Shown piece after piece: positions 1-64,000 of a stretch of 64,000 bases of DNA. The stretch lies in contig JAHHII010000007.1 in NCBI GenBank assembly GCA_019358855.1, positions 1 to 64,000 on the forward strand, read 5' to 3'. A program made the position numbers and the translations under genes. The first letter of the stretch is position 1. Each line of letters starts with the position of its first letter. Under the pieces are notes generated by a model that saw only the letters and a list, made by a program, of their open reading frames with translations, was not told where the DNA came from and did no database searches. The stretch comes from Timaviella obliquedivisa GSE-PSE-MK23-08B. Lineage in GTDB: Bacteria > Cyanobacteriota > Cyanobacteriia > Elainellales > Elainellaceae.

Positions 1-115
1 GGAACGCTGCAAAAGTCTGGTGAAGAACTTTGAACGAACTCTGTCGAATGCCACGATTAAGATCTATCTCTGCTTCGTCAGGCTACTGGTGAAAAGGCTT
101 GCAGCCTCCTCTTGA
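1..115 (+). pseudogene. 3' end of an IS5-type transposase gene (cut by window edge)
   Basis: The frame beginning at base 2 reads 37 residues, starting ERCKSLVKNFERTLSNATIK and ending in KRLAASS before TGA at 113-115. The pattern of an Arg/Lys-rich ERCxxLxKxFERT segment followed by a hydrophobic helix and a short basic end is what I know from the C-terminus of IS5/IS4-type DDE transposases, after the catalytic Glu. The rest lies outside the window, so I cannot say whether the element is intact. The assignment rests on this short tail only. Confidence 0.45.
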
Positions 116-555
116 GATGTCAAATGGGTTCTATAGGTAATCTTTAAACAGTTAGGCGCATGACCATTAGAAGGAGACCACTTTAGGATAGGACAACGAT
201 TCCTTTATTTTAGGGTCATAAGCACACAATCTTGGAGCCAGAGATGCTTTCACAACTAGAGTCCTAATGGAAACACCACGAAACTCAACTTGTAAAACGA
301 ATTTGGTACTGAGATTTGGTAGTTGAGTTTCTTAATACACCAAAGGATGCAAAGACGGTTGAAAATCAACGGTCGAGGAAGCGAAAGCAACTGTGTAAAG
401 AAAACGACCGTTTGTTTTACACTCGCGCTTTGCAGTGATAATCTGGCGTTTCAGCCCTTAAACAATGTAAAACAACTTGTCAATTAATCTATGTATCAAA
501 ATAGGACAGGTTTAACGAGTTCTGATACAATTACAGCACATTAGAACTTCTGACC
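116..555. other. Gene-less stretch between transposase tail and resolvase
   Basis: No reading frame here looks coding. Two structures stand out. Bases 393-422 form a hairpin with a perfect 7-bp outer stem (GTGTAAA with TTTACAC) and further inner pairs. TGTATCA at 492-498 and TGATACA at 523-529 form an inverted repeat just before the resolvase start; this is annotated separately. Confidence 0.5.
492..529 (+). promoter_or_regulatory. Inverted repeat upstream of resolvase, candidate res subsite or operator
   Basis: TGTATCA (492-498) and TGATACA (523-529) are perfect 7-bp inverted arms, 24 bases apart, ending 26 bases before the resolvase ATG at 556. Serine resolvases of the Tn3 type bind paired inverted sites next to their own gene and often repress themselves there. 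The position and symmetry fit such a site, but the arms do not match a published consensus that I can verify, so this is inference. Confidence 0.3.
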
Positions 556-1397
556 ATGCTGATCGGGTATGAGAGAGTCTCGACGGATGACCAAAACTTG
601 GCGCTGCAAGTTGCTGGGTGTGACAAAATCTTTTGCGACAAAATGAGTGGGGTAAGATCCGATCGCCCCGGACTAAACAAGCACTCGATTATGTGAGATC
701 TGGAGATACTTTAGTCGTGTGGCGGCTCGATCGATTAGGGCGATCGCTCAAAGATTTGATTGCGCTGGTAGAGGATCTAGAGCACCGACAAATTGGGTTC
801 CGTTCGCTTCAGGAAAGTATTGATACAACCACCAGTGGAGGAAAGCTGATATTTCATGTGTTTGGGGCGCTGGCAGAATTTGAGCGGAATTTGATTCGAG
901 AGCGAACTCAAGCGGGATTGCAGGCGGCGCGAGCAAGAGGGCGAACCGGGGGACGGCGACAGAAGTTAACGTCAGAGCAGATTGCCATTGGGCGATCGCT
1001 GACCAGCGATCCAAACCGAACGGTAATTTCGATTTGTGAGCATCTCAAAATTAGTCGCCCCACGTTCTATCGATACATCAACCCGAAAGTGAAGCCGGAG
1101 CCAACGACCCGAACAACGCGAGTGCATCTCTGGCTCAGGGTGGAGAATAACAACAAGTTTGTTCGACGCAAGAAAAAAGTGAGAGAGACGATTGAACGTT
1201 CGTGTTTGTCTCATTATGGGATGCAAAAGCAACAGCAGGACAGTTGGGAATATGAGTTGACATTCTTCTATCAGGACGAGCAAGACCTTGATAAGCAGGT
1301 TGAAGACCTGTTAGCAGAAATGGATTCTGAGGCAGATTTGGAGTGTTGTTTTATTGAGGCAGATGTAACCGAGATTGGGACAGAACGGAGTTGGTGA
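556..1397 (+). pseudogene. Serine recombinase (Tn3 resolvase type), frameshifted
   Basis: The true start is ATG 556, giving [18 protein letters not shown] with the catalytic Ser at residue 9. After LALQ the usual five to six residues before AGC are missing. At about base 681 one base appears lost (AAG CAC where family members read AAG GCA CTC), and the rest continues in another frame. That frame holds the conserved VVWRLDRLGRSLKDL, the GGKLIFHVFGALAEFERNLI helix, GGRRQKL and the Hin-type helix-turn-helix ending in FYRYINPK. A further stretch of about 100 residues, basic then acidic (near 1095-1394), follows; ordinary resolvases stop before it. The intact gene would give about 280 residues. 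Loss of the frame at residue 42 should abolish activity unless there is recoding. An ORF from 633 exists but lacks the active-site Ser. Confidence 0.8.
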
Positions 1398-1484
1398 AAA
1401 GCTGCAATGTTGAAGGTAGAGTTAAAGCTCATTTGATTCTATAAGCTGTTATTTTTGGGTCATCAGGGTATTGTCTTGGTCTAT

Positions 1485-1736
1485 TCAGATGTCGTTGCGG
1501 CTGAGTTCCATTTTGTCGCGCAGGCATATGGCGCGATCGAACACATTGCCTTTGTTGAGGTGGTTGAGAATGCTTTTGAACTCTGTATCGCTGAGCTTGA
1601 TCCCGTTGTGCTTTTTAAGTTCAGCTTTGAGGTTGACAGTAAGGGCGGCGGCGTTTCTGAGGGTGACAGGTTCGTAACCTAGTCCTGTGAGGCGCTGAAT
1701 GAGGTTTTGTTCTAGCTCTCGTTCAGATTAAGTCAT
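1485..1736 (-). pseudogene. Relic of the N-terminus of a type I restriction enzyme R subunit (hsdR)
   Basis: Read on the minus strand from ATG 1736, the frame gives MT, a TAA stop at codon 3 (CAA would give Gln), then SERELEQNLIQRLTGLGYEP and further on LSDTEFKSILNHLNKGNVFD and RAICLRDKMELSRNDI before TGA. This is the conserved beginning of HsdR subunits (ELEQNLI.QL..LGYE, LSDxEFxxxLNHL, VFDRAxxLRD). Only about 84 of roughly 1000 codons remain, and the nuclease, helicase and partner genes hsdM/hsdS are absent from the window. It is the scar of a lost restriction-modification locus. Confidence 0.75.
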
Positions 1737-1764
1737 GGTGACGGTGATTTAAGCATAATGTAGT

Positions 1765-2397
1765 CTATTCAAATTCCGGTGTTGCTCCCTTTGGTGGTAG
1801 ACCTTCTGGCGTTAGCACAAGACCGCGATAGACTTGCTCGATCGCAAAGCTGAGGTTGATGCTTTTCAGTTCTATGATGTCTCCTGCTTTGTAATTAAGA
1901 ATGATCCATTCGCCAGCATCGTTCTTGTGATATAAATCCATTTCAATACTGGTGGAACTCACTAACAAATAATCTTGTAAGACAGGGTTGTTTCGGTACA
2001 TTCTGAACTTGCCACCTCGGTCATAAGCTTCAGTGCTATCTGACAAAACCTCAACGATTAAGCATGGATAAGTAAAATAGTCGGCAGTGCTTTTGTCCCG
2101 TTCATCGCAAGTGACACTAGCGTCTGGATAGGTGTAGTTATTAGTTTCGACAATATTAACCTTGATGTCAGAATTGCCCGTTATACAACTACTATTGTCT
2201 AAGTGGGTGTCGAACATGGCAGTAAACCGGATGGCAATACGACCATGATTGACACTACCGCCGCTCATTGCATAGACTTCACCGTCAATATACTCATGCC
2301 TTTCTAGCTGCTTTTCCTCCCAGACAAAATATTCTTCAGAGGTAAGCCGTGGGCGGTTTTCTTTTGCTGCAATCATAGTTGGTGAGATCTGGGTCAA
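1765..2397 (-). CDS. Uma2 family PD-(D/E)XK-type endonuclease-like protein
   Basis: The product has 210 residues. Its N-terminus (LTSEEYFVWEEKQLERHEYIDGEVYAMSG) is the standard Uma2 opening with the E(Y/L)IDGE motif. The core YPDASVTCDERD followed by PCLIVEVLSDST carries the Asp and the ExL strand of the restriction-endonuclease-like fold, and YDRGGKFRMYR continues it. The length is normal for the family. Uma2 (DUF820) proteins are expanded in cyanobacteria, often dozens per genome, and their biological role is unsettled. It stands alone between the hsdR relic and a stretch without clear genes. A second member is at 10147-10704. Confidence 0.85.
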   Translation of the reverse strand: MTQISPTMIAAKENRPRLTSEEYFVWEEKQLERHEYIDGEVYAMSGGSVNHGRIAIRFTAMFDTHLDNSSCITGNSDIKVNIVETNNYTYPDASVTCDERDKSTADYFTYPCLIVEVLSDSTEAYDRGGKFRMYRNNPVLQDYLLVSSTSIEMDLYHKNDAGEWIILNYKAGDIIELKSINLSFAIEQVYRGLVLTPEGLPPKGATPEFE

Positions 2398-2736
2398 CGA
2401 TGGTTAGGCAAGGATAGGTTTTGATGGGTTATGTTGTTCAATTTTAACAATCTACACAAACATTTTTGGAGCAGTCCTTTCTTAAATTATTCTGTTCAAT
2501 CAATCTGTTGGGCAACGGCTTCAATCTTTTGGTCGATCGTCATTGATCTCTCGTACCGGGCGATCGCCATTAATATTACAGGTTTGTCCGAAGCACAGTA
2601 TAAGGGAATGAAGGTTGAAATCTGCGATACGAGACGGAGAGCGCATCTCACCAGGATAAAGTGGGTATCAGTCATAAGTACCAGTGCCAGCTACTGATAT
2701 TGATGGGTTGCTAGAAACTAAACTAGAGAGATACAG

Positions 2737-2886
2737 ATGGTGGAATACTGTAGTGTTGCTTATGCTTGGGTAGGAAGGGGATGGACTCAAGAGATTAACT
2801 GGGTTCGTATCCAAGGTGAGGAAGTTAGCAAGTGGAAGGGAAAATCTTGGACTGATTTTCTCAATCACATGGCACAAGAGCAATAG
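2737..2886 (+). CDS. Small hypothetical ORF
   Basis: ATG 2737 opens a 49-residue frame (MVEYCSVAYAWVGRGWTQEI, then WVRIQGEEVSKWKGKSWTDF to LNHMAQEQ). Five Trp residues and a charged, ordered-looking composition argue mildly for coding. I do not recognise the family. Stop codons lie immediately upstream in frame. The rest of 2401-3030 shows no convincing gene. It may be a small protein or the remnant of a larger one. Confidence 0.3.
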   Translation: MVEYCSVAYAWVGRGWTQEINWVRIQGEEVSKWKGKSWTDFLNHMAQEQ

Positions 2887-3030
2887 GAGCTTGTTGCGGT
2901 AGCTCCGTTAGGAGGTGGAGAAGGCACAGTGTATGGAGTATGTTGCCTATTGTAATCGCCCTATCTAAATTAGCTAAGCTTCACTTCTATCTCCGGTTGA
3001 TTACAGGCTAATAATCGCGTGCACGCTTCA

Positions 3031-3858
3031 TTAATTCGACATCCGGTAAAAAAGCAGAGCGCGAACAGGGTAAAGGCTGTACTTTAGAGAGCAGGCAGGA
3101 GTCGTAAAGCTCGATTCTGGCAATGAGAACCAGCGGGCGCATTTGGACAGAAAGTTACGGTTTACGCTTGAAAGGCTTTTCTGTAAGGCGTTTAGACGTC
3201 TATGCCATTGACATTTCATAGGTAGGGCAGACAGGAGCGTGGCAGCCATCACTTTGCCCACCCCCGGCACGCTCAAGACCAGTTTCTGAGTTTGCCGCCA
3301 CGCTTGGCAGGCTTGAATTTGGGCTTCGATCTCCTGATCGAGATCTTGGATTTGCGCATCCAACCATTCAATATGCCGTTCCACATTCGCTTGCGCTTTT
3401 CCCCGCAGCAGAGCCATCCGGTTGCGCTCTGCTGTTAAGATGTCCACCAACTGACGGCGACGGGTGACTAAATCATCCAGTTGCTGTTGTGCTTCACTCG
3501 ATAACGGTCGCACAGGCGGGGTGATTTTATCGCCGAACAAAGCCAAAATCTGAGCATCGACTTGATCGGTTTTTGCCTGTTGATTCATTGCTCTGGCAAA
3601 GTTGCGTCCTTGACGGGCATTAATCACCGCCACTGAATAACCCGCTTGCGTCAGCCACAAAGCCGCTTCTCGTTCATAGCCCCCAGTCGATTCTAGAACA
3701 ATTCGCTTGACTTGCTCTGGTTCTGGAAACTGCGACCGCACCGACAACAATCCAATGATTGTATTAGGAACGCGCCAGCACTTGCCTGTGGTATAGACAT
3801 GAATATCCAGAAACCGTTTACAAACGTCAATGCCAATGGAATGGAGAAGGTCGCTCAT
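3031..3858 (-). pseudogene. IS110-family transposase, C-terminus lost
   Basis: Residues 1-213 are clearly an IS110 transposase. The RuvC-like DEDD site shows as IGIDVCKRFLDIHV, VLESTGGYE and AKTDQVDAQILA, and the C-terminal domain starts with LSVPGVGKVMAATLLSALP. After that Pro (near 3220) the sequence stops resembling the family: the ELG..NRR..AALVGVAP block with the second catalytic Ser is replaced by an unrelated tail to 3031. The reading frame is therefore open but the protein is not a complete transposase. The gene is read toward the low coordinates. The 5' flank (3859-4060) can form RNA structure; see that entry. Confidence 0.8.
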
Positions 3859-4060
3859 GAGAGGACTCCCAATCGATAAACAGTCTAGAATTAAGTCTCA
3901 GATGTTCCTCTACCTTGCGTCATACGGGATACGCAGAAATTCTGAGTTCCCTGCCGATAATTCGAGGTGTGTCTGAGTTCAACAGAGTGTGGTGACCCTA
4001 GCTAAATCTCGATTTCAAGAATCTTAGGGAGGACGGTCTACCACACTCTTAAGATACAAG
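3859..4060 (-). ncRNA. Candidate IS110 bridge-RNA region (non-coding left end)
   Basis: IS110 elements of the IS621 type encode a guide (bridge) RNA in the non-coding DNA upstream of the transposase. Here about 200 non-coding bases precede the ORF. They contain a perfect 10-bp inverted repeat, AGAGTGTGGT (3984-3993) with ACCACACTCT (4040-4049), enclosing a 46-base loop in which CCCTA (3996-4000) can pair with TAGGG (4025-4029) and AAATC with GATTT. A large loop closed by a strong stem is what a bridge-RNA loop would need. Covariation was not tested, so the function is inference. Confidence 0.35.
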
Positions 4061-4098
4061 GGGGCGATTGGGGCGTTATTTAATTGCAACTCCCTAAG
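4058..4098 (+). repeat. Dispersed repeat with GCGTTATTTAATTGCAA core, copy 1
   Basis: About 41 bases match 63563-63604 at all but a few positions. They share a G-rich start, the core GGGGCGTTATTTAATTGCAA and a TCCCT end. Copy 1 lies directly outside the IS110 remnant; copy 2 forms the right end of a palindromic element near the window's right edge. Their occurrence 59 kb apart, both next to mobile-type DNA, suggests a repeat family or a shared element end. Confidence 0.7.
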
Positions 4099-4143
4099 GT
4101 CTTAAGTTGATCTTTATCAAGTAAATGTGAGGAGAAACGCAGT

Positions 4144-4392
4144 ATGGAAATCATCAGTACTTTGGTACTCGGCTTAATTGCAGGCGCGCTTGCCAAACTT
4201 ATTTATCCTGGTACTCAAGGCGGCGGTATTTTTGCAACGATCCTTTTAGGATTTGTCGGCGCTTTTGTGGGTGGACAAATTGCTAAATTCTTGCCTTTTC
4301 TAACGGCAGTACCCTTTGCCAACCTGGTGACAGCAGTCATTGGCGCACTCATTCTGATTTTCCTATGGGGCTTAATCTTCCGCAGAGCCTAA
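4144..4392 (+). CDS. GlsB/YeaQ/YmgE family stress-response membrane protein
   Basis: The protein has 82 residues and three hydrophobic segments with Gly-rich faces: LVLGLIAGALAKLIYPGTQG at the start, then ILLGFVGAFVGGQIA and VIGALILIFLWGLIF. This is the pattern of the transglycosylase-associated (GlsB/YeaQ) family, small inner-membrane proteins often induced by general stress; their biochemical role is unknown. GAGGAGAAACGC lies before the ATG as a good ribosome site. A strong terminator (4410-4448) follows. Confidence 0.85.
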   Translation: MEIISTLVLGLIAGALAKLIYPGTQGGGIFATILLGFVGAFVGGQIAKFLPFLTAVPFANLVTAVIGALILIFLWGLIFRRA

Positions 4393-4409
4393 CGTCTTCA
4401 AACTCATAC

Positions 4410-4448
4410 AATATCCCCGACTTTGCAAAAAAGCTGGGGATATTTTTC
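4410..4448. terminator. Bidirectional intrinsic terminator
   Basis: AATATCCCC (4410-4418) pairs perfectly with GGGGATATT (4436-4444), followed by a T run on the plus strand and preceded by A-rich DNA. It sits between two convergent genes, the GlsB-like gene and the gene at 4448-4687, and can serve both. Confidence 0.8.
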
Positions 4449-4687
4449 TATCTATTCTCTTTTAAAACTTTCCAACTTGCCCCGATCGCCGCAAGTGTTC
4501 CCGCCAACAGCCCTTGTCCCACGCCTTCTAGCACTTTTAGACCGGGTGCCTGGTTGAAACAGTCGTCGGTAGGATGGTCTGTAGCAAAGCACTGTGGAAC
4601 TTCAGCCTGACTGCTCACAGCGCTTAACCCCAATCCTAGTAAACTACAAGTTGCGATCAGAAAAAATAACCGTTGGGTGGTGGTCAT
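4448..4687 (-). CDS. Small exported protein of unknown function
   Basis: There are 79 residues. The N-terminus (MTTTQRLFFLIATCSLLGLGLSAVSSQAE) has a classical signal peptide with a likely Ala-x-Ala-type cleavage after SSQA. The mature part has two Cys (CFATDHPTDDCFNQ) that could form a disulfide, then a Gly/Ala-rich hydrophobic helix (GVGQGLLAGTLAAIGASW). I do not recognise a family. It converges on the GlsB-like gene, with a shared terminator between them. Confidence 0.6.
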   Translation of the reverse strand: MTTTQRLFFLIATCSLLGLGLSAVSSQAEVPQCFATDHPTDDCFNQAPGLKVLEGVGQGLLAGTLAAIGASWKVLKENR

Positions 4688-4771
4688 AGGGCTACGTTGA
4701 ATAACGTGAGTAGTTCACACAATTTGTCCTACCCCATCCGGTTTTGACAGCGGTAAGATTACAGAAACTTT

Positions 4772-5932
4772 ATGAAAAATTACGATTGGATTGTGGTGGG
4801 CGGTGGTTTGGCGGGTTCTGCCCTAAGCTATGAACTTGTAAAAGTGGGGTGCTCGGTGCTTTTACTAGAGCAATCGGTAGCTCAACAAGGTGCCACACGA
4901 TATAGCTATGGTGGAATTGCTTACTGGTCTGGCGCTACGCCAATGATGCGGCAGTTGTGTCAAGAGTCGGTGACGCTTCACCGTAACTTGTCGGCAGAGT
5001 TAGCAGCAGATACAGAATTTCGAGAAGTAAACCTGCTATTGACCATTGACCCTGACCGCAGTCCTGAACAGGTTGCTGCTACTTATGCTGGGTTTATGAC
5101 TCCACCTGCTTTGCTCAGCGTCGAAGCTGCCTGCGCTCTAGAACCATTGCTGAATCCAAGTGCGATCGCCGCTGCCCTGCTCCTCAACCACGGTCATGTT
5201 TCTCCCGAAGCAATGGTGAAAGCTTATAATCAAGCGTTTTTGAGCTTGGGTGGCGATCGACAAGTTGCCCTGGTTAAGAGCCTTTCTCCGTCGAGTGTCA
5301 CGACTTCCTCAGAAACTTATACCAGTGCCAATATTGCCATCTGTGCTGGAGGGATGAGCCGTACCCTTTTACAACAAGCTGGCTTGTCTACTCGCATTTA
5401 CTACACTCATGCCGAAATGATTGAAACGCCGCCTCTTGACCTAACGCTACAGGCGATCGTGATGCCTGCTGAACAGCAACGGTTTGAGATGGAGGATCGG
5501 GCGGCGGCGATCGATGCATTATGGGATAAATCAAATTATGAGGTTGTTCCCCCAATTTTGGATGTGGGTGTCGTGCAGTTGCAGGATGGCAGCGTGCGAA
5601 TTGGGCAGGTTACTCGGGCATGGACGGATCTCAATCCTCAAGTGGATGCAAGGGCGAGTGAAGCAGCAATGCGGAGGGGCATTGAGAAAATTTTACCAGT
5701 GCTGAAGGATGTTCCTGGGCAATGGCGAAGTTGTTTAGTGGCATTTAGTAGCGATCGCCTTCCCCTTGTCGGGGCGATCCCCCAGGCTCCTAGCATCCAT
5801 CTCTTTTCAGGTTTTAGCAATCCTTTCGCCATTCTGCCGCCACTAGCTCGGCGCTTTGCCCAGCAAGTGGCTGGACAGCCCGATGAAATTTTGGCGCAAA
5901 TGTCGCCTGGGCGGTTTGGCGCAGAACACTAA
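4772..5932 (+). CDS. FAD-dependent oxidoreductase, D-amino-acid/glycine oxidase (DAO) fold
   Basis: The product has 386 residues. The N-terminal dinucleotide-binding motif is DWIVVGGGLAGSALSYELVK, with an acidic residue ending the second strand (LLLEQS). The middle contains a substrate-domain strand (ANIAICAGGMSR), and the end carries the second FAD motif (RLPLVGAIP followed by HLFSGFSNPFAILPPLARR). These are features of the DAO family (glycine, D-amino acid or sarcosine oxidases). The substrate cannot be read from the sequence. The gene stands alone; the start is ATG 4772. Confidence 0.8.
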   Translation: MKNYDWIVVGGGLAGSALSYELVKVGCSVLLLEQSVAQQGATRYSYGGIAYWSGATPMMRQLCQESVTLHRNLSAELAADTEFREVNLLLTIDPDRSPEQVAATYAGFMTPPALLSVEAACALEPLLNPSAIAAALLLNHGHVSPEAMVKAYNQAFLSLGGDRQVALVKSLSPSSVTTSSETYTSANIAICAGGMSRTLLQQAGLSTRIYYTHAEMIETPPLDLTLQAIVMPAEQQRFEMEDRAAAIDALWDKSNYEVVPPILDVGVVQLQDGSVRIGQVTRAWTDLNPQVDARASEAAMRRGIEKILPVLKDVPGQWRSCLVAFSSDRLPLVGAIPQAPSIHLFSGFSNPFAILPPLARRFAQQVAGQPDEILAQMSPGRFGAEH

Positions 5933-5963
5933 TAGAACTACCTGCCCTTGGACAAGATTGAAA

Positions 5964-6353
5964 TTAAGCAGCTTTATTCTTGACTAATTTAATTATCAAA
6001 ATAAACAAAAAAAAGAAAATACAGCACGATACTGCTATTGCATTTTCTTTGGTTTTTGGTGATACAAATACGATGAATCCCTGGTCTTTAATCAAAGCAG
6101 AAAAGCTTGAAACACAAAACGGCATCAGATATAACCTGAACGTTTGCCAAGGATCTGTTTTGCCAGCTTTACCAGGAGAAACGCTCAGCAGTAGACCTGT
6201 ACCAATCACGGCACTGATGCCCATTGAATTGATCCAAATCTTGAGTGAAGGATCAAAGTAAAAATAAGTGACTACAACATACCAAATGAGATAGCACCAG
6301 AGAATTGTCTTATCTAGTTTGATCTCATAAAAATACTGAATCAACCCTTTCAT
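5964..6353 (-). CDS. Small integral membrane protein, unknown
   Basis: The 129-residue product has about four hydrophobic segments: ILWCYLIWYVVVTYFYF, SMGISAVIGTGLLLSV, a weaker one near YLMPFCVSSFSALI, and IAVSCCIFFFLFILIIKLV. It ends in a basic tail (KLVKNKAA), suggesting a cytoplasmic C-terminus. I recognise no family. The composition (many Phe, Cys and Ile) and low GC differ from the neighbouring genes. Confidence 0.55.
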   Translation of the reverse strand: MKGLIQYFYEIKLDKTILWCYLIWYVVVTYFYFDPSLKIWINSMGISAVIGTGLLLSVSPGKAGKTDPWQTFRLYLMPFCVSSFSALIKDQGFIVFVSPKTKENAIAVSCCIFFFLFILIIKLVKNKAA

Positions 6354-6426
6354 CGCTCTAAAATACCTCTTTTATTTCCACCTAATATCAACATCACCGG
6401 CTGAAGATAGATCGTAAACTGAATGA

Positions 6427-6807
6427 TTAGGAATAAAGAGCGAAAGAATTTTCTGATACTACAAGTTGATATCCTGCATCAGCAGGTGACACCACCGAAA
6501 TAAAAACCAGTGGTGCATCACCATTATTAAATACGCCATGCACACATCCCACTGGCGCTATTACCACATCTCCTGCTCCGATCGCCTTTGTGGTACCTTC
6601 TTGATCTAAATAGTATTCTCCCTGTCCGGTTAAAATAGTCCAAGTATCTTGCCCATTAGGATGGATATGTGGGGAAATTTTCTGCCCTGGCTTAATGTAC
6701 CAGACCACGACAACAGCATCTTTAGCCTCTGTAATAACCGAGCGAATCGGTTCCCCATCTGTCGGCTGGTAAAAGTCAGAACTGTTGAATATCCGAGTTG
6801 TACTCAT
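6427..6807 (-). CDS. Single-domain cupin protein
   Basis: The protein has 126 residues and the cupin motif 1 pattern G(x)5HxH(x)3-4E in a degenerate form: PGQKISPHIHPNGQDTWTIL, followed by GQGEYYLD, GAGDVVIAPVGCVHGVFNNG and PLVFISVVSP. His residues at the usual metal positions are present. Such cupins are small metal-binding beta barrels with roles from enzymes to storage; none can be chosen here. It is divergent from nothing and flanked by intergenic DNA on both sides. Confidence 0.75.
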   Translation of the reverse strand: MSTTRIFNSSDFYQPTDGEPIRSVITEAKDAVVVVWYIKPGQKISPHIHPNGQDTWTILTGQGEYYLDQEGTTKAIGAGDVVIAPVGCVHGVFNNGDAPLVFISVVSPADAGYQLVVSENSFALYS

Positions 6808-7069
6808 CTTTATTATCCCAATTGAAAAACAGTGCGGTTGAAGAACGATACCGCTTTGAAATTCTTTTGCGATGTTATCGTCTCACTAAGTACCTTTAAA
6901 AACCGTCTCACTGGTAACGTTACACCAACAAGTAGGCGATCGCGTCTAGCTCTAGCAGAAATTGTTTAATTAGGGCAATGATAGAAATTGAGCGTTGCTG
7001 AATCGATTTAGCGCCACCTTTCTTTGAAGGCTCAGACGTGACTTTGGCTACGCCAACACGAAATGACCG

Positions 7070-7741
7070 TCAAACCTGCTGATCTCGAAACCCGTCGAGA
7101 CCATTGAGGATCAATTCAAGACCAAACTCGAAGTCATGAATACCGTCATAACGCCCCTCAATGACATGATGCGTGAGCCTGTTGAGGTAAGGGTACTGAT
7201 CAGCAGGGATCAGTGAAAGACCGTTCTTCGCCGCTTCAGAATACTCTGTCGCCTCGAACGGAAAGTTTAGCTCCTGGAGCGTAAATCCATAAATATGGCT
7301 GTCGATCGCATTCCACGCATGATCAGCCATCTCGCACGAAAAACCCGCCTCGCATAGGCAACCCAGCGTCGCATCCACATAGCGCAACATAGCTGGCCCT
7401 ACATTGACCCGTGACACAAGCGCCATTGTTGCCCACGGGTGACGCAACAGCACCTCATGAGCCGAGATTGCCCGCTGCCGCATGGCTATTTTCCACTCAA
7501 CACCCAGATCAGGCACCTCAATTTCGCTGGCAACAATATCGACGATGCCATCCAATATGTCGCTCTTGTTGGACACATGATTGTATAGCGACATTGCCTG
7601 AACACCCAGATTCTGGGCAAGCTTCCGCATCGAGAGCGACTCAATGCCACCTTCGTCAGCCATGCACAGTGCCGCGCGCAGCACCCGTTCTCGGCTTAAA
7701 GGGAGTTGAGGCGCTGTATTTGAGTTGCTCGTCTTAGCCAT
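7070..7741 (-). CDS. TetR/AcrR family transcriptional repressor
   Basis: The 223-residue product has an N-terminal TetR helix-turn-helix at residues 17-62: SRERVLRAALCMADEGGIES, then LSMRKLAQNLGVQAMSLYNH and a KSDILDGI helix. The larger C-terminal ligand domain resembles the TetR_C type seen in TetR itself and its relatives. The gene is divergent from an alcohol dehydrogenase (7968), and the 226-bp gap has two near-identical 13-bp palindromes at 7820-7850. The simplest reading is that it represses the dehydrogenase and possibly itself, released by the enzyme's substrate or a related compound. Confidence 0.85.
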   Translation of the reverse strand: MAKTSNSNTAPQLPLSRERVLRAALCMADEGGIESLSMRKLAQNLGVQAMSLYNHVSNKSDILDGIVDIVASEIEVPDLGVEWKIAMRQRAISAHEVLLRHPWATMALVSRVNVGPAMLRYVDATLGCLCEAGFSCEMADHAWNAIDSHIYGFTLQELNFPFEATEYSEAAKNGLSLIPADQYPYLNRLTHHVIEGRYDGIHDFEFGLELILNGLDGFRDQQV

Positions 7742-7811
7742 TTAACTCTTCTCGCATTGATTCTTAACAGACAAAGCAATCCAGATCTGGGGATTCAGTT
7801 TACTATTCATC

Positions 7812-7850
7812 TTGACAAGCTTACACTGTAAGTTAAACTTGCACTGTAAG
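7812..7850 (+). promoter_or_regulatory. Twin TetR operators overlapping a promoter
   Basis: CTTACACTGTAAG (7820-7832) is a perfect 6-bp inverted repeat around one base. CTTGCACTGTAAG (7838-7850) repeats it with one change, exactly 18 bases on. TTGACA at 7812-7817 is a consensus -35 box directed toward the dehydrogenase. The two sites cover the region where RNA polymerase would sit. Position, symmetry and spacing fit TetR dimers binding on nearly the same face of the helix. Confidence 0.65.
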
Positions 7851-7870
7851 CCCAAGTCATAGAGACTTAG

Positions 7871-7948
7871 CCCCTTCTTGATTCATCTTCTCCCCAATCT
7901 AAGAGAAGGTCATGAAAGCTTTGAGTACCCTTAGACAGGGGCAAGGGA
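7871..7948. repeat. Possible third, diverged copy of the CCCCTTCT-type dispersed repeat
   Basis: The stretch with TTAGCCCCTTCTTGATTCAT, CTCCCCAATCTAAGAGAAGG, AAAGCTTTGAG and a CAGGGGCAAGGG end resembles parts of the repeats at 35163-35289 and 36134-36258. The match is patchy and could be convergent base use. Confidence 0.3.
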
Positions 7949-7967
7949 TAACAAAAGGAATGACAAA

Positions 7968-8939
7968 ATGAAAGCGATCGTTCAAGTCGAGTATGGTTCA
8001 GCGGATGTGTTAAGACTAGAAGACATTGATAAGCCTATAGTTCAGGACAATGAAGTGCTGGTGCGGGTTTATGCTGCTTCCGTCAATGCGGGTGACTGCT
8101 ACCTGATGCGAGGGACTCCGTTCCTTACTCGCCTGATGTTCGGGGGGCTACTCAAGCCCAAAATCAAGATCCTCGGCTGTGATGTAGCAGGACGGATTGA
8201 GGCGATCGGCAAAGACGTAATGCAGTTTCAACCTGGTGATGAGGTTTTTGGAGAATTGTCTGGGTGTGGTTTCGGCGCTTTTGCTGAGTACGTCTGTGCA
8301 ACCGAAGCAGCATTGGTGTTAAAGCCAGCCAGCATGACCTTTGAAGAAGCTGCAACCGTTCCTGATGCCGCCCTTGCCGCCCTACAGGGACTTCGAGATG
8401 TTGGGCAAATTCAGCCGGGGCAAAAGGTATTGATCAATGGTGCATCTGGGGGCGTAGGTTCTTTTGCGGTGCAGATTGCGAAGGTCTTTAACGCTGAGGT
8501 GACCGCCGTATGCAGCACGAAAAAAATGGATAGGGTGCGATCGCTCGGCGCAGACTATGTTATTGATTACACTCAAACAGACATCACCCAGCATGGGCAG
8601 CATTACGACCTGATTCTTGACGCAGCAGCCTACCGTTCAGTTTTTGACTATCTGCCAGCATTGACTCTTGGGGGAACCTACGTCATGGTTGGCGGCTCCA
8701 TCGCTCGACTTTTCCAGTCGATGTTTCTCGGCCCTTGGATTTCGAGAACCCGTCGCCATAAAGTGAAATGCTTGGTTTCAAAACCTAATCAAGCAGATCT
8801 CGTCACGTTGAGGGATCTGATAGTGGCAGGCAAGATCGTCCCTTTTATCGATCGACGTTACAACCTGAGTGAAATCCCCGCAGCAATTCGCCACCTCGAA
8901 CAGAGGCAAGTGATGGGGAAAGTCGCCATTAGTGTTTGA
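7968..8939 (+). CDS. NAD(P)-dependent alcohol dehydrogenase, MDR superfamily (quinone-oxidoreductase-like)
   Basis: The 323-residue protein has the medium-chain dehydrogenase layout. There is a GroES-like N-terminus (VLVRVYAASVNAGDCYLMRG, GCDVAGRIEAIG, FQPGDEVFGELSG) and a Rossmann domain with GASGGVGSFAVQIAK near residues 157-171. The structural-zinc Cys cluster is absent, and the catalytic-zinc Cys is replaced by Asn/Ala (SVNAGD), as in quinone oxidoreductase relatives. It probably reduces an alkenal, quinone or ketone with NADPH. The operators upstream and the divergent TetR gene suggest substrate-induced expression. Confidence 0.85.
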   Translation: MKAIVQVEYGSADVLRLEDIDKPIVQDNEVLVRVYAASVNAGDCYLMRGTPFLTRLMFGGLLKPKIKILGCDVAGRIEAIGKDVMQFQPGDEVFGELSGCGFGAFAEYVCATEAALVLKPASMTFEEAATVPDAALAALQGLRDVGQIQPGQKVLINGASGGVGSFAVQIAKVFNAEVTAVCSTKKMDRVRSLGADYVIDYTQTDITQHGQHYDLILDAAAYRSVFDYLPALTLGGTYVMVGGSIARLFQSMFLGPWISRTRRHKVKCLVSKPNQADLVTLRDLIVAGKIVPFIDRRYNLSEIPAAIRHLEQRQVMGKVAISV

Positions 8940-9092
8940 TATGCAGCGTCTCGTCAGTTTACGACCTAGTACTTGTCGCCATGAGTAGTAGTTAATGATG
9001 TTAAATTTTCTTGAAACCCTGTGACTTTAGGGTAAAAAGGCAGTGAAGGAACTGTCTAAATTATTGTTATTTGGTTCTCTTTAAGTTGATGT

Positions 9093-10166
9093 ATGAAAGA
9101 AGCAACTTTTACCGTTTACGTTACACGTATCGTTCTTAACTTCATTGCGCGCCACGGTGTTAACGTCGAAGAACTTTGTGCAACATCTGGATTTAATTCT
9201 GCTCTGTTACAAATGCCCGACGAGCGAATTCCTAGTTCAATCCATCTTGCTGTATGGCAGGAGGCTGTGAAGCAAACAGGCGATGAAAATCTTGCTTTAC
9301 ACATTGGTGAGGCATCTAATTTGGGAAATATGGGTATCGTTGGATATCTCCTTATTAACTGTCAAACTTTGGGGGACGCACTAGCAAAACTCTCTCGCTA
9401 CACCAGTTTGTTTTGTCAGAGTGCTCAGATGAAATTCTCGGTATCAGATGGAATAGTGTTTTATGACTACACTGTGACGGATGATGTGAAAAACTACCTA
9501 TTAGAAGAACCGCACTACACGATCGAATGGACTTTTGCATCATTCCTAACTGCGGCGGCATCTCTTACAGGTCAACCACTCCGTCTATCTGCTGCCTGGT
9601 TTCACTATGCATCTCCTGCCGATACATCAGAATACGATCGCATTTTTCAAACTGAATTAAAGTTTTCCATGCCTGTGAGTCGGCTGATTTTTGATGCTAG
9701 CTGTCTGAGTTGGCCAATTTTATCGAGCAATTCAAATCTGCTGCCGCTGTTTGAAAGTCAGGCTGAAACGATGTTGAATGAGATGAATCGAGGCGATCGC
9801 TACTCTCAAAAAGTAGTCCAGGCAATCATTCAACAGCTTGCAGGAGACTTGCCCGCAATTGATGCGATCGCTCACGAGTTAGCCATCAGCGTCCGTCAGT
9901 TGCAGCGAGAATTACAAGCTGAAGGCATAACTTTTCAAAAACTACTTGATGCAACCCGCAAAGAATTAGCCCTACAGCAGCTTAAAGATTCCACGATACC
10001 GATCCACGCCATTGCTTTTCTGTTGGGCTTTTCAGAACCCAGTGCGTTTAATCGTGCCTTCAAACGCTGGACAGGAAAAACCCCGCGAGACTATCGGCTC
10101 ATTGGTAAAGAATTAAGTGCCGATAGTCACCCTAACGGGCTTTTCCCTAGCGACGTAACCAACTAA
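9093..10166 (+). CDS. AraC family transcriptional regulator (OruR/ToxR-like, arabinose-binding-type N-terminus)
   Basis: The product has 357 residues. Residues 15-200 form the Arabinose_bd-type sensing domain typical of OruR and cyanobacterial relatives (NLALHIGEASNLGNMGIVGY and following). Residues 250-335 are the twin helix-turn-helix AraC domain: ELAISVRQLQRELQAEGITF, then LLGFSEPSAFNRAFKRWTG and TPRDYR. It lies 153 bases after the alcohol dehydrogenase on the same strand but has its own leader. Its last 20 bases overlap the convergent Uma2 gene. The ligand is unknown. Confidence 0.85.
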   Translation: MKEATFTVYVTRIVLNFIARHGVNVEELCATSGFNSALLQMPDERIPSSIHLAVWQEAVKQTGDENLALHIGEASNLGNMGIVGYLLINCQTLGDALAKLSRYTSLFCQSAQMKFSVSDGIVFYDYTVTDDVKNYLLEEPHYTIEWTFASFLTAAASLTGQPLRLSAAWFHYASPADTSEYDRIFQTELKFSMPVSRLIFDASCLSWPILSSNSNLLPLFESQAETMLNEMNRGDRYSQKVVQAIIQQLAGDLPAIDAIAHELAISVRQLQRELQAEGITFQKLLDATRKELALQQLKDSTIPIHAIAFLLGFSEPSAFNRAFKRWTGKTPRDYRLIGKELSADSHPNGLFPSDVTN

Positions 10167-10704
10167 AAATTTGCTCAACTGTCAGTACTAAATCAATATC
10201 TTCTAAAACCAGAAGTTGCTCGGCACCCCTTAACAATTCAGGCAAGCGATCGCGCTGATAAACTAAGACTGATTTTTCTTTAGGGTCAATTAACCAACCC
10301 AATCGACAACCATTTTTCATGCAGTGTAATATGTTTCCCGTTACCTTAGTTTGGCTCTGGTTAGGCGAAAGAATTTCAATGACCCAATCAGGTGCAAACT
10401 CAATGCCAATACTGGTAATTTCTCCGCTTTCATCAATCGGAACCCGATCGCGCTCAACCACTGAAACATCAGGCACAATCGATCGATCGCCTACCGTACA
10501 GCGCAACTCAGGAAATGCCTCATAGTTGCTGTCCAAGCGATCAATCACTCCCACTATTTTTTTCTGTAAAATGCTGTGCTTGCCGCCACCCATAGGTTTT
10601 TGAATCGCTTCGCCGTTTATGTGTTCCCAAGCGGGGGACTCGTCGATATTAGGAAAAACGAGGAATTCCGTTAAGGTGATGAATTTAGGAGTCGCTGTGG
10701 TCAT
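10147..10704 (-). CDS. Uma2 family endonuclease-like protein
   Basis: The protein has 185 residues with the family core: AWEHINGEAIQKPMGGGKHS near the start, LRCTVGDRSIVPDVSVVERD with the key Asp, and FAPDWVIEILSPNQSQTKV with the (E/D)xL strand. GCRLGWLIDPKEKSVLVYQ is the usual last conserved strand. The length is typical. The 3' end overlaps the AraC regulator by 20 bases, tail to tail. Function is uncertain, as for all Uma2 proteins. Confidence 0.85.
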   Translation of the reverse strand: MTTATPKFITLTEFLVFPNIDESPAWEHINGEAIQKPMGGGKHSILQKKIVGVIDRLDSNYEAFPELRCTVGDRSIVPDVSVVERDRVPIDESGEITSIGIEFAPDWVIEILSPNQSQTKVTGNILHCMKNGCRLGWLIDPKEKSVLVYQRDRLPELLRGAEQLLVLEDIDLVLTVEQIFSWLRR

Positions 10705-10802
10705 AGTGCGATCGCCTCTCTAATCTTGCCTTTAGTGTAGAGGCTATTTGAAATATTAATAAAGGAAGCTTGAAACAGCGATCGCCCTTTAGCAAAATGA
10801 CT

Positions 10803-10836
10803 AGAGGGCGACCCTTGCGGTATCTGCACAGCGCGC
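10803..10836 (+). repeat. Dispersed 34-bp element, copy a (intergenic)
   Basis: The first 25 bases match the consensus (AGAGGGCGACCC, TTGCGGTATCTGC), and three bases are missing before the GCGCGC end. It starts in the gap after the Uma2 gene and ends 12 bases from the glsF stop codon. It is the only clear copy outside a gene. Confidence 0.85.
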
Positions 10837-10847
10837 GTCTTATGTAT

Positions 10848-13800
10848 TTACTGTGCCGAAGTTAATACCCGTTCCTCTGCCTTCGCCTCTGGGCTGTCTG
10901 CTTCTGATGGAGGCACGACTTGCCAGAACCGAGGCAGATACTCTGACCAATTCGCCAGAATTAGTTGCGCTTTAGGACTGTCCGTATGGTCAGCATGAGC
11001 TTGTACTAGCGTTTTAAGCTGTTGCGCTCCCGCGTCACTGACGACCCGCTGCACCTTGACGATTTCGGGGTTGACTTGGGTAGGGAAACTGCCATCTTCG
11101 TCGAGGAAGTAAGCTAAACCGCCCGTCATGCCTGCGCCGACGTTGCGCCCCGCCTTGCCCAGCACCACGATCACCCCGCCCGTCATATATTCGCAGCAGT
11201 GGTCACCCGCGCCTTCAATAACCGCTTGTGCCTTGGAGTTGCGAACAGCAAAGCGTTCTCCCACTTGCCCATTAGCAAAGAGGCTGCCGCCTGTCGCTCC
11301 ATAGAGGCAGGTGTTACCTGCAATAACATTAGCAGCCGGATCGTAGGTCGCCTCAGCCAATGGTTTGATGGCAATCACGCCGCCACACATCCCTTTGCCC
11401 ACGTAGTCGTTGGCTTCGCCTTCCAGGTTAAGCGTCATACCAGACAAGATGAAAGCGCCAAAGCTTTGACCAATGCTGCCCTTGAAGTTAAAGGTCAAGC
11501 TGCCCTCAAAGCCATTGTCGCCGTACTGTTTGGCGATCGCCCCTGAAACTCGTGTACCGACCGATCGATCGGTATTGACCACTGCGTACTTTTTCGATAC
11601 CTCACCTTGATTCTGAATCGCTGCCAAAATTTCTGGATCGCTCAACAATTCATCATCCAAAACTGCGCCATTACTATGGGCTGCTTCATGCTCTAACCAG
11701 CTTCGATCGGTGCGGGTATCGGGTAACTGAGTCAGGCAATCCAAGTTGAGCGCTTGTGTTTTGGTCAAAGTCACGCCTTCGCGCACCTTGAGTAAGTCAG
11801 CACGACCCATAATTTCGGGGAGCGATCGGTAGCCCAGTCTCGCCAAGAGCGATCGCACCTCTTCTGCCACAAAGTAGAAGAAGTTAACCACATGGGCAGG
11901 TGTGCCCGTAAACCGCTGTCGGAGCTTCTCTTGCTGAGTAGCAACGCCCACAGGACAGTTATTGGTATGACAAATCCGCGCCATGATGCAGCCTTCGGCA
12001 ATCATTGAAACTGAGCCGAAGCCATATTCTTCAGCCCCCATCAATGCCGCCATGACAACATCCCAGCCCGTCTTCAGCCCACCATCTGCCCGCAGCAATA
12101 CGCGGCTGCGTAAATGGTTTTCCATCAGCACTCGATGCACTTCTGTCACGCCCAATTCCCAAGGCACGCCTGCGTGCTTGATAGAGCTAAGAGGCGATGC
12201 CCCCGTGCCGCCATCATGCCCCGAAATTTGAATGATATCGGCGTTTGCCTTGGCAACCCCAGCCGCGACTGTGCCAATGCCAATTTCTGCCACCAGCTTC
12301 ACCGATACCTTTGCCATCGGATTAATTTGGTGCAGGTCAAAAATTAACTGCGCCATATCTTCAATGGAGTAGATGTCGTGGTGGGGCGGCGGCGAAATCA
12401 GCGAAACGCCCGGCTTCGATCGCCGCAGCATGGCAATATAAGGCGTAACTTTACTACCTGGCAACTGTCCGCCTTCTCCGGGTTTTGCTCCTTGAGAAAC
12501 TTTAATTTCGAGCTGTTGACCGCTCATCAAATATTCTGGCGTGACCCCAAAGCGACCCGATGCCACTTGCTTGATAGCAGAACTAGCGGTGTCGCCGTTG
12601 CGCAAGCCTTTGAGGTGGGGGAACCGTTGGGAAATTCCGGTTTCATCCACATCATCAAAGCCTTTAAATCGCATCGGGTCTTCGCCGCCTTCCCCAGAGT
12701 TGGATTTGCCGCCCAAACGGTTCATAGCGATCGCCAGCGTCTCATGTGCCTCACGGGAAAGCGAACCTAATGACATTGCCCCCGTGCAGAAACGTTTGAC
12801 GATATCCTCTACTGGCTCTACTGCTTCGATAGGAATGGAGGGGCGATCGCCCTTGAAGTCCAGTAAATCGCGCAGTGCCGTGATCGGACGATTAGCAATC
12901 AGGGTTTGGTAAAGCTGATAGTGGTCGTGGCTTTTTTCGCCTACTGCTTTATGCAACGCCTTCGACATTTCGGGGTTGTTCATGTGGTACTCGCCCCCTG
13001 GCTTGTAGTTAAAGAACCCCAGATTCTCTAGCTTTTTGCCCGTTAGCGTGGGGAATGCGCGGCTGTGAATGGAGATCACTTCCTGCGCTAAATCTGCCAC
13101 TGTTAATCCGCCCAGCCGTGAAACCGTCCCCGCAAAGCCCAGTTGCAATAGATCCGAGCCAATCCCGATCGCCTCGAAAATTTGCGCTCCGTGATAGCTC
13201 GACAATAGGGAAATCCCCATTTTCGACAATACCTTCAGCAGACCGCCATCGATCGCCTTGCGGTAGTTGTACTGTGCCCCCGTCAGGCTAGTGGAAATCT
13301 TGCCCTGCTCAATCATTTTCTGGGTCTTGGTCGAAGTCCACCAATGGCGAACGGTTTCCCAAGCCAGGTACGGACAAATGGCGCTGGCTCCATAGCCAAT
13401 CAAACAGGCGAAGTGATGGGTGCTCCAACATTGCGCCGTGTCAATGACGATGGAGGCTTTCATCCGCAGCCCTTGACGGATCAGGTGGTGGTGAACTGCA
13501 CCAACGGCCAAGAGAGGCGGAGTGTAGCTGTATTCAGGGCTGAGGCTAGTGGGTTCGCCGCTATGGTTTAGGCGATCGCTCAAAATCAAAATCTCTTGTC
13601 CGGCTCGGACTGCTGCGGTTGCTTGCTGACATAGCTCGGCAACTGCCCGTTGTAACCCGCTGGGGCCATCAGAAATTTTGAAGAGGGTAGAAAGATTGGC
13701 GATCGCAAATTCCGACTGCCGAATCTGCTCCAGTTCGCTATCATTCAACACTGGCGAATCCAGCTTCATCAAATGAGCAAACTCCGATTTTGTCGTCTCT

Positions 13801-15479
13801 AGCAGATTTCCCCGTCCGCCCAGTTGGCTAGTGAGGGACATCACCAGGCTTTCTCGCAGCGGATCGATCGCCGGGTTCGTGACCTGGGCAAACCGCTGCT
13901 TAAAGTAGTCGTACAGCAAATGCGCTCGACTCGACAGCACGGCTAGGGGAATATCATCGCCCATGCAAAAAGTCGGCTCTTTCCCTTGGGCTGCCATGTC
14001 TTCGATTACCATTTCCACGTCTTCGGTGGTGTAGCCGAAAGCGGTTTGTTGACGCAGCAATGATCCTGCATCCATTTGGGGCGCATCGGGGAACGGCTGA
14101 TTGTGTAAATCTTGGCGCACGCTGAGCCACTGCGCGTAAGGATGGGCGCTGGCAACCTGTTGTTTAAGCTGCCAATTTTTGAGAATCGTGTGGTTTTCTA
14201 AATCAACGGCGATCGCCTGTCCAGGGCCTAGCCGTCCTTTCTCCACAATGTCGGCTTCGGGTAAATCCACCACCCCAGCTTCAGAAGACACCAGCACAAA
14301 GCCATCTTTAGTAATGCTGTAGCGCGCCGGACGCAAGCCGTTGCGGTCTAACGTGGCTCCGACAATTTTGCCATCACTAAAGATTACTAGGGCTGGGCCA
14401 TCCCACGGTTCTTGAATGCCGCTGTAGTACTCGTAGAAATCAGTGATTTCGGGATAATTTGCCAGGTCAGGCTGATTTTTGTACGCCTCTGGAATCAAAA
14501 TCATCAGCGTTTCTAAGGGGCTACGACCTGTCCGCACCATCAAATCCACAACGTTATCGAGGTTAGCAGAATCGCTGCTGTCCATTTTGACGATCGGCTT
14601 CAGATCACCTAGGCGATCGCCCCAAATGGAATGCTCCAAATCGGCTTCTCGCGCCACCATCCAGTTAATATTGCCCACGAGGGTATTGATTTCGCCATTG
14701 TGAGCGATCAAGCGCATCGGGTGCGCCAACGGCCACTTCGGCAAAGTATTGGTGCTAAAACGGCGATGATAAACGGCAAAAATACTTTGGTAAGCCGGAT
14801 CGCGCAGATCGTCATAAAACGCCGCCAACACTGCCGATCGCACCATGCCTTTATAAACCACCGTGCGGCAAGAAAACGAGCAAACGTAAAAGTCTCGAAG
14901 CTGAGGATGTGCAACTTCCAAGGGAGCTAGCGCGGTCAAAGTTCGTTTGCGCACTAAGTAAAGGAGGCGATCGAGGTCATCCCCTTCTACCTCGGTAGAC
15001 TGCACAATTAACTGCTCGATTTGAGGCTGATATTCCCTGGCTTGTACCCCCAGCACCTCTGGATTAACGGGCACAACGCGCCAGCCTAAAACCTTGAGTC
15101 CACTGGCTTGAGACACGCGCTCAACGGCTTCACGGGCGATCGCTGCTGCCACTGTTTCCGCTGGCAAGAAGAACATTCCTAGTCCCATCTGTTCCGGCTG
15201 CACTGCCAAGCTCTTTGCTTCCAGCCAAGGAGCCAGCATCTCCCAAGGAATTGCCGTCATTACCCCTGCGCCATCACCCGAATCTTGGTCAGCGCAGCAT
15301 CCCCCCCGATGCTCCATACATCTCAACGCCGCCAGCGCTTGAACAATCAGAGAGTGACTTTTACGCCCATATTGGTCAGCAATGAAGCCAACTCCACAGG
15401 CATCTCGCTCTTCCACCAGCCACCGCTGCCCCGCGTATCCTGCCCCTGATTCCTGATTGCTTCGCTTATCTTGACTCAC
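10848..15479 (-). CDS. glsF: Ferredoxin-dependent glutamate synthase (large, single-subunit GOGAT)
   Basis: This 1543-residue enzyme converts glutamine plus 2-oxoglutarate to two glutamates in nitrogen assimilation. Domain order: Ntn amidotransferase with Cys28 as the nucleophile after removal of a 27-residue leader ([10 protein letters not shown]), a central linker domain, the FMN-binding synthase barrel, and a C-terminal GxGxG beta helix. The 3Fe-4S cysteines are Cys1164, Cys1170 and Cys1175 ([12 protein letters not shown]). Between GEGGEDP and SAIKQVASG an insertion of about 30 residues (DDVDETG to HLKGLRNGD, near 925-955) corresponds to the ferredoxin loop that separates this type from NADPH GOGAT. 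I therefore favour glsF over gltB. No small subunit gene is adjacent. I found no NtcA site in the leader. Confidence 0.95.
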
Positions 15480-16120
15480 GCTACTTACGACCCCTCTGAA
15501 ATAACTAAAGGTAATTAGACTTAGACCGCCACGAAGTGCGCCAACACTATAGAGATCAATTTCTCATAACGACACGGAGACAGAATCTTAATAGAAATTA
15601 AAGCTCCTCGACAATCCCTCCCCTGCATTGGCGTTTGCTGCGCTCCTCCAAGACTTTTTGCGACTCTTGGCATCATGACCCTCAGCTTCTATTGTAATGG
15701 GACTGTAAAGTTCATTACTAGAAGCATTCTAGATTCGCAAACCTCCGCATCGCTCCAATGTCCTAATCTATCTCTGTAGGAGAGAAGAGAACCAAAACTC
15801 TAAAGTCTATCTCTGGAGAAGAAGAACTTAGGGTAAAAGCATACAACTGAGATGACTTCCTATTGTTTAGGGATTGCAAAGACAAAAGAGTGACCTTTAA
15901 TACCGATACCCGTCTGAATATTGCTGAGCTAAGACGAGAAAACTGAAGCAAGGTGAAAAAATAGAGCGTCTGAATAAAATTCTTGGGGAACAGTAGCTCT
16001 GTTGGAATAACAACAAATTGTGAAAACTTGTCGGAAATTTGTTTGCAGATAAGGAATTCAGATACAGAGTAGTAGTTGCTTCATCAATTTTCCCCCCTAG
16101 GATAGAGTTCAGCGAATACT
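15480..16120. other. Divergent intergenic region glsF / phosphodiester glycosidase
   Basis: No convincing gene lies in these 641 bases; the short open frames have no recognisable content. It must contain the promoters of both flanking genes. I looked for an NtcA box (GTA, eight bases, TAC) and saw none. I see no tRNA or riboswitch signature. Confidence 0.6.
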
Positions 16121-18019
16121 GTGATTAGTTTTAAAACTCGTCGTCGAATGCGTCGGTTACGCCGTGAAGAGGCACAACCTTCCAACCCTCTCCTTAAGTT
16201 CCTCACTAGGCACTTCAGAACTTTGCTCGTTGCGTGCTGCTTGGGCGGGCTGCTTTACTTCGCACTCAAGCAGCCTAGTATTGCCGAAACTCAAGCACCG
16301 CCAGCCCTCCGGAGTCCTTCTTGGGTGCCTACCCTGGCTCAAGCTGCGGTGCCGCCTATTCCCCTCACCCGGCAAGGGCAGCAGGTAGTGGTTAATGGTC
16401 AGTCCTTGAGCATTCCTTGGAGCGAGCGCCAGGGCAGCATTGGAATTGCGGATGCTGGGTTAGTGCAGGGCTGGGGCGTGAGCTTGTTGAACACTCAAGA
16501 TGCTGCTACTCAGCCAATTGAATGGTTCTCTGACGTACCGGGTAAGCCGTTGGTTTTGCCGACCTGGTTGACTGACCAGTATCGCTATTTAGATATTTCA
16601 GAATTGGCACAAAAGTTTGGTTGGCAGGTGCAAGCGAAGGGGACTTCGCTACAAATTTCTACCCCCACAGCCCACGTCAAAGGAATTCGACAAGGCAAGC
16701 AAGAGTGGGGCGATCGCATTGTCATCGATCTTGATCAACCTGCTCCCTGGCGTGTAGCTGAAACCAATGGCTCTGCCGTTATTACAATTGATGCTCCTAG
16801 CGCATCTAGCCTTCATAAACTTCGGGGGATGCGCGGCAATCGCTTACGGGCTTTCAGTGTGAGCGGTAACACCCACAAAACTGTCCTTAGCTTAGAACTC
16901 CCCGAAGGCATCCGTCCTCGGGTGTGGGCATTGACCCAGCCCAATCGCTTGCTGGTGGATATCCGCCCTGATTCAATGCAACCGCAAGATATTCTTTGGG
17001 CACCGGGCTTGCGCTGGCTGCAACAAACGATCGCCGTTGAAGCAGCGCGTTTTCCAGTGATTGCCCTGGAAATTGATTTGCGTCAGCCCGGAGTCTCCCT
17101 TAAGCCAATTTTGAGTCATACTTCCACCGTTGTAGGGATTGCGCCATTGCAGTCTACGGCACAGCGTTCTAAAGTAGCGGCAGCAATTAACGCAGGCTTC
17201 TTTAATCGCAATACGCGGCTACCGCTAGGGGCAATTCGCCAAGACGACAACTGGGTATCAGGCCCAATCCTAAATCGGGGGGCGATCGCCTGGAACAGCA
17301 GCGGAGAAGCCACTGTTGGCCACCTCAGCCTTAATGAAACGATCACGACTTCGAGTGGACAACGCTTCCCGGTCTTGTATTTCAATACTGGCTATGTAGG
17401 CGCAGGCGTGTCTCGCTATACAAGAGGCTGGGGGGCGAACTACTCCACCATTTTGGAACACGAAGTTTTGGTCACCGTCAAAAATGGACAGGTTGTTAAA
17501 CAGCAGCAAGCCACAGGAGCAGGCAAAGTTAGCACGCCCATTCCAACAGATGGCTATCTTTTAGTCGTCCGTGCCGACCGGGATGCCGCCCTTGCTTTAG
17601 GTGTTGGAACCGCAGTGCAGACCGAAACCGGAACTCAGCCTGCTGATTTTAGTCAATATACTCAAGTTGTTGGGGCAGGTCCTTTATTGGTGCAAAATCG
17701 CCAAGTTGTTCTCAATGCTGCATCAGAGCAGTTTGCCACCGCCTTTGCGCAGCAAGCAGCCGCTCGTAGCGTGATTGGCTCTACTGCCACGGGAACTCTA
17801 ATGCTAGTAGCGGTTCATAATCGCCTAGACGGGGCAGGGCCCACCCTAAAAGAAACCGCTCAAATTATGTTGCAGCTTGGAGCAGTCAATGCACTCAATC
17901 TAGATGGGGGAAGTTCAACAACCCTTTATCTGGGAGGACAGTTGCTCGATCGCATTCCTAGCACCGCAGCTCGGGTTAACAATGGCATTGGGGTCTTTAT
18001 TCGCCCCGGTGTTGAGTAG
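16121..18019 (+). CDS. Membrane-anchored phosphodiester glycosidase (NAGPA domain) with AMIN-like region
   Basis: The product has 632 residues and begins at GTG 16121. After a very basic start (RRRMRRLRREE) one transmembrane helix lies near residues 30-48 (FRTLLVACCLGGLLYFALK), so most of the protein is periplasmic. Residues 60-290 hold a copper-amine-oxidase-like N region and an AMIN-type strand set (DRIVIDLDQPAPW, NRLLVDIRP). Residues 330-630 are the NAGPA domain: NAGFFNR, GAIAWN, VVGAGPLLV, RSVIGST and NALNLDGGSSTTLYLGG, the last being its most conserved motif. The family removes or hydrolyses sugar-phosphodiester caps; in cyanobacteria it may act on exopolysaccharide or peptidoglycan-linked sugars (inference). 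Confidence 0.85.
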   Translation: MISFKTRRRMRRLRREEAQPSNPLLKFLTRHFRTLLVACCLGGLLYFALKQPSIAETQAPPALRSPSWVPTLAQAAVPPIPLTRQGQQVVVNGQSLSIPWSERQGSIGIADAGLVQGWGVSLLNTQDAATQPIEWFSDVPGKPLVLPTWLTDQYRYLDISELAQKFGWQVQAKGTSLQISTPTAHVKGIRQGKQEWGDRIVIDLDQPAPWRVAETNGSAVITIDAPSASSLHKLRGMRGNRLRAFSVSGNTHKTVLSLELPEGIRPRVWALTQPNRLLVDIRPDSMQPQDILWAPGLRWLQQTIAVEAARFPVIALEIDLRQPGVSLKPILSHTSTVVGIAPLQSTAQRSKVAAAINAGFFNRNTRLPLGAIRQDDNWVSGPILNRGAIAWNSSGEATVGHLSLNETITTSSGQRFPVLYFNTGYVGAGVSRYTRGWGANYSTILEHEVLVTVKNGQVVKQQQATGAGKVSTPIPTDGYLLVVRADRDAALALGVGTAVQTETGTQPADFSQYTQVVGAGPLLVQNRQVVLNAASEQFATAFAQQAAARSVIGSTATGTLMLVAVHNRLDGAGPTLKETAQIMLQLGAVNALNLDGGSSTTLYLGGQLLDRIPSTAARVNNGIGVFIRPGVE

Positions 18020-18196
18020 GCTGATTCTACTTAGAAAGTTAATCTCTATAAAGAGTGAGTGTAGATTGGAAGAGCCAGATGACTTTCCAGTTTAGGCATT
18101 ATGACCCCTGTGGTATGTTGATCAGGGTCTATTGACATTAGGCATTAGATCACCTCTCATTCACATTTTTTGTAATTGCGATAAGGAGAAAATGTC

Positions 18197-18613
18197 GTGG
18201 CTCAAGTTAAAGAAATGACTCAATCAATATCTCTACCCACTTCTATCGTTCCTGGAGGCATTGCAGCAACCGAACTGCGCCCTTGGGGAGCATTCACTAT
18301 TTTAGAAGAAGCGCAAGGGTACAAAATTAAGCGAATTGAGGTAAAGCCCGGACATCGCCTAAGTTTACAAATGCACCATCACCGCAGCGAGCATTGGATT
18401 GTGGTATCGGGCACTGCCAAAGTGGTGTGTGGTAGCGAAGAAAAGCTGTTGTATAGCAACCAATCTACCTATGTACCCGCCTGTACTCTCCACCGTCTAG
18501 AAAACCCTGGCGTTATTCCCTTAGTGCTGATTGAAGTCCAGAACGGTGAGTATTTGGGTGAAGATGATATTACTCGTTATCAGGATGATTACGCTCGAAC
18601 TGAGGTAACCTAA
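18197..18613 (+). CDS. Phosphomannose isomerase type II-like cupin protein
   Basis: The protein has 138 residues. The GTG start at 18197 is chosen because AAGGAG sits eight bases upstream. The body matches the C-terminal cupin of bifunctional mannose-1-phosphate guanylyltransferase/mannose-6-phosphate isomerase: RPWGAFTILEEAQGYKIKRI, then PGHRLSLQMHHHRSEHWIVV with the metal-binding His/Glu set, and YVPACTLHRLENPG. Stand-alone versions are common in cyanobacteria and may isomerise mannose-6-phosphate for GDP-mannose supply. A good terminator follows at 18667. Confidence 0.85.
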   Translation: MAQVKEMTQSISLPTSIVPGGIAATELRPWGAFTILEEAQGYKIKRIEVKPGHRLSLQMHHHRSEHWIVVSGTAKVVCGSEEKLLYSNQSTYVPACTLHRLENPGVIPLVLIEVQNGEYLGEDDITRYQDDYARTEVT

Positions 18614-18666
18614 TTACTCTGAATACTATTGTCCTGAATTATACTGCCTGGCTCTTCTCCGTTCTA

Positions 18667-18690
18667 AGCCCTCCCAGCCGGAGGGCTTTT
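18667..18690 (+). terminator. Intrinsic terminator
   Basis: AGCCCTCC (18667-18674) pairs perfectly with GGAGGGCT (18680-18687), loop CAGCC, followed by TTT. It ends the cupin transcript before the IscA gene. Confidence 0.75.
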
Positions 18691-18731
18691 GCAAGGTATG
18701 ATCAGTAGCCGTAGAGTGATGAGGAAACCTG

Positions 18732-19175
18732 ATGATTCACCTGAGTGAAGCCGCGATCGCCGAGTTTAAGCGCACTCAATCTAAACACCCTGGCGCCTCG
18801 TTTCGTCTGGGTGTGGCAGCAGGAGGATGCATTGAGTTTTACTACACAATGGCGTGGGATGAAGTGGACTCTTCGAAAGACCCGCAAGGGGTCGCCCTTA
18901 CCGACCAGATCATCAACTGCCAAGGCATCCAGGTTACCATTGCGCCTCAGCATCAGCCCTACCTGAATGGATTAACCCTAGATTACACCGAGGACTTGAT
19001 GGGTGGCGGCTTTCGCTTTCATAACCCCAATGCAGTCAATTGCTGCGAATGTGGCAACTCGTTTGCCGTCAGCTCATCTTCTCCAGCAGTTCCAAAATCA
19101 TCGCCCGCTCAGGAGCAGTTGGCATTTGGTCAAGGTAATCGGTTAGGTCTTGACGAGCTTCTGTCCAATGGTTGA
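18732..19175 (+). CDS. IscA/HesB family iron-sulfur carrier with unusual C-terminal tail
   Basis: The protein has 147 residues. The family core is complete: a start like other A-type carriers (MIHLSEAAIAEFKRTQ), GGCIEFYYTM with the first Cys, YLNGLTLDYTEDLMGGGFRF, and the NCCECGNSF end with the paired cysteines. Relatives stop a few residues after this. Here about 35 more residues follow, because the frame runs 107 bases into the antisense of the SirB1 gene. A second oddity is about eight extra residues (DSSKDPQGVALTD region, 18866-18903) before the NCQGIQV strand, where a decayed copy of the 34-bp element lies. Role: Fe-S cluster assembly or delivery. Confidence 0.85.
   Translation: MIHLSEAAIAEFKRTQSKHPGASFRLGVAAGGCIEFYYTMAWDEVDSSKDPQGVALTDQIINCQGIQVTIAPQHQPYLNGLTLDYTEDLMGGGFRFHNPNAVNCCECGNSFAVSSSSPAVPKSSPAQEQLAFGQGNRLGLDELLSNG
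18869..18900 (-). repeat. Dispersed 34-bp element, copy h (decayed)
   Basis: On the minus strand it reads GGGCGACCC, one extra C, TTGCGG and then TCT, CGAAG and AG in order, with small indels. It coincides with an insertion relative to the IscA/HesB family and encodes DPQG where the intact reverse copies encode IPQG. It is weaker than the other copies. Confidence 0.5.
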
Positions 19176-19884
19176 GTTGGTAATAAATAAAGCCGCGATC
19201 GCGCAGTTCGGTCAACGCTTTAGGGAATAGCAAGAGGATGCGATCGATGACGGAGAGCGTTCGGAGCAGATCATTTTTGGAAAGATAGATAGCCTTTAAG
19301 TTCGTTAACATTCGGGTTAAAAAATAGCGAGAACCCACAGGCTCTAAAAACTCTGGACGAAAATCGATAGGCTGACCATAAATTTGGCTCAGGCGCTCTT
19401 GGCAATCTTCGGCAAACATGGTTTCGCCCCGATGGAACGGATCGACAAACACTAGCATTTCTTCAACAGCAGGACGGACTAAAAAATGTCCCGGCATTCC
19501 GACTCCCACCATGGGGAAATTAATCCGTTGTGCTAATGCCAAATAAACCAGTGAAAGCGTGATGGGTATACCAATGCGACGATCGAGCACTTCGTTCAGG
19601 TAGCTGTTGCGAGGATCGTAATAATCCTCTGTGTTTCCAGAAAATCCTAGCTCATCATACAGATATTGGTTTAACGTTTGAATCATCCGCAGAGGGTAGC
19701 GCTCAGCAGGCAACCTCGCCATAACTGCGGCTGCCATTGCTTCCAAGGCGGTGAGATAAAATTTGACATCTAGCTCAGGATATTCTTCCTGAGCTAAATA
19801 TAAAGCCGCTGTTGCCAGATCAATCTGCTCATCAGGTTGATTAATCTCCTCATAAAATCTCTGTCGCGCCTGGGGAAAATCCAT
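19069..19884 (-). CDS. SirB1 family protein (transglutaminase-like with TPR)
   Basis: The 271-residue protein begins MDFPQARQRFYEEINQPDEQ. The centre contains the family signature YYDPRNSYLNEVLDRRIGIP followed by ITLSLVYLALAQRI and MVGVGMPGHFLVRP, the transglutaminase-like core common to SirB1 proteins. The C-terminal part (RILLLFPKALTELRDRGFIY, NHWTEARQDLTDYL) is TPR-like. Catalysis has not been shown in the family that I know of, and the role is unclear. It converges on and overlaps the IscA gene by 107 bases. Confidence 0.85.
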   Translation of the reverse strand: MDFPQARQRFYEEINQPDEQIDLATAALYLAQEEYPELDVKFYLTALEAMAAAVMARLPAERYPLRMIQTLNQYLYDELGFSGNTEDYYDPRNSYLNEVLDRRIGIPITLSLVYLALAQRINFPMVGVGMPGHFLVRPAVEEMLVFVDPFHRGETMFAEDCQERLSQIYGQPIDFRPEFLEPVGSRYFLTRMLTNLKAIYLSKNDLLRTLSVIDRILLLFPKALTELRDRGFIYYQLNHWTEARQDLTDYLDQMPTAPERAMILELLEKMS

Positions 19885-20087
19885 GCTAAGCCGTTTCCTT
19901 CGTTCGTCTCAAAAGCAAGTTCAGCCGAAGTTTTGCCAGTTATAAGTCTCCCATAGTTTGGGGCTTCAAGTTATTTTCTGACCGTACTAAGTAATCTTTG
20001 CGCTGAGGCGATCGCTTAAAAAAGCTAGGAACATCTATGTTTTTTATGTCTTTTCTTCTAATGCGATACTGAACTTCTACCCAGGTT

Positions 20088-21662
20088 TTATTCTTCAAAA
20101 TCATTGCCTGAGCCGTACCGTAAAGCATCTAGCCCTCGAAAAAATAAATATTGCTGGCTAGGCGAAAGATTTTTTGCCCAAGGTTTGAAGGTGCAGGCGA
20201 TCGGGTAAAGCCCTGTGTATACACCTAAATTAATAAAATGAATGAGCCATTCGAGTAACGTCATTATCCCCACCTGGGGGATAACTTTTAGCACCAGTAA
20301 GGGATGCATAATGGAAACCCTAAGCAAGGTTTTTAGCAAGGCAGAAAACTGCACTACGTCTTGCAGAAAGGGTTTCAAGACAGGCTCTCCAAGCTGCTCC
20401 ATTTCTAGAAAAACGCTTGAAAGGAGAGCGTTAATTTGATGAGGTGCAACAGTTTGGTTAATGCCAACGCTCATCGATCGCTGAAATAACCAAGTTACCG
20501 CTAAGTTAGGCTGATAAGGCTGAAGGCGAGCAAGGGCGCGGCGGTGCAGCAAATTGGCTTCAAGGGCGGCATCAATGCCTTCAGTTAGCCGTCTGAGGTG
20601 ACGAATCATGGAACCAAACCCACCAAAGCTGAGAGGTGATTGACTCCCGCTACTATCGCCAATGGACAAAATCCGACTCCAACCCAGCTGCAACGGACTT
20701 TGGCGGTAGCAGGGAAAAAAGCCAAACAGAGCGCGCTGAAACTGAAGCTGCTCGATCGCCACATTTTGATAGTTGGGTAAGAGCCGCAAGTAATCTTCAA
20801 ACAGAGCTTCTAGATTAGGACGTTGGGGGTCAGCATCTAGATAGGTAAAAAGATAGGTGGTTCTGCCATCACGGGCAGGAAAGGCTTCCCAGAAATACTG
20901 ACATTGATTTTGAATAGAGGTGAAGGAGGCAAAGAGATCACCAGTCTCGTTTTTGGGAAAACCTTGGGCACAGCTTCCTACAACCAGACAGATGGCATCG
21001 GGCTGTTGCCCTTGGCGCGCTTGCCGAGAGACGGTAGAGAAATGCCCCATGGCATCCAGCATTACCCTACCGTTATATCTTTGGCTGGGCTGGCTTGTTG
21101 AATCGTCCGTCGGAGTAACCGCGATCGCCACTCCATTAGGGTGCACGATCGCTTCTTTAAAGGCGACTTGCTCAAACAACTGTCCGCCAGCAGCAAGAAA
21201 TCTTGATTTGAGGGTTTCGAGGAGAAAAACCGGGTCAACGCCGATGTTAAGAACATCTTCGACCCATAGTTCTATGCCTTGATCGAAGGTGAGACGGGCG
21301 GGATTGTAGCAAGTAGCGATCGCTTTCTCTAACTCTGCTTCTGTCAATAGCTCCAAATCTACCAAGACCTGCAACTCTTTACGAGAAATATTCCACTCCT
21401 GCTCTCGTCCTCGCAAAATGCCTCGCTCCAATAGGGCGACCCGCCATCCTCGCTGTGCCAGTGCTGCGCCCATCAGAATTCCCAGCGTGCCGCCACAAAT
21501 CACCGCATCCCAATCCACTTCCTCTAGTAGTTCAGAACTTTCGGTGACAACGATCGCCTCTGATAAAGCATTCTCTCGATAACTTTGCCAGAGGCGATCG
21601 GCGCTCCGTAGCCCCTCTAAGGTGCCAGGCAGTTGAGAGAGAACCTGCTCAGTAAGACTCAT
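20088..21662 (-). CDS. cruP: CruP, lycopene-cyclase-family FAD protein
   Basis: The product has 524 residues. The FAD-binding motif is at residues 53-80 (DAVICGGTLGILMGAALAQR, ending in LLERG), followed by the cyclase-family signature GREQEWNISRKELQVLVDL and WVEDVLNIGV. SIGDSSGSQSPLSFGGFGSM is the C-terminal FAD site. The length and motifs fit CruP, the paralogue of CruA lycopene cyclase conserved in cyanobacteria and plants; CruP in plants limits carotenoid epoxide or singlet-oxygen damage rather than cyclising lycopene efficiently. CruA is the alternative. The hydrophobic C-terminal helices suggest membrane association. The next gene upstream on the same strand is unrelated. Confidence 0.8.
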   Translation of the reverse strand: MSLTEQVLSQLPGTLEGLRSADRLWQSYRENALSEAIVVTESSELLEEVDWDAVICGGTLGILMGAALAQRGWRVALLERGILRGREQEWNISRKELQVLVDLELLTEAELEKAIATCYNPARLTFDQGIELWVEDVLNIGVDPVFLLETLKSRFLAAGGQLFEQVAFKEAIVHPNGVAIAVTPTDDSTSQPSQRYNGRVMLDAMGHFSTVSRQARQGQQPDAICLVVGSCAQGFPKNETGDLFASFTSIQNQCQYFWEAFPARDGRTTYLFTYLDADPQRPNLEALFEDYLRLLPNYQNVAIEQLQFQRALFGFFPCYRQSPLQLGWSRILSIGDSSGSQSPLSFGGFGSMIRHLRRLTEGIDAALEANLLHRRALARLQPYQPNLAVTWLFQRSMSVGINQTVAPHQINALLSSVFLEMEQLGEPVLKPFLQDVVQFSALLKTLLRVSIMHPLLVLKVIPQVGIMTLLEWLIHFINLGVYTGLYPIACTFKPWAKNLSPSQQYLFFRGLDALRYGSGNDFEE

Positions 21663-21744
21663 GGTGAGAAAGGGATAAAGAAACGCTTGATTCAGATCTT
21701 TGATTCAGAGCTTAGGCTCAAGATGATCAATCAAGTCCTCAGCC

Positions 21745-22449
21745 TTAGCCTTCCTGGGGAGTGGCGATCGCCGCATCTGCCTTAGCTTTTGCCCGTTCTT
21801 CCTTCTTCTTGCGGTCTGCCTTGATGATATCTTCCAGGACAATTTGCGCCTGGATCATTTTTTCTAGATTGCTACGATACAGTTCTAGATCTTTTTCTAC
21901 TTTGTCCCCGTCCAAATGGAGGGCTTCGCTTAAAGTGTGGAGAGCGCTATTAAGCTTTTTCGTGTCTTTCGTCAACTCTATATCCATTGCCTCTAGAAGG
22001 CTATACAGACCGACTGCAAACAAGCGACAGTACTTAAACTTGGGGTTATCGGCGATCGCTTTCAGGGTGCCGATCACGCCACTTGAATCTTGGCTAGAGA
22101 TCTGCTTGACCTGCTCCAGAAAATCATTCGCTGTTAAGGAACTTGCTTCGCTTCTCAGGTGGGCGGCATCGTTGAGATAGGTTTGAGGATCTTCTTCGAC
22201 GGATTTGCAGATGGCATTGAAAATTGAATCTCTGTCAGATTCGGGGCGGTAGCTCTGCATGAAGCGATCGAAGGTTGTGACTACGCCGAGGGCGTAAATC
22301 GGTTCATAGCGATAGTCCGCATTGACGGAGTGAAGATGCATCTCCACCATCAATTCGTCCACAACCCGCCGATAGATGGAGTTAATGGGGCGTGTGTGAT
22401 CGTTGTAGAAAGATCGTTTGGTGTCGGAGACAGTGCGGACGTTGCTCAC
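21745..22449 (-). CDS. thf1: Thf1/Psb29, thylakoid formation and PSII biogenesis protein
   Basis: The 234-residue protein opens with RTVSDTKRSFYNDHTRPINS, the hallmark start of Thf1. VADYRYE-type text (VNADYRYEPIYALGVVTTFD) and FMQSYRPESDRDSIF follow, and a C-terminal charged coiled coil (residues 180-225, ending KADRKKKEERAKAKAD) closes it. Thf1 binds FtsH proteases and is needed for PSII repair and thylakoid maintenance. The length is normal. The 82-bp gap to cruP carries no obvious terminator, so co-transcription is possible. Confidence 0.95.
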   Translation of the reverse strand: MSNVRTVSDTKRSFYNDHTRPINSIYRRVVDELMVEMHLHSVNADYRYEPIYALGVVTTFDRFMQSYRPESDRDSIFNAICKSVEEDPQTYLNDAAHLRSEASSLTANDFLEQVKQISSQDSSGVIGTLKAIADNPKFKYCRLFAVGLYSLLEAMDIELTKDTKKLNSALHTLSEALHLDGDKVEKDLELYRSNLEKMIQAQIVLEDIIKADRKKKEERAKAKADAAIATPQEG

Positions 22450-22528
22450 GGGACTTCTTCATATAATGCGTTTACTATTATCTCACAGGTTGGGAGCGTG
22501 AGGGGAGATGGGACGGAAGACGAGGAGA

Positions 22529-22813
22529 TTAATCGAGTAGTTTCTTAATTTCTTTGTAACTGAGCCATAAGGCACAACCGCCGCCCACCAATAAAGCGAC
22601 TACACCCTCGACCCCAAGAAACTCTTGGCACTCAGTCAGAAACAAGGCTCGATAGATGATTTGGACTGCCGCGAATGTTCCAGATACCGCGAATGCTAAA
22701 CCTGGTAGTTCTTCAGAGCTAGGAAAGGTTTTCTTCCGAAGATATCGTGTCAAAACAATCAGCAGGAATATCCCAACCAAAATAAACTGAGTGTGTTGAA
22801 CGGATAAATTCAT
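22529..22813 (-). CDS. Small membrane protein, last gene of a decayed operon
   Basis: There are 94 residues and three likely membrane segments (FILVGIFLLIVLTRYL, GLAFAVSGTFAAVQIIY, GVVALLVGGGCALWLSY). No family is recognised. The start ATG 22813 shares the four bases ATGA with the stop of the upstream gene, so translation is likely coupled to it. It and the two upstream relics form one former operon. Confidence 0.6.
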   Translation of the reverse strand: MNLSVQHTQFILVGIFLLIVLTRYLRKKTFPSSEELPGLAFAVSGTFAAVQIIYRALFLTECQEFLGVEGVVALLVGGGCALWLSYKEIKKLLD

Positions 22814-23363
22814 TCAGTTTTTTTAATCGTTCCTACTTTTTCTGAGCCAGTATACCAACCATAGATCCCGGCTAAAATGCTACCCAGAACGGCTCCAGGA
22901 ATTTGTCCCAGTAGCGCTCCTAAAAAAGCTCCACCGGATACCATTGCTACCACGCGATCGCCCTTTCCCCACGAATCTGCTGGCTTAGCGATGGGCGCAG
23001 ACTGAATCGGTTCGACCCACTGACGAGCAGATGTAATTGGCTGATCTGCGGCAAAAAGTTGACCGGCGAGGCGACTGATGTCGGCTAAAGAGGGTTCAGT
23101 GGGTAAGGCAAAGCTGCCTTTGGCTCGTTCGTTCCTTTGGTATTGCGTTTGCAGCTTGCGGTATGCGGCTTCGTACTCGGCTTGAAAGTTGGGGTACTGG
23201 TCGAGCGTTGCCCGAATGTAGATTGGGGGCGTTGGTTGGCGATCGCTTGTAATGTGCTGCGGATATCATTCTGTAGCGCGTCGGGGAGCGGCTCGTTGAT
23301 CTGGGGAATTGCCCGAATGAACGCTTCGCAACTGAGGGTATCTAGCGGGTTGAGAGATTTCAT
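22810..23363 (-). pseudogene. Membrane-anchored protein of unknown family, single frameshift
   Basis: From ATG 23363 the frame reads MKSLNPLDTLSCEAFIRAIP to ANQRPQ. At the five-C run near 23226 it must slip to continue in the frame PPIYIRATLDQYPNFQAEYE to the end. One missing C would restore a 184-residue protein: total length 554 bases, one short of 185 codons. The C-terminal part has a Gly-rich hydrophobic segment (GGAFLGALLGQIPGAVLGSI). Its start overlaps the stop of the TPR-CHAT relic by ATGA, and its stop overlaps the start of the 94-residue gene by ATGA. It could be a mutation, a sequencing error in a homopolymer, or a programmed slip. Confidence 0.7.
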
Positions 23364-23655
23364 GGCGCAAGCCCGGTAAAAGTAAACGCTGCCCAATAGT
23401 AAGGATTGCTGAAGAGCGGCTCGGATGTGTCCATTTTACCTAGGTTTCCTTTCATCTCGATGGTAAGGTTTTTTAAGTATTCTTGGATGGAGACATTAAA
23501 CTGGGCAGAGACATTAGAGTAGTCTGGTTTAATTTCCAAGGCTTTGTCATAGTTAGCGATCGCCCCCTCGAAAATCTCCAGCCGTAAGCTGTTGCTCTCC
23601 TTGCTCTACCCGACTCTTTGCATCTTCACCCATTCCCCACACCATCATCAGTTTG
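23360..23655 (-). pseudogene. Relic of a TPR-CHAT protein
   Basis: Minus-strand frames give AKSRVEQGEQQLTAGDF, then after one frame change EGAIANYDKALEIKPDYS, a textbook TPR unit. Downstream in that frame comes LFSNPYYWAAFTFTG, the terminal motif of CHAT protease domains (PYYWAAF.L.G). The large CHAT body that should separate the two is missing, so this is an internal deletion plus frameshift. Its TGA overlaps the next gene's ATG, indicating that the original gene headed a three-gene coupled operon. CHAT proteins are caspase-like peptidases used in bacterial defence and signalling. Confidence 0.65.
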
Positions 23656-23726
23656 CGATTTTACAGGTGGCTGAAGTGTTCTAGAAACCGTTAAATTCAG
23701 CATCATGACCAAAGGCAAACCATGAC

Positions 23727-23917
23727 GTGAAAGTTAAAGACGTGATTAATCTGGTAGAGGAAGATGGATAGGTACTGGTTAGGACTCCGGTAGCCATCGT
23801 CAATTCAAGCATCCGATTAAGCCAGGAAAAGTTACCATAGCAGGTAAACCTAGTGTAGATATGCCACCAGGTACACTAAACAGCATCCTGAAACAGGCAG
23901 GATTAAAGCCAGAATAG
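23727..23917 (+). pseudogene. hicA: HicA toxin, inactivated
   Basis: From GTG 23727 the frame reads VKVKDVINLVEEDG, then TAG where the family has Trp, then VLVRT. One base is missing just after ACTCC, and in the next frame it continues GSHRQFKHPIKPGKVTIAG, KPSVDMPPGTLNSILKQAGL and KPE before TAG. The GSHRQFKHP segment holds the catalytic His of HicA mRNA interferases. The length is 191 bases, one short of 64 codons. With both a nonsense change and a frameshift the toxin is dead. The antitoxin hicB begins three bases after its stop. Confidence 0.85.
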
Positions 23918-23919
23918 CC

Positions 23920-24135
23920 ATGCGATACATCATTATTGTTGAAGAAGGAAAAACTAGCTTTGGTGCCTATGCTCCAGATTTGCCAGGCTGCGTTGCGGTT
24001 GCAGAAACCCGCGAAGACGTTTTGCATCTGATGCAAGAAGCGATCGAATTCCATCTTGAAGGTTTGCAGGAAGAAGGGCTACCTATTCCAGAACCAACTT
24101 CTAGCAGTGCGTATGTTGAAATTAGAGCAGCCTAG
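23920..24135 (+). CDS. hicB: HicB-type antitoxin, orphaned
   Basis: The product has 71 residues: MRYIIIVEEGKTSFGAYAPD, LPGCVAVAETREDVLHLMQE and AIEFHLEGLQEEGLPIPEP. This is the partial RNase H-like fold of HicB, with the conserved GCVA and AIE(F)H blocks. It has no added DNA-binding domain. The frame is intact although its toxin partner upstream is broken, so it may persist as a solitary antitoxin able to neutralise related HicA toxins elsewhere in the genome, or may be decaying. Confidence 0.85.
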   Translation: MRYIIIVEEGKTSFGAYAPDLPGCVAVAETREDVLHLMQEAIEFHLEGLQEEGLPIPEPTSSSAYVEIRAA

Positions 24136-24163
24136 GCGATTGATCTTCATGTAGAGGGCTGAT

Positions 24164-24409
24164 ATGAGCCAAGTTGATTATGCTGTGATGTCTGATGTGG
24201 AATTAAGACAATATTTCCTGAGACATCGTGAGGACAAAGAGGCGCTTCAAGCTTATTTAGATAGGTTGGGCGACCCTTGCGGTATCTGCGAAGCAGCACG
24301 CCCCCGCCAAGTCATCACCACCGTAGATGACCCAGATTTTGATGCCAAAATTCAAGCCGCCATTCTACGAAAAATGCAAGCGGCTGGTAGCAGTGAAACC
24401 GAACTTTAA
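24164..24409 (+). CDS. DUF6887-like small protein carrying an in-frame repeat insertion
   Basis: The 81-residue protein opens MSQVDYAVMSDVELRQYFLR HREDKEALQAYLDRL, as in small cyanobacterial proteins I know as DUF6887. It ends with PDFDAKIQAAILRKMQ. Between these, residues 36-46 (GDPCGICEAAR) are encoded by copy b of the 34-bp element. Family members have a shorter linker there, as far as I recall. It follows hicB at 28 bases. The function is unknown; relatives occur beside toxin-antitoxin-like genes. Confidence 0.6.
   Translation: MSQVDYAVMSDVELRQYFLRHREDKEALQAYLDRLGDPCGICEAARPRQVITTVDDPDFDAKIQAAILRKMQAAGSSETEL
24268..24301 (+). repeat. Dispersed 34-bp element, copy b (in CDS)
   Basis: It matches the consensus at all but one or two of 34 bases, including GGGCGACCC and CTGCGAAGCAG. 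In the DUF6887-like gene it is read as GDPCGICEAAR. Confidence 0.9.
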
Positions 24410-24466
24410 AAATCCAAAATCCCCATTCCCCTTTAAAGTAGATCATCTGAACCGCAACCCTCCGCC

Positions 24467-26521
24467 GTGACCTACGAACCCCTCCACCACAAATATCGTC
24501 CCCAAACCTTTGCCGAGCTAGTGGGGCAAAGCGCGATCGCCACTACGCTTTCCAACGCCCTGCGCCAGCAGCGGATCGCCCCGGCATACCTGTTCACCGG
24601 AGCTAGGGGCACGGGCAAAACATCAAGTGCCCGCATTTTGGCAAAGTCGCTGAACTGCATTGCCAGCGATGTGCCGACTGACCAGCCTTGCGGAGTGTGT
24701 GAGGTTTGTCGCTCGATCGCCAATGGGTCGGCTTTAGATGTGATTGAGATTGATGCAGCCAGTAATACGGGGGTTGATAACATTCGGGAACTGATCGAGC
24801 GATCGCAGTTTGCACCAGTGCAATGTCGGTACAAAGTCTATGTTATTGATGAGTGCCACATGTTGAGCAGTGCTGCGTTCAATGCGTTGTTGAAGACATT
24901 AGAAGAGCCTCCTGATCGCGTTACATTTGTGCTTGCGACTACTGATCCTCAGCGCGTTCTTCCGACTATTATTTCTCGCTGTCAACGCTTTGACTTTCGC
25001 CGTATTCCGTTAGACGATATGGTGGAGCATTTGAAGATGATCGCCACCCAAGAGGCTATCAATATTACTGGCGATGCGGTTCAGCTTGTGGGGCAAATTT
25101 CTCAGGGTGGACTGCGAGATGCCGAGAGTTTGCTGGATCAACTCAGCCTGGTTACAGGACAAGTAACGATTGATCGTGTTTGGGATTTAGTGGGGGCAGT
25201 TCCCGAAAAAGATTTGCTGACTTTGGTGAAAGCGATCGCCCAAAGTGACAGCACCTTGGTTTTAGACCAAACTCGGCACTTGATGGATCGCGGACGAGAG
25301 CCCCTAATTGTGCTGCAAAACCTTGCTAGCTTTTATCGAGATTTACTCATTGCGAAAACCACTCCTAATCGCAATGAGTTAGTCGCTATTACGCCGCCCA
25401 CTTGGGCAGAACTGTGCGCTTTTGTCCAAGGATTAGAAATTGGCACAATTTTAAGAGGGCAACAACATCTCCGAGCAGCCGAGTTGCAGGTTAAAAACTC
25501 GACTCAGCCTCGCTTGTGGTTAGAAATTACGTTAATGGGATTATTGCCCTCGGCGATCGCGCTAGCTTCTACAGCGCCCAAACCCCTAGAACATCAAGTT
25601 GCGCCAGTTAGCTCACTGTCAGTTGCGCCACCACCAATTGCGCTGCCACCAATTGCGCCACCTGTCGCTATACCCTCTGAGGAAGCGCGCTGCTTCGCAG
25701 ATACCGCAAGGGTCGTCTCACCGATTGCGCCACCCCAAACTATCCCCGATCAGTTGCCGCCAGAACAACCGACTCCGATCGCCCCTACCGAAGAATCCTT
25801 GCCTCAAGCATTGCCTACCGCAGCCGTTTTAAACCTGCAAGAAATTTGGGTAGAAGTGTTGCGTCGGGTGCAGCCTTATTCAACCCAGGTAATGATGAGC
25901 CAGCAATGCCAGCTATTAGGATTAGATGAGCATGAAGTCCGGATGGGAGCCAGATCTGAAAAGCTGTTTCGGATGGCGAAGGAACGAATGCCCAATATTG
26001 AGGCAGCCTTTGAACAATATTGCGATCGCAAGATCAAAGTGACCCTAGAAGTTATGGCTCCTGGTGTTGCCACTGCTGCCGCTCCCACTAGCCCCCCGCC
26101 TCAGGCACCGCCTCAGATATCGCCTCAGGCACCGCCTCAGATATCGCCTCAGGCATCACCACAAGTACCCAAAGCACCGCCCTCCAGCCCCCGAACTGCC
26201 GAAGCAGCACCGTCCTTCCCAGGGCAAAAGCCCCCTGAACCGCTTCATCATTTATCCCCTGAACCGCCTGTCAGCACCAGTGTTGATAGACCGCCGCTTG
26301 TGCCAGAGACACTGGCAATAGAGCGTAACACTCCTACTCCCGAAGTTTGGCATTCGGATGATGAGGTTACTCGTTCGACTAAGAGTTTTGCCCAGTTTTT
26401 TAACGGGCAAATTGTTGATTGGGAGGATACTCTCTCGGTTGACGAGATTACCGGAGATTTGGCACTGGCTGACGGCACCGTTGACCCCGATACAGATCCC
26501 GATAGTGATGTGCCGTTCTGA
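24467..26521 (+). CDS. dnaX: DNA polymerase III subunits gamma/tau
   Basis: The product has 684 residues and starts at GTG 24467 (TYEPLHHKYRPQTFAELVGQ). The clamp-loader ATPase occupies residues 1-360: Walker A GARGTGKTSSAR, zinc cysteines in CIASDVPTDQPCGVCEVC, the Walker B-type DECHMLSS, and the SRC motif in IISRCQRFDFRR. Residues 365-450 and 535-620 are Pro/Gln/Ala-rich linkers around a tau-like domain (WVEVLRRVQPYSTQVMMSQQ). The first linker contains copy c of the dispersed element (ARCFADTARV), and the second contains two perfect 24-bp tandem units. There is no intein, unlike some other cyanobacteria. Confidence 0.95.
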   Translation: MTYEPLHHKYRPQTFAELVGQSAIATTLSNALRQQRIAPAYLFTGARGTGKTSSARILAKSLNCIASDVPTDQPCGVCEVCRSIANGSALDVIEIDAASNTGVDNIRELIERSQFAPVQCRYKVYVIDECHMLSSAAFNALLKTLEEPPDRVTFVLATTDPQRVLPTIISRCQRFDFRRIPLDDMVEHLKMIATQEAINITGDAVQLVGQISQGGLRDAESLLDQLSLVTGQVTIDRVWDLVGAVPEKDLLTLVKAIAQSDSTLVLDQTRHLMDRGREPLIVLQNLASFYRDLLIAKTTPNRNELVAITPPTWAELCAFVQGLEIGTILRGQQHLRAAELQVKNSTQPRLWLEITLMGLLPSAIALASTAPKPLEHQVAPVSSLSVAPPPIALPPIAPPVAIPSEEARCFADTARVVSPIAPPQTIPDQLPPEQPTPIAPTEESLPQALPTAAVLNLQEIWVEVLRRVQPYSTQVMMSQQCQLLGLDEHEVRMGARSEKLFRMAKERMPNIEAAFEQYCDRKIKVTLEVMAPGVATAAAPTSPPPQAPPQISPQAPPQISPQASPQVPKAPPSSPRTAEAAPSFPGQKPPEPLHHLSPEPPVSTSVDRPPLVPETLAIERNTPTPEVWHSDDEVTRSTKSFAQFFNGQIVDWEDTLSVDEITGDLALADGTVDPDTDPDSDVPF
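25685..25717 (-). repeat. Dispersed 34-bp element, copy c (in dnaX)
   Basis: It is inserted in reverse orientation in the Pro-rich linker of dnaX and read as ARCFADTARV. It retains the GCTTCGC hairpin core and differs at the GTCGTC end. Confidence 0.9.
26102..26149 (+). repeat. 24-bp tandem repeat in dnaX
   Basis: Two perfect 24-bp units (starting CAGGCACCGCCTCAG) and a partial third encode QAPPQISP repeats in the second Pro-rich linker. This is length-variable linker DNA. Confidence 0.85.
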
Positions 26522-26545
26522 AGCGGGCTAGTATCGCAAAAAAAT

Positions 26546-26577
26546 AATCCCTTCGTTACACCTGCGACGAAGAGATT
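26546..26577. terminator. Bidirectional terminator between dnaX and the RTX gene
   Basis: AATCCCTTCGT (26546-26556) pairs with ACGAAGAGATT (26567-26577) over 11 positions with one wobble. A-rich DNA lies on both sides, and the two flanking genes converge. Confidence 0.65.
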
Positions 26578-26597
26578 AAAAGAAATAGACTTAAAGC

Positions 26598-35305: not shown

Positions 35306-35923
35306 ATGTTTTTGTCAAACCATAAAGCGAATGGGGATCTTCGGTACTCTTTACAAGTTTCTTTAGGAGCAGTGTTAACCCTTATTTTTGTTGGATTGCC
35401 AGCAACTGCCCAATCTGCAACTCCTGAAGCCATTGGTCAATCTGATGAGGTCACCCCATCGTCACCGCTTTATCTTCCCTTTCTAGATGAAGTTCAATAT
35501 TTACCTCCCATTCAACCTGTTCTACCAGAGGTTTCAGAAACCCGCCTCGTGCTTAAGATAAGTGAGCGTATGGTTTATGTTTACCAAGGTAACTCGCTAA
35601 AGGTAAGCTATCCCGTGGCTGTGGGTAAAAAGGGTTGGGAAACGCCGACAGGTCAATTTAAGGTCACTTCAATGCTAGAAAACCCGGGTTGGACAAATCC
35701 TTTTACGGGTGAAGTGGTGAGTGCTGGAGCAGATAATCCTTTGGGGGAGCGCTGGATTCAGTTTTGGACGGATGGTCAAAATGCGATCGGGTTTCATGGT
35801 ACGCCGAGTCGAGAATCTGTAGGTCGGGCGGCTTCCCATGGCTGTGTACGGATGTATAACGAAGATGTTCGCGAACTGTATGCTCTAGTTTTGTTAGGAA
35901 CACCTGTGATAGTAGAACCCTAA
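35306..35923 (+). CDS. L,D-transpeptidase (YkuD domain), exported
   Basis: The product has 205 residues. An N-terminal signal segment (VSLGAVLTLIFVGLPATAQS) is followed from residue 75 by the YkuD domain: RLVLKISERMVYVYQGNSLK, VAVGKKGWETPTGQFKVTSM, GFHGTPSRE and the active-site block SHGCVRM with Cys179. These enzymes make 3-3 cross-links in peptidoglycan or attach lipoprotein to it. The start is ATG 35306. A direct repeat lies on each side, so the gene could be duplicated or lost by recombination between them. Confidence 0.9.
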   Translation: MFLSNHKANGDLRYSLQVSLGAVLTLIFVGLPATAQSATPEAIGQSDEVTPSSPLYLPFLDEVQYLPPIQPVLPEVSETRLVLKISERMVYVYQGNSLKVSYPVAVGKKGWETPTGQFKVTSMLENPGWTNPFTGEVVSAGADNPLGERWIQFWTDGQNAIGFHGTPSRESVGRAASHGCVRMYNEDVRELYALVLLGTPVIVEP

Positions 35924-36341
35924 AAGATTGATTTATGATGAATTTCCGGAAACGTTGAGCTATTTTTAGAACAAATATTAAAAATAAACATTCAGTTAAC
36001 AGAATCGGAGAGGCGGATGATTGCCTATGTTTTTGCCAATTATTTCTTTAAATGTAAAGAAAAGAGTGCAGAGAAAGAGTGCAGAGAATGTGATTAGAAG
36101 TTTTGGCGTTGCTGAATGAAAGTATGAAAATTTGGTTCCCCTGCCTTGACAGGGAAGGGGCTGAGGGGGTTTGAATCAGCAACGCAGCGAGACAGATCTC
36201 TCCCCAAACCCTCTCCTAAAGGAAAGGGGCTTTGAGCAGATTCATATTCACTAATGCCGAAGTTTTATAGCGATCTACCAATTTGTTTGATTTGAGCTAA
36301 CTATTCTATTTATTCCTAGCTGCACGGTAAAAAAATTCTAG
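35924..36341. other. Intergenic region after the L,D-transpeptidase
   Basis: No gene is visible. The main content is copy B of the dispersed repeat (36134-36258). AAAGAGTGCAGAGA is repeated in tandem at about 36059-36086. The last 80 bases are the leader of the next gene. Confidence 0.5.
36134..36258 (+). repeat. Dispersed intergenic repeat, copy B
   Basis: This aligns with copy A (35163-35289) in direct orientation. It contains GGTTCCCCTGCC, AGGGAAGGGGCTGAGG and GGAAAGGGGCTTTGAGC, which can form internal hairpins between the CCCC and GGGG stretches. Texts of this kind, with CAGCAACGC and GATCTCTCCCC, are frequent in cyanobacterial intergenic DNA. Confidence 0.75.
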
Positions 36342-39300
36342 GTGCCGATTATGTCAAATCAAAACAGCGTACAGTGGCAGGCTGGGAATATTATTCTCGA
36401 CTTGTATAAAGTAGTTGGCATTTTGGGGCAAGGTAGCTTTGGCGAGGTCTACAAGACTCGACATTTGGGTTGGAATACTGACCTATCGGTTCATAGTCCA
36501 TCTTCAGCAACTCTTACGGCGTTAGGTGGAAATGAAAACTTTGAGCAGCAGGTTAAAACTTGGATCAGGCTAGGGCTGCACTCTCACATTGCAGGGTGCT
36601 ACTACATCCGCTATGTCAATGACCATCCGTTGGTGTTTACGGAGCATGTGGCAGGCGGCAGTTTACGAAATTGGATTGGCGATCGCCGTCTCTACTCCAA
36701 TGGCACCACACTTGCCTTGCGTCGTATTTTAGATATCGCGATTCAACTTGCCTGGGGGCTTCACTATGCCCATGAGCAAGGCATCATTCACGAGCATGTT
36801 ACGCCTAACACGGTTTTGATGACCGCTGCTGAGGAAGCCAAGATTACTGATTTTGGTTTGGCAAAAGCCGATACTACCGCGATCGCTTACCTGGCTCCAG
36901 AGCAGCACCGTCAAGCACTCTTAACCCAGCAAACTGATTTATGGGGTTGGGGGTTAACGGTGCTAGAAATGTTTGTCGGTCAATGCACCTGGGCAACTGG
37001 GACAACCGCCATGCAGGCATTAGATCATTATTTAGAACATGAACTCAAAGAAGCGCAACTGCCTCGAATGCCTGTGCAAGTTGCCCAACTTTTGCAACGC
37101 TGCTTTCAAGACAGCCCAGACGATCGCCCTGCAAGTTTGAGAGAAGTGGCAAATCTTCTTCAGGCTCTCTACCTAGAAGCAATGGGTCGTCCATATCTGC
37201 GGCAAGAACCGCCCCTGACTCCCACGACCGCGGATGACCTTAATAATAAAGCTGTATTTGCCTGGGATTTGGGGCAACTGACGGAAGCCTTCAGGTTGTG
37301 GGAGCAAGCGTTGATAAATCAACCTCGACATTTGGAGGCTATCTACAATCGAGGGCTAATGTTGTGGCGATCGGGCAGAGTCAGCGATGATCAGGCACTA
37401 CTACGGCAATTAGAGCAGCAATTAGAAATGAGCCGTTCTTCTACGCAAGATTGGCGAGTCGAGTATCTCTTGAGCCTGGTTCAAATGGAGCGAGGGAATT
37501 ACCAGACAGCCCTACAAATTTTAGAAGGAGTTCACGCGAGAGGCATTCAGCAAGACGATATCCGAGCCGCCCTCACCCTAGCAAAAGAGCGTCTGCCCCA
37601 CGCTAAGCAACTACTGCCTCAACTCGGTGAAGCAACCCAGAAAAAACGCACCAATCACAAAATCAAAGCCATCACTTTAAGCCCAACCAGTCTCTATGCC
37701 CTCTCTAGCGGTGAGGAAAAGGCGATACGGCTGTGGGATATTGCTAAGGGGCGGTGTTTATGCCTTTTTAAAGGACATGAAGAACAGGTGCTTTCGGTGG
37801 CATTTAGCCCCGATGGTTGCTCTATTTTGTCGGGGGGCGATGACCAAACAGTGCGGCTGTGGAATGTGGGTGATGCTAGCCAAGTTCATACCTTTGACGG
37901 TGGAGAACGCCGGGTTATAAGGCGAGATACAGGCAACCTATTTAAGCCTCTTGGTATTTTAGTCAATAAACTGCGCAACCTAACTCGCCAATGGGGATCG
38001 CAGGGTCATCAGGGCGCAGTGCGATCGGTGACTTTTAGTGCAGAGGGTCGCTATGTCCTTTCAGGGGGGGATGATCAAGTCATTAAGCTGTGGATGGTGG
38101 CAACGGGTGAGTGTTTGCAGACTTTTCGGCGGCATCAAGGGCGCATATCAACCGTGCTGTTTCATCCCGATCGCCAGCACATTCTATCGGCTAGCGATGA
38201 CCAAACGATCAAAGTTTGGGAGATTGCTACGGGTCAAGCTAAGCAGACTTTTGAAGGACATCACGATCTGACCTCAATGGCTTGTAGTCCAGACGGATTG
38301 TCTGTTTTGGCAGGAGATAATCCTATCAAACTTTGGAATATGACCACCGGGCATATGACCCGAACGTTTGAGGGACATCAGGGAGCCGTCCGAGCGGTGG
38401 CATTTAGCCCAGATGGTCGGTTTTTCTTGTCGGCAGGCGATGATCAACTGCTGAAGCTGTGGGAGGTGAAGACGGGGCGCTGTTTGCGAACTTTCGAGGG
38501 ACATGAATCAGTGATTCGAGCGATCGTCCTGAGTTCAGATGGTCAGCATGTGCTGTCGGCAGATGCGTCAACGCTGAATTGGTGGGCGGTTCATAGCACC
38601 GATGCGCTAGATTTGGCACCGTTACGCCTCTCTAATTTGCAACTCACTGAGCCGGAGATCGGAGGCGATCGCCTCTATGAACAAGAGCTAGCCCAATCCC
38701 AGGCGGCGCTAGAGGAGGGCGATGCGGTTACAGCGGCACAACATATTCGGCAGGCACGGGCACAACTCGGATACAATCGCGGGTCAGAAGCGGTTCAAGC
38801 CTGGCTCAATCTTTATACGGCGCTCCCTCGGCAAACTTTAAAAGATAGCTGGGAGCCTATAGGCTTTGAACGGTACACGGCAGCGTTGCACGCAGTGGCA
38901 TTTAATCTAGCGGGCAACTCTGTTTTAGCAGGCAGTGCCGATGCAACGTTGAAACTGTGGGATATTGCGACCAGTCGTTGTCTTTTAAGCTTTGAAGGGC
39001 ATAAGGGGGAAGTCGCAGCGGTGGCATTGAGTCCGGTCGGACACTCGGCTTTGTCGGGCAGTGCCGATGCGACGCTGAAACTGTGGAATGTGACGACGGC
39101 TGAATGTTTAAGAACCCTAACTGGGCATACCGCTGGAGTGAGTTCGGCGGCGTTTAGCCCAACGGGTCGCTATGCTTTGTCGGGCAGTAGAGATACCACA
39201 CTCAAACTCTGGGAAATTGCCACGGGTCGGTGTTTGCAAACCCTAAAAGGTCACCGAGATGCGGTAATGGCAGTGGCGTTTGGCTCAGATGGGCGATCGG

Positions 39301-41486
39301 TAATATCGGCAAGTGCTGACAAAACCCTGAAGCACTGGGACATTGCCACAGGTGAATGCTTAAACACCTTTGAGGGGCATGTCGCGGCGGTTTATGCGGT
39401 AGATTGGAGTGCAGACGGTCGCTCTGTTGTTTCTGGCAGCGCTGACCAAACGCTGAAGCTGTGGACTACGGACGGCGAGTGTCTACGAACGTTTGCCGGA
39501 CATGCTGGGGCAGTTCGATCAGTTAGCTTAAGTACTGATGGACGATATGCCCTTTCCGGCAGCGATGATAAAACCTGTAAACTGTGGAATGCTGTCACAG
39601 GTGATTGCTTATGGACTTTTGCCGGACATACGGCAGCGGTTCGAGCCGTAAGCCTGAGTCCAGATGGTCGCTATGTGTTCTCAGGTAGCGATGACCAATT
39701 TTGTAAAGCCTGGCTTTTAGATTGGGAATTAGCAGAGCAACCGCCCCGCAATTGGGATGAGGGAGCCAGCCCCTACCTAGAGTCTTTCCTGCGTTTACAT
39801 ACCCCCAGCGTTGGCATCTTGCCTGCTAGTCGTCAGCCTAGCGCTGAAGAAATCACCTTGGCGCTCACCTATGAGGGGACTCCGACCTGGACTGAAGTTA
39901 ATTTCAACAATTTAATGCAAACGTTGAAGGCAGCAGGCTATGGCTGGCTGCAACCCAATGGCGTGCGTCAGCAGTTGAACCAAATGGTGAAGGCGATCGC
40001 CAAACCTGTTGCCCCAATTGCCCAAGTCGTCCAAGTCGCCCAAGTTCCGGCTTCGCCCGAAGCTCCGGCTCCCTTCGCCACAGCGTTTGCAACTGAATTC
40101 GCCACAGCATTTACCTCGTCTGAACCCAAGGCTAAAGTGATCTTGAGCGTGATTGCGGGCAGTTTGCAGGGATTAGAAGTGGAATTTGACGATCGCACCA
40201 TTTGCATTATTGGTCGCGCCAAAGATTGTCATGTGCAGTTGCCCAATGACGAGTTGCACAAAACGATTTCTCGCTACCATTGCCTCCTCGACATTAATCC
40301 TCCGGCTGCCCGGATTCGTGATCTAGGCAGTCTGCACGGCACCTACATCAATGGTCAAATGATTGGCAAACGTCAACGCGACCAAACGCCTGAAGAGGGG
40401 GCTCAAATAAATTTTCCAGAACATGACCTGGCTGATGGCGATGAAATTAAGCTGGGACAAACTATCTTTTCCGTCAAGCTAGAATCCCTTGCCAAGGATG
40501 AACCTGTCGATGCAGGAACTAACAAACCTCTTAATCCTTTCACTGGCTTCCTCAATAGCGTGCCTTTAGTGGAATCATCGGGTGGTGAATCAGGTCATGA
40601 GAACGGCTTAGAGTTGCCTCTTATTGAAGGGTACACGCCAGTAAAACAGTTGACTATCAGTGAAGCAGGGGTGACGTACTTAGCTCGGCAAAACGCCACC
40701 GATCAACTGGTCACTCTGAAGGTCATGCTGCCCCAAAAGGCAGTACGACCTTCGGTTGTGGAAGCCTTCTTGCAGGAAATAGAGCTAATTAAAACCTTGC
40801 AGCATCCCAGTATTATTCGGCTTCTAGATTCTGGCTATCAGAATGATGCCTTTTTCTTTGCCATGGATGCTTGTGAGGGTGGCAGTGTGGTTGAGCTAAT
40901 GCAGCAACGGGGCGGACGCTTGCCTGTAGATGAGGCAGTAGCGATCGCCCTACAAGTCTTAGAAGGTTTGGAGTATGCCCATCAGGTTAGGCTCCCCGTT
41001 GGCAGATTCACTGAGCGATCGATGCGTTCTGCTCAAGGCTTAGTTCACTGTGACCTCAAACCGAGTAATATTTTGCTGTCGGCTGGGTCTGTGCAGACGG
41101 TTAAAATTGCTGACTACGGTTTAGCCAAAGCCTTTGACCAGGCTGGTTTAGGGGGATTATCCATGAGTGGAACGGCAGCTAACCTGCCTGTATTTATGCC
41201 CCGACAGCAGGCGGTTAATTTTAATTATGCTGAGGCTGAAGTGGATGTTTGGGCGATCGCCGCCTGTCTCTACTACATGCTGACCGGAACATACCCACGA
41301 AACTTCAGCAGCGGCAAAGATCCTTACCTTGTCCTCTTACAAACCGATCCGATCTCGATTAGCCAGCGAGAAGTAACGATCCTTCAACCGATAGCCAATT
41401 TAATTGACCAAGCTTTGGTCGATAATCCCCAAATTATCTTTAAAACGGCAACAGCCTTTAAACAAGCCTTAAAGGAGATCTCTTAG
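36342..41486 (+). CDS. Pseudokinase-TPR-WD40x14-FHA-kinase giant signalling protein
   Basis: The protein has 1714 residues (GTG 36342; ATG 36351 is an alternative). Residues 15-285 have a kinase fold (LGQGSFGEVYK, TDFGLAK), but the catalytic loop is HEHVTPNTVL in place of HRDxKPxN and the VAVK Lys position reads LSVH, so it should be inactive. Residues 295-425 are TPR-like. Residues 440-760 and 843-1131 each contain seven WD40 repeats (SPDGRFFLSAGDDQLLKLWE type), enough for two full propellers, separated by a helical spacer. Residues 1264-1376 form an FHA domain with GRAKDCHV, SRYHC and LGSLHGTYING, which binds phospho-Thr. Residues 1428-1712 are a second kinase with VTLKVM, HCDLKPSN and DYG, probably active. 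It looks like a self-contained phospho-signalling scaffold. Confidence 0.9.
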   Translation: MPIMSNQNSVQWQAGNIILDLYKVVGILGQGSFGEVYKTRHLGWNTDLSVHSPSSATLTALGGNENFEQQVKTWIRLGLHSHIAGCYYIRYVNDHPLVFTEHVAGGSLRNWIGDRRLYSNGTTLALRRILDIAIQLAWGLHYAHEQGIIHEHVTPNTVLMTAAEEAKITDFGLAKADTTAIAYLAPEQHRQALLTQQTDLWGWGLTVLEMFVGQCTWATGTTAMQALDHYLEHELKEAQLPRMPVQVAQLLQRCFQDSPDDRPASLREVANLLQALYLEAMGRPYLRQEPPLTPTTADDLNNKAVFAWDLGQLTEAFRLWEQALINQPRHLEAIYNRGLMLWRSGRVSDDQALLRQLEQQLEMSRSSTQDWRVEYLLSLVQMERGNYQTALQILEGVHARGIQQDDIRAALTLAKERLPHAKQLLPQLGEATQKKRTNHKIKAITLSPTSLYALSSGEEKAIRLWDIAKGRCLCLFKGHEEQVLSVAFSPDGCSILSGGDDQTVRLWNVGDASQVHTFDGGERRVIRRDTGNLFKPLGILVNKLRNLTRQWGSQGHQGAVRSVTFSAEGRYVLSGGDDQVIKLWMVATGECLQTFRRHQGRISTVLFHPDRQHILSASDDQTIKVWEIATGQAKQTFEGHHDLTSMACSPDGLSVLAGDNPIKLWNMTTGHMTRTFEGHQGAVRAVAFSPDGRFFLSAGDDQLLKLWEVKTGRCLRTFEGHESVIRAIVLSSDGQHVLSADASTLNWWAVHSTDALDLAPLRLSNLQLTEPEIGGDRLYEQELAQSQAALEEGDAVTAAQHIRQARAQLGYNRGSEAVQAWLNLYTALPRQTLKDSWEPIGFERYTAALHAVAFNLAGNSVLAGSADATLKLWDIATSRCLLSFEGHKGEVAAVALSPVGHSALSGSADATLKLWNVTTAECLRTLTGHTAGVSSAAFSPTGRYALSGSRDTTLKLWEIATGRCLQTLKGHRDAVMAVAFGSDGRSVISASADKTLKHWDIATGECLNTFEGHVAAVYAVDWSADGRSVVSGSADQTLKLWTTDGECLRTFAGHAGAVRSVSLSTDGRYALSGSDDKTCKLWNAVTGDCLWTFAGHTAAVRAVSLSPDGRYVFSGSDDQFCKAWLLDWELAEQPPRNWDEGASPYLESFLRLHTPSVGILPASRQPSAEEITLALTYEGTPTWTEVNFNNLMQTLKAAGYGWLQPNGVRQQLNQMVKAIAKPVAPIAQVVQVAQVPASPEAPAPFATAFATEFATAFTSSEPKAKVILSVIAGSLQGLEVEFDDRTICIIGRAKDCHVQLPNDELHKTISRYHCLLDINPPAARIRDLGSLHGTYINGQMIGKRQRDQTPEEGAQINFPEHDLADGDEIKLGQTIFSVKLESLAKDEPVDAGTNKPLNPFTGFLNSVPLVESSGGESGHENGLELPLIEGYTPVKQLTISEAGVTYLARQNATDQLVTLKVMLPQKAVRPSVVEAFLQEIELIKTLQHPSIIRLLDSGYQNDAFFFAMDACEGGSVVELMQQRGGRLPVDEAVAIALQVLEGLEYAHQVRLPVGRFTERSMRSAQGLVHCDLKPSNILLSAGSVQTVKIADYGLAKAFDQAGLGGLSMSGTAANLPVFMPRQQAVNFNYAEAEVDVWAIAACLYYMLTGTYPRNFSSGKDPYLVLLQTDPISISQREVTILQPIANLIDQALVDNPQIIFKTATAFKQALKEIS

Positions 41487-41564
41487 CTGTCGCAATCTCG
41501 CAATCGGTAAACCCGCGTAGGGAGCGATATAGTAACAAATGTTCCCGATCGTGAGGTTCGGCTT

Positions 41565-42359
41565 GTGACTGATTCACCGCTTTTAATTGCCCAGCTAACG
41601 GATACTCATTTGTTTGCAGATGGCAGTCAGGAGATGCTGGGATGTCGGACGAATCACTCCTTCCGTGCAGTGGTTGCGGATATTAGTCAGTTGCAGCCCC
41701 AGCCGGATGTGTTGCTGTTGACGGGAGATCTTTCTCAAGATGAAACCCTAGAGTCGTATGTGTATTTGCGATCGCTCATCGAACCGTTAAACATTCCGAC
41801 CTACTGGATTCCGGGCAACCATGACCAAGGCTTAGCCGACCTGGAGCAGGGCTTAAACTCTGCATTAATTTTGCCCGACAAACACTTTCAGAAAGGCGAA
41901 TGGAATTTTATTTTGCTGAACACCATGATGATTGGCAAAGTGCAAGGACGGCTATCGGTTGCAGAACTCACGAGACTGGAGGAGCAGCTACACCTCCATC
42001 ATCAGCCCACGATCGCAGTCCTGCATCATCCGCCGTTGCCAGTGGGCGCAGAGTGTATGGATCAGATTCGCCTAGAAAATTCCGATGAATTATTTGAGAT
42101 AATCGATCGCTTTCCCCAGGTCAAAATCGTTCTGTTTGGGCATATTCACCATGCGTTTGAGCAGTTGCGGCACAGCGTTCGCTATGTGGGTACGCCCTCA
42201 ACCTGTGTGCAGCTTAAGCCCAAAAGTGAGGTGTTTACAATTGACGCTCGCCCGCCCGGATTTCGGTTGTTGCGGCTGTATCCCGATGGGCAATATGAGA
42301 CGGAAGTACGGCGAGTTGCGACCCTTGCGGCAACGGCAAAGCCGATCGCCAATGGTTAA
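41565..42359 (+). CDS. cpdA: Class III cyclic-nucleotide phosphodiesterase-like metallophosphoesterase
   Basis: The product has 264 residues and a GTG start at 41565. The metallophosphoesterase motifs are complete and in order: DTHLFADG, LLTGDLSQDE, WIPGNHDQG, VLHHPPLP and LFGHIHH, which bind two metal ions. The overall layout fits CpdA, a 3',5'-cAMP phosphodiesterase; other substrates in this superfamily cannot be excluded. The last 125 bases overlap the convergent cofG gene, and a copy of the 34-bp element (f) provides the final residues (RVATLAATAKPIANG). Confidence 0.8.
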   Translation: MTDSPLLIAQLTDTHLFADGSQEMLGCRTNHSFRAVVADISQLQPQPDVLLLTGDLSQDETLESYVYLRSLIEPLNIPTYWIPGNHDQGLADLEQGLNSALILPDKHFQKGEWNFILLNTMMIGKVQGRLSVAELTRLEEQLHLHHQPTIAVLHHPPLPVGAECMDQIRLENSDELFEIIDRFPQVKIVLFGHIHHAFEQLRHSVRYVGTPSTCVQLKPKSEVFTIDARPPGFRLLRLYPDGQYETEVRRVATLAATAKPIANG

Positions 42360-43284
42360 CCTGGGCGCGTAAATCAGCAGGTAATTTGTTGTCGTGGTGC
42401 GGATAAATGGGCAAGCGCGGCTGAAGTTGCCATCCGGCAGGTTGGAGCAGCGCGGCAAGATTTTCGTCGCGGGGATGGGGATAGTCGGGGTTGACTTCAT
42501 CTTTGGGACTAATGCCGCCCAGATCGCTGGCTCCCGCTTGCAGACAGGCGATCAGTTGAGGCGCATAAGGAATGAGATTGGGGGGAATTTGCAACACAAT
42601 ATCAGCAGGTAATAAATGACGCGCAATCGCCACCAGTTCCACCAGTTGCTCGATCTCAAAAGCTTCTCCTTGCCACGCCTGATTCTGCCCCGGACTGTGC
42701 GGCTGAAGAATAACTTCTTGAATGTGTCCCCAATGGCTGTGGACTTGAGCGATCGTCTCCAAGGTTGCCACCCAATCTGCTTGGGTTTCCCCCAACCCCA
42801 ACAGCAAGCCCGTGGTAAACGGGATCTGTAACTCTCCTGCCTGTTCTAGCTGCTGAAGCCGCAGCGCAGGTATTTTGCTAGGCGAATGGCGATGAACAGT
42901 TTGTAACAGCGCTGGGGTCATTTGCTCTAGCATTAACCCCATGGAAACGTTGACGGTTTTAAGCTGTGCCATTTCCTCATGAGTCAGCAACCCTGCATTG
43001 GTATGAGGTAAAAACCCAAGGCTAAGGGCAAGTTCACAAAGATCATAGATTCTTTGAAACCAATCAGAACGGCGATCGCTTTGAGGATGAACTTCGCCGC
43101 TCAGTACCAAAATTTCGATCACGCCTTGGGGTTGCAGCGATCGCAACGTGGCTTCCGCCCGTGCCAAAGTCATCCACTCATCCTGATTTGGATCAACCCG
43201 AAAGTTGCAGTAGGTGCAACGATTGAAACATTCGTAGGTGGGAACTAAGGTGTAGGCGGGGCTGTAAGTCGCTGTTAAATTCAT
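42235..43284 (-). CDS. cofG: FO synthase subunit CofG, radical SAM
   Basis: The product has 349 residues. The radical SAM cluster motif is Cys19, Cys23 and Cys26 in TYECFNRCTYCNFR. GVIEILVLSGEVHP, LGFLPHTNAGLL, MGLMLEQ, RLQQLEQAGELQIPFTTGLL, LGLGETQADW and DLGGISPKDEVNPDYPHP are the CofG family blocks. With CofH it makes FO (8-hydroxy-5-deazaflavin), which in cyanobacteria serves mainly as the antenna of DNA photolyase. No cofH is in the window. The last 40 residues run into cpdA antisense and include ALPLPQGSQ from copy f of the dispersed element. Confidence 0.9.
   Translation of the reverse strand: MNLTATYSPAYTLVPTYECFNRCTYCNFRVDPNQDEWMTLARAEATLRSLQPQGVIEILVLSGEVHPQSDRRSDWFQRIYDLCELALSLGFLPHTNAGLLTHEEMAQLKTVNVSMGLMLEQMTPALLQTVHRHSPSKIPALRLQQLEQAGELQIPFTTGLLLGLGETQADWVATLETIAQVHSHWGHIQEVILQPHSPGQNQAWQGEAFEIEQLVELVAIARHLLPADIVLQIPPNLIPYAPQLIACLQAGASDLGGISPKDEVNPDYPHPRDENLAALLQPAGWQLQPRLPIYPHHDNKLPADLRAQVNHWRSALPLPQGSQLAVLPSHIAHRDTAATTEIRAGERQL
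42316..42350 (+). repeat. Dispersed 34-bp element, copy f (in the cpdA/cofG overlap)
   Basis: A variant copy: GCGACCCTTGCGG, CAACGGCAAAGCCG, then CGCC. It shares 22 of 27 compared bases with copy e. It lies where two convergent genes overlap and is read in both: ATLAATAKP in cpdA and ALPLPQGSQ in cofG. Confidence 0.75.
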
Positions 43285-43302
43285 AAATTTAAATTCATAA
43301 AT

Positions 43303-45375
43303 TCACGTTGCAATCTCCAGGCACCGCACCAAAAAAGCCCAGCGATCGGCAATTTCTTCAATCACCTTCGCAGTGGGTTTCCCGGCTCCATGTCCTGCCT
43401 TAGTCTCAATTCTAATCATTACAGGTGCATCGCCCTGATGCGCTGCCTGTAACGCCGCTGCAAACTTAAAGCTGTGGGCTGGCACCACGCGATCGTCATG
43501 ATCAGCGGTTGTAACCATCGTTGCAGGATAAGCTGTACCTGGCTTGAGATTGTGTAACGGCGAGTAGGCATAAAGTGCCTCAAACTCGTTCTCATTATCA
43601 GACGAACCGTATTCCTCGCACCACGCCCAACCAATGGTAAATTTGTGGAATCGCAGCATATCTAGTACACCCACCGCAGGCAGTGCTGCACCAAATAAAT
43701 CAGGGCGCTGAGTCATGCAGGCTCCCACTAACAAGCCACCGTTACTGCCTCCGGCGATCGCCAATTTCTTCGACGATGTATATTGATTCGCAATCAGCCA
43801 TTCTGCTGCCGCAATAAAATCATCAAATACATTTTGTTTACGCTGTTTTACGCCTGCCTGATGCCACTCTTCGCCATACTCGCCGCCGCCACGCAAATTA
43901 GGAACGGCGTAAATTCCACCTAACTCCATCCACACTAAATTACTAGGCGAAAAAGACGGGGTAATGGAAATATTAAAACCGCCGTAAGCATAAAGATAAG
44001 TCGGGTTATTTCCATCTAATACCAGTCCCTTTTTATGGGTAATAAACATAGGCACTTTGGTACCATCTTTGCTGTCGTAAAAAACCTGCTGAGTTTCATA
44101 TTGCGAGGGGTCAAAATCTACATCAGGCTCTCGGAAAAGGCTGCTCTCTCCCGTCACCATGTTGTATCGGTAAATGGTATTGGGCGTGGTAAACCCAGTA
44201 AAGCTGTAAAAGGTTTCGGTGTCGTGGCGCTTGCCGCCAAAGCCACCTGCCGAGCCAAGTCCAGGCAGTTCAATTTCCCGTACGAATGCGCCCGTTAGGT
44301 CAAAGATTTTGATTTGAGTATGGGCATCTTTAAGGTAACTCGCAACAAATTGGTTATTAAGTAAGCCTATACCTTCTAGAGTTTCGTCAGCTTGAGGAAT
44401 GATTTCGTGAACGGTATTGGGATTGGTGATGTCAATGGCGATCGCGCGTTTTCGAGAGGCATCTAAATCTGTTTCAAACCAAAAAGTTGTACCATCATTA
44501 TCAATAAAACTATAACTGGCTTCAAACTCAGAAATTAACTCTACAACCGGGTTCTTGGAATTACCCAGATCCTTGTAAAACACCAAATTTTTAGGCTGGC
44601 TACCCCTCCAGACGGAAATGATTAGATAACGTCCATCTTCTGTGACTCCACCGCTAAAACCCCATTCTTTTTGGTCTGGACGTTCATAAATTAATACGTC
44701 TTCGGCTTGCGTTGTGCCCAAGCGATGATAGTAAAGCTTCTGAAAATAATTAACATCTTCTAGCTTTGTTTCTGCGTTTGGTTCAGCATAGCGTGAGTAG
44801 AAAAATCCCTGGTTATCCTGTGTCCAAGAAGCCCCCGAAAACTTAATCCACTGGAGATGATCGGGCAAATCTTCTCCAGTTTCTATATCGCGCACTTTCC
44901 ACTCTTGCCAGTCAGAACCTGCTGTCGATAAGCCATACGCCATCAGGCGGGCATCTTCGCTGATGGATAAGCCAGAGAGGGCAACAGTGCCATCGGCTGA
45001 TAACGTGTTGGGGTCGAGCAATACTTTGGGCTCGGCATCTAAAGCAGGCAGGGTATAGAGAACACTTTGGTTTTGTAAGCCGTCGTTTTTGAAATAAAAA
45101 TAGCGATCGCCCTCCTTAAAAGGAATCCCAAACTTCTCATAATCCCAAAGCTTTGTGAGGCGCTGCTTTAAGGTTTCTCGAATGGGAATGTCGTTGAGAT
45201 AAGCAAAGGTGACTTGGTTTTGCGCTTCAATCCAGGCTTGACTCTCTTCAGAATTAGGATCTTCGAGCCAGCGATAAGGGTCGGCGATCGCTTGACCATG
45301 ATAATCGTCTACTTGATCAACAGTAGCCGTAATGGGGTAGCTCAGTTTAGTCGGAATCTGATCAGACTGAAGCAT
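43303..45375 (-). CDS. Prolyl oligopeptidase (S9A family)
   Basis: The product has 690 residues. Residues 1-420 form the beta-propeller gate domain (DPYRWLEDPNSEESQAWIEA is the standard start). The hydrolase domain follows with GGFNISITPSFSPS, the catalytic Ser in AGGSNGGLLVGACMTQRPDL (near residue 545), Asp in ADHDDRVVP and His in KAGHGAGKP. The enzyme cuts after Pro in peptides of up to about 30 residues. No signal peptide is visible, so it is cytoplasmic. The gap to cofG is 18 bases, and both are read in the same direction, so co-transcription is likely. Confidence 0.9.
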   Translation of the reverse strand: MLQSDQIPTKLSYPITATVDQVDDYHGQAIADPYRWLEDPNSEESQAWIEAQNQVTFAYLNDIPIRETLKQRLTKLWDYEKFGIPFKEGDRYFYFKNDGLQNQSVLYTLPALDAEPKVLLDPNTLSADGTVALSGLSISEDARLMAYGLSTAGSDWQEWKVRDIETGEDLPDHLQWIKFSGASWTQDNQGFFYSRYAEPNAETKLEDVNYFQKLYYHRLGTTQAEDVLIYERPDQKEWGFSGGVTEDGRYLIISVWRGSQPKNLVFYKDLGNSKNPVVELISEFEASYSFIDNDGTTFWFETDLDASRKRAIAIDITNPNTVHEIIPQADETLEGIGLLNNQFVASYLKDAHTQIKIFDLTGAFVREIELPGLGSAGGFGGKRHDTETFYSFTGFTTPNTIYRYNMVTGESSLFREPDVDFDPSQYETQQVFYDSKDGTKVPMFITHKKGLVLDGNNPTYLYAYGGFNISITPSFSPSNLVWMELGGIYAVPNLRGGGEYGEEWHQAGVKQRKQNVFDDFIAAAEWLIANQYTSSKKLAIAGGSNGGLLVGACMTQRPDLFGAALPAVGVLDMLRFHKFTIGWAWCEEYGSSDNENEFEALYAYSPLHNLKPGTAYPATMVTTADHDDRVVPAHSFKFAAALQAAHQGDAPVMIRIETKAGHGAGKPTAKVIEEIADRWAFLVRCLEIAT

Positions 45376-45437
45376 AGGGAAAGTTCTGAACGACAGTTCT
45401 TAATCTAGCGTGTTCCTTCAGATCAGTGCTCATAAAA

Positions 45438-45461
45438 AAAGTCTCTCCTTAGAAAGACTTT
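45438..45461 (-). terminator. Intrinsic terminator of the ABC1 kinase gene
   Basis: On the minus strand AAAGTCT is followed by a 10-base loop, AGACTTT and further T residues. It lies 39 bases past the stop codon of the gene that ends at 45500. Confidence 0.75.
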
Positions 45462-45499
45462 CGATACAATGCCAGAAAATAGAATGCCAGAAAATAGAA

Positions 45500-47527
45500 T
45501 TACCTAGAAACAGGGAGCTTCGGCACCAGTGTGCCTAATGTTTGCCCATTTTGACTTGCCCGAGTAGGCTCTCGTAGTAGCACCTCACGGATCAGCCTTG
45601 CAGCCGCTCTTTGCGCCAATCCACCTGCAATATGCTGTCCCATCTCATGTAATTCAGGCTTAAAAAACAAGCGAGGTACCAAAGGAACCAGAAGCGCAGG
45701 ATCAAATCCAGGTGTTTCGCGCAGCATCCCAACAATTCCTAAAATCCGATCCAAATTGCTGGGTTCAGGAGCCGCAACTCCCTTTTGAACGGATTTAGAT
45801 TTACCGTTAGACGACTCAGCCCAGCCCAGCCAGCCCTCCACATTATGCTTAACCTGGTCTAGAGCATTACGCCCCAAATCATCAACCCCTTTAACAATTT
45901 CTTCTGCCAGCGAGTCTCGAATAAATTCTCCTCGCTCTGAAAAAAGAAACTCAACCGTCTGCTCTAACACCTGATTAATGTCATAGTCTTGACTCTCCTG
46001 AGCATTGTTTAACAAATTCTCTAATCGATTCCAACGGAAACTACCGTCCTTAAATAGAAGATCTTGCAAGGAAGTTCTAAGTTCAGGTGACTGGTCGGTG
46101 AGCAAGCGCTTAGCAACGTAGGGGTAGGCTTTACTCAGCACTTTAAATTCAGGATCAACGTTAATGGCAATTCCTTCTAACGTCACCAACGATCGAATAA
46201 TTAAGGCGTAGTAGGCAGGCACCCGAAATGGGAAGTCGTACATCACCTGAGAGAGTTGATCGGTAATACTCTTAAAATTAAGTGCTGCCACACTAGCGCC
46301 CAAAGCCCCATCAAACACAGACTTAAGAGCAGGAATAATAGGAGTCAAATCAGTTTCAGGTGTTAAAAACTCCAGCTTTACATAGTCATTTGCCAAGCCA
46401 TCAAAGTCACGGTTAACCAAATGCACCACTGCTTCAATCAGACCATAGCGCTGATAGGGCTGCACTTCACTCATCATGCCAAAGTCTAGATAAGCCAGCT
46501 TGCCATCGGGTGTTGCCAGCAGGTTACCTGGATGAGGATCAGCGTGGAAAAAGCCATGCTCTAGCAATTGCAGTAGAGAGCATTGAACGCCTACTTCCAC
46601 CATGTAGCGAGCATCTAGCCCTAGCTCACGAATTTCTTGGGGATTGGTCAACTTAACCCCATTAATCCATTCCATGGTTAGCACACGCCGACCGCTGTAC
46701 TGCCAATAAATTCGAGGCACGTAAATATCTTGCACATGTCCATAAAGTTGAGCAAATCGCTCAGCATTACGACCTTCGTGGGCGTAGTCCATTTCTTCAA
46801 AAATGCGAGCACCAAATTCGTCCATGATGCCAACAATATCGCTGCGAACCCGTTTAATATTGCTGCTTGTCCACGCTGCTATTTGCCGCAAAATGTACAA
46901 GTCTAAAGTGATGAGTTGCGCCAAACCAGGACGCTGAACTTTAACGGCAACGGTTTCGCCACTCTTAAGTTTACCTTTGTAAACCTGCCCTAGCGATGCA
47001 GCGGCGATCGGGTCAGCAGTCAGTTCAGCGTAGATATTTTCGGGGCGATCGCCCAATTCTTCCTCAATGAACTGGTATGCTAATTCGTTAGGAAAGGGGG
47101 GCAGTTGATCTTGTAGCTGCGTTAGCTCTTCTAAGTACTGGGGCGGCACCAGATCAGGGCGAGTTGAAAGCGCTTGTCCAATTTTGATATATGCCGGACC
47201 TAGACCCGTTAGGACCTCTCGTACCCGAATAGCACGTTTACGTTGATTCTTCTCAATTTGTCCGGTTTGCTTATCCCAGAGCAACGCTAGAACAAAGGTT
47301 AGGAAAGTCCACACAATTCCTAAAAGCCGTCCCCATACTTTGAACGGGCGCTTACCATACTCAGCCGCGATCGCTTCTGGGTCATATCGTGGCGCTTCGG
47401 GTTCATCGACCACATGGATTGACTTAAGATGCTCTTGGGGCGCAGGATGGAGTTCACTCTCCATCACCACAGCCGGAACGGAAGACGAATTAGAATTTGG
47501 AGTTACGGTTTGCATGAGGGACGACAA
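45500..47527 (-). CDS. ABC1/AarF/UbiB family atypical kinase
   Basis: The product has 675 residues. The family hallmarks are present: the KxGQ motif (YIKIGQALSTRPDLVPPQYL EEL), the Ala-rich loop replacing the Gly loop (AAASLGQVYKG), the VAVKVQRPGL Lys, HADPHPGNLLA as catalytic loop and DFGMM. ABC1 kinases support quinone synthesis or homeostasis; in cyanobacteria and plastids they are tied to plastoquinone and tocopherol metabolism. Hydrophobic residues 65-85 (GIVWTFLTFVLALLW) may anchor the protein to membranes. The start ATG at 47527 gives a Ser/Pro-rich leader. Confidence 0.9.
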   Translation of the reverse strand: MSSLMQTVTPNSNSSSVPAVVMESELHPAPQEHLKSIHVVDEPEAPRYDPEAIAAEYGKRPFKVWGRLLGIVWTFLTFVLALLWDKQTGQIEKNQRKRAIRVREVLTGLGPAYIKIGQALSTRPDLVPPQYLEELTQLQDQLPPFPNELAYQFIEEELGDRPENIYAELTADPIAAASLGQVYKGKLKSGETVAVKVQRPGLAQLITLDLYILRQIAAWTSSNIKRVRSDIVGIMDEFGARIFEEMDYAHEGRNAERFAQLYGHVQDIYVPRIYWQYSGRRVLTMEWINGVKLTNPQEIRELGLDARYMVEVGVQCSLLQLLEHGFFHADPHPGNLLATPDGKLAYLDFGMMSEVQPYQRYGLIEAVVHLVNRDFDGLANDYVKLEFLTPETDLTPIIPALKSVFDGALGASVAALNFKSITDQLSQVMYDFPFRVPAYYALIIRSLVTLEGIAINVDPEFKVLSKAYPYVAKRLLTDQSPELRTSLQDLLFKDGSFRWNRLENLLNNAQESQDYDINQVLEQTVEFLFSERGEFIRDSLAEEIVKGVDDLGRNALDQVKHNVEGWLGWAESSNGKSKSVQKGVAAPEPSNLDRILGIVGMLRETPGFDPALLVPLVPRLFFKPELHEMGQHIAGGLAQRAAARLIREVLLREPTRASQNGQTLGTLVPKLPVSR

Positions 47528-48007
47528 GTGGAGGAGAGTTGGGCAGTGCTGAGTCTTTCGGTTTTCTTTAAAGGTAGTTGAGGTGATTCTGGCAGAAGCA
47601 AGCGATAGCTGAAAGTAGGATTGCGCGAAACCAAAGGTAGTTAAATCACAATAATCTCTACATGTAACGTATTGTAACAGTAGCTTTAAGATTGTTCCTA
47701 TCTTCCGCCTGATAGATTCGGTTGAGGCGTTAAGAAATCAGGCGATCGCTTCCCAAGGTAGCTTTCCCTCAGGCTTTAGATCCTCCTCTAGAGTTCTCTG
47801 CCAATCTAAATTTCTCTAATATTTCCTCAAAAAACATCTCATTTTCCGTGTGACGTTCCATGTAACGCATAGTCAAAACTAGGCGTTCTTCGTCTACATT
47901 TGTACTAGTCTATTGAGAACACCTGTACCTCATCCGCTAGAGCACCATTCATTCCTTGATTCTCGATAAACTTGTAACTATCAACCCCCGGTCATCGTAT
48001 TGAAATC
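47528..48007. other. Divergent intergenic region ABC1 kinase / recN
   Basis: 480 bases with no gene. It includes the leader regions of both genes, two HIP1-like sites and a candidate LexA box (annotated separately). Confidence 0.5.
47893..47906 (-). promoter_or_regulatory. Candidate LexA (SOS) box upstream of recN
   Basis: Read on the minus strand the site is AGTACAAATGTAGA. Cyanobacterial LexA boxes are described as RGTACNNNDGTWCB; 12 of 14 positions agree with the symmetric form AGTACWNWTGTACT. It is 102 bases before the recN start. recN is LexA-controlled in many bacteria, but LexA in cyanobacteria often has other roles. Confidence 0.35.
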
Positions 48008-49813
48008 ATGCTGATCTCTCTTCAGATTGAAAACTTCGCTTTGGTCGATCGCCTCGACTTAGAGTTGGGCACTGGGTTAAACGTTTTGACCGGAGAAACC
48101 GGAGCCGGGAAGTCCATTATTCTTGATGCGCTGGATGCAGCGCTAGGTGGCAAAGTATCTAGCCGAGTTATTCGCACGGGGGCAGAGCGGGCGGTTGTTG
48201 AGGCGACGTTTGATCTTGATCCGGGGCTGCTGGGCTGGTTAGCAGAGCAGCAGATTGAATTAGTTGATGATGTATCGCTAGTCTGTAGCCGAGAATTAGT
48301 GGCGGCGCGAAGCGGGGTGCGGAGCCGATCGCGGGTTAACGGAGTGCTGGTGAATAAAGCTCAGATGGATGATCTGCGCGATCGCCTCCTCGAAATTACT
48401 GCCCAAGGACAAACCCTACTGCTAGGCAAAGCAACCCTTCAGCGCGAATGGCTAGACGGCTTTGGCGGCGTACATCTGGTTGAACAACGCGAGAGCGTCG
48501 CTGATGTTTTTATGGCAGCCCAGCAAGCATTCAAAGCCCTAGACAAACGTCGCCAATTTGAACAACAGCGCCTCCAACAGCTTGATCTCTTTGAATATCA
48601 AGCCAAAGAACTGACTGCCGCCAACCTCAGCGATCCTGATGAACTGACCCAGCTTGAGCAGGAACGCCAGCGCCTCAGCCATAGCGTTGAACTTCAGCAG
48701 CAAAGCTATCGGGTCTACCAAGCCCTTTACCAAAACGATCGCGGCTCTGAAGCTTGCGCCGACTTACTGGGCACCGCTGAAAATACACTGATTGACATGA
48801 CTCGTTACGACAGTTCTTTGCAGCCCATTTTAGAACTGGTGATTGAAGCGATGGCGCAGGTTGAAGAAGCGGGACGACAGATTAATGCCTATGGGGAGGC
48901 ATTGGAAACTGACCCCGATCGCCTCCAAACTGTCGAAGATCGTATTCTTGAACTGAAGCAAATTTGTCGTAAGTATGGTCCTACCCTGGTCGAAGCGATC
49001 GCCCACAGCCAGCGCGTTCAACAAGAGCTTGCTGAACTGAGTGGCAGCAGTCAATCTTTAGAAGTTTTAGAGCAGAATTATCAAGCAATTCAGGCAGAGC
49101 TTTTGCAGTCTTGCAACAAACTGACTGAACAACGCAAGCAAGCTGCTCGTCAGTTGGAGGGGCTTTTGCTCAAAGAGTTAAAGCCGCTTGCCATGGATAA
49201 AGTGCAGTTCAAAGTAGAAATTAGCCCTAGCCAGCCCACTGCCATGGGGAGCGATCGCATCAGCTTCGTTTTCAGCCCCAACCCTGGCGAACCCCTGAAG
49301 CCGATGACAGAAATTGCGTCGGGCGGTGAAATGAGTCGGTTCTTGTTGGCGCTTAAAGCTTGCTTCTCTCAGGTCGATTCGGTGGGCACGATGGTATTTG
49401 ATGAGATTGATGTGGGCGTTTCGGGGCGAGTTACCCAGGCGATCGCTGAAAAGCTGCATCAACTCAGCCATCGACACCAAGTTTTGTGCGTGACTCACCA
49501 GCCGATTGTGGCAGCGATCGCCGATCATCATTTTCGCGTTGATAAACAAGTTATTGATCCAGCCAATGGCAAACGGGGCAAAGCCAAATCAACCGCATCA
49601 GAAGACGTGCGAACTGTGGTGAGAGTCATGCCCTTAAACGAACATCAACGGCGAGAAGAATTAGCGCAACTGGCAGGCGGTCAATCGGATCAAGAGGCGA
49701 TCGCTTTTGCAGATTCTCTACTGTTGCAAGCTGCCAATACGCGAAGTCAAAACAATCCATCTTTAACCGTTGCATCTAAATCAGCAGCAAAAACTAAAAC
49801 TCGTTCTAGATAG
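48008..49813 (+). CDS. recN: DNA repair protein RecN
   Basis: The product has 601 residues. Head domain N-part: MLISLQIENFALVDRLDLEL, Walker A GETGAGKSIILDAL. A long coiled coil follows (residues 150-370, Gln/Leu-rich), then the SMC-type signature (EIASGGEMSRFLLALKACFS), Walker B VFDEIDVGVSGR near residue 464, and VLCVTHQPIVAAIADHHFRV as the His switch. RecN is a cohesin-like protein that holds sister DNA at double-strand breaks. The length is normal. The Ser/Lys-rich tail is not conserved. Confidence 0.95.
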   Translation: MLISLQIENFALVDRLDLELGTGLNVLTGETGAGKSIILDALDAALGGKVSSRVIRTGAERAVVEATFDLDPGLLGWLAEQQIELVDDVSLVCSRELVAARSGVRSRSRVNGVLVNKAQMDDLRDRLLEITAQGQTLLLGKATLQREWLDGFGGVHLVEQRESVADVFMAAQQAFKALDKRRQFEQQRLQQLDLFEYQAKELTAANLSDPDELTQLEQERQRLSHSVELQQQSYRVYQALYQNDRGSEACADLLGTAENTLIDMTRYDSSLQPILELVIEAMAQVEEAGRQINAYGEALETDPDRLQTVEDRILELKQICRKYGPTLVEAIAHSQRVQQELAELSGSSQSLEVLEQNYQAIQAELLQSCNKLTEQRKQAARQLEGLLLKELKPLAMDKVQFKVEISPSQPTAMGSDRISFVFSPNPGEPLKPMTEIASGGEMSRFLLALKACFSQVDSVGTMVFDEIDVGVSGRVTQAIAEKLHQLSHRHQVLCVTHQPIVAAIADHHFRVDKQVIDPANGKRGKAKSTASEDVRTVVRVMPLNEHQRREELAQLAGGQSDQEAIAFADSLLLQAANTRSQNNPSLTVASKSAAKTKTRSR

Positions 49814-50031
49814 GAGAACCACATTTACCTAAACTATTACAGACAGCTTATGAATGAAAGATTCAGGATGTTATGCGGAAAGTTTTAGTCCATCCACCTA
49901 ATTTGGGGTAATATGCATAAAATTTCTTCCTAATAAGATTGCTAGGCGGCTCAGCCTACTTGCAATGAGATCACACAAAGATACTTATAGGATATTTCAG
50001 TGTTTGAATTATCATATATGCTTTCATTTCT

Positions 50032-50609
50032 ATGAAAAGGTTTACGTGGAAAATTCCCGAAGATAGCCTACTGCACGAACATATCAAAAATAACAACCTA
50101 AGTACTGAGCGAGAGCGTCTAGAGCGTTACAAGTTTATATGGGAAGAATTCGGGGCTCCCACTGATATGCTCTTAGCTGGAGGTATTCCAGCAATATTTG
50201 CACTGAATGAGATGAAGATTGCGTTTATAAATGGTCAGTACATGGCAACTGTTCTATTGGCGCAAGTTTTCATTGAACATTCCTTAGGGGGATACTTTGC
50301 AACCAGCGACAATACAGCTATTTCAGCAAAGGTTTTTTAAAGTTAATAGATGAGGCATTTTCGATTGGATATATCAGTTTAGAGCTATCAGAGCATCTTC
50401 ATGAGTTGAGGAAAATATGTAACCCTTATATTCATGCCAATGTTGGGTTAACTTCCAAAAGCTACATGGGCAGATTCTTAGAGCAGCAAGCTACTGATCC
50501 TGATACCCTCGCAGAACGGGATGCACGTAAGGCTATACAGATACTTGCGGATTTTATACGTTTTCAAGCACCAGATTGGCACCCAAGTAATCAAGGCTTT
50601 CAGGAATGA
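50032..50609 (+). pseudogene. HEPN-like protein, frameshifted
   Basis: From ATG 50032 the frame reads MKRFTWKIPEDSLLHEHIKN and continues for 102 codons to TAA just after the six-T run at 50333-50338. One base less or more lets it continue GFLKLIDEAFSIGYISLELS EHLHELRKICNPYIHANVGL and on to TGA at 50607. Total length 578 bases, one short of 193 codons. The helical content with LRKICNPYIHAN resembles the HEPN RNase motif (LR.xRNxxxH), but the key Arg reads Cys. The neighbours are toxin-antitoxin genes, which fits a HEPN-type origin. Assignment to HEPN is inference. Confidence 0.55.
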
Positions 50610-50696
50610 GAGGAACTTCAATAGCATGGACAGGTTATACCAATGTCTAGCAATACATCTATAGCAGGATCAAGATTTATTCTGGAGTAAAGCCAT

Positions 50697-50921
50697 ATGT
50701 CAGATTTGCTTAAAAGAATTACGATTAATCTACAACAGTGTGGTGGTCGCCCTTGTATTCGAGGGATGAGAATTAGGGTCTCAGATGTACTGGATTTATT
50801 CGCCGCTGGACTGAGTACTAAGCAGATTTTAGAAGAGATGCCTGATTTAGAGGCAGATGATTTGAAGGCAGCACTTCTATATGCCTCACGTAGACTTAAT
50901 CATCCGGTGCTGGTTGCATGA
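50697..50921 (+). CDS. DUF433 antitoxin (VapB-type)
   Basis: The product has 74 residues: RITINLQQCGGRPCIRGMRI RVSDVLDLFAAGLSTKQILE and DLEADDLKAALLYASRRLNH. GG(R/K)PCIRG.RI.V.DVL and the helix-turn-helix that follows are the DUF433 signature. These proteins neutralise a DUF5615 PIN-like partner and usually repress their own operon. The partner gene begins inside this stop codon (ATGA). Confidence 0.9.
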   Translation: MSDLLKRITINLQQCGGRPCIRGMRIRVSDVLDLFAAGLSTKQILEEMPDLEADDLKAALLYASRRLNHPVLVA

Positions 50922-51256
50922 CAATTTGGGTAGACGCGCATTTGTCCCCTGCAATTGCAGTTTGGATTAGCATCACTTTTGGAGTTACAGCATTAGCTTT
51001 ACGAGATATTGGTTTGAGAGATGCTGAAGATCCTGAGATTTTTGAGGCAGCAAAAGCCCAAGACGTTATCTTTATCACTAAAGACAGTGATTTTGTTGAT
51101 CTGGTCGATCGCCTTGGCTCACCACCGCAGATTATCTGGTTGACCTGCGGTAACACCTCAAATATCCGGTTACAAGAGATTTTGAGTGCTACTTTGCCAA
51201 AAGCCCTGGAACTACTACGATCGGGTGAAACTTTAATTGAAATCAGCGGAGAGTAG
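50918..51256 (+). CDS. DUF5615 PIN-like toxin
   Basis: The 112-residue product is MTIWVDAHLSPAIAVWISIT, then DIGLRDAEDPEIFEAAKAQD VIFITKDSDFVDLVDRLGSP PQIIWLTCGN. Acidic residues at WVDAHLS, the D(P)EIFEAA helix and TKDSDF match the PIN/Mut7-C type active site. It overlaps the DUF433 antitoxin by ATGA. PIN toxins are RNases that cut tRNA or mRNA. Confidence 0.9.
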   Translation: MTIWVDAHLSPAIAVWISITFGVTALALRDIGLRDAEDPEIFEAAKAQDVIFITKDSDFVDLVDRLGSPPQIIWLTCGNTSNIRLQEILSATLPKALELLRSGETLIEISGE

Positions 51257-51266
51257 CAGATTGACT

Positions 51267-51500
51267 ATGAAAACAGAGCAAGCGAACGTAAATCAGTTTG
51301 CAGTATGCCTGAACAACGAAAGCTACAAGGCATCACTGGAGGTCGGCAAAATATACCGATTAATTGATGATGAGGAAGCAAGGGCAAACGGGTTAATTCG
51401 GATTATTGATGAGAGCAGTGAAGACTACGCTTTTTCTATAAATCGGTTCTACCCGATCGCAGTGCCTAAGCCCATAGAAGAGGTTTTGCTAGCGTGCTAA
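51267..51500 (+). CDS. Hypothetical small protein next to toxin-antitoxin pair
   Basis: I prefer ATG 51267 over a TTG at 51237. The 77 residues (FAVCLNNESYKASLEVGKIY RLIDDEEARANGLIRIIDES SEDYAFSINRFYPIAVP) resemble small cyanobacterial proteins found beside addiction modules: a beta-rich fold with a conserved YR(L/V)..DE and DESxEDY. No function is known to me. Confidence 0.65.
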   Translation: MKTEQANVNQFAVCLNNESYKASLEVGKIYRLIDDEEARANGLIRIIDESSEDYAFSINRFYPIAVPKPIEEVLLAC

Positions 51501-51534
51501 TAGGAGCAGCGGCACAACAATGGCGTTTCTCACC

Positions 51535-52518
51535 CTAAACTCTCAGACCCACCATTTTTTGCACCGCCTCAACAATTTGGGCAGGCTGCACGATCGTCAG
51601 GTTTTCTAGACCGCCGTTGTAGGGCGTGGGAATATCTTGAGAGGCAAGACGGAGAACGGGTGCATCTAGCTCATCGAAGAGGCGATCGTTAATAGAAGCA
51701 GTTACCTCTGCACCAATACCGCCCGTTCGCATACATTCTTCAACAATGATGACTCGATGGGTTTTGCGAATGGAGGTACCGATCGTCTCAAAATCTAAGG
51801 GTTTTAAGGAAATGAGATCAATCACTTCTGGATCATAACCTTGTTGCACCAATGGCTTCACCGCCGTCATCACATGATGCCGCATTCGGGAGTAGGTCAA
51901 AATCGTCACATCTTTGCCCGATCGCACCATTTCAGCTTTGTCGAGCGGCAAAACGTACTCGCCTTCGGGCAAATCTTCCTTGAGGTTGTAAAGCAATACG
52001 TGTTCAAAGAATAGAACTGGGTTATCGTCCCGAATGGCGGCTTTTAGTAGACCCTTGGCATTGTACGGCGTTGAACAAGCCACCAGCTTTAAGCCGGGAA
52101 CACCTTGGAAATAAGCTTCGAGTCGTTGGGAATGCTCTGCGCCCAACTGCCGACCGACTCCACCAGGGCCGCGAATCACCATCGGGATTTTGTAGTTACC
52201 GCCTGATGTATAGCGCAACATCCCGGCATTGTTGGCAATTTGGTTGAATGCTAAGAGCAGGAAGCCCATGTTCATGCCTTCAATAATGGGTCTTAGCCCG
52301 GTCATTGCGGCACCGACTGCCATTCCTGTGAAACTATTTTCGGCGATCGGGGTATCTAATACTCTAAGATCACCGTATTTTTTGTGGAGATCTTTCGTCA
52401 CTTTGTAGGAGCCGCCATAGTGCCCCACGTCTTCACCCAATACAAAAACTGAGGAGTCGCGAGCCATTTCCTCATCGACGGCTTCGCGGAGGGCGTTGAA
52501 TAAAAGGGTTTCTGCCAT
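51535..52518 (-). CDS. pdhB: Pyruvate dehydrogenase E1 component, beta subunit
   Basis: The product has 327 residues: [60 protein letters not shown] and [22 protein letters not shown] are the transketolase-type pyrimidine-binding domain of E1 beta, and [20 protein letters not shown] with [17 protein letters not shown] the C-terminal domain. With E1 alpha it decarboxylates pyruvate using thiamine diphosphate. The alpha subunit is not in the window, as is common in cyanobacteria where the genes are scattered. Confidence 0.95.
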
Positions 52519-52734
52519 GGGGGGGAACTCTAAATGGTCTGAATTTTGCTAAGTTATCTAGATTACGATTTTAACGGGTTGGGGGGCTAATTCCTGCACC
52601 TGATTATACTGATGAACCATTTTCCCGATTCAACCCTGAAAGTTCCTGGTTTTAGGTCGATAAATGTATCTGATCGGACTTGATTAGAACTGTAGAAGTA
52701 AGAGACGATAGTCTGATGTGGGATTGGGAGTGGC

Positions 52735-53862
52735 ATGAAGTTTGATATTTTGCATCAGGTTAACCAAAAGATTGGGTCTATCCGATCGCTTAGAATTCAG
52801 TCCACGACGCTAAAACTGGTGGCTTTGGGCTTAGCGGCATTGTTGGGCGTTTTAATTTTAGGAGGTATTCAGGCGATCGCTCGGGTTGATAGTGCCCTTG
52901 CCCCCAACGCCGCCACAGAATTTGCTTCCCATCCTATCCCGTCTTCTCGTTCCTCCCCACTGCCCTCTTCTCAACCGATCGCCAAGACAACTTCACCTCA
53001 GTTCCCCTTGTCAGCCTCTCAGCCCAACCTAGCAAAGCGCCCTGCTTTGCAGATACCGCAGGGGTCGCAATCTCAAGCCTCTCCCGCAGCCCCCAGCCCT
53101 GTCCCTAGCAGTCAGCCTGCTGGCTCTCCATCACCTCAAGCCAGCCCCGCAACTCAACCTGCAAACCGTCCGGAGACTCGTCAGCCCGTTCGCCCCTCTC
53201 CTGCGGCTCCTATTGCTGCGCCCGCCCTTGCCCCCATTGCTCCCGTTTTCTCTACGCCTAATCCGGCAGTCATGACGCGCGTCCCAGCATTGGCGAATGC
53301 GCCCGCTGATCCCAGTAACTATGGCGATCGCTATGCTACAGATATTTACGGTAGACCCGTTAGCAACGCCCTGCTCGTAGTTCTTCATGAAACAGTCGGT
53401 TCCGCTAGTAGTGCCGTCAATACTATGCAGGCACCTCACCTCAACGAAGACGATCAGGTTAGCTATCACAGTATTATCAAGCGAGACGGCACTGTAATCT
53501 ACGTCGTTGCCCCTGAAAAACGAGCCTTTGGGGCTGGGAACTCTGTCTTTAACGGAGCGAATGGGCCCGAAGCGGTCAAAACTCACAAAGATTTTCCGCC
53601 TTCGGTCAATAACTTTGCCTATCATATTTCTCTGGAAACGCCTGGTGATGGCGGCAATTCTGCCCAAACTCACAGCGGCTACACCAGCCAGCAGTATCAG
53701 TCTTTAGCTTGGCTAGTTGCCTGGACTAACGTTCCCTACGATCGCATTACGACTCATCGAGCCGTTGACCAATCTGGCTCGCGCATTGATCCTAGAAGCT
53801 TTGACAATCAACAGTTAGTGGCTCAACTGCAAAGTTATTCGCGTGATACTGCTCAGCGGTAG
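52735..53862 (+). CDS. N-acetylmuramoyl-L-alanine amidase (amidase_2), membrane-anchored
   Basis: The product has 375 residues. Residues 34-57 (LVALGLAALLGVLILGGIQA) are a signal anchor. Residues 60-185 are a Pro/Ser/Ala-rich linker, into which copy e of the dispersed element is inserted (AKRPALQIPQGSQS). Residues 190-370 form the amidase_2 zinc domain: LLVVLHETVGSASSAVNTM with the first His, VSYHSIIKRDGTVIYVVAPE and THRAVDQSGSRIDPRSFD with the second His. The enzyme cleaves the amide between muramic acid and L-Ala in peptidoglycan. Confidence 0.9.
   Translation: MKFDILHQVNQKIGSIRSLRIQSTTLKLVALGLAALLGVLILGGIQAIARVDSALAPNAATEFASHPIPSSRSSPLPSSQPIAKTTSPQFPLSASQPNLAKRPALQIPQGSQSQASPAAPSPVPSSQPAGSPSPQASPATQPANRPETRQPVRPSPAAPIAAPALAPIAPVFSTPNPAVMTRVPALANAPADPSNYGDRYATDIYGRPVSNALLVVLHETVGSASSAVNTMQAPHLNEDDQVSYHSIIKRDGTVIYVVAPEKRAFGAGNSVFNGANGPEAVKTHKDFPPSVNNFAYHISLETPGDGGNSAQTHSGYTSQQYQSLAWLVAWTNVPYDRITTHRAVDQSGSRIDPRSFDNQQLVAQLQSYSRDTAQR
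53037..53068 (-). repeat. Dispersed 34-bp element, copy e (in amidase linker)
   Basis: Reverse-oriented copy, read as RPALQIPQGSQS in the low-complexity linker. The hairpin core is GCTTTGC rather than GCTTCGC, and CCGCAGGGGTCGC replaces CCGCAAGGGTCGC. Confidence 0.9.
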
Positions 53863-53876
53863 CTTTTCCTGCCTTA

Positions 53877-53916
53877 CAAAGCCCCCCGACTTGTTGAAGA
53901 AATCGGAGGACTTTAC
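53877..53916 (-). terminator. Terminator between amidase and argD
   Basis: On the minus strand AAAGTCCTCCGAT pairs with GTCGGGGGGCTTT over 13 positions including three G-U pairs. It follows the argD stop by about 15 bases. Confidence 0.65.
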
Positions 53917-53930
53917 ACTTTGAAGGATGA

Positions 53931-55223
53931 TTACGAAAGACAAGCCATAGCCTGAGTAACCACCTGGAGCGCTTCATCCACTTCACCTGCGCTCACAACC
54001 AGCGGCGGCACAAAGCGCACGACCTTGGGCCCAGCAGGCACCAGCAACAAGCCCTGTTCCATCGCTTCTTTAACTAAATTAATTGAAGTCAACTCAACCT
54101 CAGGATGCAGCACCAAGCCGTTAATTAAACCCCAACCGCGCACTTCAGCAATGATTTGAGGGTACTGAGCAGCGATCGCCCTTAACCCATCCCGGAGTTG
54201 CTCACCCCGCGCCTGGACATTTGCCAGCAGGTTTTCGCGCTCTAGAGTCTCACAAACTTTTAACGCCACACCGCAGACAAACGGATTGCCGCCGTAGGTG
54301 CTGGCGTGATCGCCGGGTTGGAACACATCGCAGAACGACTTGCAGAGCGTTGCGCCAATGGGAATGCCGCCGCCTAGACCCTTCGCCGAGGTGAAAATAT
54401 CAGGTTCAATGCCCAAATTCTCGTAGCCCCAGTAATGCCCAGTGCGCCCCATGCCCACCTGCACCTCATCAAGGATTAGCAGAATGCCTTTCTCATCGCA
54501 AATTTGCCGCACTCGCTGGAAGTAAGCCCGATCGCCTGGACGAACGCCCCCTTCTCCTTGTAGCGCTTCTAGCATAATGGCAGTGACTTGACGATCGGTG
54601 CTATCGAGCAGGGCGATCGCCTCTTCAATTGCCGAAATATCGTTATAGGGAACGTAATAAAACCCAGGCACCAGCGGATCAAAGTTTTTTTGATACTTAG
54701 GCTGTCCTGTTGCCGTCACCGTTGCTAAGGTTCGTCCATGGAAACTCGCGTGGGCAGTGATAATGATGGGGCTTTCGATGCCCATGACGGTGTGGGCATA
54801 CTTCCGCGCCAATTTAATTGCCCCTTCGTTGGCTTCGGCTCCAGAGTTGCAGAAAAAGGCGCGATCGGCACATGAATGTTCGACCAGCCACTTGGCGAGT
54901 TCTCCTTGCTCGGCAACATAGTAGAGGTTAGAAACATGGTGGAGTTTTTTGATCTGCTGACTCACTGCTTCAACCATCACCGGATGGGCATGACCTAGTG
55001 TACAGGTTGCAATACCTGCCACAAAATCTAGATACTCTCGCCCATTTGTGTCCCAAACGCGACAGCCTGCTCCATGATCTAACGCCAGTGCAAACCGACC
55101 ATAGGTAGACATAACATACTGATCGAACTCAGCAGTGTTAAAAGCGACCTGCTCAAAATGGGCTGAAGGAACTTGAGCAGATAGGTGAGGTGCGATCGTG
55201 GGAACTAGAATTTCTGGACTCAC
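53931..55223 (-). CDS. argD: Acetylornithine aminotransferase
   Basis: The product has 430 residues, class III aminotransferase: YVMSTYGRFALALDHGAGCR VWDTNGREYLDFVAGIATCT LGHAHP, FFCNSGAEANEGAIKLARKY, FHGRTLATVTATGQ, LLILDEVQVGMGRTG with the PLP-binding Asp, and FTSAKGLGGGIPIGA with the Schiff-base Lys. CTLGHAHP and the overall profile fit ArgD, which makes N-acetylornithine in arginine synthesis. The first 28 residues are a non-conserved extension. Confidence 0.9.
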   Translation of the reverse strand: MSPEILVPTIAPHLSAQVPSAHFEQVAFNTAEFDQYVMSTYGRFALALDHGAGCRVWDTNGREYLDFVAGIATCTLGHAHPVMVEAVSQQIKKLHHVSNLYYVAEQGELAKWLVEHSCADRAFFCNSGAEANEGAIKLARKYAHTVMGIESPIIITAHASFHGRTLATVTATGQPKYQKNFDPLVPGFYYVPYNDISAIEEAIALLDSTDRQVTAIMLEALQGEGGVRPGDRAYFQRVRQICDEKGILLILDEVQVGMGRTGHYWGYENLGIEPDIFTSAKGLGGGIPIGATLCKSFCDVFQPGDHASTYGGNPFVCGVALKVCETLERENLLANVQARGEQLRDGLRAIAAQYPQIIAEVRGWGLINGLVLHPEVELTSINLVKEAMEQGLLLVPAGPKVVRFVPPLVVSAGEVDEALQVVTQAMACLS

Positions 55224-55572
55224 AGGGATGCCTCCTGATGGCAGGGTAGATTACAAAAAATCGTCAGTGTTAGGGGTTGTCAGTGTTAAAGAGAAATCAA
55301 TTTCTGTTCAGCAATGCTGAAACAGCGTAGTGTCAGCCAGGATACTGATCTTAAGACAGCTTGTTAGTGCATGTTATAAGTTCTGGAAGAATTTCTAGAT
55401 ATTCTGAGCGTTAATTCTATCAATCACTAGCTCTCAAAACTCCTATAGCTATGCCAATAGCGGCGATCGCTCTCTGCAATTCCTAGTTATATTGATGCTT
55501 AAAAATGTCATGATTTGATAGGTTCTGCAAGAGCGTTAAGCCGTGGAAGCGCTAGACTCCTGCAACTACTGC
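55224..55572. other. Intergenic region
   Basis: No gene is seen. TCAGTGTTA occurs twice near 55262-55288. I find no tRNA, terminator of note or known motif. Confidence 0.5.
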
Positions 55573-55980
55573 CTACGCTGCTTGCAACCATTGCATAATT
55601 TCGGTAGGCAAGTCGAGCCGAGTCCGAGTGACTGGATCAATGCAAACATGAACAGTGGTTGCTTGACTAATAGGATTCTCAGGTTCTTTCAATAGAAGAA
55701 TGCTATACGAGATTTCAAATTTTCTGGGATTAAGGTAAGCAGGCTTTACCTGGATTTCATACTCTAGCCCACAGAACATAGGGCAGAGAAAGTCTACCCT
55801 GGCATGGACAATGGGCAGGGCAAAGGCTGAATGGGTAAAAAACTCTCTGAGGTTAAAACCCGTATTCGCTAGAGAAGCTTCGTAGGCTTCGTGGCACATT
55901 GCCAGAACGTTGGCAAAGTAAACAACGCCAGCAGCATCGGTATCTTGGAAGTGAATGGTGCGAGAGTGGTGGAATGACAT
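55573..55980 (-). CDS. 1,4-dihydroxy-2-naphthoyl-CoA hydrolase
   Basis: The product has 135 residues with a hotdog fold. HFQDTDAAGVVYFANVLAMC HEAYEA carries the catalytic Asp and the helix of the 4-hydroxybenzoyl-CoA thioesterase type. FCGLEYEIQVKPAYLNPRKF EISYSIL is the central strand set. The match to the cyanobacterial DHNA-CoA hydrolase, which releases dihydroxynaphthoate for phylloquinone of photosystem I, is close. A general acyl-CoA thioesterase is the alternative. Confidence 0.8.
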   Translation of the reverse strand: MSFHHSRTIHFQDTDAAGVVYFANVLAMCHEAYEASLANTGFNLREFFTHSAFALPIVHARVDFLCPMFCGLEYEIQVKPAYLNPRKFEISYSILLLKEPENPISQATTVHVCIDPVTRTRLDLPTEIMQWLQAA

Positions 55981-56107
55981 GGAAAACGAAGCTGTAGTTT
56001 TTTGGTGTTGCTGAAAGTCCGAAGCTACTCGAAGCTCTTTTCTTAAAGGACAGGGATGAGAAGAGGTTTCTCTGGCTATACTGCTGGATCACTTTAAAGC
56101 TTGGTAT

Positions 56108-58807
56108 TTATTGTAAAGCAGCGAACTCTTGATTTCGATACAGTTGGACTGCTGCTGCTGCGGGCAGGGGTTTACTAAAGAAGTAGCCTTGCATAGCATC
56201 ACAACCCACCGCGCCTAAAAACTCCTGTTGCTCTGCCGTTTCTACCCCCTCAGCAATCACAGCTAGGTTCAATCCATGTCCCAAGGCTACGATCGCCCGA
56301 ATCAAAGAAGCATCTTTGGCATCGGTCGTCAAATCTTTGATAAACGCCCGGTCTATCTTCAACGTATGCAAAGGAAATTGCTTGAGCGTAGCTAACGAAG
56401 AATACCCTGTCCCAAAATCATCCAGCGAAATGTAAACTCCCATTGCCTGCAATTCTTCCAAAATCGAAATGGTCACGCTGATATCCTGCATGGCAATACT
56501 CTCAGTAATCTCAACTTCTAAGTATTGCGGCTCTAACCCTGTTTCAGCCAAGATGCGATCGATTGACTTCACCAGGCTATGCTGCTGAAACTGACGAGCC
56601 GACAGGTTAACAGCGATGCGAATGGGCGGCAACCCTGCTTCCTGCCAAGCTCGATTCTGGGCACAAGCAGTTTGTAGTACCCACTCCCCGATCGCCTTAA
56701 TCTGTCCAGTTTCTTCAGCTAAAGGAATAAATTGAATAGGCGGTACCAACCCTCGCTCAGGATGCTGCCAGCGCACCAATGCCTCCATTGCCACGATCTT
56801 TCCTGTCTTGAGGTTAACCTGGGGTTGGTAGTGCAACAAAAACTCATTCCGATTCAACGCTCGATAAAGGTCATTGACTAGCACCAGTTGGTCAAGTGCC
56901 TGGGTATTCATATCCGGTGCATACAATTGGAAATCATTTTTGCCCTGTTGTTTTGCCCGGTACATGGCTCTATCCGCATTTTTTAACAGCGTTTCTGCAT
57001 CTTCTCCATCGTAAGGAGCCAGGGCAATACCAATACTGGTGGTGACGTGAATTTCCTGTCCATGGCAATCAAACGAAGTTTTAAGGGTTTTGAGAATCCG
57101 TTTCGCAATCTTAGTGGCATCATGGGCAGATCGAACCTGGGGCAAGATTAGCGTAAACTCATCGCCTCCCCAACGGGCGATCGTATCGCTAGGTTTTAGG
57201 CATTTAGCTAGGCGATGAGCCACTTGTTGTAATAACTGGTCACCACTGGCGTGCCCTAAAGTATCGTTAATCGTTTTAAAGCGATCGAGATCAAGAAACA
57301 TTACTGCCAGCATTTCGCCCCATTGATGGGCATACGCCAATGCCAGCGAGAGCCGCTTATCAAATAAGACTCGGTTGGGTAATCCAGTTAGAGGGTCATG
57401 AGAGGCTTGATGCCGAATCATATCCTCAACCCGTCGCTGCATCACTGCCATGTACAGATGCGTGCCTAAGGCTTGCGCCAGTTTGACATCATCAACACTC
57501 CATTGTTGTGCCTGTCCCTTTTTAACTTCTTGCCACGCTTCAAAAGACTGGCGAGGACGAGTATTGCGATCGTCCGGATTGCACTGCCCTGCCCACAACT
57601 TTTCTGTGTCAATTTCGGCACGAAAAATACTGAGACAGCCAATGCACTGATTTTGATATTGCAATGGGACAATCAAAATTGAGCGAATTGCTGTTTTCTC
57701 GAAGGCAGGGGCTAAGAATTGAAGTTGGGGTTCTTGGTAAAGATCGTCAATGCTGTGAAGTTGAGGGGTAGTTGTGGAGGAGGCAGTACTGGAATGATCG
57801 AATAGAGGACGATCTGTGGTTGCAGGTAGCTTGACCTCATCATCTTTGCTTCCCTCATCATCTTTGCTTCCCTCATCATCTTTGCTCAACCCGTCCCCCT
57901 CGATTAACCCATCCTCGCTAACTTCTAGAGCCGTGTCGGCGATCGTTCCCATGGCTTGTTGCCAGAAACGGCTTTCTTCCAAGTAAGGCAGCGTCGGCTG
58001 CTCACCAGAGACATAAAGTTGAGCGGGCTGTCCAATGGCATCATCGCCGATATAGAGCCTACCTCCGTTGCCTCTAAAAGCTTCAATCGCTTGGTCTAAC
58101 ACAGATTGTCTAATCTGAGCAATGTCATAAGGAGAATGCAATATTCGACTGAGTTGGTTAATCATTGACTCATGCCGAACTTGCTGCCGAGTCTGGGATA
58201 AAAGATTGGCTTGAGCAATGGCGATCGAGAGTTGATCGACTAGAATTTGCACCACTTGTAACTCATCCTGGCAATACTGATGCGGTGCTGCATGGTGTGA
58301 CACCAACAACCCCCAAAGCTGATTTTGGTGAAGAATGGGAATGACTAGCGAAGAGTAAACGCCCATTGTCGCCAGGTACTCAGCATGACAGGGATCAACT
58401 GGACTATAGCGAATCTGCTCAACGTCTAAATGTTCACCTGTCTCTGAATTGTCAAGCTGATTTAATATTTTGCGTTGAGAGGCAACATCAACAATGACTC
58501 GTAGGCGAGACTTAATAAACAAGTCGCGGGCATGAGGAGGAATATCACTAGCGGGAAAACTAAGACCCCGCAACGAGGGTAGAAGGTTGCCTCGAATAGA
58601 TTCTGCTACAACCTCGCCACTGCTATCGGGGTGGAAGCGATAAATCTTAACGCGATCTGTTTCTAAAAACGCGCAGGTTTCTTTAGCAGTAGTATCCAGA
58701 ATCTCTTGCAGTTCTAACGATTGGCGAATTCGGTTAGTGATGCGATGGAGAACGCCTTGATAGTCGAAGATCTGCCGCTGAGTTTTTGTCTGGTTTCTAC
58801 GTTTCAT
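56108..58807 (-). CDS. GAF (bilin-type)-GAF-GGDEF-EAL c-di-GMP regulator
   Basis: The product has 899 residues. Residues 20-205 are a phytochrome-like GAF: GLSFPASDIPPHARDLFIKS RLRVIVDVA, then DPCHAEYLATMGVYSSLVIP with Cys140-His141 in the position of bilin-binding cysteines, so a light-sensing chromophore is likely. A second GAF-like region follows, interrupted by an acidic 18-bp minisatellite (SKDDEG repeats). GGDEF is intact near residue 547 (RWGGDEFTLIL); the inhibitory RxxD site reads KPSD. EAL is intact (EALVRW near residue 672, DDFGTGYSSL, KIDRAFIKDL, AEGVET). It can in principle make and break c-di-GMP in response to light. Confidence 0.9.
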   Translation of the reverse strand: MKRRNQTKTQRQIFDYQGVLHRITNRIRQSLELQEILDTTAKETCAFLETDRVKIYRFHPDSSGEVVAESIRGNLLPSLRGLSFPASDIPPHARDLFIKSRLRVIVDVASQRKILNQLDNSETGEHLDVEQIRYSPVDPCHAEYLATMGVYSSLVIPILHQNQLWGLLVSHHAAPHQYCQDELQVVQILVDQLSIAIAQANLLSQTRQQVRHESMINQLSRILHSPYDIAQIRQSVLDQAIEAFRGNGGRLYIGDDAIGQPAQLYVSGEQPTLPYLEESRFWQQAMGTIADTALEVSEDGLIEGDGLSKDDEGSKDDEGSKDDEVKLPATTDRPLFDHSSTASSTTTPQLHSIDDLYQEPQLQFLAPAFEKTAIRSILIVPLQYQNQCIGCLSIFRAEIDTEKLWAGQCNPDDRNTRPRQSFEAWQEVKKGQAQQWSVDDVKLAQALGTHLYMAVMQRRVEDMIRHQASHDPLTGLPNRVLFDKRLSLALAYAHQWGEMLAVMFLDLDRFKTINDTLGHASGDQLLQQVAHRLAKCLKPSDTIARWGGDEFTLILPQVRSAHDATKIAKRILKTLKTSFDCHGQEIHVTTSIGIALAPYDGEDAETLLKNADRAMYRAKQQGKNDFQLYAPDMNTQALDQLVLVNDLYRALNRNEFLLHYQPQVNLKTGKIVAMEALVRWQHPERGLVPPIQFIPLAEETGQIKAIGEWVLQTACAQNRAWQEAGLPPIRIAVNLSARQFQQHSLVKSIDRILAETGLEPQYLEVEITESIAMQDISVTISILEELQAMGVYISLDDFGTGYSSLATLKQFPLHTLKIDRAFIKDLTTDAKDASLIRAIVALGHGLNLAVIAEGVETAEQQEFLGAVGCDAMQGYFFSKPLPAAAAVQLYRNQEFAALQ
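57836..57887 (-). repeat. 18-bp minisatellite, three units
   Basis: Three near-perfect units of CTCATCATCTTTGCTTCC on the plus strand encode SKDDEG repeats in the minus-strand GGDEF/EAL gene. The acidic insert lies within the second GAF-like region. Confidence 0.9.
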
Positions 58808-58967
58808 AGCTGGTTGCGTTTTAGATGGTTCAACACTCTCCTCTTCAAAATACCCTAAATGTATCTTAAAGCACCTCGGATATCTAGTTTAAGATTCGTT
58901 GCATCAACACTTTGAACAGGCTTAATTAAAAGTTAATTAAGATAATCTAGGGGAAGGAGCGATCGCC

Positions 58968-59837
58968 CTACAAAGTATTTGGCATTAAGCTTAAAGACCA
59001 ATCCCAAAATTCTCGGCAAAATTCGTCCTGGTTAGCGATCGGATTGGGAGATCTAATTGTTTTGTTTGCCCAATATAGACCACTAGGATTGAATTGATGA
59101 GAGGCTAGGGCGATCGCTGTTTCGGCTCCTTTACGAGGTGTCACTAACTTTCCAGTTGCGTAGCCAACCCATACAAAAGGCTTCATCAACTGCGTATAAA
59201 ACGGGCTAGCGTTGCGATAAAATAACCTTGTATTGACCACGCCTGGATGAACAGCGTAACTACTAATAGGAGGCTCCTGAAACCGTTGATTAAGTTCTTT
59301 AGTAAACAAAACTTGAGCTAATTTTGACTCTCGGTAAGACTTCATTGCCTGATAAGAATCAGAGGAGCAATAAGCGTCTTCTTCATACTTTTTAATTGAG
59401 TCATTTACTCCTTTTTCACTAGACAAAGACGAAATACTAATGACCTTTCTTATGAACGAGGTTAGTAATGCTTCCTTTAGTAAATTAAACAAGTAAAAAT
59501 GACTTAGATAGTTTGCTTGAAACTGCAACTCAAATCCATCTTGAGTTTGAGTATAAGGCGGAGTCATGATCCCTGCATTGAAGATTAAACAGTCAATTGT
59601 GGGGAAAGCTGCTTTAATCATTTCTGCACCCGCTTTTATTGATTGAAAAGATGCCAGATCTAGCGAGAAAACTGTTGCTTGAATAGCTATATCTTGTTGT
59701 TTCATTTTTTGCAAGGCTGCGTTGCCTTTAGCGATCGATCGCGTGCATAAAATTAGCTCGTGCCCCAGTTTTCCCAAACTCAGGGCAGTCTCGTAGCCCA
59801 TGCCGCTATTGGCTCCGGTAATCAATGTGGTCGGCAT
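58968..59837 (-). CDS. Short-chain dehydrogenase/reductase (light-dependent POR-like subfamily)
   Basis: The product has 289 residues. TGANSGMGYETALSLGKLGH is the NADP-binding TGxxxGxG; IDCLIFNAGIM has the NAG motif; ISISSLSS holds the catalytic Ser and YRESKLAQVLFT the YxxxK pair. The overall text resembles retinol dehydrogenase and protochlorophyllide reductase-like SDRs, but the POR-specific Cys residues are not in place. The substrate is unknown. Confidence 0.85.
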   Translation of the reverse strand: MPTTLITGANSGMGYETALSLGKLGHELILCTRSIAKGNAALQKMKQQDIAIQATVFSLDLASFQSIKAGAEMIKAAFPTIDCLIFNAGIMTPPYTQTQDGFELQFQANYLSHFYLFNLLKEALLTSFIRKVISISSLSSEKGVNDSIKKYEEDAYCSSDSYQAMKSYRESKLAQVLFTKELNQRFQEPPISSYAVHPGVVNTRLFYRNASPFYTQLMKPFVWVGYATGKLVTPRKGAETAIALASHQFNPSGLYWANKTIRSPNPIANQDEFCREFWDWSLSLMPNTL

Positions 59838-59969
59838 TACATTGTTAATTAATTGCTAGTTGAATCTTAAAGCAGTTTGCAGCACAAATTGCAGCATAAA
59901 TAATGCACTGCGATCGCGGGCTGCGATAGGGTTGAGGTAGCACCAAACCCTGTATCACTCAAAATTGCC

Positions 59970-62897
59970 ATGCCCATGACCCTCACCCAAGTTTGGGGAC
60001 TGTTGCTCATCTTGCTCCTCTGCCCTATTTTGGGCGGACTTCCTCTCATTCGTTGGATGACCCGCAGCCTGACTGGCAAAGACCTTGCCAAAATTGGCAC
60101 AGGTAACGTCAGCGTTTCAGCCGCTTTTTACCATGGGGGAAAAGTCGTGGGCATCTTGGCAGTCTGTTCAGAAGCCTTAAAAGGCATTGCCGCAGTGCTT
60201 TTAGCCAGATATTTTTTTCCTGCCGATGCTGCCTGGGAAATTGTGGCACTCATTTCGCTGGTTATGGGACGCTATTGGGGAGGCAAGGGGGCAGGTACAA
60301 CCAATGTCGTTTGGGGTTATATTGCCCATGATTGGGTGAGTGCAGGGTTGATTTTTGTGATTAGTAGCGCCATTTTTACCTTGCTCCGCGAGCGGCGATC
60401 GGGCAAACTAGGCGTTTTAGTTTTGATTCCACTCATGACGGCATTACGCCATCCACTAGAGGGAGCAAGAATCGGATCGACAGTAATTCTATCTGCGTTA
60501 ATCGCTTGGATTTACCAAAAAATTCCCGATGATTTAGAACTACCAACTGGAACTGTTCAGGGAGATTCTCGCCAAATGTTTCGTTTTTTTCAAGGCGATC
60601 GTGCCATCCCCACGCTAAACCAAATCCTTCATCCTGATAAAGTAGGCGCAAAAGCCGCCACCCTTTCTCGTCTCAATCGCAGTTACCCGATTCCTCCCGG
60701 CTGGGTATTGCCCCCCGGAGACGATCCGGCTCCGCTCATGGAGCTATTGAATCCCTCCGTTGAAGCACCTCTGATTGTGCGCTCTTCTGCAATTGGAGAA
60801 GACTCAGAATTCGCTTCCGCCGCAGGGCAATATGAATCGATCGCCAACATTACAAGCAAAGCTGCATTAGAACAAGCCATTCTCCGGTGCCAAAATTCCT
60901 ACAATGCGCCCAACGCTTTGCGCTACCGTCAAGACCAGGGCGTTGCCGAACAAAGCATGGCAGTTTTAGTGCAAGTACAAATACAGGGCGTATTTTCGGG
61001 CGTGGCATTTAGTCGTGATCCGATCGCTCGTCAAGGCGATGCCGTCATCATCGAAGCCCTTCCGGGCATGGCTTCTAGCGTCGTCTCTGGGCAAGTTACT
61101 CCTGAGCAATATCGCGTTACCATCAGCAGTGCTACCTCGGTAGAATCATTGGATAGCCCAGGCTGGATTCTTCCAGATGACCTCAACTTGGAGGTTGAAG
61201 GTAGCGGCGAAATCCCTCCCCGACTCATACAGCAAGTAGCATTCCTGGCAAGGCATTTAGAAGAACATCACTACGGCATTCCCCAAGATATTGAGTGGAG
61301 CTACGATGGTCATCAACTTTGGGTGCTGCAATCTCGTCCCATTACCACGCTATTGCCCATTTGGACGCGCAAAATTGCTGCCGAAGTCATTCCAGGATTT
61401 ATTCATCCGTTAACCTGGTCGGTTAATCGTCCGTTAACGTGTGGCGTGTGGGGCGATATTTTTACCGTGGTGCTGGGCGACCCTTCCGGTAACGGCAAAG
61501 CCGCGCGCGCGTGTGGACTCGATTTTTCCAAAACTGCGACGCTCCATCACTCTGCCGCCTACTTTAATGCCTCTTTGTTGGGGCAAACTTTTCAGCAAAT
61601 GGGCTTACCCGCCGAAAGCCTTGAGTTTCTGACTAGAGGCGCAAAATTCAGCAAGCCGCCCATTGGCTCAACTTTGCGCAACGTGCCTGGACTATGGCGA
61701 TTGGGACAACGCGCATGGCGGCTAGAAAAAGACTTTAACCAAGATGTTCGCCAATATTTTGATCCCGCCTTTCTAAGTCTGTCGCCGCCGCCGGAGCAAC
61801 TGCCGATCGCCTTGCTATTTCGCCGAGTTGAGCAAGTTCTAGATCTGTTAAAACGAGCCACTTACTACAGCATTATGGCTCCGCTGAGCTTGGCATTGTG
61901 GCAAGCGTTGCTGAATGTGAAAGAGTTAGATCAGCAGCAGTTACCCGAAGTCGCTTCTCTGCGATCGCTCCAATCGATCGCCACCCATGCTACTCTTCCT
62001 CAGCCTCCAACATCCTTCGCAGACCTTTCCGCTACATCTGCTGGACAAGCCATCTTGCAAGAGTTCGATCGCTTTCTCCAGCAATATGGCTACCTGAGTG
62101 ATGTGGCGACCGACATCGCGGTGCCTCGGTGGAAAGACTCACCGCAGATGTTGCAAAATTTGCTAATGGAGTATTTGATTAACCCTAAAGAATCGAATCC
62201 TAAAGAAAGCCGTGACGAACGAAAGCGCCCAACCTGGAAAACGAAGCAAGTGCAACGACGGCTTGATCTAAAAGGACGAGTTACCACGGTTTACAGCAAG
62301 CTGCTAGCAGAATTGCGCTGGAGCTTTGTGACAATAGAGCAGCAGTGGTTAACCGCAGGATTGCTGACAGAGCCAGGGGATATTTTCTTCCTTAAACTCG
62401 ACGAAATTAAACAACTTATTGCCGATGATCCAGAACTCCGCGATCGCCGCTCTCAAATTATTGCCGAACGGAAATTGCAGCTAGAAAGCGATCGTCAAGC
62501 CACTCCTGCCATGCTGGTCTACGGCAACGACCCACCCCGCCTCGCTCCTCCCTCCTTCACCCCTCTGCAAGCTGCCCAACAACTCCAGGGGATTGGCGCT
62601 AGCCCTGGACAAGCTGAAGGCTGGATCGTAGTAGTTCAAAATCTCCAGTCCATTCCCCCTATCAACCGCGAAACTATCCTCGTAGTGCCGTATACCGATT
62701 CGGGATGGTCGCCCTTGCTGGCACAGGCAGGCGGACTGATTGCCGAAGTCGGCGGACAACTTTCCCATGGGGCGATCGTGGCGCGTGAGTACGGCATCCC
62801 CGCAGTGATGAACATTTCCCATGCTACCCAGAAGTTACGGAACGGGCAGCGGGTTCGCATTGATGGGCGATCGGGGACAATTTACATCGTGCAGTGA
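59970..62897 (+). CDS. Fusion of PlsY-like acyltransferase and PEP synthase/PPDK-like domains
   Basis: The product has 975 residues. Residues 1-190 form a membrane domain of about five helices resembling glycerol-3-phosphate acyltransferase PlsY; motif 2 survives as GRYWGGKGAGTTN, but motif 1 (TGNVSVSAAFYHGGK) is altered and the C-terminal His-containing motif 3 is not evident. Residues 225-470 are the nucleotide-binding part of PEP synthase (GAKAATLSRLNRSYPIPPGW, VRSSAIGEDSEFASAAGQYE, VVIEALPGMAS-type, WSYDGHQLWVLQSRPI). Residues 885-970 are the PEP-utilising swivelling domain with the phosphorylated His near 933 (GGQLSHGAIVAREYGIPAV). The PEP-binding barrel appears replaced by a helical middle. 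Copy g of the dispersed element is read as GDPSGNGKAAR near residue 503. Confidence 0.8.
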   Translation: MPMTLTQVWGLLLILLLCPILGGLPLIRWMTRSLTGKDLAKIGTGNVSVSAAFYHGGKVVGILAVCSEALKGIAAVLLARYFFPADAAWEIVALISLVMGRYWGGKGAGTTNVVWGYIAHDWVSAGLIFVISSAIFTLLRERRSGKLGVLVLIPLMTALRHPLEGARIGSTVILSALIAWIYQKIPDDLELPTGTVQGDSRQMFRFFQGDRAIPTLNQILHPDKVGAKAATLSRLNRSYPIPPGWVLPPGDDPAPLMELLNPSVEAPLIVRSSAIGEDSEFASAAGQYESIANITSKAALEQAILRCQNSYNAPNALRYRQDQGVAEQSMAVLVQVQIQGVFSGVAFSRDPIARQGDAVIIEALPGMASSVVSGQVTPEQYRVTISSATSVESLDSPGWILPDDLNLEVEGSGEIPPRLIQQVAFLARHLEEHHYGIPQDIEWSYDGHQLWVLQSRPITTLLPIWTRKIAAEVIPGFIHPLTWSVNRPLTCGVWGDIFTVVLGDPSGNGKAARACGLDFSKTATLHHSAAYFNASLLGQTFQQMGLPAESLEFLTRGAKFSKPPIGSTLRNVPGLWRLGQRAWRLEKDFNQDVRQYFDPAFLSLSPPPEQLPIALLFRRVEQVLDLLKRATYYSIMAPLSLALWQALLNVKELDQQQLPEVASLRSLQSIATHATLPQPPTSFADLSATSAGQAILQEFDRFLQQYGYLSDVATDIAVPRWKDSPQMLQNLLMEYLINPKESNPKESRDERKRPTWKTKQVQRRLDLKGRVTTVYSKLLAELRWSFVTIEQQWLTAGLLTEPGDIFFLKLDEIKQLIADDPELRDRRSQIIAERKLQLESDRQATPAMLVYGNDPPRLAPPSFTPLQAAQQLQGIGASPGQAEGWIVVVQNLQSIPPINRETILVVPYTDSGWSPLLAQAGGLIAEVGGQLSHGAIVAREYGIPAVMNISHATQKLRNGQRVRIDGRSGTIYIVQ
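61475..61508 (+). repeat. Dispersed 34-bp element, copy g (in PlsY-PEP synthase fusion)
   Basis: A variant copy: GGGCGACCCTTCCGGTA, ACGGCAAAGCCGCGCGC. It is closest to copy f and is read as GDPSGNGKAAR, the same frame as copy b. Confidence 0.75.
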
Positions 62898-63017
62898 GTT
62901 GATGCAGTAGATACGTTACGCTTCATTGCAAAGTCGCAATATGGGTAAATATGATGTGCTACGGTCAGTGAGGTTATTAATCAATGTTGTCAAGTACCTA
63001 CTGAGAGGTTAATCGCT

Positions 63018-63218
63018 TTGAACTCGCATTCCGCCCAGTTTTCAAACACTTCATCCCATGAAGATCTGAGTGAATACGTAGCTCATCTCCAGCTTCACAT
63101 GGCGTTGCAAGCCCGTAATCTAGTGCCCCGGCTCAATCCCCAGGGTGATAGCCGCGAGCAAATGCTTCAGCAAACTCAAGCTGACTTTGAGAAATTTATT
63201 TCTCGCCAATTCCTTTAG
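63018..63218 (+). CDS. Small hypothetical protein
   Basis: TTG 63018 opens 66 residues: SHEDLSEYVAHLQLHMALQA RNLVPRLNPQGDSREQMLQQ TQADFEKFISRQFL. The composition is helical and plausible for a protein, and the text from SEYVAHLQ to the end looks like short conserved cyanobacterial proteins, but I cannot name a family. Confidence 0.5.
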   Translation: MNSHSAQFSNTSSHEDLSEYVAHLQLHMALQARNLVPRLNPQGDSREQMLQQTQADFEKFISRQFL

Positions 63219-63366
63219 AACACAAAGTTTTTAGAAATTAGAAAGTTTAGAGTTGCAAGGTGCTATAAGGCACAAGATGCGATATAGTTCCAACTTAGAT
63301 AAGCTTGATTTCAACCTTGGGGAATTGCGTGAAAATAAAACCCTAATGGGATGCATTGACTTATCA

Positions 63367-63570
63367 GCCCCCTAAATCCCCCATTTTGGGGGACTTTGAC
63401 AGATTCGGAAGTCCCCCAAAATGGTAGGGACGATTCTCTAAGAAGAGAAAAACTGCTTGAATCCCATAATCTCGTTAGCTATCAAAATAGGAGCAACGTA
63501 ACAATGCGGGATTTAAGTTTTTTCTCCAACTAACGAATCAGCCCTACCCAGAATGGGGGATTTAGGGGGC
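63367..63570. mobile_element. MITE-like nested inverted-repeat element
   Basis: Outer arms of 19 bp are perfect: GCCCCCTAAATCCCCCATT (63367-63385) and its complement AATGGGGGATTTAGGGGGC (63552-63570). Nested inside the left half is a perfect 16-bp hairpin, CCATTTTGGGGGACTT (63381-63396) with its complement at 63409-63424. No coding capacity. The size and arm structure fit a miniature inverted-repeat element mobilised in trans; target-site duplications were not found by eye. Confidence 0.55.
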
Positions 63571-63604
63571 GGTTCGGGGCGTTATTTAATTGCAAGTCCC
63601 TTAA
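63563..63604 (+). repeat. Dispersed repeat with GCGTTATTTAATTGCAA core, copy 2
   Basis: Matches 4058-4098 (see copy 1). It overlaps the right arm of the MITE-like element and continues beyond it, so it may be the true right end of that element. Confidence 0.7.
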
Positions 63605-63607
63605 CCC

Positions 63608-63637
63608 AGTCAGAGCCTCGCGCTCTGGCTTTTTTTT
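63608..63637 (+). terminator. Intrinsic terminator
   Basis: GTCAGAGC pairs with GCTCTGGC (one G-U) around CTCGC, followed by nine T residues. A textbook rho-independent terminator after the small gene at 63018 and the palindromic element. Confidence 0.8.
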
Positions 63638-63767
63638 TGCTTCCTCATGAAGAAACCTGTTGTTCTCAGTAATCTCAGCCCAATATTCCCTGCCGGAACT
63701 GATGGAGCAGGAGCGATCGCTTTTTACGAAGAACAGCCAGGTTTCACGCCTATTGATATTGAAGGAA

Positions 63768-64000
63768 TTATACTGAATGAACTCCGATTCTGATCTGCAC
63801 CTGCCCTTCTAGTACGCGCACCGGAAAGATCTCTACACGCACCGTCTCATCATCAAAGCATTCCCCTGTGATTAAATTAAAGTTTTGCTTGTAGATGGGA
63901 GAAGCCACTTTAGGAATACCCTGCCGATCGCCAACAATACCGCGAGAAAGCACGTAGGCTTGACTAAACGGATCATAGTTGGCGATCGCGTAAACCTCTT
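63768..64000 (-). CDS. nirD: Nitrite reductase small subunit NirD-like Rieske protein (partial)
   Basis: The gene enters from the right edge of the window and reads EVYAIANYDPFSQAYVLSRG IVGDRQGIPKVASPIYKQNF NLITGECFDDETVRVEIFPV RVLEGQVQI to the stop at 63768. YVLSRGIVGD, P.VASP.YKQ.F.L.TG.C and the PVRV end are the NirD signature (Rieske-like small subunit of assimilatory NADH-dependent nitrite reductase). The N-terminal part is outside. The 2Fe-2S ligands of true Rieske proteins are usually absent in NirD. Confidence 0.8.
   Translation of the reverse strand, partial: EVYAIANYDPFSQAYVLSRGIVGDRQGIPKVASPIYKQNFNLITGECFDDETVRVEIFPVRVLEGQVQIRIGVHSV

Follow-up and report, generated by a model that had tools for sequence, protein, structure and literature searches.

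A probable phospho-threonine-reading scaffold with two kinase folds, two WD40 propellers and an FHA domain in one cyanobacterial family

Introduction

To our knowledge, bacterial pseudokinases have been little studied. In the mycobacterial PknB–MviN–FhaA system, a kinase phosphorylates the tail of a pseudokinase, an FHA protein is recruited, and peptidoglycan synthesis is inhibited (PMC12599244); the CP1 pseudokinases of cyanobacteria and proteobacteria, in turn, are linked to the predicted ATPase domain COG3899 (PMC12599244). Two other cyanobacterial architectures are described in passages of two kinase surveys (PMC2176072, PMC1262709): proteins combining FHA and kinase domains, e.g. alr0548 and alr4954 of Anabaena PCC 7120, and the PkwA-type WD40 kinases, found also in actinobacteria, in which an N-terminal Hanks kinase is followed by a WD40 propeller.

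Here we describe a gene in a 64,000-nucleotide stretch of DNA from Timaviella obliquedivisa (the window), the product of which, hereafter the scaffold, would by analogy work most like PknB–MviN–FhaA, yet is not a member of that system. Both bring together an FHA reader with a pseudokinase, and both involve a Ser/Thr kinase in the membrane and a link to the cell wall, here by gene neighbourhood only. They differ in that the scaffold's pseudokinase and FHA domain share a single polypeptide, to which two WD40 propellers and a TPR region also belong; the scaffold moreover has neither an MviN flippase part (Pfam) nor a transmembrane segment (hydropathy), and is neighboured by a kinase with MORN rather than PASTA repeats. 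The ATPase domain of the CP1 pseudokinases is likewise missing from Pfam scans of the scaffold. As in the PkwA type, an N-terminal kinase fold precedes a WD40 propeller, but here that fold is a pseudokinase, a TPR region intervenes, and a second propeller, a tail, an FHA domain and a second kinase follow. The resemblance to alr0548 and alr4954 is drawn at the level of FHA plus kinase architecture.

Architecture of the scaffold

The gene and its parts are as follows, residues being numbered in the open frame.

36351..41486, forward strand: scaffold gene, with a likely ATG start at 36351 and an in-frame GTG upstream at 36342
36390..37196, forward strand: N-terminal kinase fold, a pseudokinase with His51 for the VAIK Lys, His152 for the HRD Asp, and DFG kept
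37230..37604, forward strand: TPR region of about 3.5 repeats, with seven helices in the AlphaFold model
37611..38588, forward strand: WD40 propeller A, seven blades by repeat HMM and AlphaFold model
38661..38846, forward strand: helical linker joining the propellers, residues 774–835 in the AlphaFold model
38859..39716, forward strand: WD40 propeller B, seven blades by repeat HMM and AlphaFold model
39732..40016, forward strand: conserved tail domain, residues 1131–1225, WDEG..PYL ... W.E..F..L...L..AGYGWL
40074..40115, forward strand: Thr array FATAFATEFATAFT, just N-terminal of the FHA domain
40131..40421, forward strand: FHA domain with GR / SRYH / NG phospho-Thr-binding residues
40617..41483, forward strand: C-terminal kinase fold, retaining Lys1460, HCD Asp1571, Asn1576 and DYG Asp1591 but not the Gly loop or P+1 Thr

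The forward-strand frame 36342–41486 is open across 1714 codons. The ATG at 36351 (residue 4 of the frame) is the likely start because the relatives' proteins begin MSNQ, and the predicted product is then 1,711 residues long. A Pfam scan placed a kinase domain at each end, plus WD40 repeats, TPR and FHA, so that one gene encodes, in order, a kinase fold, TPR, a WD40 propeller, a helical linker, a second WD40 propeller, a conserved tail, FHA and a second kinase fold. Frame, Pfam and relatives all bear out the layout given in a first-pass annotation of this DNA, and since it recurs full-length in eight further genomes it is not a product of chance. That annotation had also found the layout unfamiliar; in agreement with this, the passages of the two surveys (PMC2176072, PMC1262709) list no protein that combines a pair of kinase folds and a pair of propellers with an FHA domain.

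A WD repeat HMM, built from the window protein itself and run on it and 10 relatives, gave 14 repeats (7 + 7, the two blocks of seven originally described) in the window and in nine of the 10 relatives, one of which has a marginal repeat, and 13 in the tenth. An AlphaFold model of residues 4–1150 (mean pLDDT 79, WD parts about 90) contains the N-terminal kinase fold, and forms each WD block from seven four-stranded blades with an N-terminal closing strand (residues 424–428 and 840–842); both blocks are thus predicted to close as propellers, as the first reading had supposed. Between its blades 2 and 3, propeller A carries a low-confidence insert (residues 522–553, about 35 in all). For residues 1145–1714, modelled from nine sequences, pLDDT was 56, and fold matches there support the FHA and kinase folds only. 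The best match to this FHA-kinase half is Rad53, a eukaryotic checkpoint kinase that is catalytically active. The structure matched is the FHA-kinase of PDB entry 5xzw, and the likeness is one of fold order only.

Two elements were absent from the first-pass list of parts. The tail, which carries AGYGWLxPxGVR, has no Pfam match, is nearly restricted to the scaffold's protein family and is strongly conserved. All 11 sequences compared have a Thr array of this kind, FATAFATEFATAFT in the window, and it may be a phospho-acceptor cluster. The FHA domain itself, described at first as a phospho-Thr reader, looks functional: the residues that define phospho-Thr binding (GR, SxxH, NG; in a passage of PMC1262709) are present in the window, and the contact residues GR, S, H and N are invariant among nine full-length sequences. 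The linker from FHA to the C-terminal kinase often carries D[QRE]T motifs in relatives (DQTAL, DRTVIG, DETAL; loci L032–L042), even where the C-terminal kinase is lacking; these motifs are missing from the window.

Distribution and origin by fusion

We searched a class-level sample of 390 genomes with the N-terminal 433 residues. The scaffold family was found in 14 genomes, the window's own included, at 42–85% identity for the others; ordinary kinases follow only after a sharp drop, at E about 1e-20. All but one of these genomes come from the window's own family (13 of the 36 sampled there), which in this sample is the whole of its order, so that an order-level search returns the family-level set again. 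A domain search across cyanobacteria had been proposed for this domain order; orthologues are found in 13/36 genomes of the window's own order, and a split form in one outside. Eight relatives are full length (open frames of 1635–1744 codons), two (G180, G145) have 1378–1379 codons, ending after FHA without the C-terminal kinase, and the copies in G233 and G291 are frame-broken in draft assemblies and had their motifs read piecewise.

The FHA-kinase half exists as a separate gene of ~450 codons in other cyanobacterial families, and the C-terminal half of the scaffold is a fused relative of these stand-alone proteins, DYG and PRQ signatures being common to both. It differs from them in being joined to a kinase-TPR-double-WD40 protein, and in the loss of catalytic residues in most fused copies. 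In a tree of 25 FHA-kinases the fused copies form one clade with support 100/100, and one fusion therefore explains them all.

The split form, in a genome of another family (G256), has the kinase-TPR and WD40-tail stretches unfused on two contigs, with an intact FHA-kinase gene 1.5 kb after the WD40-tail gene and complete motif sets in both kinases. The WD40 contig starts with what reads as a transposase-like end, and the kinase-TPR and WD40-tail stretches were apparently parted by an insertion. These comparisons show that the scaffold arose once, when a kinase-TPR-WD40-WD40-tail protein and a stand-alone FHA-kinase protein were joined; judged by G256 and the stand-alone relatives, both parent kinases were catalytically intact.

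The FHA-kinase gene of G256 overlaps a gene for a PP2C phosphatase (L087:3585-5723). This phosphatase gave no match in the other loci compared, and the kinase-phosphatase pair was not seen at the fused loci.

Erosion of the kinase folds

The N-terminal fold had been described as having lost its catalytic Lys and HRD Asp, and so it proves: His51 occupies the Lys position and HRD reads HEH, with DFG intact. Matches of this domain to tyrosine kinases among PDB sequences were set aside as generic kinase similarity. Across the family, the HRD Asp is lost in 11 of 13 fused copies and kept in G159, G186 and the split G256. A single change accounts for this on the tree, and the site has since varied among His, Asn, Gln, Ser, Ala and Trp; the VAIK Lys is retained in five of the 13.

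For the C-terminal kinase, part of the original description stands: Lys, Asp, Asn and DYG are present in the window. The glycine loop and the P+1 Thr, on the other hand, are lost, the window reading LTISEAGV against LGKGGFGE in stand-alone kin (two of three glycines gone) and NLPVFMPRQQ against GTPxFMPRQQ. Its PRQ in place of APE is shared with intact stand-alone kinases, and thus only the loss of the P+1 Thr, not of the APE Glu, is telling. The catalytic Asp survives in four of the 10 readable fused copies (window, G233, G220, G159) as against 13 of 14 stand-alone copies, having been replaced by Asn, Ala, Arg or Ser in the other six. Parsimony over the whole 25-sequence tree gives four Asp changes; a stand-alone copy accounts for one, which leaves at least three within the fused clade. 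Five orthologues (G193, G125, G200, G099, G131) lack the Asp in both kinases. The C-terminal VAIK Lys is retained in 11 of 11 copies read, and only one copy lacks the DYG Asp.

Passages of one survey (PMC2176072) report both that Cys is found in place of the HRD Arg in cyanobacterial kinases and that SpkE, a cyanobacterial kinase lacking the Asp and several other conserved residues, showed no kinase activity. Some members of the scaffold family may be catalytically active, since Lys, Asp and DYG of the C-terminal kinase are kept in the window, in its only congener G233 and in G220, while in G159 neither kinase has lost its Lys or its catalytic Asp. The window's own C-terminal kinase might still be weakly active, though we think this rather unlikely.

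Between the window and G233, dN/dS is 0.021 for FHA, 0.155 for the C-terminal kinase (low in absolute terms) and 0.09–0.15 elsewhere; every domain is under purifying selection (0.02–0.16), and the protein is therefore in use. By these rates FHA is the most constrained domain of the scaffold. Measured against FHA, the C-terminal kinase diverges about twice as fast in fused copies as in stand-alone ones (kinase-to-FHA distance ratio 1.96 +/- 0.19 versus 0.97 +/- 0.10). After the fusion, then, both kinase folds lost catalytic residues in most lineages while FHA was almost fixed.

The family can be read as an ordered series, from two intact parents through one fusion to the loss of catalysis in both kinases with the phospho-reader held, for which living intermediates exist. 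In G256 the parts are separate and intact; G159 is fused and retains both Asp; the window is half-eroded; others have neither Asp; and G180 and G145 lack the second kinase. Each step from kinase to scaffold thereby becomes testable.

Gene neighbourhood

Two genes upstream of the scaffold are of interest.

32541..34364, forward strand: Ser/Thr kinase (MORN kinase), one predicted transmembrane helix with MORN repeats beyond, catalytic motifs intact; the candidate writer
35306..35923, forward strand: L,D-transpeptidase (YkuD), catalytic SHGCVRM

In nine of 13 genomes the L,D-transpeptidase gene is the immediate upstream neighbour of the scaffold and shares its strand; in a tenth (G125) it adjoins a divergent kinase that flanks the scaffold. 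The exceptions are G193, G099 and G131, where the two genes are not neighbours. An intact Ser/Thr kinase with one hydrophobic segment and MORN repeats precedes the L,D-transpeptidase in the window and five other genomes. Among scaffold genomes, 11 of 13 encode a MORN kinase; for the other genomes the count is 4 of 23 (Fisher p 0.0002, uncorrected for kinship). Because the kinase-transpeptidase pair is also found without the scaffold (in G152 and G066, as well as in G118 and G173, where the MORN matches are weaker), the scaffold probably joined an older, pre-existing pair. A literature search returned nothing on a MORN kinase and peptidoglycan in cyanobacteria, and the locus points to an unstudied link there between Ser/Thr signalling and L,D-transpeptidation.

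Other neighbours were rejected: as partners, a downstream metallophosphoesterase and CofG, which are conserved in the congener alone; and as MORN kinases, those encoded around the scaffolds of G099 and G131, which have WD40 or a different domain.

Between the MORN kinase and the L,D-transpeptidase (34453–34878, forward strand) lies a secreted-looking Thr/Ser/Pro repeat protein of 141 residues, which was matched to no family. The MORN kinases, by eye, also carry short Thr motifs ahead of the membrane segment (APTSF, VFATAY, VFETAL) that resemble the scaffold's FATAF array; it is possible that these juxtamembrane motifs and the array are shared phospho-sites.

A phospho-reading scaffold and its alternatives

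Catalytic residues have been lost in most relatives, FHA has hardly changed, and a membrane kinase and a cell-wall enzyme lie adjacent; for these reasons we favour an envelope phospho-reading scaffold over a self-contained kinase. It seems to us reasonably probable that the protein reads phospho-threonine and is served in trans, its kinase folds acting as switch or structural parts. The mark would be written mainly in trans, most likely by the neighbouring MORN membrane kinase, and FHA would dock on phospho-Thr either in that kinase itself or in Thr clusters of the scaffold linkers, with FATAFATEFATAF and the juxtamembrane peptides as candidate ligands. TPR and the two propellers would hold clients. 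The N-terminal pseudokinase may be structural, because its Lys has been lost repeatedly; the C-terminal fold, with its ATP-binding Lys in every copy read, could be a nucleotide-sensing switch. The output may concern the cell wall, to judge by the two neighbouring genes, for the membrane kinase and the L,D-transpeptidase, although proximity of genes is in itself no proof that one product phosphorylates another. More tentatively, these parts may make up a new envelope module confined to a single order (MORN kinase, L,D-transpeptidase and soluble FHA scaffold with an ATP-binding, non-catalytic switch), a single-chain counterpart of PknB–MviN–FhaA reached independently.

The first-pass annotation had instead made an active C-terminal kinase the engine that phosphorylates the scaffold, e.g. 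at the Thr array, or a client held by the propellers, with FHA reading the mark and the N-terminal pseudokinase regulating. Lys1460, Asp1571, Asn1576 and the DYG Asp in the window, the same Lys, Asp and DYG in G233, the occurrence of Cys for the HRD Arg in cyanobacterial kinases (in a passage of PMC2176072) and the position of the Thr array immediately N-terminal of FHA all fit this model, which we nevertheless consider unlikely: the window lacks two Gly-loop glycines and the P+1 Thr, kinase constraint is relaxed relative to FHA, and G180 and G145 keep FHA without any C-terminal kinase. As a conserved engine it finds no support, given an Asp lost in 6/10 fused copies against 1/14 stand-alone ones, its faster divergence, and an intact kinase next door; the neighbouring membrane kinase is the better candidate writer.

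A pairing like that of JAK, in which the N-terminal pseudokinase folds back to control whatever activity the C-terminal kinase has left, would suit two kinase folds on one chain, the first of which lost its Asp once and early and yet kept its fold. It is improbable in view of the five orthologues without Asp in either kinase and the two in which the N-terminal fold persists with no C-terminal partner. Neutral drift toward a pseudogene, to which repeated catalytic losses and two relatives without the C-terminal kinase might point, is most improbable given long open frames in eight genomes besides the window, dN/dS values that contradict it in every domain, strongly conserved FHA and tail, and a conserved neighbourhood.

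Further observations in the window

Upstream of the MORN kinase, on the reverse strand (28632–31465), an anti-sigma (RskA) gene stands beside a gene that reads as sigma-factor-like and one for an RTX-like repeat protein, an order preserved in the congener G233. At 59970–62897 (forward strand), a single frame joins a PlsY-like glycerol-3-phosphate acyltransferase domain to PEP-synthase-type domains (PPDK_N, PEP-utilizers).
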